This document shows, piece by piece, positions 1 to 34,177 of a stretch of 34,177 nt of DNA. How positions within the stretch are numbered: the stretch's first letter is position 1; each line of letters opens with the position of its first letter. The notes below the pieces were generated by a model, which was given only the letters and a program-made list of their open reading frames with translations, was not told where the DNA came from and searched no databases. The DNA comes from Ruminococcus sp. (lineage in GTDB: Bacteria > Bacillota > Clostridia > Oscillospirales > Ruminococcaceae). The translations under genes and the position numbers were made by a program. The stretch covers positions 1 to 34,177 of the forward strand of contig NZ_JAFYYT010000016.1 in assembly GCF_017549005.1 (NCBI RefSeq), in the 5' to 3' direction.

Positions 1-987
1 ACCCTTGCCGTGCTTTGCAGCTACGAGCGAGCACATCTGAGCTGTTGCATTGTGTCTTGCCGAGCCCCACTTGTCGTAGAACTTATATCCGTCGCCTGAG
101 AGATTGCCAAGCTCGGGAGCGTGTGACCAGTCGCCTGTGATTGATCCGAGAAGCACGCCTGCACCGAGTGCAACGTTCTCCCAGTTCATTACCCAGTAGC
201 CGAGAGGGCCGTTCTTGAGGTCGTTGAGGTAGCCCTCGTCCTTTGTTGCCAGGTAGAGCCAGCCTGCTGCCCATGCGAGCTCGTCAGCTGATCCGCTCTC
301 GCCGCTTCCGTAGAACTCACATGAGTAAGTTGCGGGGTTCTGCTTTGAGAAGTTGTAGAGAGCCTTAGCATACTTGAGGTCATCGGGATTCTTGAAGTTT
401 ACATAGTTTGCTGCAAGAGCTGCTGCGTATTCAGCAGTTACGTTTGCAGCGCCGCCTGTGGACCAGAGCATACGGCCTCTGTCGCCCTGAGTCTCAGGGG
501 GACCCCAGTACTGGTGATCTGCATTTCCTTCGCCTTTTTCGATAAGTACCTTCTGTACTGTATCGCCGTTGAGAACTGTAGCGTCGCGGAAGAACTTAGC
601 GAACTTGTCTGTTATAACCTTGAGGTGAGCGGTCTGTCCTGTTGAATCGAAAGCGTCGCCGAATTCGTAGTAAGCCCAGCCGAGAGTAGCTGCTGTGTAG
701 CCCTGTGGCTGACCGAACATAGCGTGGTCGCCGGCATCGTGGAAACCGCCTGGAACTTCGTCGTTAGTGTGGCAGTTGCCTCTCCATGAGAGAGCGCAAT
801 CGGAATTGTCGCCGCACATATTTGCGTCATAGAAATAGAGGGAGTACTGAAGGAGTTTAGCGTAGTTATCGCCGTCTGCTGCATTTGCTGAGAGAGAGGG
901 GGTCACCGCTGCAAGAGGTGAAACAAATGCGGAAACAGCGACTGCGCTGCTGACGAGGGCTGATTTCAGCCTTTTAAATTTTATCAT
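1..987 (-). CDS. GH9 family endoglucanase, N-terminal part (gene continues past the left edge)
   Basis: The minus strand is open from an ATG at 987 to base 1 (329 codons, no stop in the window). Residues 1-36 form a secretion signal (basic start, hydrophobic stretch, cleavage near SLSANA). The mature part opens like glycoside hydrolase family 9: a GGFHDAGDH motif at about 80-88 carries the paired Asp residues that in this family activate the catalytic water, followed by the sequence GYTAATLGWAYYEF and later DHQYWGPPE, all characteristic of the GH9 alpha6/alpha6 barrel. The general acid Glu lies in the C-terminal part outside the window, so completeness, a CBM3 or a dockerin cannot be judged. 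The expected role is secreted hydrolysis of beta-1,4-glucan. A weak ribosome site (GAAGAG) precedes the ATG, and a TATAAT box lies about 50 bp upstream. Confidence 0.93.
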   Translation of the reverse strand, partial: MIKFKRLKSALVSSAVAVSAFVSPLAAVTPSLSANAADGDNYAKLLQYSLYFYDANMCGDNSDCALSWRGNCHTNDEVPGGFHDAGDHAMFGQPQGYTAATLGWAYYEFGDAFDSTGQTAHLKVITDKFAKFFRDATVLNGDTVQKVLIEKGEGNADHQYWGPPETQGDRGRMLWSTGGAANVTAEYAAALAANYVNFKNPDDLKYAKALYNFSKQNPATYSCEFYGSGESGSADELAWAAGWLYLATKDEGYLNDLKNGPLGYWVMNWENVALGAGVLLGSITGDWSHAPELGNLSGDGYKFYDKWGSARHNATAQMCSLVAAKHGKG

Positions 988-1035
988 GTTATCACTCTTC
1001 TTTCAATTTATTTGCCTATAATATGCCTTATTTCC

Positions 1036-1041
1036 ATTATA
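1036..1041 (-). promoter_or_regulatory. Probable -10 box of the GH9 gene
   Basis: On the minus strand the sequence reads CTGTATAATGG about 50 bp upstream of the GH9 start. No convincing -35 hexamer is found at 16-18 bp, which would fit a promoter needing an activator or another sigma factor, or simply a weak site. Confidence 0.4.
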
Positions 1042-1085
1042 CAGGTTTTGCACGAAAAAATGGTTACAAAACAGTAACAGAGAGG

Positions 1086-1445
1086 TTACAGTTTGGTGAA
1101 AAGCGGCATGAAATCCGCATTTTCAGCATAGTGTGTAAAAAAAGCTTCACCCCATTGTGAACTATCACTATAATCTATTGTGCAGCTACCTATACAAAAA
1201 ATGTCCGCGCAAAGAGTACCTTTACGCGGAAAATTAAAGGGAATATGTATCATAACAATTTTGTGCAGGAGCGGATACCGGCTTTCGTACTGACAACAGT
1301 GCAATAAGACAGTTTCGGCCTGTTTCCGCTTTACTGCTGCCCGTAAGGGCGAAAATAAGCTGATCGGCAGCACGGTCAGTTCGCTGCCGCAGTATTGCAA
1401 TATTGAAAAAGGCTTGAAGACTTCAATTTCAAACACCCCTCTCAT
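1086..1445 (-). CDS. Doubtful small ORF, no recognisable family
   Basis: This is an open frame of about 119 codons in the gap between the solute-binding protein and the GH9 gene, on the same strand. It is rich in Cys, Phe and His, with no signal peptide, clear membrane segment or known motif. The ATG at 1445 has no good ribosome site; a purine-rich AGAGGGG overlaps its first codons. A TATAAT lies just upstream (about 1465). The codon mix differs from the GC-balanced neighbours. It may be a non-coding regulatory gap; the alternative is an orphan gene. Confidence 0.22.
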   Translation of the reverse strand: MRGVFEIEVFKPFSILQYCGSELTVLPISLFSPLRAAVKRKQAETVLLHCCQYESRYPLLHKIVMIHIPFNFPRKGTLCADIFCIGSCTIDYSDSSQWGEAFFTHYAENADFMPLFTKL

Positions 1446-1592
1446 ATTTGCTTCTGTAATAATATTATAACATATTTTCAAGAAAATTTGTGAATATTTT
1501 GTGTAAATTTCAACAAACAGCAAAACTTTGTAGAATGCTTCAAATAAGTCTTATGCTGATTGTGACATCGTACAATCAGCGGCTCAGACAGC

Positions 1593-1614
1593 AAAAAGGG
1601 CGGCAAAGCCGCCC
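1593..1614 (-). terminator. Rho-independent terminator of the solute-binding protein gene
   Basis: A perfect 7-bp stem (GGGCGGC / GCCGCCC, 3-nt loop) is followed on the minus strand by five T residues, 34 bp after the stop codon at 1648. Confidence 0.85.
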
Positions 1615-1647
1615 GTATCTCTGTTCCCGGTTATCAATTCTTTGCTC

Positions 1648-3009
1648 TCAGCCGCTGTACTTCGCAAGCTCTTCGTCGATGATCGGCGAAAGCCTGTCGC
1701 GGAGATCGCCCCAGTTGTTGCAGGGGTTGCCGCTTTCGAGGAGAACCGATGTGATATTGTCCATAACTCCCCGCGTTTCAAAGGTGTAGTAGCCGTTTCC
1801 GTACATTCTCGGGCTCATTCCGTAGCCGAAGTCGAAAACAGGAGCGACCTTTGCAGGATCGAGATAGTCCTGTACAGCGTTGTACTGTTCCTCGGTGATG
1901 CCCTTGAGAGCCCTCTCCTTTGCGGAGTCCTTCAGCTCTGTAACGGCAAGGCGCTCACACTTGAGATAAGTCGCTACAGCGCTTCCCTTTGTGGAGTTGT
2001 TCACCAGCATTCGCGCATTTGCCTTGCAGTTGATGTAGTTCTTGTCCGCTCCGGGAGTTTTCGGGAACGGCACGACCATAATATCGTAGTCAGCGTTGTA
2101 TTTGTCGGAAATAGGCAGGCTCCAGTCGCGCGAGCAGTAGAACAGGGTGTTCTGATCGTGGAGGTACATATCGCTCCAGTAGCTGTTGTACAGCCATCTC
2201 ACGCGGAAATCGTTCATAAGCGCCTCGGCGCTCTCGATATACGGGTCGCCTATATTGTTTGTGAAGCTGTTTCCGTCGAAGTTTATGACGGTATGACCCG
2301 TCGAAGCGAGGATAGCTTCTCCGTAAAAGCCGCTTATGCCGAAATGATGGGCGGTTGTCTCGCTTTCGGTGAACTTGTTTACCATTCCCGTGAAAGCGTT
2401 CCAGTCCCATTTGCCCTCTTTATATAAGGTATAGGGGTCGTCAAGTCCCTCCGAGCTAAAAAGCGCTCTGCTGTAGGTGAGCAGATAGGGCTCGGAAAGA
2501 GCGTAGGGCACAACGTAGTGCTGACCCTTGTATGTGAATTTCTCGGCGATATCCTTCATATCGTCCCACAGACCGTCCTCTTCCATGCCGAGCTCCTCAA
2601 AATAGGGGTCGAGGGGCTGGAAAAGGTTCCGTGAAATGCCCTCGGGGAAAACTCCGTCCTCATAGGGGAACATATCCACTTCCTCGCCTGCGGCAAGCAT
2701 TTCCTCCAGCTTTGAGAGCTTGTTTTCGGGAGAAGTCTGCACGTAGTTGACCTTTCCGCCGTAAACGTCCTCGAAAATAGCAAGAGCTGTGGGACGTTCG
2801 CCCTCGGATCTGTTGAGGTCATAGTCCGCAAGCCATGTTATCTCCATGCTGCCCGTCGGCTTTGAGGTAGTCTTGGGAGTTTCCGTGGTGCTTTCGGCGG
2901 GTTTTGTCTCCGTCGGTGTCTTTTTATTCTTTTCGCTACATGAAGCCGTGCTTATCATCACAGCCGCAGAAGCGATGAGAGCCGAAACTGCTCTCCACTT
3001 GTTATTCAT
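1648..3009 (-). CDS. Extracellular solute-binding lipoprotein (ABC family 1 type), orphan
   Basis: The protein has 453 residues from an ATG at 3009 with an AAAGGGG ribosome site; a longer in-frame start at 3120 would add an implausible leader. Residues 1-23 form a lipoprotein signal with the lipidated Cys at 24 (STASC), followed by a Thr/Pro/Lys-rich tether to about 52. The rest has the look of a bacterial family 1 extracellular solute-binding protein (sugar type): VDMFPYEDGVFPEG, then GQHYVVPYALSEPYLLTYSR and a KWDWNAFTGMV segment typical of the lobe hinge. It is rich in aromatic residues suited to stacking on sugars. No permease or ATPase gene is adjacent, so it either serves a transporter encoded elsewhere or works as a binding/sensor protein. 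It has its own terminator and lies between GH9 and a divergent cell-wall gene. The ligand cannot be told. Confidence 0.85.
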   Translation of the reverse strand: MNNKWRAVSALIASAAVMISTASCSEKNKKTPTETKPAESTTETPKTTSKPTGSMEITWLADYDLNRSEGERPTALAIFEDVYGGKVNYVQTSPENKLSKLEEMLAAGEEVDMFPYEDGVFPEGISRNLFQPLDPYFEELGMEEDGLWDDMKDIAEKFTYKGQHYVVPYALSEPYLLTYSRALFSSEGLDDPYTLYKEGKWDWNAFTGMVNKFTESETTAHHFGISGFYGEAILASTGHTVINFDGNSFTNNIGDPYIESAEALMNDFRVRWLYNSYWSDMYLHDQNTLFYCSRDWSLPISDKYNADYDIMVVPFPKTPGADKNYINCKANARMLVNNSTKGSAVATYLKCERLAVTELKDSAKERALKGITEEQYNAVQDYLDPAKVAPVFDFGYGMSPRMYGNGYYTFETRGVMDNITSVLLESGNPCNNWGDLRDRLSPIIDEELAKYSG

Positions 3010-3237
3010 TAAAATAGCCCCTTTCGGAAGCTGCAAAGGCGCAGCCATATCTATATTATTATACTCGTTTAGGGGCTGCCTGTCAAGTTTGGAGCCCATA
3101 TCCTGTGAATATTCCCGCAACTGCGTTTTTTCTGCATGAAAACAGGTTTTTCGGTACTTCCTTTGGTAAAAAATGCCAAAAACAGGGTTCGTTATCTGTC
3201 AGGTTGTTAAAAAAATGCGGAAACTATAGAAAATTGC

Positions 3238-3266
3238 GTGACATTTTAAAACTGCTGTGATATAAT
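3238..3266 (+). promoter_or_regulatory. Sigma-A promoter of the D,D-carboxypeptidase gene
   Basis: GTGACA (3238-3243), a 17-bp spacer and an extended -10 TGATATAAT (box 3261-3266) lie 74 bp upstream of the ATG at 3340. Confidence 0.85.
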
Positions 3267-3271
3267 AATAG

Positions 3272-3336
3272 GGAAGTTTTAATAAAAACGGGCAGTAATA
3301 TACCTTCCGCCCGATAAATACAGAAAGGGATTTATC
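3272..3336 (+). promoter_or_regulatory. Structured 5' leader with interlocking stems and masked ribosome site
   Basis: Three complementary pairs can be drawn in the leader. GGAAG (3272-3276) pairs with CTTCC (3304-3308), and CGGGC (3289-3293) pairs with GCCCG (3309-3313). These two interlace, which is a pseudoknot order. GATAAA (3313-3318) pairs with TTTATC (3331-3336) and places the AGAAAGGGA ribosome site in its loop. It matches no riboswitch family known to me. An 18-base block of this leader (3313-3330) recurs exactly at 30782-30799. Confidence 0.4.
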
Positions 3337-3339
3337 AAA

Positions 3340-4473
3340 ATGGACAATAACAGATACAGTTCTAACCGTCCCCGCAGAAAAGTATCCCGCAGGACATACA
3401 GAAACAGGCGCCTTGCAGCGCTTGCTATCATAGCGCTTCTTGTGCTGATCCTTATCGTTCTTATTGCAAATGCCTGCGCTGACGGCAAGGATAAGAAAAA
3501 GCCTGCAGACAGCAAGACAGCTTCGACAATGACTACGACCACTACCGTTACCGATGCGGCTATAGTTACCACATCGACTACTACAGCTGTAGCTACGGTC
3601 CCGAAGAACGACAGCGATTTCAAGCTCGACAGACAGACTATCTCGATCATGGTAGGCGAGAGCGATATGCCGAGAGTCCTTGAGTACCCCGAGGGTACCG
3701 TTGAAGCCGACGAAAGATGGACTTCAAGCGACAAGGAGATAGCTACCGTTGACAGCTACGGACATATAACAGGAGTTGCCCCCGGCGTATGCTACGTTAT
3801 CCTCAAATCTGCTGCCGATCTCAATCAGGAAGTAATGATAAAGGTAACTGTACGCGGAGAAGCCTCCGACGAAGATGATGATACGACTACAAAGCCTCAG
3901 TCCAGCAGGACTGAGGCTCCAGCCCCCCCTGTACATGATACAGAGGGGCTTACTTATATAGACGGGATCTTGCTGGTGAACAAGGAATACGGCGTACCTG
4001 CCACCTTTGAGCCGAAGCTCGAGCAGATATGCTACGACAAGTTCAATGAGCTGTCCACAGCTGCCGCAAAGGAGGGGCTGAGCATTTATATCAGCTCGGG
4101 ATACCGCTCGTATAAGGATCAGGAGACGATATACAACAACTACATTGAAGATGAAAAAAAGAAAGGCAACAGCGAGTCTGAGGCAAAGAAAATAGTCGAT
4201 ACATATTCTGCAAGGCCGGGCTATTCCGAGCATCAGTCGGGACTTTGCATAGACGTTAACACTATAAACGACGCTTTCGGATATACTCCCGAAGCTGCAT
4301 GGCTTGCGGAGCACGCTCACGAATACGGCTTCATAATCCGCTATCCGCAGGGAAAAGAAGCGATCACGGGCTATCAGTACGAGCCGTGGCATATAAGATA
4401 TGTGGGCTCTAAGGTAGCGGATAAGATATACAAGAACGGTCAGTGCCTTGAGGAGTACCTCAACGTTGGCTGA
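3340..4473 (+). CDS. VanY-type D-alanyl-D-alanine carboxypeptidase with Ig-like domain
   Basis: This 377-residue membrane-anchored cell-wall enzyme is expected to cleave the terminal D-Ala from peptidoglycan stem peptides outside the cell. A basic N-terminus (RPRRK, RRTYRNRR) precedes one membrane helix at about 25-45. A Thr-rich linker follows (60-86), then a bacterial Ig-like group 2 domain at about 95-173 (DRQTISIMVGES ... ITGVAPGVCYV), a second linker with Thr and Pro, and the catalytic M15B/VanY domain at about 205-360. Zinc ligands and catalytic residues are visible: His298 and Asp305 in SEHQSGLCIDV, then Glu348 and His351 in YEPWHIRYVG. The start has an AGAAAGGGA site 7 nt upstream. 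It is transcribed alone, between its own promoter and terminator. No vancomycin-resistance genes are nearby, so it is a housekeeping wall-trimming enzyme. Confidence 0.93.
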   Translation: MDNNRYSSNRPRRKVSRRTYRNRRLAALAIIALLVLILIVLIANACADGKDKKKPADSKTASTMTTTTTVTDAAIVTTSTTTAVATVPKNDSDFKLDRQTISIMVGESDMPRVLEYPEGTVEADERWTSSDKEIATVDSYGHITGVAPGVCYVILKSAADLNQEVMIKVTVRGEASDEDDDTTTKPQSSRTEAPAPPVHDTEGLTYIDGILLVNKEYGVPATFEPKLEQICYDKFNELSTAAAKEGLSIYISSGYRSYKDQETIYNNYIEDEKKKGNSESEAKKIVDTYSARPGYSEHQSGLCIDVNTINDAFGYTPEAAWLAEHAHEYGFIIRYPQGKEAITGYQYEPWHIRYVGSKVADKIYKNGQCLEEYLNVG

Positions 4474-4481
4474 CGAAAGCC

Positions 4482-4508
4482 CCCCTGTCAGCGGACAGGG
4501 GATTTTAA
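4482..4508 (+). terminator. Terminator after the carboxypeptidase gene
   Basis: A perfect 8-bp GC-rich stem (CCCCTGTC / GACAGGGG, 4-nt loop, 4482-4501) is followed by ATTTTAAT. The T tract is short, so some read-through into rsmE is likely; no separate rsmE promoter is seen. Confidence 0.65.
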
Positions 4509-4535
4509 TATAAAATAAGGAACAGGCGGTGCTTT

Positions 4536-5261
4536 ATGCCACGATTTTTTACAAACGAGATAGACGAAAACAATATTGTCCTCACGGGCAGCGACGCAAA
4601 CCACATCGGACGCTCCCTGCGCATGAGAACTGGTGAAGCGGTCACGGTCTGCTGCAACGGTATCGACTACTGCTGCACTATCGGCAGTATCACTCCCGAT
4701 ACGGTGTACCTCGACCTTGTGGAAAAGCACAGGTGCGCTGCCGAGCCGAATGTGGAAGTTACGCTGTTTCAGGCGGTCCCCAAGCTCGACAAGCTGGAAT
4801 ACATCATACAGAAAAGCGTTGAACTGGGCGTATCACGGATAGTTCCCGTGCTCACAAGGCGCTGCGTTTCCCGCCCCGACGAGAAGGAATTTGAGAAGAA
4901 AAAGCTCCCGAGGCTCAACAAAATAGCCGAAGAAGCCGCAAAACAGTCGGGAAGGGGCGTGATACCCGAGGTAACACCTGTGGTCAGCCTGAAAGAAGCT
5001 CTCTCCATGATGGAAAAGCTTGACAGGACGATACTTCTCTATGAGGAAGAGGGCGGCTGCTCCTTCGGAAAAGTGGATCTTGAGGGCGTTAAGAGCATAG
5101 GGTTGTTCATCGGGAGCGAGGGCGGATTTGACCGTGAAGAGGCGGAAGCTGCCGTAAAAATAGGCGCAAAACAGGTGTGGCTGGGCAGGAGGATACTGCG
5201 TTGTGAAACTGCACCAATAACCGCCCTGTCAATTTTGATGTTTTTAACAAATAATATGTAA
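4536..5261 (+). CDS. rsmE: 16S rRNA (uracil-1498-N3)-methyltransferase RsmE
   Basis: The protein has 241 residues, the normal length of RsmE, which methylates U1498 of 16S rRNA in the 30S decoding region using S-adenosylmethionine. The N-terminal PUA-like domain (about 1-70: RFF, GSDANHIGRSLRM) binds RNA. The SPOUT methyltransferase domain follows, with the knot signatures GSEGGFDREEA at 193-203 and LGRRILRCETAP at 216-227. The conserved LDKLEYIIQKSVELGV helix is also present. An AAGGAACAGG-type site precedes the ATG. It lies 62 bp behind the carboxypeptidase and ends just before the promoter of the next small gene. Confidence 0.96.
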   Translation: MPRFFTNEIDENNIVLTGSDANHIGRSLRMRTGEAVTVCCNGIDYCCTIGSITPDTVYLDLVEKHRCAAEPNVEVTLFQAVPKLDKLEYIIQKSVELGVSRIVPVLTRRCVSRPDEKEFEKKKLPRLNKIAEEAAKQSGRGVIPEVTPVVSLKEALSMMEKLDRTILLYEEEGGCSFGKVDLEGVKSIGLFIGSEGGFDREEAEAAVKIGAKQVWLGRRILRCETAPITALSILMFLTNNM

Positions 5262-5265
5262 GCAG

Positions 5266-5294
5266 TTGAAATTTCAGAAAAGGTATGGTATAAT
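5266..5294 (+). promoter_or_regulatory. Sigma-A promoter of the small acidic membrane protein gene
   Basis: TTGAAA (5266-5271), a 17-bp spacer and TATAAT (5289-5294) start right after the rsmE stop. The leader holds a hairpin (CCGATC / GATCGG, about 5312-5330). Confidence 0.85.
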
Positions 5295-5368
5295 ATTTAT
5301 AGATTATCGCAATCCGATCGCAAGCGGATCGGTAATACTAATTCTTGCGGAGAAAAGAGGAAATTGAT

Positions 5369-5617
5369 ATGAATAAGTTTTTAGTTGCAATTTTAGCTGC
5401 AGGCGCAGCAGCAGCCGTTGGATATGTCGCTGTACAGGCTCTCAAGGATAAGGGTTCAGATTCAGATTATGACGATGATGATTACGATGATTTTGATAAC
5501 TTTGACGCAGACGAGAGCGTTGATTTTGAAATAAGCGATGAGAACGCTGATGAAAACAAGGCTGAGGAAGAAGCAGAGGACGCTGAGAAGGCTGATTCTG
5601 AGGACGCTGAGGACTGA
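5369..5617 (+). CDS. Small membrane-anchored acidic protein of unknown function
   Basis: This 82-residue protein starts at the ATG at 5369, which has an AGAGGA site; the longer frame from 5345 lacks one. Residues 1-27 form a hydrophobic Ala/Val-rich helix (LVAILAAGAAAAVGYVAVQAL) that may anchor it or act as an uncleaved signal. The rest is almost purely acidic and low-complexity: Asp/Tyr runs (DYDDDDYDDFD) and then Glu/Ala-rich repeats. No enzyme motif is seen. It has its own promoter and a strong terminator and is monocistronic. It may be a highly charged membrane-surface or ion-binding protein. I do not recognise a family. Confidence 0.75.
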   Translation: MNKFLVAILAAGAAAAVGYVAVQALKDKGSDSDYDDDDYDDFDNFDADESVDFEISDENADENKAEEEAEDAEKADSEDAED

Positions 5618-5624
5618 TAATTGC

Positions 5625-5656
5625 AAGGGAGCTGAAAAAGCTCCCTTTTATTTTAC
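5625..5656 (+). terminator. Strong intrinsic terminator
   Basis: A perfect 9-bp stem (AAGGGAGCT / AGCTCCCTT, 5-nt loop) is followed by TTTATTTTA, 8 bp after the stop codon. Confidence 0.93.
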
Positions 5657-5747
5657 ATTCCGACCTGTTTCTTTTTATTTCCGCGGCAAAAAAACGCTGA
5701 AACCAACGTTTATTATTGTGTGAAGTTACAAATCGTATTATCATGGC

Positions 5748-5776
5748 TTGACAATCGCATATCGTTCTGATATAAT
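5748..5776 (+). promoter_or_regulatory. Consensus promoter of the tRNA cluster
   Basis: A perfect TTGACA (5748-5753), a 17-bp spacer and an extended perfect -10 TGATATAAT (box 5771-5776) lie 41 bp upstream of tRNA-Pro. This is what a stable-RNA promoter should look like. Confidence 0.96.
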
Positions 5777-5817
5777 ATAAAAGCTGTCCGTCAAGGATTG
5801 GTGAATGAAGAAAGATC

Positions 5818-5894
5818 CGAGGCGTAACTCAGTTTGGTAGAGTGCTTGCTTTGGGAGCAAGATGCCGCAGGTTCGAGTCCTGTCGCCTCGACCA
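5818..5894 (+). tRNA. tRNA-Pro (anticodon TGG)
   Basis: The sequence folds as a standard cloverleaf. The acceptor stem is CGAGGCG / CGCCTCG with an encoded ACCA end. The anticodon stem is CTTGC / GCAAG, with loop TTTGGGA giving anticodon TGG. The T arm carries GGTTCGAGTCC. It is 77 nt long. Confidence 0.97.
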
Positions 5895-5922
5895 GTTTTT
5901 TCAAAAAATCCAAAAAAAGTAC

Positions 5923-5951
5923 TTGACAAACAAAGGCAAGTGTGATATAAT
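5923..5951 (+). promoter_or_regulatory. Second consensus promoter, upstream of tRNA-Thr
   Basis: TTGACA (5923-5928), a 17-bp spacer and an extended -10 TGATATAAT (box 5946-5951) sit in the 71-bp gap between tRNA-Pro and tRNA-Thr. tRNA-Thr and tRNA-Tyr can therefore be made independently of tRNA-Pro. Confidence 0.95.
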
Positions 5952-5965
5952 AATTAAGCATTAGC

Positions 5966-6041
5966 GCTGGTGTAGCTCAGTTGGTAGAGCAGCTGATTTG
6001 TAATCAGCAGGTCGGGGGTTCGAGTCCGTCCACCAGCTCCA
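5966..6041 (+). tRNA. tRNA-Thr (anticodon TGT)
   Basis: The acceptor stem is GCTGGTG / CACCAGC with discriminator T and encoded CCA. The anticodon stem is GCTGA / TCAGC, with loop TTTGTAA giving anticodon TGT. The T loop is GTTCGAG. It is 76 nt long. Confidence 0.97.
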
Positions 6042-6077
6042 TTATTTTGCCTTGCGGCAAAGTATTTTCAATCCTAT

Positions 6078-6163
6078 GGGAGAGTTCCCGAGTGGCCAAA
6101 GGGGGCAGACTGTAAATCTGTTGCTTTTCAGCTTCGATGGTCCGAATCCATCCTCTCCCACCA
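6078..6163 (+). tRNA. tRNA-Tyr (anticodon GTA)
   Basis: This is a class II tRNA of 86 nt with a long variable arm. The acceptor stem is GGGAGAG / CTCTCCC followed by ACCA. The anticodon loop CTGTAAA gives anticodon GTA. It shares a transcript with tRNA-Thr, 36 nt upstream. Confidence 0.97.
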
Positions 6164-6168
6164 GAAAC

Positions 6169-6195
6169 GCCCCGAAAATTTTCGGGGCTGTTTTT
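6169..6195 (+). terminator. Terminator of the tRNA cluster
   Basis: A perfect palindrome (GCCCCGAAAA / TTTTCGGGGC, 6169-6188) is followed by TG and then TTTTT, 5 bp after tRNA-Tyr. Confidence 0.95.
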
Positions 6196-6216
6196 GTTTG
6201 ACACTGCAACTTTTAA

Positions 6217-6245
6217 CCTTGCATTTCCTCTGCAAGGGCTTTTTT
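6217..6245 (+). terminator. Second terminator in tandem
   Basis: A CCTTGCA / TGCAAGG stem with a 7-nt loop is followed by GC and six T residues. It backs up the terminator 20 bp earlier. An isolated TTGACA (6198-6203) lies between the two but has no matching -10. Confidence 0.85.
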
Positions 6246-6323
6246 ATGTCCGGAAAAAAAGAGGATTTGCACTGAAATTCAGCTTTAATGTTCAGAAATG
6301 TATAAAGAATGTAGGTGGATAAA

Positions 6324-6866
6324 ATGGTAAAAGCCAATGTTAAATACGACATTAAAGTCCATTCGGCAGCAATAAGATCGTCGATACCCTACAGGGCATA
6401 CCGCGCTCTCGCTGTGGTGGGCGGTGTGAATTTCATACTCCTTTCTTTTGTAATAGTCATAACCGCATGGTCAAGGCACAGGATCACCGTTGACCTGATA
6501 CTCCTGCTGTCAGTATTCCTCGGTATATTCGTGGGAAGCACGATAAAGCTGCTGATGATGAATCCCGTAAGATCGTTCAGGAAGCATTCTGCGTACTACC
6601 CCGGTCTTAGATATGAAGTCACTGTTGGCGGCGAGAATATCGAGCTCGTATCAGAGGCGGAAAATTTCCGCAAAAACGCTGTATACAGCTGTTCGCGCAT
6701 AGTCTCTGCCCGTGAGACCATGGGGTATTTCAAGATAAATATCGCCGAGGCCGGAAGTATCATGCTCTCGGATACCGATATCACAGAGGGTACCGCCGAG
6801 GAACTCAGGAACTTCCTGACAGCCACTCTCGGCAAGAGATACACGACAAAGGAGGGCTGGATATGA
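6324..6866 (+). CDS. YcxB-like membrane protein, copy 1
   Basis: The protein has 180 residues from the ATG at 6324, with a TAGGTGG site; a GTG 9 bp earlier is in frame but less likely. Two membrane helices (about 28-50 and 58-82) are followed by a cytoplasmic C-terminal domain. That domain has the pattern of YcxB-type proteins: YEVTVGGENIELVSEA, then Y-S-x2-R-I-V-S-A-R-E-T-x-GYFKI and an ending with ELRNFLTATLGKRY. Function in the family is unknown. It overlaps the next gene by 4 bp (ATGA) and is a diverged paralogue of it. No strong promoter is seen; a TATAAA at 6301 is a weak candidate. Confidence 0.72.
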   Translation: MVKANVKYDIKVHSAAIRSSIPYRAYRALAVVGGVNFILLSFVIVITAWSRHRITVDLILLLSVFLGIFVGSTIKLLMMNPVRSFRKHSAYYPGLRYEVTVGGENIELVSEAENFRKNAVYSCSRIVSARETMGYFKINIAEAGSIMLSDTDITEGTAEELRNFLTATLGKRYTTKEGWI

Positions 6867-7387
6867 TCGCTGTTAGGACCAAGCCGTCCCGTGAAAGCCT
6901 TGCAAGGCTGTGGAAGGTGCAGGCTTCACCTGCGCGTACCATCGCCGCACTTGCGGTATTTCTTCTCATTATGGCAGTCACGCTCATATCCACTGTCATT
7001 TCGTTAAAAAAATGCAACGGCAGTATACTGCTCGTTGTTCTTGCAGTTGTGACAGCCTGTGCCGATATCATTGTAATTGTAAGAACGGTCCGCCTCCCTT
7101 CAAAAAGGTATGCCGCTGTTCAGAAAAGCGTTCCCGATCTCAGGAGCGAGTACACTTTCGGCGATGATCATTTCACAATACATAATGAGTGTACAGGCAT
7201 AAACGAGCATATTAAGCTGAAGTATTCCACAGTTAAAAAGGTAGTGTACAATGAATGCTGGTTCGTTGTGATAACGGGCTCCGGAAATGGCATTGCCTTC
7301 CATGAGAACAGCTTCGCAAACGGCACTCCTCAGGAGCTGTCGGCTCTGCTCCGCGAAAAGATAGGAAAGAAGTACAAGGTAAGGTAA
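6863..7387 (+). CDS. YcxB-like membrane protein, copy 2
   Basis: The protein has 174 residues and its start overlaps the upstream stop as ATGA, so translation is coupled. Its layout equals the preceding gene. A basic N-terminus leads to two helices (about 25-48 and 54-74). A soluble domain follows with the same order of motifs: SEYTFGDDHFTIHN, a TVKKVVYNECWFVVITGSG strand pair, and a C-terminal ELSALLREKIGKKYKV matching the partner's ending. The two proteins are probably a duplicated pair that assembles together. Function is unknown. A short hairpin (about 7389-7406) without a T tract follows, then typA. Confidence 0.72.
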   Translation: MIAVRTKPSRESLARLWKVQASPARTIAALAVFLLIMAVTLISTVISLKKCNGSILLVVLAVVTACADIIVIVRTVRLPSKRYAAVQKSVPDLRSEYTFGDDHFTIHNECTGINEHIKLKYSTVKKVVYNECWFVVITGSGNGIAFHENSFANGTPQELSALLREKIGKKYKVR

Positions 7388-7441
7388 AAAGCGGCTCAAA
7401 GCCGTTCACATAGAGACAAATCTTTATGGAGGAAAGAAAAT

Positions 7442-9265
7442 ATGATAAGAGAAGATTTAAGAAACATTGCCATTATCGCGCACGTTGACCACGGCAAGAC
7501 CACTCTCGTTGACGAGATGCTCAAGCAGGGCGGCGTTTTCCGTGAGAATCAGGCAGTTGCCGAGCGTGTAATGGACTCAAACGACATCGAGAGGGAAAGA
7601 GGTATCACGATCCTTGCGAAGAATACCTCAGTCATGTACAACGGCACTAAGATAAACATCATCGACACCCCGGGCCATGCCGATTTCGGCGGCGAGGTAG
7701 AGCGTGTACTCGAAATGGTAGACGGAGTTCTCCTGCTTGTTGACGCAGCAGAGGGTCCTATGCCCCAGACACGTTTCGTACTTTCAAAGGCTCTTGAAAT
7801 GGGTCACAAGATAATAGTAGTAGTAAACAAGATAGACCGTCCCGACGCCCGTCTTGACGAGATCGGCGACGAGGTGCTGGAGCTCCTCCTCGACCTTGAC
7901 GCCAACGAGGCACAGCTTGAAAGCCCCCTCCTCTTCTGCTCGGGCAGAAGCGGTACAGCTTCACTCAGCCAGTATGAGGCAGGTACGGACCTGAAGCCGC
8001 TTTTCGACACTATCATCAACTACATCGAACCTCCTAAGGGCGAGGAGAACGATCCTCTCCAGATGCTCATATCCTCTATCGACTACAACGAGTATGTCGG
8101 ACGTATCGGTATCGGACGTATCGTAAGAGGCAAGATAGCAGTCAACCAGCAGGTAACTGTCTGTGACTATACAGGTTCCAAGAAGAACTACAACGCAAAG
8201 ATAGTTTCGCTTCTCCAGATACAGGGACTCAACCGCGTTCCCGTACAGGAGGCTCAGATGGGCGATATCGTATGGATTTCGGGTATTGAGAACATCACTA
8301 TCGGCGATACGATATGTGCTCCCGAAGCTCCCGATCCGCTCCCCTTCGTAAAGATAAGCGAGCCGACAGTGGAAATGACATTCTCGGTAAACGACAGCCC
8401 CTTTGCAGGACGCGAGGGCAAGTTCGTTACTTCCCGTCAGCTCCGCGAGAGACTTTTCAAGGAGCTCCTCAAGGACGTTTCGCTCCGCGTTGAGGAAACA
8501 GACAGCACAGACGCTTTCCGCGTTGCAGGACGAGGAGAGATGCACCTTTCCATCCTTATCGAAAATATGCGCCGCGAGGGCTACGAGCTGGGCGTTTCCA
8601 CTCCGAGAGTACTCTACAAGACAGACGAGAACGGCAGAAAGCTCGAGCCTATCGAGAGACTTGTCATCGACGTTCCCGAGGACTGCGTCGGCTCCGTAAT
8701 GGAGAAGATAGGAACCCGTAAGGGCGACATGGTGGATATGCACCCGCAGGGAACACGTATGCGTATAGAGTTCCTTATCCCTGCAAGAGGACTTTTCGGC
8801 TATAAGAGCGAGTTCCTCACAGATACCAAGGGCGAAGGCATCATGAGCCACGTATTCGACGGCTATCAGCCTTACAAGGGCGATATCGAGCGCAGAAACA
8901 CCGGCTCTCTCATCTCATTTGAGACAGGCGAGGCTGTAACATACGGACTTTACAACGCTCAGGAGCGCGGACAGCTCTTCATCACCTCGGGTACTCCCGT
9001 ATACGAGGGCATGGTAGTCGGAGCTTCACCGAAGACCGAGGACCTTGTAGTAAACGTATGTAAGAAAAAGCACCTGACTAATACCCGTGCAAGCGGCAGC
9101 GACGACGCACTCCGCCTTGTTCCTCCGAGAGTTCTCAGCCTTGAGGACTGCCTGGAATTCCTTGCCGACGACGAGCTCCTGGAGGTAACTCCCGAGTCGC
9201 TCCGTATAAGGAAAAGAGTTCTCAGCAATACCCAGAGAGCAAAGGAAAGAGGAAAAAAAGCTTGA
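7442..9265 (+). CDS. typA: Translational GTPase TypA/BipA
   Basis: The protein has 607 residues, full length for BipA, a ribosome-associated GTPase that assists 50S assembly and growth under stress. The G domain shows G1 AHVDHGKTT at 13-21, the G2 stretch RERGITI, G3 [15 protein letters not shown] and G4 NKID. Domain II, EF-G-like domain III and the TypA-specific C-terminal domain follow ([18 protein letters not shown] and [19 protein letters not shown] are typical). A GGAGG site precedes the ATG by 8 nt. Three lipoprotein genes follow in the same direction without a visible promoter or terminator, so they are probably co-transcribed. Confidence 0.97.
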
Positions 9266-9321
9266 TTTTCATCAAATCAACACATATAAACCATACAGTT
9301 TGCAGGTTCAGGAGATATGAT

Positions 9322-10014
9322 ATGAAAAAGCTTATCAGCATTTCGGTGCTGCTGACGCTTCTTGCGACTCTTTCAGGCTGCGGAGAAAAAACCGGCAGCT
9401 CTGAAAATACTGCAAAGGTCACAACTCAGCAGCAGACAACAGCGGCAGAAGAAGCAGCTGTATCCGGAAACAGCGGTGATGAACAGGAAACAACTGTCAG
9501 GGAACGAAAGATCGTTTCCAACGACGCCTATGAGTATGAGATATTCGGGGGCGGCGCTATCATCACAAAATATAAAGGCGGACAGACCGAGGTAACGGTA
9601 CCCGATGAAATAGACGGCGCACCCGTTGAAGAGATCGGCTTTTACGCCTTTGAGGCGCAGCCCGTGACTTCTGTGACTCTACCTGAGAGCATAAAGGTCA
9701 TAGGCGAGGGAGCTTTCATAGACTGCGCTTCACTTGTAAGTATAAACCTTCCGTCAGCACTGACGACTGTGGAGATGGGTGCCTTTGCAGGCTGCTCGGC
9801 TCTTACTGAGCTCACGGTGCCGTCGGGAGTAAAAGAGATAAAAAGAGGCGCTTTCGCAAGCTGCGGAAGCATGAGATCGCTGGTCATACAGAGCATGGAG
9901 CTCGGATATGATCAATGGGGAATAGAGGATATACCTGATCTGACAGTCTATGCGCCCGAGGGCTCGGCAGCTGCCGAGTGGGCTGGCGCAATGGGCAAGT
10001 ATTCAGTAAATTGA
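9322..10014 (+). CDS. Lipoprotein with BspA-type leucine-rich repeats
   Basis: The protein has 230 residues from the ATG at 9322, with a CAGGAG site; an in-frame TTG at 9262 is rejected because it lacks a site and would spoil the signal. The lipoprotein signal ends in LSGC (Cys20), followed by a Ser/Thr/Gln/Glu-rich tether to about 60. The globular part holds LRR type 5 repeats with the usual frame I-x2-x-AF-x2-C-x-x-L-x2-x-x-LP: AFIDCASLVSINLP, AFAGCSALTELTVP, AFASCGSMRSLVI. Such BspA-like proteins sit on the cell surface and bind proteins or surfaces. It lies 57 bp behind typA and 19 bp before another lipoprotein. Confidence 0.85.
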   Translation: MKKLISISVLLTLLATLSGCGEKTGSSENTAKVTTQQQTTAAEEAAVSGNSGDEQETTVRERKIVSNDAYEYEIFGGGAIITKYKGGQTEVTVPDEIDGAPVEEIGFYAFEAQPVTSVTLPESIKVIGEGAFIDCASLVSINLPSALTTVEMGAFAGCSALTELTVPSGVKEIKRGAFASCGSMRSLVIQSMELGYDQWGIEDIPDLTVYAPEGSAAAEWAGAMGKYSVN

Positions 10015-10033
10015 TTTAAGAGAGGGAACGATT

Positions 10034-10813
10034 ATGAAAAACACAAGAATTTTAGCAGCACTGCTCGCAGCGGCCGCAGTTACATCATGCCTTACAGGAT
10101 GCGGGGACAAGAAAAAGAGCAGTATGCCTCTTTATGCCGAGACTCCTGCAAGCAATCAGGCAGAGGGTTACAACAGCGCAGATTATGCAAGCAAGCTTGC
10201 TGAACAGGTTAATGCAGCAGAGGTAAGCGAGGGCGATCTTGACCTCGGCTCCGTCAACGGAGAACTCGTATCTCCCGAGGAGGGCGCAGCTGATTACAAA
10301 CTCGGCGACTACCGCGTAAGCAGCAGCGGCGTAAAGCTTTACTACGACGAAGCTGAGTTTCCGCAGGAGCTCGTTCTCACATTCGAGAAGTACTTCGAGT
10401 CTCTTCAGAACGGAGATTACAGCACATACTACAAGACTCTTTTCCCTGAGTACGTGACAGAAATGGAGGCTACTCTCACAGCCAAGGAGGGCCATACTCT
10501 CAAGGATTCATTCGTTAATCAGTGTACAAGAGTTGCCGATATAACACAGGGCGACTTCAAGGTAACACGTATCAAGCTTGAAAAGCCTGTACCCCGTGAG
10601 GACGGTCAGGACGATGCACAGTCTTATTTCGATATGCTCAACGGCTATTTTGAAAAGGACTACTACAGCGTTGCAAGAGAGCAGAGCGAAAACCTTATCC
10701 CTGCTATTTTCTATGTAATGGGCGAGACCTCTCAGGGTCAGGAGATCGTTATCCTCCACGACTGCAAGATTGTTTTTGCTGTTAAGGAAGGTAAATATTA
10801 CACATTCGGCTAA
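10034..10813 (+). CDS. Lipoprotein of unknown function, paralogue of the next gene
   Basis: The protein has 259 residues with a GAGAGGGAA site. The lipoprotein signal ends in LTGC (Cys23). The mature part is acidic. Its C-terminal half (about 110-259) begins with the helix LTFEKYFESLQNGDYSTYYKTLFPEYV, which has the character of the small NTF2-like or DUF-type folds seen in Gram-positive lipoproteins, but I cannot assign a family. It matches the next gene in motif order: a YF-x-n-YxxY-xxxL-P-Y helix, a DAQSYFD motif, then a short KYYTFG ending versus EPYILF. They are probably an old duplication within the typA operon. Confidence 0.8.
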   Translation: MKNTRILAALLAAAAVTSCLTGCGDKKKSSMPLYAETPASNQAEGYNSADYASKLAEQVNAAEVSEGDLDLGSVNGELVSPEEGAADYKLGDYRVSSSGVKLYYDEAEFPQELVLTFEKYFESLQNGDYSTYYKTLFPEYVTEMEATLTAKEGHTLKDSFVNQCTRVADITQGDFKVTRIKLEKPVPREDGQDDAQSYFDMLNGYFEKDYYSVAREQSENLIPAIFYVMGETSQGQEIVILHDCKIVFAVKEGKYYTFG

Positions 10814-10828
10814 TGGAGGAATGTGAAA

Positions 10829-11509
10829 ATGAAAAAGTTTATCGCAAGGACTGCGGTTTTTCTGGCAGCTGTTGTAATGACGGCTTCCGCGGCGGTCTCG
10901 TGCAGTGACAAGGAAGAAGCGGACGAGCATGACCATCACGATCACAATCTTGTTGAGGAGATCCCGGAAGATGTAAACATCAAGCTCGATGAAACGCCCT
11001 ACGGCGGACAGTTCAGCAAGCTGCTTCCCGAGGAGTACGATACTCCTATCGGCGTTGACCGCGACCCGAGATACTTATCTGATGAGGAAGCTGCAAAGCT
11101 TGCGGACTATTTCTACGCTATTTCCGAAAAAAAGCCTGAATACCTCGAAAAAGCCCTGCACCCTGATTATCTCAAGACTATACTTGAAAAAACAGGTACT
11201 GACAGCGCACAGTCCTATGTTGACATAGAGTACGACCTGATAAAGCAGTTTACAGAAACGGATTACAGCTTTGATTTCGTGCTTGTTGACGACATGGTAA
11301 CGGACGAGGATATTCTCAAAGGGTATAATTCCACAGTAAGGAGCGCTTTGCCCGACGCAAAGATAACGGGAGTAAAGGCGTTCATGATAAACTGCACCTA
11401 TAAAGCCAAGCCCGAGGACGGGGGCTCGTACTCCCTCAAGGAAAGGCTCGGCGACTATATCACCCTCTGCGTTTATACCGTTGACGGAGAGCCGTATATC
11501 TTATTCTGA
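10829..11509 (+). CDS. Lipoprotein with His/Asp-rich N-terminal tether
   Basis: The protein has 226 residues from the ATG at 10829, 9 nt after GGAGG; a GTG at 10823 is too close to that site. The lipoprotein signal ends in AVSC (Cys25). It is followed by an acidic, His-rich tether (EEADEHDHHDHN) that could bind metal ions. The rest resembles the preceding lipoprotein: YFYAISEKKPEYLEKALHPDYL, DSAQSYVDIEYDLI, and a terminal GEPYILF. Function is unknown. It is the last gene of the presumed typA transcript and ends just before a strong terminator facing the convergent gene. Confidence 0.8.
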   Translation: MKKFIARTAVFLAAVVMTASAAVSCSDKEEADEHDHHDHNLVEEIPEDVNIKLDETPYGGQFSKLLPEEYDTPIGVDRDPRYLSDEEAAKLADYFYAISEKKPEYLEKALHPDYLKTILEKTGTDSAQSYVDIEYDLIKQFTETDYSFDFVLVDDMVTDEDILKGYNSTVRSALPDAKITGVKAFMINCTYKAKPEDGGSYSLKERLGDYITLCVYTVDGEPYILF

Positions 11510-11521
11510 CATAAAACGTAA

Positions 11522-11547
11522 AAAGACCGCTTAAAGCGGTCTTTTTT
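11522..11547 (+). terminator. Intrinsic terminator, probably used in both directions
   Basis: A 9-bp stem (AAAGACCGC / GCGGTCTTT, 5-nt loop) has T6 on the plus strand and A-rich flanks that give T residues on the minus strand. It lies between convergent genes. Confidence 0.92.
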
Positions 11548-11599
11548 AATGCGTAAATATATTGTGGGACTTAATGTTTATCAGCCCTTTTTGCTTATA

Positions 11600-12010
11600 T
11601 TATGAATTGTTCTGTTTTTTGATGATATCGTTCCTGCTTACCTGCTTGCGGTCGATACCTTTCAGAAAAAAGCCTGCATTCGCTCCCTCGGATACACTTT
11701 CGCAGGTCTTGCGGAACTGCTCGATGCACGTTATCACAGACGGTATCTCGGAACTGCCGCGGACAATGACAACTTCGTCCCCCACATGGAAAACTCCGCC
11801 TGTAACTGTGCCCGTGACGACTGTTCCCCTGCCGCTTATGGTGAGAACATCACTTACCACAAACTCTGCATAGGTGCCGTCGGCTACTCCCGACTGCGGA
11901 GTATAGTACTCCTCATACTCGCGGAGCTCCTTTTCGTCATCGGTCATAAAGCCCGTATCCGCATTATCGCGGTTGAAGAGCTTATCCTTGATATTGTCCA
12001 GTAATCCCAT
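11600..12010 (-). CDS. Stand-alone EF-Tu domain II-like protein
   Basis: The protein has 136 residues. After an N-terminal segment of charged residues (about 1-45: LLDNIKDKLFNRDNAD), residues about 47-130 read like domain II of elongation factor Tu: FVVSDVLTISGRGTVVTGTV, GGVFHVGDEVVIV, the CIEQFRKTCESVSEGANAGFFLKGI strand pair, and a final R-x-x-V-S-x-x-D. In EF-Tu this beta barrel contacts aminoacyl-tRNA and the ribosome, always behind a GTPase domain. Here there is none, and no P-loop is present. An AAAGGGG site precedes the ATG. It sits 27 bp after rnhA on the same strand. Function is unknown; RNA or tRNA binding is a guess from the fold. Confidence 0.75.
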   Translation of the reverse strand: MGLLDNIKDKLFNRDNADTGFMTDDEKELREYEEYYTPQSGVADGTYAEFVVSDVLTISGRGTVVTGTVTGGVFHVGDEVVIVRGSSEIPSVITCIEQFRKTCESVSEGANAGFFLKGIDRKQVSRNDIIKKQNNS

Positions 12011-12037
12011 AGTTTCCGCCCCTTTCAGATAATAAAC

Positions 12038-12487
12038 TTATTTTGAATGGATATCCCTCTGCTCTACTGCAAGTCGGTCGCAGCGTTCGTTTTCGGGGTG
12101 TCCTGCGTGTCCCTTTACCCAGTTGAAGGTCACTTCGTGCTTTTCGAGGAGCGGCAGGAGCTGTTCCCACAGGTCGACGTTGAGGGCAGGCTTCTTGTCG
12201 GACTTTATCCAGCCCTTTTTCTTCCAGCCGTAGACCCAGCCCTTTGTTACGCTGTCCACGACGTACTTGCTGTCAGTTGTCAGTATCACCCTACACGGCT
12301 CTTTCAGCGCAGAGAGTCCCGTTATTACGCCGAGGAGCTCCATCCGGTTATTGGTGGTGGCGCTGTCGCCGCCCGAGAGCTCCTTTTCCACGGTGCCGAA
12401 GCGGAGAACTACTCCATAGCCTCCCGGTCCCGGGTTGCCGCTGCAGGCGCCGTCCGTAAATATCTCAACTGTTTTGATAGGTATCAC
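12038..12487 (-). CDS. rnhA: Ribonuclease HI
   Basis: RNase HI cuts the RNA strand of RNA-DNA hybrids and helps remove primers and R-loops. Catalytic residues are in place (numbering from the GTG at 12487): Asp12 in [14 protein letters not shown], Glu50 in NNRMELL, Asp72 in TTDSKY, His127 in KGHAGH and Asp137 in ENERCDRLA. Trp-rich [11 protein letters not shown] matches the basic protrusion region. The length (146-149) is typical. The start is unusual: the only standard codon, GTG at 12487, lies inside the AGAGGTG ribosome site, while an ATC at 12478 sits at ideal distance and gives the usual [10 protein letters not shown] beginning. A terminator lies just upstream, and the EF-Tu-domain gene follows 27 bp downstream. 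Confidence 0.95.
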
Positions 12488-12514
12488 CTCTGTGTTTAGC
12501 CGTTAACTTGTTTT

Positions 12515-12640
12515 AAAAAAGGGCGCTGTATGCGCCCTACAGAATAAATGCGTTTATACGGGACGCCGAGGACGGCGCCCCCTACAGTTGGTTATTTGAA
12601 GTAAAAATTGCTTGCGGACGACCAATGGCCGCCCCTACAA
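12515..12640 (-). repeat. Cluster of three TGTAGGG hairpin repeats; the one nearest rnhA is a terminator
   Basis: Three short hairpin units, each beginning TGTAGGG on the minus strand, stand in a row between proS and rnhA. The units lie at about 12521-12540, 12560-12588 and 12613-12639. The last one reached by proS transcription (stem GGGCGC / GCGCCC, 12521-12537) is followed by six T residues and works as a terminator. In the other two, the mismatches seen on the plus strand become G-U pairs on the minus strand, so the RNA form must be the minus-strand transcript. A TTAGCTC-type low-complexity stretch (about 12643-12683) lies between this cluster and the proS stop. Confidence 0.7.
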
Positions 12641-12684
12641 ATCTTAGCTCTTAGCTCTGCTAATGGCTAAGGGCTAAAGGCTTA

Positions 12685-14130
12685 TTAATACGCCTTGCCC
12701 CAGTATACCATGCACTTTGCAGGCTTGCCGCAGCATACGCACTTGTCGCTGAGCTGTTCCTGCTCGAAGGGGATACATCTTGAGCCTACGCCTGTCTTTT
12801 CCTTGACCTCGTCCTCGCAGGCTTCTTCGCCGCACCACATTGCCTTTACAAAGCCGTCGCCCTTTTCGTTGAGAGCCTTGTTTATCTCGTCAATGGTCGT
12901 GCAGGCGTAAGTTCTGTTTGCACGGTTCTCAGCAGCCTTATTGAACATGCCCTCGGGTATCTCCTTTTCGAGGAGAGCCTTTACATATACCGCAAGGTCG
13001 CCAAGTGATACGGTCTTCTTCTCGCCGCTGTAACGTACAGCAACGATGCACTGGTTTTCCTCGATATCACGAGGTCCTATCTCTATACGTACAGGTACGC
13101 CCTTCATCTCGTACTCTGCGAACTTCCAACCCGGTGAATTCTCGCTGTCGTCAAGCTTAACCCTGATACCAGCGGCACTGAGCTCGCTGAGGAGCTCGCC
13201 TGCCTTGTCGAGAACGCCCTCCTTGTGCTGTGCGATAGGCACGATAACTGCCTGTACGGGAGCTACAGCAGGCGGCAGAACGAGTCCGCTGTTGTCGCCG
13301 TGAGTCATGATGACTGCACCGATAAGACGCGTTGTAACGCCCCAGCTTGTCTGGTGCGGATTTACTCTCTTGTTTTCCTTGTCTGTATACTCAATGCCGA
13401 ATGCCTTTGCAAAGCCGTCGCCGAAATAGTGGGAAGTACCTGCTTGCAAAGCCTTGCCGTCGTGCATGAGAGCTTCGATAGCATAGGTGGAAACTGCTCC
13501 TGCGAACTTGTCGCTCTCGGTCTTTTTGCCCTTGATAACAGGCATAGCAAGTGACTTTTCGCAGAAATCAGCGTAAACGTTGAGCATACGCTCTGTTTCC
13601 TCGATAGCCTCCTCAGCTGTAGCGTGGATAGTATGACCCTCCTGCCACAGGAACTCTCTTGAACGGAGGAAAGGACGTGTGGTCTTTTCCCAGCGTACAA
13701 CGCTTACCCACTGGTTGTAGAGCTTGGGGAGGTCGCGGTAGGAATGAACTATATTAGCGTAGTGCTCGCAGAAAAGAGTCTCTGAAGTAGGACGGACGCA
13801 GAGTCTGTCCTCAAGCTTCTCGTTTCCGCCGTGAGTTACCCATGCAACCTCGGGAGCAAAGCCCTCAACGTGATCCTTTTCCTTCTGAAGAAGGCTCTCC
13901 GGGATAAACATAGGCATACAAACATTCTCATGTCCCAGCCTCTTGAATTCAGTGTCAAGTATATGCTGCATATTCTCCCATATCGCATAACCGTAGGGGC
14001 GTATTACCATACAGCCCTTTACGCTTGTATATTCAATAAGCTCTGCCTTTTTGCAGATATCGGTATACCACTGAGCAAAATCCTCGTCCATTGAGGTTAT
14101 CTCAGATACCAGCTTTTTATCCTTTGCCAT
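12685..14130 (-). CDS. proS: Prolyl-tRNA synthetase (short, ProS type 3 / archaeal-eukaryotic-like)
   Basis: The enzyme charges tRNA-Pro with proline. It has 481 residues, the size of the short bacterial form that lacks the YbaK-like editing insertion. Class II motifs are clear: the TSET loop in RPTSETLF (113-120), motif 2 [24 protein letters not shown] (144-167), and motif 3 [19 protein letters not shown] (261-279). The anticodon domain follows, then a C-terminal Cys-rich zinc domain ([19 protein letters not shown]) ending in the conserved Tyr typical of this subtype. An AGAGGT site precedes the ATG. It has its own perfect promoter, and a 5'-terminal hairpin starts its mRNA. No T-box is present: the leader is only about 80 nt and lacks a TGGNACC motif. 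Confidence 0.97.
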
Positions 14131-14178
14131 ATATTATGACCTCTTTCTTTAGTATTTCACTTTCTGAACAGAATCAGG

Positions 14179-14206
14179 GCAATAACCGCCTGACGGCGGT
14201 TATTGC
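14179..14206 (-). other. Perfect 12-bp hairpin at the 5' end of the proS mRNA
   Basis: GCAATAACCGCC (14179-14190) pairs perfectly with GGCGGTTATTGC (14195-14206) around a 4-nt loop. The proS promoter predicts a start at about 14210, so the transcript would begin with this stem. No T tract follows, so it is not a terminator. It may protect the 5' end of the mRNA. Confidence 0.7.
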
Positions 14207-14216
14207 GTACACATTT

Positions 14217-14245
14217 ATTATATCATCTCTCCGTAACGTTGTCAA
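14217..14245 (-). promoter_or_regulatory. Consensus promoter of proS
   Basis: On the minus strand a perfect TTGACA (14240-14245), a 17-bp spacer and an extended TGATATAAT (box 14217-14222) lie just behind the stop of the upstream gene. Confidence 0.95.
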
Positions 14246-14249
14246 TCCG

Positions 14250-14903
14250 TTACATATGCGCCAGAACGTATATGGTCAGTACCGCAACGATAAGGAAACC
14301 TCCTGCCATTACACCGTTCAGCACCTTTGAGGCAGTTGTTTCACTGAAGAAATCGTCGTTCTTTTTCTTCATGTTCACCAATATGAAGAGTATGATCGTA
14401 AGAACGCCCACAACTCCGCCGATAAGGCAGAGTAAAGCCATACGGTTGCTGAGGAGGTCGATGTAGTGATCTCCGCCGTATACGCTGTCGCTGCTGAGAG
14501 AGCTTCTTACCTTGTAATCCATTCTCTTGACTTTTCCCTTTATCCTTACATTCTTTGTATTCTTGAATTCTCCGTCGAAGTTCTTGCCGAAATCCTTTGG
14601 AGCGCGGACAACAAGAACGCTGTCTTCGTTCTCATTGGCTATGTAGAAGTAGTAATCATTTCCGACAGGGATACCTCTTACAGTATGCTTTACCTTCAAT
14701 GCGTAGTGGTCGGCACCGTATTCGGGTACGCCGCTTACTATCTCGCCGCCGTCAAGACCGTTGGCAAATGCCTCACTGAGAGACACCTTATCGCCTGTAA
14801 GTCCCTTTATACCCATTACAATGCCTGCAATGGTTATCACGATAAAGAATAAAGCTCCCCATATAACTGATTTCTCGCTTGATTTTTTGCTGAAAATAGC
14901 CAT
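14250..14903 (-). CDS. Membrane protein of unknown function, three helices
   Basis: The protein has 217 residues with a strong AAGGAG site. The first helix (about 13-32: VIWGALFFIVITIAGIVMGI) is followed by an extracytoplasmic loop or domain of about 115 residues. That domain is rich in Asp, Gly and Tyr (EYGADHYALKVKHTVRGIPVGNDYYFYI ending in a basic KGKVKRMDYKV stretch). Two further helices (about 154-176 and 196-215) lie at the C-terminus, separated by a charged NMKKKNDDFF loop. No known motif. It starts 40 bp after the CNNM transporter gene and is probably co-transcribed with it. Confidence 0.75.
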   Translation of the reverse strand: MAIFSKKSSEKSVIWGALFFIVITIAGIVMGIKGLTGDKVSLSEAFANGLDGGEIVSGVPEYGADHYALKVKHTVRGIPVGNDYYFYIANENEDSVLVVRAPKDFGKNFDGEFKNTKNVRIKGKVKRMDYKVRSSLSSDSVYGGDHYIDLLSNRMALLCLIGGVVGVLTIILFILVNMKKKNDDFFSETTASKVLNGVMAGGFLIVAVLTIYVLAHM

Positions 14904-14943
14904 AATTATTACTCCTTAACGATTTTTTTGCGCTTATCGCTCC

Positions 14944-16269
14944 TTATTCCTCTTTTTCTTCTTCTTTTTCCTCAGCAAGCTTCTCCACGCGGCATACTTC
15001 TATGCGGTGGTGTTTGACTTCGATTATCTCTATATGAAGCCCCCCTGCGTCAAGGGAAAGCTGCGAGCCGTCCTTCGGTATCTCCCCGAGCTCGGCAATG
15101 ACGTAGCCGCCGAAGGTCTCGTATTTGTCAGCAGGAAGCACCACGTCGAGCTCCTCGCATACGTCGCTGAGAGAGCTTATACCAGGTACCGTCCATACAT
15201 TCTCGCCTGTCTTTTCAAGTCTTGCTGCGGGCTCGTCCTCGGGGTCGTCGGCAAAATCGCCCACAAGCTCCTCAACAAGGTCGGTGATAGTGATGATACC
15301 GCTCATTCCGCCGTATTCATCGACTACTATTGCAAAATGGTCTGCGCCGCGCTGCTTCATCTGATCGAAGAGGCGGTCCGCTTTCATATTCTCGTGAACG
15401 AAACAGGGCTCATGGACTGCCGAAGCCATGATACTGTCCTTGCTCTTGTCGTCAAGGCGGAAGTAGTCCTTGGCGTTGAGCACGCCGATGACGTTGTCCA
15501 CGCTTTCGCCGCATATCGGGAACGAGGAGTGCCTTGTACGGTGGATAGTTTCCTCCCACACGCTTACATCGTCGTCGCTCCACAGCACATCAACGTCCGT
15601 TCTGTGCGTACAGACCTGCTCGGCGGTTGTGTCGTCAAAGGCGAAGATGTTCTTGATAATGCGGTTCTCGTCCTCGTCGATAGTACCCTTTTCGGCTCCT
15701 GCGTCGGACATCATGAGTATCTCTTCCTCTGTAACGGCGTCATCGTCGCTCTCGGGGTCAATGCCCATGAGCCTGAGTATGCCGTTTGCCGTCACATTGA
15801 GGAGCCATACCAGCGGCGCAAAGAGCTTCGATACAAAGCATATCATACCGCTCATGGCAAGAGCTATCTTCTCGGGGTCCTTCATGGCGAAGCGCTTTGG
15901 TACCAGCTCGCCGAAAACAAGTGTAAAATAGGAAAGTATCAGGGTGATGAGAACTACCGATACCTTCTTTATCACAGCCGCAGGAATGCCCGTGCCTGTC
16001 TTTGTCAGCGCAGACGTGAGCAGCTCGGAAAAGCTGTCGGCTGCAAAGGCGGCTCCTATGAAGCCTGCCAGTGTTATCGCCACCTGTATGGTAGCAAGGA
16101 AGCGTGTGGGCGTATCTGTCAGCTTTTTGAGCTTCACGGCTTTTTTGTTGCCGCTCGCCGCAAGCTTTTCCAGTCGGACATCGCTTATGGATATCACAGC
16201 CACCTCGGTACACGCAAAGAGCGCATTAAGCGCTATAAGTATAATCTGCAGAATTATCTGCCCTATCAT
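14944..16269 (-). CDS. CNNM/CorC-type (hemolysin family) transporter with CBS pair
   Basis: The protein has 441 residues in the order typical of the family: a DUF21/CNNM membrane domain (about 1-180, four hydrophobic segments, including EVAVISISDVRLEKL and the FTLVFGELVPKRFAM motif), a CBS-domain pair (about 205-325, VDNVIGVLNAKDYF and FAIVVDEYGGMSGIITITDLVEELVGD), and a CorC_HlyC C-terminal domain (about 345-430) with an acidic tail. Members export or regulate Mg2+ or Co2+, with the CBS pair sensing nucleotides or Mg2+; the old name hemolysin is misleading. A GGAGG site lies 9 nt before the ATG. Transcription begins from a perfect promoter about 180 bp upstream, through a leader with a possible small peptide. 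Confidence 0.93.
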   Translation of the reverse strand: MIGQIILQIILIALNALFACTEVAVISISDVRLEKLAASGNKKAVKLKKLTDTPTRFLATIQVAITLAGFIGAAFAADSFSELLTSALTKTGTGIPAAVIKKVSVVLITLILSYFTLVFGELVPKRFAMKDPEKIALAMSGMICFVSKLFAPLVWLLNVTANGILRLMGIDPESDDDAVTEEEILMMSDAGAEKGTIDEDENRIIKNIFAFDDTTAEQVCTHRTDVDVLWSDDDVSVWEETIHRTRHSSFPICGESVDNVIGVLNAKDYFRLDDKSKDSIMASAVHEPCFVHENMKADRLFDQMKQRGADHFAIVVDEYGGMSGIITITDLVEELVGDFADDPEDEPAARLEKTGENVWTVPGISSLSDVCEELDVVLPADKYETFGGYVIAELGEIPKDGSQLSLDAGGLHIEIIEVKHHRIEVCRVEKLAEEKEEEKEE

Positions 16270-16322
16270 TATGCATATCCTCCGTAAATATAATATTTCT
16301 CTTTAACCTTGTAAAGGCACAG

Positions 16323-16418
16323 TCAACACAAACGATAATGCAGACCATGCCTTGATATCTTATATTCAACGAAGAACCTTGTATTATCAGGATTACTGCC
16401 GTCAGGGGCACCGTCCAT
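16323..16418 (-). CDS. Possible leader peptide upstream of the CNNM transporter
   Basis: A 31-codon ORF (ATG at 16418, TGA at 16323-16325) lies in the leader of the transporter mRNA, 12 nt after a GGAG site; an in-frame ATG at 16430 is directly adjacent to that site and too close. The peptide begins MDGAPDGSNPDN, dense in Asp, Pro, Gly and Asn, and continues with basic and aromatic residues (RFFVEYKISRHGLHYRLC). Acidic-proline starts occur in leader peptides that sense low Mg2+ by ribosome instability, such as enterobacterial mgtL. That this ORF works so is only an inference. Confidence 0.4.
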   Translation of the reverse strand: MDGAPDGSNPDNTRFFVEYKISRHGLHYRLC

Positions 16419-16453
16419 TGCTGCTTTCATCTCCTTTTTTGTATAGTATTTTT

Positions 16454-16482
16454 ATTATAACGTATTATTGCGTTTTTGTCAA
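16454..16482 (-). promoter_or_regulatory. Consensus promoter of the CNNM transporter operon
   Basis: A perfect TTGACA (16477-16482), a 17-bp spacer and TATAAT (16454-16459) on the minus strand give a predicted start near 16447. A 7-bp hairpin (ACGGAAC / GTTCCGT, 16487-16503) lies directly upstream. Confidence 0.93.
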
Positions 16483-16537
16483 GTGAACGGAACTGCGTTC
16501 CGTACCATTAGCCTACAGGGGCTTTTTCAGTTATTGC

Positions 16538-16567
16538 AAGAAAAGGCTGCACCATAGGTGCAGCCTT
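16538..16567 (-). terminator. Terminator after the ORF at 16579-17112
   Basis: A perfect 11-bp stem (AAGGCTGCACC / GGTGCAGCCTT, 3-nt loop, 16543-16567) is followed by TTCTTG on the minus strand, 12 bp after the stop. Confidence 0.88.
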
Positions 16568-16578
16568 AATAACAAATA

Positions 16579-17112
16579 TCATGCCATTCTGAAAATTGGG
16601 ATTATTTTGCCTGATTCGCAGGTTATAACTCCGCGCATATCCACAGGCTCAAGCCCGATATCCACGAACGAAGCGCCCTGCTTTACCGAAGCAGTATAAA
16701 ATGCAAGTTTTCCGTCAACTTCATTGATGCCGAAAACCATATCGCTGTTCCAGCAGGTGTAATCAATATCCGTTATCTTTTCTTCGGCAGAATCAAAATA
16801 ACCGATATGTGAACGATGTTCGCCCGCCCCCCATGAATACATGTAGTAAAGCTCCGCTGCATTGTCGCCGTTTACATCGGCAACGGCAAAGGATACTGCT
16901 CCCAGACCGCCAAAGCTTTCGCCGAGAGTGTATATCTTGTCATTGTACAGAAGGAAGCTTTTACAGCTCTTGTCGAACTTGAATATCTCAAATCCGTACT
17001 TTTCCTTTATTTCAGGCGGAGTAACATTGTAACACCCGTCATCAGCGTCAATTCCTGTCTTATCCTCAAGCTTCCCGAGGAACAGCGGCACATCTTCGTC
17101 AGACGGAGTCAT
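16579..17112 (-). CDS. Hypothetical protein with FG-GAP-like repeat, possibly 5'-truncated
   Basis: The ORF has 177 codons from an ATG at 17112. It contains AVADVNGDNAAELYYMYSWGAGEHRSHIGYFD, resembling the Asp-x-Asn-Gly-Asp calcium loops of FG-GAP/VCBS repeats found in secreted proteins. Yet it has no signal peptide, and the ATG lacks a properly spaced ribosome site (an AGAGG is 14 nt away). The frame stays open upstream and runs into the 3' end of the xylanase gene, with a sensible-looking peptide (KEFFLIEADTFL) before the ATG. This suggests a surviving 3' part of a longer secreted or lipoprotein gene whose 5' end was lost when the xylanase gene came to lie there. The 20-bp gap to the xylanase stop also allows co-transcription. 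Confidence 0.6.
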   Translation of the reverse strand: MTPSDEDVPLFLGKLEDKTGIDADDGCYNVTPPEIKEKYGFEIFKFDKSCKSFLLYNDKIYTLGESFGGLGAVSFAVADVNGDNAAELYYMYSWGAGEHRSHIGYFDSAEEKITDIDYTCWNSDMVFGINEVDGKLAFYTASVKQGASFVDIGLEPVDMRGVITCESGKIIPIFRMA

Positions 17113-17132
17113 CAGAAATGTGTCGGCCTCTA

Positions 17133-19247
17133 TCAGAAAAAACTCTTTATCTTGCCGAGGAGGTATTCCTGAATACGGAGAGCGTCATTTGAAGTAACAC
17201 CCTCGCTTGTCTTGTCAACATCAGCATTTTCTCTGCCCTGTACTGTGAGACAGTGCTCGTCTGTACCGCCTACGCCGTACTTGTTGGGGTTAGCAAGGCT
17301 CTGCATGATGAGAACTGCGTCACCCATGTCGATCTGTCCGTCACAGTTAGCGTCTCCTGCCAATGTAACAGGAAGCTGACCTGTTACTATTGTAGTTGTG
17401 GTTGTAGAAGTTGTCTTGTCATCTGTTGTTGTAGTTGTAGTGGTCGTTTTCTTTTCCTCTGTAGTTGTTGTGGTGGTAGTAGTTGTCGTTGTTGTCGCAG
17501 AAGTTGTGGTAGTTGTTGTTACCTTGTTATCGCCTGCGATAGTAGTTCTTACAGGGTCAGAAGCTGTCTTGCCGTCAACTATCGACTTGAATGCAGGCTT
17601 AGCCATGAAGTCCTTGTCGAATATGAGCGGATTCTGTGAAGCTCTCCAGCTCTTGGGGTCTGTGATTCCCCAGAAGATAACTGCCGAGATCTTGTCAGCG
17701 TACTTCTCATAGAGGTCGAAGAGGCCCTTGTAGTACTTAGCCTGTACGTCGAAATACTTGTCGCCTGAGTGCTCCTGTACTGTAGCGTCGAGCTCTGTGA
17801 TCTGAACGTCGAGACCGAGGCTTGTGTACTTCTTGAGTGCACTCTCGTACATACCGAGTGACGGGAATGCAGCGTCAAGGCTCTGTCTTACGTCAAGGTG
17901 AGACTGCATACCGATACCGTCGATATTGCCTGCCTTCTTAAGTCTCTCAGCCATTTCGCATACAGCGTCGAGCTTGCCTGTCATATATTCGTTATAGTCG
18001 TTGTAGTAGAGCTTGCAGCCCTTGGGAGCATACTGTCTTGCATACTCGAATGCATAGTCGATGAATGAGTTGTCACCGAATACAGCGACCCAGTCAGAAG
18101 CGCCGTAGTTGTTGGACTGGCTGCAGTGACCTGCCTCACGGGGCTTTCCGTCGTCTGTCCATGCCTCGTTAACAACGTCGCAGGCATAGAAGTTTACGTC
18201 AGGATAGAGCTCTGTGAGAGTTGTGAAGTAGCTCTTGATGTAGTTTTCCATACGCTTCTTCATCTTGTCGGGAGAAACGTAGTCCTTCTTCTCGTCGTAG
18301 TCCTCCTTGAAGAACCACTCAGGAGTCTGGCTGTGCCATACAAGAGTGTGGACTCTTACAGGGATACCGTACTTTCTTGCATAGTTGAGAACAGGCTTTG
18401 CCTGTGAGAAGCTTATCTGAGGAGTCTCGTCGTCGCCTGTCTCCTCGAAGTATGCAAGGGTCTTGGCCTTGTTGAGAACATAGTCGGGCTTCATCTGGTT
18501 GCCGACTGTGATGCTCTCGCCGAAGTGCTTCTGGAGAAGATCCATGAATGGCTGTGAGGACATATCCTCAGGTGAAAGGGCAGTTCCTATCTTGAACTTG
18601 TCCTTGTATATCTCGCTGAGTGAAGGCTGATCGCTCTCAATCTCCACACGGGGAGCTTCTGTGATCTTTACGTCGTCGATGAATATGGACTCCTGGCCGC
18701 CCTCGAAGTATACGTATACGCCTTCCATGCCCTCTGAATAGCTGATAGGAACATTCTTTATCTCAGCCCAGCCGTTTCCGCCGCCGCTGGTTGCCTGAAT
18801 GTTCTGCTTGAGGTTGGAGTATGAGGTGTCTCCGTCAACGCTGAACTGGAAGCTGAGTGTGGTGTTGGTGTACCATTCTCCTCTTACCGAGCAGGAGAAG
18901 TAGTACTGTGTGTCAGGCTCAAGGAAGCCGTCCATGCGGAATGCGGGACCGTGCCATGTGTCGCCTCTCTCGGTAGCGGAAAGTCCGCTTTCGCCGCTCT
19001 TTGCAGCGTCCTTTGAGATAGCAACTACTGTTTTATCGTCGCCGCCTCTGTTTGACCAGTGCTCGAGGTCAGCCTCGCTCTCGAATCCGCACTCGTAAAC
19101 TACTTTGCCTTCTGATGATGCAGTTGTGATGCCGTTGAGCTGTATCTGTGCGGGTGCTACCGCGTGAACAGCCGAAGCCGAAGCTGAAAGCGTCATTGCT
19201 GCACTCATAACGCCAGCTATAAGCTTCTTGAAGTTTTTTCCTCTCAT
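17133..19247 (-). CDS. Cellulosomal endo-1,4-beta-xylanase: CBM22-GH10-dockerin
   Basis: The protein has 704 residues from the ATG at 19247, 8 nt after GGAGG. The signal peptide is about 1-31. A CBM22-type carbohydrate-binding module follows (about 45-195: YECGFESEADLEHWSNRGG ... IFIDDVKI), then the GH10 catalytic domain (about 205-560). In it the general acid is Glu361 in DVVNEAW and the nucleophile Glu485 in QITELDAT; the RVHTLVWHSQTPEWF strand is also typical. A Thr-rich linker (about 577-625) leads to a type I dockerin (635-704) with two calcium loops, the first GDANCDGQIDMGDAVLIMQ and the second diverged (ADVDKTSEGVTSNDALRIQEYL). It hydrolyses xylan outside the cell, docked on a cellulosome scaffoldin. 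It has its own promoter. Confidence 0.97.
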   Translation of the reverse strand: MRGKNFKKLIAGVMSAAMTLSASASAVHAVAPAQIQLNGITTASSEGKVVYECGFESEADLEHWSNRGGDDKTVVAISKDAAKSGESGLSATERGDTWHGPAFRMDGFLEPDTQYYFSCSVRGEWYTNTTLSFQFSVDGDTSYSNLKQNIQATSGGGNGWAEIKNVPISYSEGMEGVYVYFEGGQESIFIDDVKITEAPRVEIESDQPSLSEIYKDKFKIGTALSPEDMSSQPFMDLLQKHFGESITVGNQMKPDYVLNKAKTLAYFEETGDDETPQISFSQAKPVLNYARKYGIPVRVHTLVWHSQTPEWFFKEDYDEKKDYVSPDKMKKRMENYIKSYFTTLTELYPDVNFYACDVVNEAWTDDGKPREAGHCSQSNNYGASDWVAVFGDNSFIDYAFEYARQYAPKGCKLYYNDYNEYMTGKLDAVCEMAERLKKAGNIDGIGMQSHLDVRQSLDAAFPSLGMYESALKKYTSLGLDVQITELDATVQEHSGDKYFDVQAKYYKGLFDLYEKYADKISAVIFWGITDPKSWRASQNPLIFDKDFMAKPAFKSIVDGKTASDPVRTTIAGDNKVTTTTTTSATTTTTTTTTTTTEEKKTTTTTTTTDDKTTSTTTTTIVTGQLPVTLAGDANCDGQIDMGDAVLIMQSLANPNKYGVGGTDEHCLTVQGRENADVDKTSEGVTSNDALRIQEYLLGKIKSFF

Positions 19248-19283
19248 AGTTAATTCCTCCAAAAAATAAATTTTTGTGTCTAT

Positions 19284-19312
19284 ATTGTAACACGATTATG
19301 CACATATGTCAA
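19284..19312 (-). promoter_or_regulatory. Promoter of the xylanase gene
   Basis: TTGACA (19307-19312), a 17-bp spacer and TACAAT (19284-19289) on the minus strand. About 40 bp further upstream (19346-19363) is an imperfect inverted repeat GTGCATAT-ATA-ATATGTGT that could be an operator. Confidence 0.85.
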
Positions 19313-19390
19313 TGCAGCCTGTGAGTAAAGAGCAATAAATGGTTAGCGTGCATATATAATATGTGTAAAAATGGTCAGTTTGTTCAGTTC

Positions 19391-19419
19391 AAAAAACAGG
19401 GGCGGATAATATCCGCCCC
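19391..19419 (-). terminator. Terminator of the small conserved gene
   Basis: A perfect 10-bp stem (GGGGCGGATA / TATCCGCCCC, 1-nt centre, 19399-19419) is followed on the minus strand by TG and six T residues. Confidence 0.92.
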
Positions 19420-19434
19420 TTTCCTGTATCCGTA

Positions 19435-19674
19435 TCAGTCAAGGTACCTGCCAACAGGAGAAGTACTGTACTGCTTGATGATCTTCATTATTACCGATCC
19501 GTCAGCCTGTTCCGTTTCCTCAACTATCTTATACTTTGTCCTTGCTTTTTCAAGTGAAGCCTTGTACTTCCCTATCTCCTCCCTGACAAGCCTTGCCGCA
19601 TAGTCGCGGGGAGCGTCCTCTTTCAGCAAAAAATGCAAGGTCTGACAGATACAAGCCTCTTTGATTCTTTTCAT
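19435..19674 (-). CDS. Small conserved protein of unknown function
   Basis: The protein has 79 residues with a strong GGAGGTG site. It is charged and soluble, with a helical first half (KRIKEACICQTLHFLLKEDAPRDYAARLVREEIGKYKASLEKART) and a beta-like second half ending in IIKQYSTSPVGRYLD. I believe similar short proteins occur in many Clostridia, but I know of no function. It is monocistronic, with its own promoter, a structured leader resembling an attenuator, and a strong terminator. Confidence 0.75.
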   Translation of the reverse strand: MKRIKEACICQTLHFLLKEDAPRDYAARLVREEIGKYKASLEKARTKYKIVEETEQADGSVIMKIIKQYSTSPVGRYLD

Positions 19675-19684
19675 TTAAATGCAC

Positions 19685-19743
19685 CTCCAAAAAAATAAAA
19701 CGTGCAGCAAAAAACCGGACTTACGCAGGGATTGCTACACGTT
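19685..19743 (-). promoter_or_regulatory. Attenuator-like leader hairpin with T tract before the ribosome site
   Basis: On the minus strand AACGTGTAGCA (19733-19743) pairs with TGCTGCACGTT (19699-19709), 11 bp with one G-U. TTTTATTTTTTT follows immediately, then the GGAGGTG ribosome site. The hairpin starts within a few bases of the predicted transcription start, so the transcript could terminate before the gene. Confidence 0.55.
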
Positions 19744-19752
19744 CTTTATTGT

Positions 19753-19781
19753 ATTTTAGCATATTTTGAAGAAAAATTCAA
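19753..19781 (-). promoter_or_regulatory. Promoter of the small conserved gene
   Basis: TTGAAT (19776-19781), a 17-bp spacer and TAAAAT (19753-19758) on the minus strand. The rest of the gap (19782-19990) is AT-rich with no gene or clear signal on either strand. Confidence 0.75.
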
Positions 19782-19994
19782 AGGCAGTTTTGCACAAAAA
19801 TAATTTCCAGCTTATGCATAGAGATGTTATCCGCCATGCAGCCTTGTAAAATTGCACACAATTAATTGAAATTACTCCCCGTTTTTCTAACTCAATAAGC
19901 TGAAATGAAACGCAAGAAAGAGAGAGAAAAGGAGTATAAGTGAGAGATTTCAAGAGAAAACAGAGTATATATTAAAAAAATTCGTGAAAACCTC

Positions 19995-20023
19995 TTGACA
20001 TCGGAGCTCCTATCGTGTATAAT
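19995..20023 (+). promoter_or_regulatory. Consensus promoter of the rplM-rpsI operon
   Basis: A perfect TTGACA (19995-20000), a 17-bp spacer and TATAAT (20018-20023) lie 133 bp upstream of rplM, leaving room for a leader RNA. Confidence 0.95.
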
Positions 20024-20029
20024 TAATCT

Positions 20030-20155
20030 TGCACTGCGGAGGAAAAGGCGTTTTTTCGGGAAGCAAGAGGCAGGTCCTTTAGCTTCTCACAGAGGCTCTG
20101 CCTCTTGTTTCCGAATTCGCTTTCCGTCCGAAATTTATTACAGGAGGAAAATATT
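20030..20155 (+). ncRNA. Probable ribosomal protein L13 leader
   Basis: The transcript leader of about 125 nt holds a 15-bp stem (left arm 20059-20073, right arm 20098-20112, one G-U pair) with a branched-looking loop. It is followed by the AGGAGG site of rplM. Firmicutes are known to have an L13 leader in this position, through which L13 represses its own operon. I identify it by position and structure, not by covariance model. Confidence 0.6.
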
Positions 20156-20584
20156 ATGTCAACTACACTGGCAAAACCCGCTGAAGTAAGCCGTACTTGG
20201 TATATCCTCGACGCTGAGGGCAAGCCCCTCGGTAGAGTTGCTGCTAAGGCTGCTCACATCCTCAGAGGCAAGCACAAGCCTACTTTCACTCCCAACGTTG
20301 ATTGCGGAGACCACGTTATCGTTATCAACTGCGCTAAGGCTGTTCTCACAGGCAGAAAGCTCGAGCAGAAGAAGTACTACTGGCACACAGGCTGGATCGG
20401 CGGCCTTAAGTCCATTTCCTACAAGGATATGATGGCTCAGCAGGCTGACAGAGCTATGATGATCGCTGTTAACGGAATGCTTCCCAACAACAGCCTCGGC
20501 AGAGCTCAGCTCAAGAGACTCAGAACCTACAAGGACGCTAACCACAAGCAGGAGGCTCAGAAGCCTGTTGCTTACGAGCTTTAA
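20156..20584 (+). CDS. rplM: 50S ribosomal protein L13
   Basis: The protein has 142 residues from the ATG at 20156 behind AGGAGG; an in-frame ATG at 20105 lies inside the leader hairpin and is rejected. The L13 signature is complete: RTWYILDAEGKPLGRVAAKAAHILRGKHKP at the N-terminus, DCGDHVIVINCAKAVLTG, KKYYWHTGWIGGLK and AVNGMLPNNSLGRAQLKRLRTY. L13 is an early-assembly large-subunit protein. It is followed after 16 bp by rpsI, the usual pair. Confidence 0.98.
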   Translation: MSTTLAKPAEVSRTWYILDAEGKPLGRVAAKAAHILRGKHKPTFTPNVDCGDHVIVINCAKAVLTGRKLEQKKYYWHTGWIGGLKSISYKDMMAQQADRAMMIAVNGMLPNNSLGRAQLKRLRTYKDANHKQEAQKPVAYEL

Positions 20585-20600
20585 TAGGAGGTGCTTTTAA

Positions 20601-21002
20601 ATGTACGAATCAAAGGTTAAATACTTCTACGGCACAGGCAGAAGAAAGCACTCCGTAGCAAGAGTAAGAATCTACCCCGGTTCAGGTAATGTTACTATCA
20701 ACGGCAGAGGCATCGACGATTACTTCGGTCTTGAGACTCTCAAGCTCATCGTTCGTCAGCCCCTCGCTCTCACAGATAATGTTGAGAAGTTCGATATCGT
20801 TTGCACTGTTGCAGGCGGCGGCGTTACAGGTCAGGCTGGCGCTATCAGACACGGCGTTTCAAGAGCTCTTCTCGAATTCGATCCCGAGCTCCGTCCTACC
20901 CTCAAGAAGGCTGGATTCCTTACCCGTGACCCAAGAATGAAGGAGAGAAAGAAGTACGGTCTCAAGGCTGCACGTCGTGCTCCTCAGTTCTCAAAGCGTT
21001 AA
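20601..21002 (+). CDS. rpsI: 30S ribosomal protein S9
   Basis: The protein has 133 residues with an AGGAGGTG site. S9 features are all present: [39 protein letters not shown], the [19 protein letters not shown] core and the basic C-terminal tail ending FSKR, which reaches the P-site tRNA. The 3' end faces an integrase gene encoded on the other strand 131 bp away. The region behind rpsI is therefore a candidate integration site; rpsI is among the ribosomal-protein genes known as targets for integrative elements in streptococci. Confidence 0.98.
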
Positions 21003-21058
21003 CAGATTTTTTCAGAAACGCCTATATTACGGTATTTACGAGAACCACTTACGAATTT

Positions 21059-21092
21059 GTTCAACAGATTGTTCAACTAAATACTTTGAAAT
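21059..21092 (+). repeat. Candidate left attachment or recombinase-binding site
   Basis: Two GTTCAAC boxes 12 bp apart (21059-21065, 21071-21077) are followed by TAAATACTTTGAAAT. The site lies between the rpsI stop and the integrase gene, and a related sequence occurs at 33765-33815. Confidence 0.45.
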
Positions 21093-21093
21093 C

Positions 21094-21130
21094 AAACCTC
21101 TTTGTCGCGAAACCGACAGAGAGGTTTTTT
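21094..21130 (+). terminator. Terminator between rpsI and the convergent integrase gene
   Basis: A stem of about 14 bp (AAACCTCTTTGTCG / CGACAGAGAGGTTT, one G-U) is followed by a T tract on the plus strand. On the minus strand the left arm's A residues give a weaker T tract, so it may also end the integrase transcript. Confidence 0.85.
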
Positions 21131-21132
21131 GT

Positions 21133-22293
21133 TCATATAAGTTCATCGGAAAGCTTATCATTAATCGTGCTAGCAAGGCATATCTTCTGCTTTTGAAGCA
21201 CATCAGCGTAGATATTCGCAGTAACGCCAATATCGCAATGACCAAGGTGTTCCGAGATTACTTTCAAGTCTACACCACTGTTCAGTAAAAGTGTAGCATT
21301 GCAGTGCCTCAGCTTATGCAAAGTCATATCTTCAAATTCTGAGCCTTTAGTCATGCGCTTCAGAGAGTGGTAAACAGAACCGCGGTCACGATAATTGCCC
21401 AAACCGGAAGGAAAAACCATTTCAGGGTGAGCATACTTGTTCCCAAGTGATACTTTTAACTGCTCGACATAGGTTTGTTGCTCCCTCAGGTATTTTTCTA
21501 CTGTTGAATTCATTGCAATCAAACGAATACTGCTTTTGGTTTTGGGTGAATCAAGGTAATATTCACCGTCAACATGGGACAGTGTATGGTGAATAAATAT
21601 CGTTTTCTTTTCAAAATCAATATCATCCCACGCTAATCCAAGGCATTCTCCGATTCTCATACCAGTGAATAACAGAAATATCAGGATACGCTTCACATCT
21701 TCGTCCCAAGATTTGTCACGGATAAGGTGAAGAAATCGCTTTGTCTCCTCCTCGGACAGAGAATAGCGTTTTCCTGTGTCTTTCTTTTTAGGAATTATCA
21801 CATTTTGACAAGGATTCTCTCTGGCAAAGCCCTGCTGTAATGCTCTGCGATATATGCTTTGTACAACAATATAGACCTTTCTTACCGAGGTTGCATTTAA
21901 ATGATGATCTTTGCTAAGCACTTTCAGAAATCCTGTCAGCATCGGTGTGGTGATGTCTTTGAGCTTCTTGTTGCCGAGAATTGGTGCGATATGATTTCTG
22001 TACTGACTTTTATAGTTCAGAATAGTAGTCGGCTTCAATTCTTCTGGAGCATAATTCTCAAAATACCATTCAGCCAACTCTGAAAAACGCATATTCTCAT
22101 TTAACTGAGCATATCCCTTACAGTGCCTTTCAAATTCAAAAGCATACTCCTGAGCCATCTTTTCTGCCTTTTTCTGTGATGTTCCATTCGGCGGAACATA
22201 GGTTGTGGACTTAAAGAGCTGTTTTCCGCTAATGTCACGACCCGTAAAAACTCTTATGAGAAACTTTCCGTTTCTGTTTGTAATATTTGCCAT
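21133..22293 (-). CDS. Tyrosine recombinase (Tn916-type phage integrase family)
   Basis: The protein has 386 residues from the ATG at 22293 behind AAAGGAGG; the longer frame to 22371 runs through the promoter and is rejected. It catalyses integration and excision of the element. An N-terminal arm-binding region (about 1-50) is followed by a SAM-like core-binding domain (about 68-165, RFSELAEWYFENYAPEELKPTTILNYKS) and the catalytic domain with Arg213 (FTGMRIGE), Lys251/253 (SPKTKS), His326 and Arg329 (LHKLRH), His352 (HLGH) and the nucleophile Tyr362 (ANIYAD). All catalytic residues are intact. It is the outermost gene of the element, facing rpsI, and has its own operator-flanked promoter. Confidence 0.95.
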   Translation of the reverse strand: MANITNRNGKFLIRVFTGRDISGKQLFKSTTYVPPNGTSQKKAEKMAQEYAFEFERHCKGYAQLNENMRFSELAEWYFENYAPEELKPTTILNYKSQYRNHIAPILGNKKLKDITTPMLTGFLKVLSKDHHLNATSVRKVYIVVQSIYRRALQQGFARENPCQNVIIPKKKDTGKRYSLSEEETKRFLHLIRDKSWDEDVKRILIFLLFTGMRIGECLGLAWDDIDFEKKTIFIHHTLSHVDGEYYLDSPKTKSSIRLIAMNSTVEKYLREQQTYVEQLKVSLGNKYAHPEMVFPSGLGNYRDRGSVYHSLKRMTKGSEFEDMTLHKLRHCNATLLLNSGVDLKVISEHLGHCDIGVTANIYADVLQKQKICLASTINDKLSDELI

Positions 22294-22308
22294 ATGACCT
22301 CCTTTACG

Positions 22309-22375
22309 GACTATGGCATATCTCGCATCCTTATTGTAACGTACTTCTCTAGTTATGTCAAGATATGCCATATCT
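22309..22375 (-). promoter_or_regulatory. Integrase promoter flanked by two palindromic operators
   Basis: TTGACA (22356-22361), a 17-bp spacer and TACAAT (22333-22338) on the minus strand. A perfect 15-bp palindrome AGATATG-C-CATATCT (22361-22375) abuts the -35. A second, 12/15 matching copy (22309-22323) lies between the -10 and the ribosome site. This layout suggests repression by a dimeric regulator bound on both sides. Confidence 0.75.
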
Positions 22376-22384
22376 TTTCATCTT

Positions 22385-23557
22385 TTACTCTAACTCTTTA
22401 ATTCTTGTTTTACCCAATCTAAAGCGTTCAAAATCGTCTGATAAGCCACGGGCAGTTATGAATGTCCTTGCCTTTTTCAGATCATTAGTGAGCTGTTCCT
22501 CACGCCCCAGACTTTTGATTTTTGTTCTGATGCTTTCTCTGTCCTTTCTGTAATCTGCATATTCCGATGAAAGTGCATCAAACTGCTGTTTCATGGTTTC
22601 AAGTTCCTGAACGGCAGTATCACGCTCATTTCTGAGCTTACTGATGTTCTTCTCCATAGCCACATATTTCTTGGCTGTATCACTGAGCCTGTCATAGTCT
22701 GCCTTGGAGAGCGTAACTTTCTTTCCGAATACAGATTCTCTGGCTTCGATATTCTCGATCTCACCGATACTTACTTTCTTCTTTGAAAGTTTTTCAAACT
22801 CAGCTGCTGTCTCGTCACATTCAGCTGTCAGCTTCTCTATCTCTGCATTAAGAGTATTGATCCTGTCCTGATGCTCACCGTATTCCTGAACAGTATAGCT
22901 GTAGCCTCTTGACTTCTTCGGTGCTGATATCTCGATACCATGAGCAGTACAGATGTCATGAAGTACATCCCACTCACTAAGCCTCCAGCGATTGATAGCA
23001 TTTGCTCCTGTACCATGTCCCATTTCTTCGAGTGCCTTCGCCATAGCATTTCTGGTATCAAGTCCTCTGCTGAAATGTCCGACAGGGATATAGTCAATGT
23101 GAAGATGCGGTGTAGCTTCATCAAGATGCATCACTGCATTAAATACATGAAGGTTCGGATTCCTTTCCTGAAAACCTTCCATGTATTCACGCAGACATTC
23201 TTTTGCTGTTTCAGCATCCGCTGAATCAACTCCCGTATCGTCCCTGGTTCCTATCTGAACCAGATCCTCATAGAAGCTCTTTTGCTTATTAGCTCCTGTA
23301 ATAACACTCTTACTTGGTTTACGACTGAAAAGATGTTCGAAGTAATCGGATATCTTTCGGTCGTTTCTTTTCTGATGAGCGTTATACCTTTCTATCGCTC
23401 CGTCAAAGAGCTTCCTGTAGGTTTCGCCCAGATCCTGACAAACAAATACTACGTTGTCAGCCGTTCTGGACTTGTCGATATTCCTGGCAGTGAAATCCCG
23501 ATTGTTATGTGACAGGCTGCCTTTACCCTGACACATCGAGATGGATTTTTCGCTCAT
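22385..23557 (-). CDS. MobV-type (Mob/Pre) relaxase
   Basis: The protein has 390 residues with a GGAGGAG site. Relaxases nick the element at oriT and pilot the strand during mobilization. The N-terminal half is the relaxase domain: HNNRDFTARNIDKSRTADN (about 17-35) resembles the N-terminal motif of the Mob/Pre family, and the metal-binding signature HLDEATPHLH lies at 144-153 (His144, His151, His153, with acidic Asp146 and Glu147). The second half (about 230-380) is a long coiled coil rich in Glu, Lys and Leu, common in MobV proteins. No coupling protein or type IV secretion gene is nearby, so a helper element must supply them. A candidate oriT lies directly upstream. Confidence 0.9.
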   Translation of the reverse strand: MSEKSISMCQGKGSLSHNNRDFTARNIDKSRTADNVVFVCQDLGETYRKLFDGAIERYNAHQKRNDRKISDYFEHLFSRKPSKSVITGANKQKSFYEDLVQIGTRDDTGVDSADAETAKECLREYMEGFQERNPNLHVFNAVMHLDEATPHLHIDYIPVGHFSRGLDTRNAMAKALEEMGHGTGANAINRWRLSEWDVLHDICTAHGIEISAPKKSRGYSYTVQEYGEHQDRINTLNAEIEKLTAECDETAAEFEKLSKKKVSIGEIENIEARESVFGKKVTLSKADYDRLSDTAKKYVAMEKNISKLRNERDTAVQELETMKQQFDALSSEYADYRKDRESIRTKIKSLGREEQLTNDLKKARTFITARGLSDDFERFRLGKTRIKELE

Positions 23558-23598
23558 GGATCATCTCCTCCTTCATCACGTCTGACAAGGGCGAATGA

Positions 23599-23692
23599 AC
23601 AGCGCAGGGCGCTGTTTTTACTTGCGGTATGCCGCCAGTAACCCCATAGCACTTTTGACAGCCTTAACAGTCCATCAAAAATGCTAACGGGG
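23599..23692. other. Candidate oriT with inverted repeats
   Basis: Upstream of the relaxase gene are a 7-bp hairpin (ACAGCGC / GCGCTGT, 23599-23615), a short GCGG-TAT-GCCGC element, and a long imperfect inverted repeat. The arms of the latter are 23642-23658 (CCCC-x-TAGCA-x-TTTTGA) and 23675-23692, separated by 16 nt. Relaxases of this family usually act on inverted repeats just upstream of their own gene. The right arm overlaps the 3' end of the primase gene. Confidence 0.5.
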
Positions 23693-24298
23693 CTCTGCGA
23701 GGCTTTTATCGGTCCACGATACGGAGATCGTGTCTGCCAAAGCTGATATCTCAGCAACTGTATCCATCATCGAAAGTCGACCATCTTTATCGCAGTTTAT
23801 GAACTCCATACAAAGATGCTCTGCAATATCGAGATGGTGCAGTGAATATATGAAACGCTTATCACATTCTTCATCAGGTGACTTCGGAGCTAATGCTCTC
23901 CAGTCACGCATCAGCCAATAATAATCGTTCAGTATTTTCCATGCCTGTTTCTCCCATTCTTCATAAGCTCTTTTTTCATCTGCACGTTTCTGATATTCTG
24001 TCACCTCAGCCTCAGTCGGAGCTTTACCTATTTCGATGTTCAGACCATAATCATCATTGAGTTTTTTTGCTGCATCTATAGGTTTGTTCAGACTGAACAT
24101 TTTCTGTGTGAACCCGATAACATCAGCATGCTCTCCACAGCCAAAGCAATGAAAACTATCATGATATATTTTTGCAGAGGGAGTACGTTCGTTATGGAAA
24201 GGACACAGTGTCATCCCACTTCGGTTTACATCAAGCCCATATCTCTCCGCTACAGTTTTCATATCGACTGCAGACCTTATCTGCTCAAATACTGTCAA
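23684..24298 (-). CDS. CHC2 zinc-finger primase-like protein
   Basis: The protein has 204 residues from a TTG that overlaps the preceding stop (TTGA); the start MTVFEQIRSAVDMK is usual for this protein type, so TTG is accepted. The zinc ribbon of DnaG-type primases is at about 29-58: CPFHNERTPSAKIY then FHCFGCGEHADVIGFTQ (Cys-His...Cys-Cys ligands). It ends after a helical region without the TOPRIM catalytic domain, so it probably recognises DNA and works with another replication protein, such as the DUF3987 protein upstream. Its 3' end runs into the candidate oriT. Confidence 0.88.
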   Translation of the reverse strand: MTVFEQIRSAVDMKTVAERYGLDVNRSGMTLCPFHNERTPSAKIYHDSFHCFGCGEHADVIGFTQKMFSLNKPIDAAKKLNDDYGLNIEIGKAPTEAEVTEYQKRADEKRAYEEWEKQAWKILNDYYWLMRDWRALAPKSPDEECDKRFIYSLHHLDIAEHLCMEFINCDKDGRLSMMDTVAEISALADTISVSWTDKSLAEPR

Positions 24299-24591
24299 GC
24301 GCAGTTCTGGAAATATTTCATAAGATCTGCTTTATTAATGAGTATCTTACCACGGACACCCTCACCTGTGCGGATATATTTGATCTTATTCTGAGCCACG
24401 AGCTTACGGACTGTATGCTCAGAAAGTCCTTCGATAAGCTCAGTACATTCCTTTATAGTGAGCATCTTTATCTTTTCAGACTTTGATTCATTTGGTGCAG
24501 GAACTCTTTCAACAGGCTCATCGTATGCGATAGCCGTCATGATCTCCAGTACCTGATCAAGCATTGATTCCTTCTGTTCTCTTGTTAACAT
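24295..24591 (-). CDS. Excisionase-like helix-turn-helix DNA-binding protein
   Basis: The protein has 98 residues, starting at the second ATG (24591), 7 nt from AAAGGAG; the ATG at 24597 is too close to the site. The N-terminal part is an amphipathic helix and an acidic linker. Residues about 44-95 form a winged HTH_17-type domain (MLTIKECTELIEGLSEHTVRKLVAQNKI, then GKILINKADLMKYFQ), as in excisionases and MerR-like small regulators. It may be the excisionase of the integrase or a regulator of the operon. It overlaps the primase gene by 4 bp. Confidence 0.85.
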   Translation of the reverse strand: MLTREQKESMLDQVLEIMTAIAYDEPVERVPAPNESKSEKIKMLTIKECTELIEGLSEHTVRKLVAQNKIKYIRTGEGVRGKILINKADLMKYFQNCA

Positions 24592-24650
24592 TAACATTCT
24601 CCTTTCGAATTTTGTGTGATTTTATCAGTGTGAACTTTAAGCATTTTAGA

Positions 24651-24677
24651 CACAATAGACACTATAGGTCTATTGTG
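24651..24677. repeat. Inverted repeat in the gap before the HTH gene
   Basis: CACAATAGAC (24651-24660) and GTCTATTGTG (24668-24677) are perfect inverted copies around 7 nt. They are flanked by a second, outer complementary pair (CTTTAAGCA and TGCTTAAAG). It could be an operator or a stem in the transcript between the DUF3987 gene and the HTH gene. Confidence 0.55.
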
Positions 24678-24687
24678 CTTAAAGTGT

Positions 24688-26169
24688 TTATCGTGCGTAA
24701 ATGTTTGGATTGAAGCGGAGAGTAATGCCGCTTCTGTTACAGCCGTTCTGCGCAGGAGCGATCTCGCTTTTCAGATAGCCGTATTCTTCAAGTACTGCTA
24801 TCGCCTCAGAAAACTCCTGTGCATTTTTAAAGAGCCTGCACCGACATATCCTGTAAAGATCGTTCTGCCTGATCTCGGAAATATTCTTAGATCTGACCTT
24901 TGCGAGGATACGCTCTGTCTGTATTGTCTGATTATCGGCATCTCCAAGTCCATAAGCGTATATCGCCTGTAATCGGAAATAATGACCTATCTCGATAGCG
25001 TTGCACATGGTATCATGGGATACCCTGACTTCATCCGGCTTCTCACCGTTCAGCACTGCTTTTATACAGTGCAGGATACCGCATATCCTTAACACCAGTC
25101 CGTGAAACTTGCCTCCCCAGTCGGCACAGAATGCCATATCTGTGAGAAGCTGCTGTTCCACAAACTTATCATGCAGGAATACATATTCTTCTTTTGCCTT
25201 ATCATCAAGGAAAATAAAGCTTTCATCCGTCTGTCCGAGCTCAAAGCGCCTGAATTTATAACTCAGCAAAGCGTATATCAGGCGTTTATACTTTTCAGCA
25301 AGTTCGTCGGGAATAGGTTCGGTATCATATTTCCGCATACCTCTCAGGTCTTTAGGGAAACAGTAAACAAGACGAGCGAGAAAACCGCTTCCCCTGAATG
25401 CCATATTTCCTATCATGTTATCCCAGACATAAGGCTGACAGGCAAGGCATATTGAAACATAGGGCTTGTAGAGAATAATACTCTCACGGGTAATACGGTC
25501 GCTAATGAAGGTTTCTCCATTCCACGATTTAAGAAGCAAATCAAGGTTTGGTGCACTGCCGGTGTTGTATCTGCCGTTGAAGTTCCCGAGAGAGCCAGCC
25601 TCATCAGACATCATCATAAGCGTTCCGTTTACAGACAGCTGTCTGACAAGAGATTCAGGCGTAATATCATCGACTATTATACGGCGGAAATCCGCATTGG
25701 TAATATTACTCAGCTCCATTGAAAGCCTTGACATCTCCTTTGTATCGGCATCCGGATTCTTCTCCAGCGCTGACAGTTTGTTTGTGAGCACCTTCTTCTT
25801 TGCTTTATTCTCCAGTATCATCTCCTTATTTTCCTCATTGTACTCCCTTACAAATTCCTGATACGGCTGTGATATGAGTTTCATTACAGGCGACTTCTTG
25901 AAGCTAGCTTCTGCAACGATAAGACTGTCAATCACAAGCGGTTCATTATGATCCTTCTTTCCTGCGATACGGTACTGACCTGAAAAGCAGTAACTTATCA
26001 TAGAAAGTATCGCCGTAGCAGCCATTGATACATCTGTTGATGTAGTCTCAGCAACGGCGCATGCCATATCTCTCAATACAGGCGGCAGAGCTGTTGTCGG
26101 AAACTCTATCATATTTGCTCTGTTCCCTTTTAATGGTGTAGGCTTTACCCACTGGATCTCGTTGCCCAA
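24688..26169 (-). CDS. DUF3987-domain replication protein (primase-helicase-like)
   Basis: The protein has 493 residues. The fold is that of DUF3987/YfjI-type proteins, found in mobile elements next to CHC2 primases: FPTTALPPVLRDMACAVAETTSTDVSMAATAILS at the N-terminus, a degenerate P-loop region (AEASFKKSPVMKL), a coiled segment at about 110-150, a Walker B-like LMMMSDEAGSL, and a winged-helix-like C-terminus (AIAVLEEYGYL). It is probably a replication initiator or helicase for the excised element. No ATG fits the start: TTG at 26169 is used, with four out-of-frame ATGs just before it; an ATG at 26112 is the alternative. The 3' end is echoed by a duplicate fragment upstream. Confidence 0.85.
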   Translation of the reverse strand: MGNEIQWVKPTPLKGNRANMIEFPTTALPPVLRDMACAVAETTSTDVSMAATAILSMISYCFSGQYRIAGKKDHNEPLVIDSLIVAEASFKKSPVMKLISQPYQEFVREYNEENKEMILENKAKKKVLTNKLSALEKNPDADTKEMSRLSMELSNITNADFRRIIVDDITPESLVRQLSVNGTLMMMSDEAGSLGNFNGRYNTGSAPNLDLLLKSWNGETFISDRITRESIILYKPYVSICLACQPYVWDNMIGNMAFRGSGFLARLVYCFPKDLRGMRKYDTEPIPDELAEKYKRLIYALLSYKFRRFELGQTDESFIFLDDKAKEEYVFLHDKFVEQQLLTDMAFCADWGGKFHGLVLRICGILHCIKAVLNGEKPDEVRVSHDTMCNAIEIGHYFRLQAIYAYGLGDADNQTIQTERILAKVRSKNISEIRQNDLYRICRCRLFKNAQEFSEAIAVLEEYGYLKSEIAPAQNGCNRSGITLRFNPNIYAR

Positions 26170-26232
26170 TTCATCATCATCATCCTTTCTGAATAGATTT
26201 AAAAGCGCTTTTATGTATATCTTTTCAAGTGC

Positions 26233-26280
26233 TATAGTGCTTAAAGTGTTTATTGTGCGTATGTGTTCGGGTTGAAGCAG
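26233..26280 (-). pseudogene. Remnant of a second DUF3987 gene 3' end (direct repeat of 24671-24718)
   Basis: This 48-bp stretch matches 24671-24718 at 41 positions. On the minus strand it reads VCFNPNTYAQ-stop, parallel to the LRFNPNIYAR-stop end of the intact gene. It therefore looks like the tail of a deleted duplicate of that gene. An 8-bp hairpin (CTGAGTCG / CGACTCAG, 26314-26338) follows. Confidence 0.65.
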
Positions 26281-26397
26281 ACTCGTTTATGATATACATA
26301 ATACGCTTCTGACCTGAGTCGGCAAAACGACGACTCAGCTTATCATCATCAACGTGCTTTTTAATGCATCAGATGTATCCCTATATCAACAGAACAC

Positions 26398-26885
26398 TCT
26401 CTACTTTTAAAGGTAAAAAACAAGCAAGTTGATACCCTCCTATCTGAAACATTTTCAGTTCGCTGTAATTAACCCTCACTTTTAAAGCCGAAAATACAGC
26501 AAGTTGCACGAATTAATTTTTGAAAAAATGGTCTGTTTTCAAATATTTCTCTCTTTTGTACAAATCAGAGCTTAAAAATATGCGGTACTTTTTTGCAGTT
26601 TTAATTCTTGAATTTTATTCCTACAATTTTAAAGGTAAAAAAATGACAGGGTTATGCGTCTTTTAAAAAAAATGTTCCGTGATGAATTTTTATCCCTCAC
26701 TATTTAAAGGTAAAAAATCAAGAAGTGGACAACTTTTATTTTTCAAAAAAGGGTACTTTTTAAGAAATTTCTCTCTTTTGTACAAATCCATGCTTGAAAA
26801 TATGTGAGACTTTTTAGCAGATTTATCCTGCAATTTTTTTCCTCTACTTTTAAAGCCGAAAAAATGAGGGGGTTATGCGTTTTTG
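26398..26885. repeat. 222-bp imperfect tandem repeat with five TTTAAAG iteron-like boxes
   Basis: Five boxes with the core TTTAAAG, usually CTCTACTTTTAAAGGTAAAAAA or the GCCGAAAAA variant, begin at 26406, 26481, 26628, 26703 and 26849. The spacings are 75, 147, 75 and 146, so a unit of about 222 bp is repeated 2.2 times. Each full unit also contains the 22-mer beginning ATTTCTCTC (26545 and 26767), and GGGTTATGCGT recurs at 26649 and 26870. All boxes fall on nearly the same helical face. The region is very AT-rich and has no ORF. It is a candidate replication origin for the DUF3987 protein. Confidence 0.7.
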
Positions 26886-26918
26886 TTTCATAATAATATC
26901 GGGTAACGAAACGAGACC

Positions 26919-27008
26919 TCATCTATATTCGCTAAACCTTCTTTGTAGTTTTTGCAAAGTCAGCTTTGCTTCTTCTTCAGTTTTGCAATGAACTATAGCA
27001 TCATCTGA
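26919..27008 (-). pseudogene. Fragment of a group II intron reverse transcriptase
   Basis: The minus strand encodes a 29-codon frame that begins with the catalytic Asp pair (SDDAIVHCKTEEEAK), continues LTLQKLQRRFSEYR and meets a stop. This is the segment after the YADD motif of LtrA-type intron-encoded proteins. Nothing before the Asp pair is homologous and the rest is absent, so it is a decayed scrap. It marks past mobile-element activity at the junction of the mobilization genes and the cargo. Confidence 0.5.
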
Positions 27009-27126
27009 AAAAAATGAATTAATATAAACGTACTATTCTTAGTGGGACTTTAGTAAATCTTAGCAAATCAAATGTTAAATTATAAAATTACATGTTTGAA
27101 TACAACACTTACGTTTCTTTTATCGA

Positions 27127-27237
27127 ATATTCATTATGAATGAATTCATTATACGGTTGAAAGTAACATTTAAATATGATAGTATAATATAGAAATATTA
27201 ATTTGTATCGTCAACTATAAATGAAAGGAGGAGGAAA
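27127..27237 (+). promoter_or_regulatory. Control region of the sigma factor operon
   Basis: The last 110 bp before the sigma gene hold a perfect palindrome AATGAATTCATT (27139-27150) and two direct copies of TTCATTAT. A TTGAAAGTAACATTT block is followed by TATAAT at a spacing of 20 bp, too long for sigma-A, so an ECF-type -35 (GTAAC-like) is possible. A strong AAAGGAGGAGG ribosome site ends the stretch. From 27010 to 27126 I see only AT-rich sequence without signals. Confidence 0.4.
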
Positions 27238-27801
27238 ATGACACATCGTGAATATCGTCTGCTATTAAAAACAGACACAACCAAAGCTCAGAGAGCTGTT
27301 TTTAACGAATACTTTAATTATGTATATGTGATAGTCCAAAATCGTCTGGGAAGCTGTGGGCAGCGTGAAGATATTGATGAATGTGTCAGCGATGTTTTTA
27401 TTGATGTTTTCTACTCCTACGATTTGGATATGTTTATCACAGGCGATATTAAAGGCTTTATTGGAAAGATAGCATACAGAAAGGCAACTGATTATTTTCG
27501 CAGGCTTTCAAGATTGCCTGTTTCTGTTTCTATTGATGATGACTCAGAGGAAACGTTTTCTGCTGCAGATGATGTTCAAAAAAGAACTGAAAATAATGAG
27601 ATACGGCGAATACTGCTTGAACTTATTGACGGTCTTGGCGAACCTGACGCTACAATAATAATACAGAAATACTTTTACAACCGCAATTCAAGAGAAATAT
27701 CACAGATTGTACCACTTGCGCCTGTTTCGATAAGAATACGAAGCATTAAAGCACTGCGGAAACTGAAAAAGATGTTTAATGACAGGAATATCACAATATG
27801 A
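27238..27801 (+). CDS. ECF-type RNA polymerase sigma factor
   Basis: The protein has 187 residues, the length of an ECF sigma factor. Region 2 spans about 20-95 (FNEYFNYVYVIVQNRLG ... EDIDECVSDVFIDVFYSYD ... FIGKIAYRKATDYFRRL, the helix that opens the -10 element). A short acidic linker follows, then region 4 at about 122-180 (EPDATIIIQKYFYNRNSREISQIVPLAPVSIRIRSIKALRKLKKM), a helix-turn-helix for the -35. It heads an operon: the putative anti-sigma gene follows after 15 bp and a solute-binding lipoprotein gene overlaps that. This makes it a likely trans-envelope signal switch. The AT-rich codon use differs from the backbone genes. Confidence 0.93.
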   Translation: MTHREYRLLLKTDTTKAQRAVFNEYFNYVYVIVQNRLGSCGQREDIDECVSDVFIDVFYSYDLDMFITGDIKGFIGKIAYRKATDYFRRLSRLPVSVSIDDDSEETFSAADDVQKRTENNEIRRILLELIDGLGEPDATIIIQKYFYNRNSREISQIVPLAPVSIRIRSIKALRKLKKMFNDRNITI

Positions 27802-27816
27802 AAGGAGTAGGTAAGT

Positions 27817-29061
27817 ATGAAAAGCAAGATTAAAAGAATGTTTCAGAATGCGGACAATGATTTTTTAAACACGCTGGCTGAACGCTATCCTGCGGCTGGC
27901 ATTAAGGAACGTGAAAAAATATACATTATGATATCCAAAAAAAACGGTAGTGCGGATAATTACCAGTACGTTGATATAGTGCGGGGCATGGATATATACC
28001 GTCGTCCTAAATGGCATAAAGCCGCAGCTGTTACAGCCTCACTAGCCGCGACAGTTTTGGGTATCTCAGGTACTTTTTATTCTCTGAGTCGTTTCAGTGC
28101 TCCGGGCGAAAGTTCCACAAACCAGTACCATTCCGTCGAAGAATCTACAAAGGTTATACCACCTGAAATTGACATCACAACTAAAGAAGGTATTTATCAG
28201 AAGATGCTTAATAGTATTTACTACTATGACAAGGTATCAGGAGAGCTTGTACTAAGTACAGAGAATTCAACAGATTCCCTAATTATTGATTTTGAATCCG
28301 ACCTTGAAAAATCACTTTCATATAGTAATTCAGAGAAAGTTAAAGTACTTTTTGACAATGACAACTATATCAGGGAAAATGAACTGTTCACCTATTGCGA
28401 CGGTAATAAAATTTATAAGGTCGATACTTTAAACAAAACGACCGAAATGTACGGCTATGCTACAAAACGAAGCGAAATGACCGATACAAACGACAATCCT
28501 GCTCGTTATTCCGATGTAACAAATCTTCCTTATGTATCTACTGCTCTGATGCCGCGCCTGTCAGTGCTGGAGTTGATAAAAAACTCCGAAAACTGGGAGA
28601 TATCGGGAACAGAAATATATCTTGACAGAGAATGCACCATTATCACCGGTGATAATAAGGAAGTATATGCTGATGAGCACGATATTTTAAGCTATTGGCT
28701 TTGTGTCGATAATAAAACAGGAGTTATACTGAAATATTTTGATTCCTTTCTGTCGGGAGAATATCAGCACGTTATGCTTATGAGGAATATCGCCTTTGAC
28801 GATGATGTGGAGGTCAGGGATTTGGCGGATTATGTGCGTTCGGAGTCTCTTTCATCATATGATTCGGGAAACAATCTCACGGTAACAGCAGCTGTGGTAG
28901 GATATAATGAAAGGACAGGTTTCATTATAACCAATGAAATATTTAGTTACCCCGATCCCGCACATCTTGTTTTGAATGTTTATGATACTGATCTGAAAAC
29001 TGTTATTGATGAATTTAGATTTGTCAACTATGAGGCAGAAAGAGAGAAAATAGTAAAATGA
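27817..29061 (+). CDS. Putative anti-sigma factor, single-pass membrane protein with large outer domain
   Basis: The protein has 414 residues with an AAGGAG site. Its layout is that of a transmembrane anti-sigma factor. There is a cytoplasmic N-terminal part of about 65 residues (NDFLNTLAERYPAAGIKEREKIYIMI), one membrane helix at about 69-90 (AAAVTASLAATVLGISGTFYSL), a Ser/Thr linker, and an outer domain of about 300 residues. The outer domain has many short strands and the phrase YWLCVDNKTGVILKYFDS, resembling the strand pair of MucB/RseB- or LolA-like folds. The N-terminal part lacks a clear zinc motif (no HxxxCxxC). The role is inferred from position behind the ECF gene. The next gene starts within its stop codon (ATGA). 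Confidence 0.7.
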   Translation: MKSKIKRMFQNADNDFLNTLAERYPAAGIKEREKIYIMISKKNGSADNYQYVDIVRGMDIYRRPKWHKAAAVTASLAATVLGISGTFYSLSRFSAPGESSTNQYHSVEESTKVIPPEIDITTKEGIYQKMLNSIYYYDKVSGELVLSTENSTDSLIIDFESDLEKSLSYSNSEKVKVLFDNDNYIRENELFTYCDGNKIYKVDTLNKTTEMYGYATKRSEMTDTNDNPARYSDVTNLPYVSTALMPRLSVLELIKNSENWEISGTEIYLDRECTIITGDNKEVYADEHDILSYWLCVDNKTGVILKYFDSFLSGEYQHVMLMRNIAFDDDVEVRDLADYVRSESLSSYDSGNNLTVTAAVVGYNERTGFIITNEIFSYPDPAHLVLNVYDTDLKTVIDEFRFVNYEAEREKIVK

Positions 29062-30548
29062 AAAAGAAATTAATGACTTTGGCTTTGACAGCCTGTACTA
29101 TATTCACAGGCTGTTCGAACAAGACAGGTAGCAGCTCATCATCTGCTGAAAAAGTGCATTCTGACGGTACAGGCACAGCTGCACAGGAAAATGCTGTCAA
29201 CAAAGAGGATATCGTCATAACACTGGGACTATTGAGCGAGCCCGAGGATGAGGGACTGATCAAGGCGATAGACGATTTCAACAACGCCGACAACGGCTGC
29301 CGTATCGAAACAGAATATATGTCAAGCCGTTATGATGAGGACGGCATCATTCACGGTTATACAGATGAAGAAATATCAAATATTGATTTTAATACCATAC
29401 AGATGATAATGAAAGACGGCGGTCCTGACATAATCGGCGGCGGTACCTTCGGTGACAGTGCAAAATATGAGCTCCTGAAGCAGAAGGGCGCTTTCGCCGA
29501 TCTCTATAAATTCATGGAGAACGATCCCGAAGTGAATACCTCTGCTCTCGATAAGCATATCCTTGAACTTAACGAATTGGACGGCAAACTGTACAGTATT
29601 CCTCAGTACTATGATGTACACACCATTATCAGCAAAAGCGAATACGGCGGCACCAAGCAAAACTGGACTATCGGCGAATTCATTGACCATTGGAACTCTA
29701 TGCCTGAGGGTTCAACCATAGAGGGCTCAAACTGTGCCGAGTACATATTCTATAATCTTCTCCGTGAGAATCTTCCCTCATTTGTTGACGAGAAAAACAT
29801 AAAGGTGAGCTTTGATTCGGAGGATTTCAGAAAGATGCTGGAGTTCTGCAAACAGTTCCCGAGCAACAACGGTCAGAAGGCTGATTATGACTATACTGCT
29901 CCAAGGTTAACAGGTAAATATTGGATAAAAAGTGTAAGCGATGCTATCTACAATGAGACAAACTATCAGACCTACGAGCAGAAGCAGTACCGTCTGCGCG
30001 ACGGCGATTATACTCTTGTGGGCTACCCGACCTCTGACGGCAGCGGTGCATATCTTTCCACAGACTATCCCGGCTGGTCAATAAGCGCAGCCTCTTCCGA
30101 TGAGAAACAGGAGGCGGCATGGAAGTTTATACGTCAGTTCTATACTGAGGAATTCCAGACCGAAAACGGAGTTATTGGTAATGAGTATCTTGACGACAAA
30201 GGCGAGAAAAAGATATACTACTCGACTGATCTCGGCTTCTGCATAAATAATGCCGCCCGAAAAAAGATAGCTGAAAATATTATCAGCGGTATGTATGATT
30301 CAGAAGAGCCCGAGTATGCTCAAGGCCACGAGATAACGATAGATAAGCTTAAACTTGACGAGAAGGACTGCGAGTTCATCGAGAACTATGTCAATTCCAT
30401 TGACCGCTGGGATACAAGAATTGACAGAGAGCTTTGGTGGATAGTGAACGATGAGGTGCTTACCTGTCTCGGCGGCGGTCAGAGCGTTGACTCTGCAATT
30501 GATATGATACAGAACCGCGCTTCGCTTTGGGTAAGTGAGAGATATTAA
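29058..30548 (+). CDS. Solute-binding lipoprotein coupled to the sigma/anti-sigma operon
   Basis: The protein has 496 residues and its ATG overlaps the anti-sigma stop by 4 bp, so translation is coupled. The lipoprotein signal ends in FTGC (Cys19), with a Ser-rich tether. The mature part is a family 1-type extracellular solute-binding protein: IVITLGLLSEPEDEGLIKAIDDFNNAD, then GGPDIIGGGTF, LDGKLYSIPQYYDVHTIIS, and the WKFIRQFYTEEFQ helix near the C-terminus. No ABC permease or ATPase is encoded anywhere in the window. Being translated with an anti-sigma factor suggests that it delivers a ligand signal to that protein's outer domain. It is longer than, and only distantly similar to, the orphan binding protein at 1648-3009. 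Confidence 0.88.
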   Translation: MKKKLMTLALTACTIFTGCSNKTGSSSSSAEKVHSDGTGTAAQENAVNKEDIVITLGLLSEPEDEGLIKAIDDFNNADNGCRIETEYMSSRYDEDGIIHGYTDEEISNIDFNTIQMIMKDGGPDIIGGGTFGDSAKYELLKQKGAFADLYKFMENDPEVNTSALDKHILELNELDGKLYSIPQYYDVHTIISKSEYGGTKQNWTIGEFIDHWNSMPEGSTIEGSNCAEYIFYNLLRENLPSFVDEKNIKVSFDSEDFRKMLEFCKQFPSNNGQKADYDYTAPRLTGKYWIKSVSDAIYNETNYQTYEQKQYRLRDGDYTLVGYPTSDGSGAYLSTDYPGWSISAASSDEKQEAAWKFIRQFYTEEFQTENGVIGNEYLDDKGEKKIYYSTDLGFCINNAARKKIAENIISGMYDSEEPEYAQGHEITIDKLKLDEKDCEFIENYVNSIDRWDTRIDRELWWIVNDEVLTCLGGGQSVDSAIDMIQNRASLWVSERY

Positions 30549-30553
30549 ATAAT

Positions 30554-30626
30554 GACGCCCTGATTTAGGGCGTCTGCATCGAATATGAGCTATTCTGAAT
30601 CAAGGTGTTGCCAAAACTGCAACACC
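30554..30626 (+). terminator. Two hairpins ending the sigma operon
   Basis: Stem 1 is GACGCCCT / AGGGCGTC (30554-30574). Stem 2 is GGTGTTGC / GCAACACC (30604-30626). Neither has a good T tract, so termination is probable but not certain. Confidence 0.5.
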
Positions 30627-30704
30627 TATGAGGAGTTCCATAACAGGCTTTATCGTTAAAACATATTAATGTCTATAACAAATTATAATTTTAATGTAAA
30701 ATTC

Positions 30705-30733
30705 TTGATTTTTCGGTAAATATTTAGTATTAT
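30705..30733 (+). promoter_or_regulatory. Promoter of the ABAB-repeat dockerin gene
   Basis: TTGATT (30705-30710), a 17-bp spacer and TATTAT (30728-30733). The leader of about 90 nt contains GATAAATACAGAAAGGGA (30782-30799), identical to the block in the carboxypeptidase leader at 3313-3330. Confidence 0.7.
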
Positions 30734-30831
30734 TAAGACAGGTGATAAAGTGTACGTGATTAAGGTGCGAAAAAGAAATGAGATAAATACAGAAAGGGAA
30801 TCGGGTATCAATAAATAAAGGAGTGTTTTTT

Positions 30832-33609
30832 ATGAAAAAGCGAATACTGTCATTAATTATGTCAGCCGTAATGACTGCATCATTTATGGTCAGTCCCTGT
30901 ACTCATGCATTTAATATTTATGAATACGGTGAGGTCGTTGTGACAGTTATTGACGAAGAAACCAATGAACTGTTCAAAGAACCCGGTAAATTCGGTATGA
31001 CAATGGTAGATGACAAATGGGACGCCTCGGTAAGCAATCCCTATACCGTAAAAAACGTACCTCTACACGGTTCATACTTTATTACATACGACCCTGACGG
31101 CATGGTATATGACGGATATTATTATGAAATAAGCGATTGTAAGCCCAACGTGTTCTTTCAATTTGAAGAAGGTAATGATACTCAAAATGTAACGGTATAT
31201 ATGCAGAAGCGCCCAATTAAAAATAAAGTTGAGTATGGAACTATAACGGTGACTGTCATTGACGAAGAAACCAACGAATTGTTTACAGAAGACAGAGCAG
31301 GTGGAAAATCAAATTTTGAAATGTACCGTTCATACATAACGAACTATGCTCCGAAAGAAGAAAGTTCAAAAACTTCAACTTCTGACATGAGCGTTTTTTT
31401 TGGTGGAACTTTTATTACGGGAAGCTGGAATACAGCACAAAGCAATCCGCATACATTTGAAAATGTTGTTGCAGGAAATTATATGTATCATATAAGTCAT
31501 ATTGGAATAGAACATGACGGATTTACTTATGTGATAGACGAAGAAAAATCAGATAATGATTTTATTTATTCAAGCCCGGAACCCAAAGAAGTAAAGATCT
31601 ATATGAAAAAATACATATGGGAGAATCAGAAAGTCGATACTCAGGTGCCTGAGCCTGATACATCAGAATACGGAACAGTAACGGTGACTGTTATTGACAA
31701 AGAGACCAATGAACTTTTCAAAGAGCACAGCAAGTTTGGTTTGATGATGGCCGATGATAATTTGACAATGCTCGATGATAGATGGGACGCTTCAGGAAAT
31801 AATCCATACACAATAAAAAATGTACCAAAAAACAATAAATTCTTTATCACCTATGATAATGACTTCATGAGATATGATGGTTATTACTACAGAATATACG
31901 ATTATAGGTCATTTAAGTTTGACGAGGGTGAAGATACTAAGAATTTAACGATATATATGGAGAAACAACCTATTGAAATAAAACCTGAATACGGAACTAT
32001 CACCGTGTCGGTTATCGACGAAGAAACAGGTGAGCTGTATAATGATGAAAATGACATTACCTCTGTTTCCTTTTTTAAAACTCCTTTGGACTTCCCCAAA
32101 GAAGGGCAGTTCGGAGGAACGATACAGATAGATGAATGGAATATTGGTCAAAGCAATCCTCATGTAATTGAACAAGCCGAAACAAATTACAGCTATACCC
32201 TGAACTATAGCATGATGTTTTTTAATACGCAATATACAGTTGACGCTGAAAAAATACCGGAAACAACATTTGATTATTTATCTTCCGAGCCAAAAGAAAT
32301 CAAGCTGTATATTAAAAAGAGTGTATTGGCAGATCAAAAGCGCCCCAAACAGATGACACTGGACGATGTAGTTGCTCTGTCAAAAAAAGACGGCGAGCTT
32401 ACGTGGGCTGACTTTGAAGCCTACAGCGGCAGAAAGTGCGGAACTCCTTTCGATATGCTTGCGTACATATACGAAATTGATGAAGGCTATTATCTCTTTG
32501 TAAGCGGGGCTGTTGACAGAGCTCCCGACCAAGTTCAGCTTTGCCGCTATAATGAAAAAATCAGCGTTGACGTACTTACAGGCGATGTGGAAGCTTTCAT
32601 TGCTGAAAATACAGATTATGAGCTGCCTGATTTAGGATATACCTTTGACGAGATATATAATATGACCGAAGATGAGGTCAGAAATGTATTTAAAGAAAAA
32701 GGTCTCACCGATACCGAAAAGTATCATGTTTATCCGCAGAGAACAGGAAAAAGCGCTGCAAATGATTCTATGACGGTGTTGCTTTATCCCGAAAATTACA
32801 TGATAAATCTCACCGATCACGAGCTTGTATCTCATGTAACAGATATGAACGATAGGGATAAGCTGTTCAAAGACAGCGATATCGTATGGGACAGGGAAAA
32901 GGTCAGGAAATCTCTCGGACTGCCAAAGGAGTATTTCGATGTTTATGTTGAGTCATCTATGACGGTGATCAAGAGCGCTCCTGAGGGTGAGGATCCCGAT
33001 GTCAGGAAGTACTGCAAGTGCAGTATAAGGTGTATATCAAAGGATACTGAGAGTATCGCAGATCTTCGTCTCGCCGCACTTAACTACGTTCAGCTCAATC
33101 CTGATTTTGCTCTTGTTTATCATGAGACTTCTGGCGGCGAAAATGATACAAATGGAAACACAAACAAGGTAAAAGCAACAGTTCTTGATATAAACGGAAA
33201 ATCACTGCTATTGCAGTCTGTTTCAAACTGTTCTGAAAGATACTTACTGTCCATTGAGCAGATTAAAGGTGATATTACGCCAACAGTAGGCATGAGCCTT
33301 GAAATCACATATGACGGCGGTATGTTTAATCTCGTTCCCATTCTGTTGATTGGCAACGTGAAAAAAGTCTCCGTTGTCTCGGAAAAAACTGAATGTCTTA
33401 AGGGCGACGCTAACTGTGACGGCGGAGTTGATATGGCTGACGCTGTGCTTATAATGCAGGCTCTTGCAAATCCAAATAAGTACGGAGAATTCAGCACGGA
33501 ATATAACTATCTTACCGCACTTGGCAGACTCAACGGAGATATGGACGGCGACGGTCTGACTGTTGGAGATGCTCAGACTATTCAGAAAATGCTACTTGGC
33601 TTAGAGTAA
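30832..33609 (+). CDS. Large secreted dockerin protein with four beta-type repeats in ABAB order
   Basis: The protein has 925 residues from the ATG at 30832, 8 nt after AAAGGAG; a GTG at 30823 overlaps that site. The signal peptide is about 1-26. Four repeats of about 110-130 residues follow, each opening YG-x-(V/I)-TV-(T/S)-VID-x-ET-x-EL and closing with a strand like NVTVYMQK. Repeats 1 and 3 share NPYTxKNVP and YDGYYYxI; repeats 2 and 4 share QSNPH and SSEPKExKxY. They may be Cna B-like or carboxypeptidase-regulatory-type folds. A middle region (about 515-760, starting MTLDDVVALSKKDGELTW) and a small OB-like domain (about 775-845) precede a type I dockerin (about 853-925, GDANCDGGVDMADAVLIMQ and GDMDGDGLTVGDAQTIQKMLL). 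No catalytic motif is recognised. It is probably a cellulosomal binding or structural subunit. Confidence 0.9.
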   Translation: MKKRILSLIMSAVMTASFMVSPCTHAFNIYEYGEVVVTVIDEETNELFKEPGKFGMTMVDDKWDASVSNPYTVKNVPLHGSYFITYDPDGMVYDGYYYEISDCKPNVFFQFEEGNDTQNVTVYMQKRPIKNKVEYGTITVTVIDEETNELFTEDRAGGKSNFEMYRSYITNYAPKEESSKTSTSDMSVFFGGTFITGSWNTAQSNPHTFENVVAGNYMYHISHIGIEHDGFTYVIDEEKSDNDFIYSSPEPKEVKIYMKKYIWENQKVDTQVPEPDTSEYGTVTVTVIDKETNELFKEHSKFGLMMADDNLTMLDDRWDASGNNPYTIKNVPKNNKFFITYDNDFMRYDGYYYRIYDYRSFKFDEGEDTKNLTIYMEKQPIEIKPEYGTITVSVIDEETGELYNDENDITSVSFFKTPLDFPKEGQFGGTIQIDEWNIGQSNPHVIEQAETNYSYTLNYSMMFFNTQYTVDAEKIPETTFDYLSSEPKEIKLYIKKSVLADQKRPKQMTLDDVVALSKKDGELTWADFEAYSGRKCGTPFDMLAYIYEIDEGYYLFVSGAVDRAPDQVQLCRYNEKISVDVLTGDVEAFIAENTDYELPDLGYTFDEIYNMTEDEVRNVFKEKGLTDTEKYHVYPQRTGKSAANDSMTVLLYPENYMINLTDHELVSHVTDMNDRDKLFKDSDIVWDREKVRKSLGLPKEYFDVYVESSMTVIKSAPEGEDPDVRKYCKCSIRCISKDTESIADLRLAALNYVQLNPDFALVYHETSGGENDTNGNTNKVKATVLDINGKSLLLQSVSNCSERYLLSIEQIKGDITPTVGMSLEITYDGGMFNLVPILLIGNVKKVSVVSEKTECLKGDANCDGGVDMADAVLIMQALANPNKYGEFSTEYNYLTALGRLNGDMDGDGLTVGDAQTIQKMLLGLE

Positions 33610-33704
33610 ACTAAAATCGGGTAATAAAATGTGACCGCATCGGTATAATTACTGAGTTTTATTCATCCCAAAAAAGAACGCCTTGATATGGCGTCCTAAG
33701 TTTA

Positions 33705-33729
33705 GTGCAGTCCCGTTTTGGGACTGCAC
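33705..33729 (+). terminator. Hairpin after the dockerin gene
   Basis: A perfect 10-bp stem (GTGCAGTCCC / GGGACTGCAC, 5-nt loop) lies 95 bp after the stop, with a short T-containing tail (CTGTTTC). A shorter hairpin (ACGCC / GGCGT) occurs at about 33678-33694. Confidence 0.65.
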
Positions 33730-33764
33730 CTGTTTCTATACCGACGAGATAGCCAAATCCGCTG

Positions 33765-33815
33765 GTTCAACTTCTGTTCAACAAAGTTGAACTAAATTAC
33801 GATAAAACTTGAAAT
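33765..33815 (+). repeat. Candidate right attachment or recombinase-binding site
   Basis: Two GTTCAAC boxes (33765, 33776) and a GTTGAAC box (33786) are followed by TAAAT and, after 9 nt, ACTTGAAAT. This resembles the sequence at 21059-21092 in the same orientation. The overlap is GTTCAACA, then a short spacer, then GTT(C/G)AACTAAAT. Confidence 0.45.
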
Positions 33816-33955
33816 TTGCAACTATAGCTATTGCTCTATATTGCAGATTTTATCGTGTTTTCGGCGTTTACTGAAAAATAGTAATAATAAGTGAAACGAT
33901 ACTGCTTAGCTCAAAGAGATAATTTTATCCCTACTGGGAGAATATCAGACAACAC

Positions 33956-33993
33956 AAGTACCTTTGCTTATGCAGAGGTACTTTTCTTTTTGT
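33956..33993 (+). terminator. Gene-less intrinsic terminator, perhaps the original one of rpsI
   Basis: A 12-bp stem (AAGTACCTTTGC / GCAGAGGTACTT, one G-U, 4-nt loop) is followed by TTCTTTTTG on the plus strand. There is no gene between it and the presumed right end of the island (33816-33955 shows nothing else). It would serve rpsI if the island were removed. Confidence 0.7.
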
Positions 33994-34056
33994 GTCGGTA
34001 AAGCTGCCGTGAGCTGTCAGCTGCTCACGCAAGCCTATTGTATACGCCGTCACCTC

Positions 34057-34142
34057 AGAGCCATCTGCACGGACTCTCAGAGCCACGTTGCCGCGCCTTG
34101 AGAGCCACCTTCACGGATCAAGAGCCACACCTTGCCGCTGAC
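34057..34142. repeat. Degenerate tandem repeat with AGAGCCA heads
   Basis: Four units begin AGAGCCA at 34057, 34079, 34101 and 34121 (periods 22, 22 and 20). The unit bodies alternate between a CACGGA type and a TTGCCGC type. The stretch is GC-richer than the island. No convincing gene is seen from 33994 to the window end; a hairpin CGTGAGC / GCTCACG lies at about 34010-34029. Confidence 0.6.
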
Positions 34143-34177
34143 TGCTCGGCAAAAAGCGAGCCTGCCTGACATCACCT

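Follow-up and report, generated by a model that had tools for sequence, protein, structure and literature searches.

The three-gene locus and its promoter

The window, by which we mean the whole analysed stretch of 34,177 nucleotides, comes from a rumen Ruminococcus and contains genes for an ECF sigma factor, a one-pass membrane protein and a solute-binding protein (SBP), a protein type that usually delivers its ligand to an import pump (Table 1). The sigma gene lies 15 bp ahead of the second gene, the stop codon of which overlaps the start of the SBP gene by 4 bp (ATGA, 29058-29061), and no permease or ATPase gene was found 3' of the SBP gene among the ORFs and in the neighbourhood of the locus. 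In all these respects the ORFs agree with the layout given in the original prediction.

Table 1. Positions of genes, protein segments and promoter at the locus
Feature	Positions in the window	Strand	Basis
ECF-type promoter	27104..27142	+	motif common to paralogous sigma genes
ECF sigma factor gene	27238..27801	+	ORF, 187 aa; NCBIfam sigma70-ECF over cut-off
Putative anti-sigma factor, one-pass membrane protein, 414 aa	27817..29061	+	ORF
Anti-sigma membrane helix, residues 69-91	28021..28089	+	hydropathy and AlphaFold2 model
Anti-sigma outer domain, predicted RseB/LolA-like, residues 120-361	28174..28899	+	
Solute-binding (SBP) lipoprotein, 496 aa	29058..30548	+	ORF; Pfam SBP_bac_8 over cut-off

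The sigma factor was identified as ECF by its NCBIfam match (55.1 bits, cut-off 42.9), and Pfam regions 2 and 4 were both matched in the correct order, at scores under their cut-offs. The 414-aa protein matched no Pfam or NCBIfam family over the cut-offs, neither an anti-sigma domain nor a CBM family. Hydropathy and AlphaFold2 agree on a single membrane segment at about the residues given in Table 1, and the N-terminus is probably inside. Fold comparison predicts an RseB/LolA-like outer domain, from an AlphaFold2 model that is weak (mean pLDDT 56, with the cytoplasmic part below 50).

The 496-aa protein scores 32.6 against Pfam SBP_bac_8 (cut-off 27), and visual inspection of its N-terminus suggests a signal peptide with a lipobox-like FTGC at its end. 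It had been called a family 1-type SBP, which is right in spirit: the family actually matched is SBP_bac_8, and we take the two to belong to the same superfamily. The nearest solved relative, both by sequence (E 1e-8) and by predicted fold, is CbpC of C. thermocellum (7x0o), a transporter SBP for which we know of no link to a sigma factor.

The promoter consists of AACACTT (27104-27110), CGAATA (27124-27129) after 13 bases and, after another 5 bases, TATGAATG (27135-27142). A well-scoring site was found in 34 of 94 upstream regions of sigma genes of this family, and the outer elements start 31 bases apart in 28 of these 34 sites, as they do in the window. The ORF following the SBP gene (928 aa) has a dockerin-like end that scores 14.3 bits, under the Pfam cut-off of 22.9, and had been proposed as a possible target of the switch. 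A scan of the window at up to three mismatches speaks against this, as it placed the motif at a single site, upstream of the sigma gene, and not before the dockerin neighbour. Since the genome contains 151 Dockerin_1 matches at E<=10, the presence of such a neighbour says little in any case. Elsewhere in the genome, a related promoter site precedes a gene for a GH43-dockerin enzyme. The only other site with the CGAATA element of the window among those listed, C24:1102, was taken as a chance match because it lies within an opposite-strand ORF near a resolvase-like gene.

Paralogous pairs and orthologous loci

The genome encodes 14 paralogs of the window sigma factor (36-52% identity), and a one-pass protein is encoded behind all 15 sigma genes of the family, at distances of -4 to +15 bp. 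The membrane helix begins at residue 60-79 in the 15 pairs, which is the architecture of an anti-sigma factor, and the N-terminus of the 414-aa protein can be aligned with the N-termini of all 14 proteins encoded after the paralogous sigma genes; a sequence search gave eight other matches, seven of them N-terminal. The outer modules vary and include PASTA and Big_14 in addition to the RseB-like domain of the window. We also compiled a census of 80 sigma loci, of which L181, L194 and L208 were dropped because the sigma ORF fell under the threshold. A one-pass anti-sigma match is next to the sigma gene in 75 of the remaining 77 loci; one exception has a match without a membrane segment over the threshold and the other (L207) has no match. 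Across 91 pairs, the distances of the sigma factors and the anti-sigma N-termini are correlated, as co-inheritance alone could also bring about. We infer from these sequence patterns that the 414-aa protein is a putative anti-sigma factor, which would keep the sigma factor bound at the membrane.

The SBP is a less constant companion. A relative of it is found behind the window pair and is absent from the other 14 of the 15 pairs in the genome, as well as from locus L170, where the sigma factor is 75% identical to that of the window. The expectation that the lipoprotein always travels with the pair was therefore not borne out. At one of the other pairs (C35), a different lipoprotein-like gene, no relative of the SBP, follows the pair. 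In the nearest orthologous locus, L169, the pair is followed by genes for the SBP, MalF, MalG, an HlyD-like and an FtsX-like protein, and MalF and MalG 76% and 68% identical to these are encoded at contig C55 in the window genome, alongside an 824-aa SBP of their own. The further expectation, that the lipoprotein never occurs with permeases, fails at L169 and also at several of the fusions described below.

Among the three proteins, the SBP is the best conserved between the window and L169 (75% identity, compared with 71.5% for the sigma factor and 55% for the anti-sigma factor), with a dN of 0.163 and a nearly saturated dS of 1.63, which argues that selection maintains the SBP of the window even though no permeases are encoded next to it. 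Within the anti-sigma factor, the N-terminus is less conserved than the outer domain (48% versus 57% identity).

A broader view was obtained from 62 loci with SBP homologs, a count that leaves out L166 and L167 (unscored) and the C45 SBP of the window genome (under the threshold). A permease is encoded within three genes of the SBP homolog in 2 of the 62, and the objection that such lipoproteins are normally encoded with permeases thus does not apply. At L110, a permease-like gene lies more than three genes away. In the 62 loci, 17 of the 265 genes lying no more than three places from the SBP are ECF-like, versus 1 of 125 further away (Fisher p 0.008), and in the 77 sigma loci, SBP-type genes make up 7 of 183 genes adjoining the pair versus 6 of 543 further off (p 0.024), both p values being too small by an unknown amount because the loci are related. 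An ECF-like gene is present within three genes in 14 of the SBP loci and absent from 48, and an SBP-type gene adjoins the pair in only 7 of the 77 sigma loci, with some absences unseen where loci stop at contig ends. The 14 ECF-adjacent loci represent fewer than 14 events, since L086, L088, L089 and L115 appear to be orthologs of one another. Another of them, L077, has a marginal sigma match (E 5e-4) on the opposite strand.

Fused and split forms in two ECF families

Natural fusions of an anti-sigma N-terminus, a membrane helix and an SBP were identified in 5 of 125 genomes of the genus. There are at least seven, a lower bound taken from the matches listed for the best candidates (up to 11 per genome): three in locus L171 of G063 (Ruminococcus sp. 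RGIG6695; fusions a-c), one in G034, one in G098 (L296) and one each in G003 and G101 (L313, L314). The ORFs are 543-595 aa long and represent two ECF families; the L171 sigma factor with a fused partner is 60% identical to that of the window. MalF-MalG are encoded directly behind four of the at least seven fusions, and in G063, G098, G003 and G101 the ECF sigma factor, the fusion and MalF-MalG stand in one gene row. The fusions of G003 and G098 are 80% identical, and the fusion is therefore conserved across species. In G063 and G098, relatives of the importer's usual 824-aa SBP were not found beyond the sigma-linked ones.

A Pfam scan of six fusions placed five over the SBP cut-off (L171 a-c, L313 and L314). 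The sixth, from G034, has no Pfam match, yet scores 381 bits with an SBP profile built from this family; L296, outside the Pfam scan, scores 113 bits with the profile built here. In the SBP tree, a branch with a support of 100 separates the G034 fusion from the four other placed fusions, in a FastTree reconstruction that leaves out L313 and L314 and carries long-branch warnings, including for the L171c/L296 pair. No fusion was found in 297 genomes of the wider family, with the best candidates (up to four) scored per genome.

The split form recurs in a second ECF family (B), where the three-gene order and the 4-bp overlap were found in four genomes, with no permease in the fetched stretches; the window genome has an additional copy at a contig edge. 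At the end of contig C45 of this genome lies an anti-sigma/SBP pair, for which an upstream ECF sigma gene is predicted. Split and fused forms are thus both present in two ECF families. A follow-up of five loci contained one fusion (L296) and four loci without, and a follow-up of 12 loci contained two fusions, three split family-B operons and seven loci with neither. In this last class, L319 and L320 have a weak, divergent ECF-like gene, and the match of L316 to the anti-sigma profile (12.8 bits) lies on what we regard as a lipoprotein whose start was called too far upstream.

The order of the three genes in the window is not due to chance, because all 15 sigma genes of the family in the genome have an adjoining one-pass protein and because the homologous order recurs in L169 and in four genomes of the other ECF family. 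The adjacency is accordingly not unique to this locus, which had been the other objection to the original prediction.

A binding protein as the proposed input to an ECF switch

The gene order, the promoter motif, the pairing of sigma factors with one-pass proteins and the natural fusions are established at the level of sequence. We propose, with a probability of roughly 0.6, that the three genes form an autoregulated ECF sigma/anti-sigma switch that receives its external input from a binding protein of the ABC-importer type, probably one for oligosaccharides. The fusions and the repeated split order in the second ECF family support the idea of the original prediction that the lipoprotein is the sensing partner of the anti-sigma factor, and suggest that the SBP serves as its ligand-binding input, split in the window and fused elsewhere, a sugar catcher used as an antenna. 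The lipid-tethered SBP would bind its ligand and then contact the anti-sigma factor at its predicted RseB/LolA-like outer domain. Such contact might alter the state of the anti-sigma factor, probably its exposure to regulated proteolysis, a process known for anti-sigma factors of the RseA/RsiW type. The freed sigma factor would transcribe its own operon, yielding more SBP in a positive loop. In relatives with a sensor fused to the anti-sigma factor, often encoded with MalF-MalG, sensing may be coupled to import. The SBP of L169 sits with MalF and MalG, and its original or principal function may be simple import; moreover, the outer domain of the window anti-sigma factor is predicted to be RseB-like and is not an SBP, so that the fusions illustrate the general principle but do not demonstrate the contact in the window.

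More tentatively, and with the odds somewhat against it, the binding protein of the importer could itself be the outer half of the anti-sigma factor, since four genomes encode sigma factor, fusion and MalF-MalG one after the other; ligand capture or docking to the permease could then gate the sigma factor directly.

It is also conceivable, if rather unlikely, that the SBP is cargo and not a sensor: the switch would sense by other means through its RseB-like domain and control an operon for sugar uptake; the binding protein would be all that the window retains of such an operon, now serving permeases elsewhere (C55). The gene row of L169, the similarity of the C55 permeases to those of L169 and the predicted outer domain of the window anti-sigma factor, a fold with known lipid- or peptide-binding members, are consistent with this. 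Cargo status leaves the fusions and the permease-less family-B operons unexplained, however, and C55 has its own SBP. An inhibitory role is improbable, and would modify the sensor model more than contradict it. RseB protects RseA and is an inhibitor; by analogy, ligand-free SBP, made by the active switch, would keep the anti-sigma factor inhibiting. The predicted outer-domain fold, that of RseB, and the place of the SBP gene within the operon behind the promoter motif of the sigma family would be consistent with such a role. That the SBP gene merely hitch-hikes behind the pair, with a meaningless overlap, is already disfavoured and highly improbable: it accords with the missing SBP in 14 of 15 pairs and L170, but not with its retention in L169, its enrichment near ECF genes, the fusions and the family-B operons.

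The sensor model has parallels in several known systems. In the SigI/RsgI system, operons are autoregulated. Many paralogous pairs per genome, in which the one-pass anti-sigma factor carries a carbohydrate-sensing module on the outside, have been described for Acetivibrio (Clostridium) thermocellum (PMC11557425, PMC12484212). The window resembles this system in the pairing of a sigma factor with a putative one-pass anti-sigma factor, in the proposed outer sensing module and in the many paralogs per genome, and differs in that the sigma factor is ECF and that the proposed sensor is a two-lobed SBP for a soluble ligand, split or fused, and not a CBM for a polymer. RsgI_N (PF12791) had no match in the window genome (94% complete), although the B. 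subtilis control was matched; together with the ECF-type sigma factor this rules out a SigI/RsgI system, and the analogy drawn in the original prediction holds in function only. In RseA/RseB-RpoE and MucA/MucB-AlgU, an ECF sigma factor and a membrane anti-sigma factor are combined with a LolA-fold regulator on the outside, as in the predicted fold of the window; RseB and MucB are separate two-domain proteins, whereas the RseB-like domain of the window is within the anti-sigma factor and the SBP is an extra partner. Periplasmic-type binding proteins also report ligands to membrane signalling proteins in LuxP-LuxQ, ChvE-VirA and XylFII-LytS, where the output is a kinase or chemoreceptor and not, as proposed here, release of a sigma factor. 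A separate ligand-binding sensor protein upstream of an anti-sigma factor is reported for PbpP/RsiP/SigP of Bacillus thuringiensis (PMC8092216). PbpP is a penicillin-binding protein, unlike the SBP of the window. To our knowledge, no fusion exists in that system.

Among the literature matches listed, no title or beginning of an abstract mentions an SBP as the sensor of an anti-sigma factor, which is not proof of absence. According to a 2024 survey, RsgI receptors are used by no cellulosome bacteria other than those of the Acetivibrio type (PMC11557425), which leaves room for other means of sensing plant glycans in ruminococcal cellulosome bacteria. The genome studied here offers 15 paralogous ECF/anti-sigma pairs with varied outer modules. 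If our interpretation is correct, anti-sigma factors that carry an SBP would add a new type of input for ECF switches, an idea that the fusions make directly testable. If the importer's binding protein does form the outer half of the anti-sigma factor, the system would correspond, on the Gram-positive side, to signalling coupled to transport as in Fec-type systems, and the window would represent a split, permease-less branch of this design.

The operon and its paralogous pairs

The sigma gene, the one-pass gene and the lipoprotein gene are open reading frames in the order and exactly at the places of the original prediction, and no permease or ATPase gene lies downstream of the solute-binding protein (SBP). 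The 414-residue one-pass protein matched no family above cut-off in Pfam and NCBIfam scans, and its outer part is predicted to be RseB/LolA-like. The nearest solved relative of the SBP, by both sequence and predicted fold (structure model pLDDT 69), is the sugar-binding protein CbpC of C. thermocellum.

Features of the operon and a dockerin-bearing enzyme in the same window
Feature	Position	Strand	Remarks
Promoter motif of the operon	27104-27142		
ECF sigma gene	27238-27801	+	ORF; above cut-off of the NCBIfam ECF model
One-pass protein, 414 aa	27817-29061	+	ORF 15 bp past the sigma gene
Solute-binding lipoprotein	29058-30548	+	Start overlaps the one-pass gene by ATGA; passes Pfam SBP_bac_8
GH10 xylanase with CBM4_9 and dockerin	17133-19262	-	

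The genome (3.33 Mb, 94% complete) encodes 15 sigma factors of this family, the other 14 being 36-52% identical to that of the window. Downstream of each gene, at a distance of -4 to +15 bp, lies one for a protein of 359-656 aa with a single membrane segment starting at residue 60-79. The N-termini of these partners can be aligned across the 15 pairs and their outer parts are dissimilar; the window protein as query retrieved eight of its 14 counterparts (seven via the N-terminus), and scans of eight of the 14 identified PASTA (contig C50) and Big_14 (C53) as outer modules. The distances among sigma factors and among N-termini were correlated (r 0.76 over 91 pairs, maximum among 500 shuffles 0.12; own genome only, r 0.62, reached by 0 of 2000 shuffles), which could be explained by co-inheritance alone. 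The window's pair is the only one of the 15 with a relative of its SBP downstream.

Fusions and split operons

At least seven fusions of an anti-sigma N-terminus, a membrane helix and an outer SBP part in a single ORF were found in five genomes (G034, G063, G098, G003 and G101), and these natural fusions strongly support the idea that the lipoprotein is the sensor of the anti-sigma factor. In G034 (L132), the N-terminus and helix are followed by an SBP part with 381 bits to the SBP profile and no Pfam match. Three fusions lie side by side in G063 (Ruminococcus sp. RGIG6695; L165/L171), each behind an ECF sigma gene; one of these three sigma factors is 60% identical to that of the window, and MalF-MalG genes follow one of the fusions. 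A single fusion is followed directly by MalF-MalG in G098 (L296), G003 (L313) and G101 (L314). Since the G003 and G098 fusions are 80% identical to each other, they are no assembly accidents. Of the six fusions scanned with Pfam (those of G034, G063, G003 and G101), five passed an SBP cut-off, the exception being that of G034.

The fusions occur in two sigma families, A (the window's) and B, in which the anti-sigma factor starts YDLF..GELPE. In an SBP tree of 99 domains with five fusions placed, a branch with a support of 100 separates the G034 fusion from the other four, and the family-A fusion L171c and the family-B fusion L296 are sisters (support 100, flagged as two long branches meeting). 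Judging from these positions, anti-sigma factors probably acquired an SBP as sensor on more than one occasion.

Split operons also occur in family B (L092 in G064, L322 in G007, L323 in G016, L324 in G012), each with a sigma gene, an anti-sigma gene and a gene for an SBP lipoprotein that overlaps the anti-sigma gene by 4 bp. Contig C45 of the window's genome carries a family-B anti-sigma gene, cut by the contig end, and an SBP gene with this same 4-bp overlap. No permease was found in the stretches fetched around these loci, in which the window's design recurs in a second ECF family that itself has fusions. Inspection by eye showed GTGTAACCTTT upstream of these operons, in several cases together with a CGTA element.

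Neighborhoods and permeases

The linkage is recurrent, as counted from both sides with neighbors partly hidden by contig ends. Among 62 SBP loci (60 stretches around shorter lipoprotein-type relatives, the window and contig C3; two further fetched stretches were left out), an ECF-like sigma gene lies within three genes of the SBP in 14 and a permease-like gene in two (L075, L078). ECF-like genes numbered 17 of 265 near the SBP versus 1 of 125 far from it (p 0.008, too small owing to kinship of the loci). An SBP-type gene adjoins the pair in 7 of 77 sigma loci: behind it in L169, fused in L171, and in front in L172, L184, L192, L205 and L220. Such genes numbered 7 of 183 near the pair versus 6 of 543 far from it (p 0.024, again too small because of kinship), all six in loci that have a near one as well. 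The SBP-type genes of L184, L192, L205 and L220 are divergent from the pair, with two clustered in L205 and three in L220. In a third ECF type (L086, L088, L089, L115), the one-pass partner has 475-507 aa, the accompanying SBP lipoproteins number one or two, and permeases are absent within three genes.

The nearest ortholog, L169 from uncultured Ruminococcus RUG127 (same locus as L075), is 71.5% (sigma), 55% (anti-sigma) and 75% (SBP) identical to the window operon. Behind its SBP follow MalF and MalG (Pfam BPD_transp_1) and then HlyD-like and FtsX-like genes, which contradicts the claim that the lipoprotein never travels with ABC permeases; the difference reflects either loss in the window or gain in the ortholog. 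At L170 (sigma 75% identical to the window's) the pair is present without an SBP.

Relatives of the SBP at E<=1e-30 were found in 93 of 125 genomes of the genus, many being proteins of about 800 aa with an SBP end. Contig C55 (L044) of the window's genome encodes MalF-MalG, an HlyD-like protein, an FtsX-type protein resembling that of L169 and then an SBP of 824 aa that is much extended at its N-terminus, an importer cluster of unusual make-up. Many genomes in the genus encode homologs of about 800 aa. All relatives of this 824-aa SBP detected in G063 and G098 are sigma-linked.

A common promoter and a proposed sensing mechanism

Among the upstream regions of 94 sigma genes, 67 contain a candidate promoter site, of which 34 score well. 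The starts of AACACTT and TATGAA are 31 bases apart in 28 of these 34 sites, with mostly GAATA or similar in between. With up to three mismatches, 27 sites were found genome-wide versus 14 with the reversed pattern, and by coordinates 8 of the 27 lie directly upstream of family sigma genes (C6, C49, C12, C41, C15:138884, C26, C50:25474 and C52:175370); because the pattern was partly derived from these same genes, the scan is a consistency check only. The motif before the window operon suggests that the SBP probably belongs to a self-activating operon. At up to three mismatches it is the only site in the window, and none precedes the dockerin-like gene at 30823. The gene order of the original prediction is thus correct as observed and its sensor idea strongly supported by the fusions; its claims about permeases and about the dockerin neighbor as target do not stand.

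Two other sites lie near dockerin-related genes. One (C23:12716-12751; L287:4717-4752) ends in CCGATTGTTGTTTATGAA, like the site of the C12 (L023) sigma gene, and precedes the gene for a secreted protein of 487 aa in which a dockerin match stays below threshold. The repeats at the N-terminus of this protein match the C12 anti-sigma outer domain with identities of 39% and 34%, and the protein is possibly a target that shares the fold of the sensor. The other (C31:134778-134813; L286), with one mismatch, precedes genes for a small lipoprotein and for an enzyme that combines GH43, ricin-lectin and dockerin modules. The small lipoprotein is 34% identical to one on C3, itself behind a two-mismatch site and two genes ahead of a paralog of the window SBP, with which that paralog shares 65% identity.

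We propose that the one-pass N-terminus would inhibit the sigma factor and that the SBP, upon binding its ligand, would contact the outer domain of the anti-sigma factor; the sigma factor would then be set free and give positive feedback. Our best guess for the ligand, from the likeness to CbpC and the host's way of life, is an oligosaccharide. Such a system would resemble RsgI in that an anti-sigma factor is coupled to outer glycan sensing, but is not RsgI, as no RsgI_N domain was found in the genome (94% complete). According to a survey of cellulosome bacteria (PMC11557425), RsgI is used only by those of the Acetivibrio type. No title or abstract opening in the literature surveyed, from which the main ECF classification paper was absent, describes an anti-sigma factor that senses through an SBP, and a sensor of this type is probably new.
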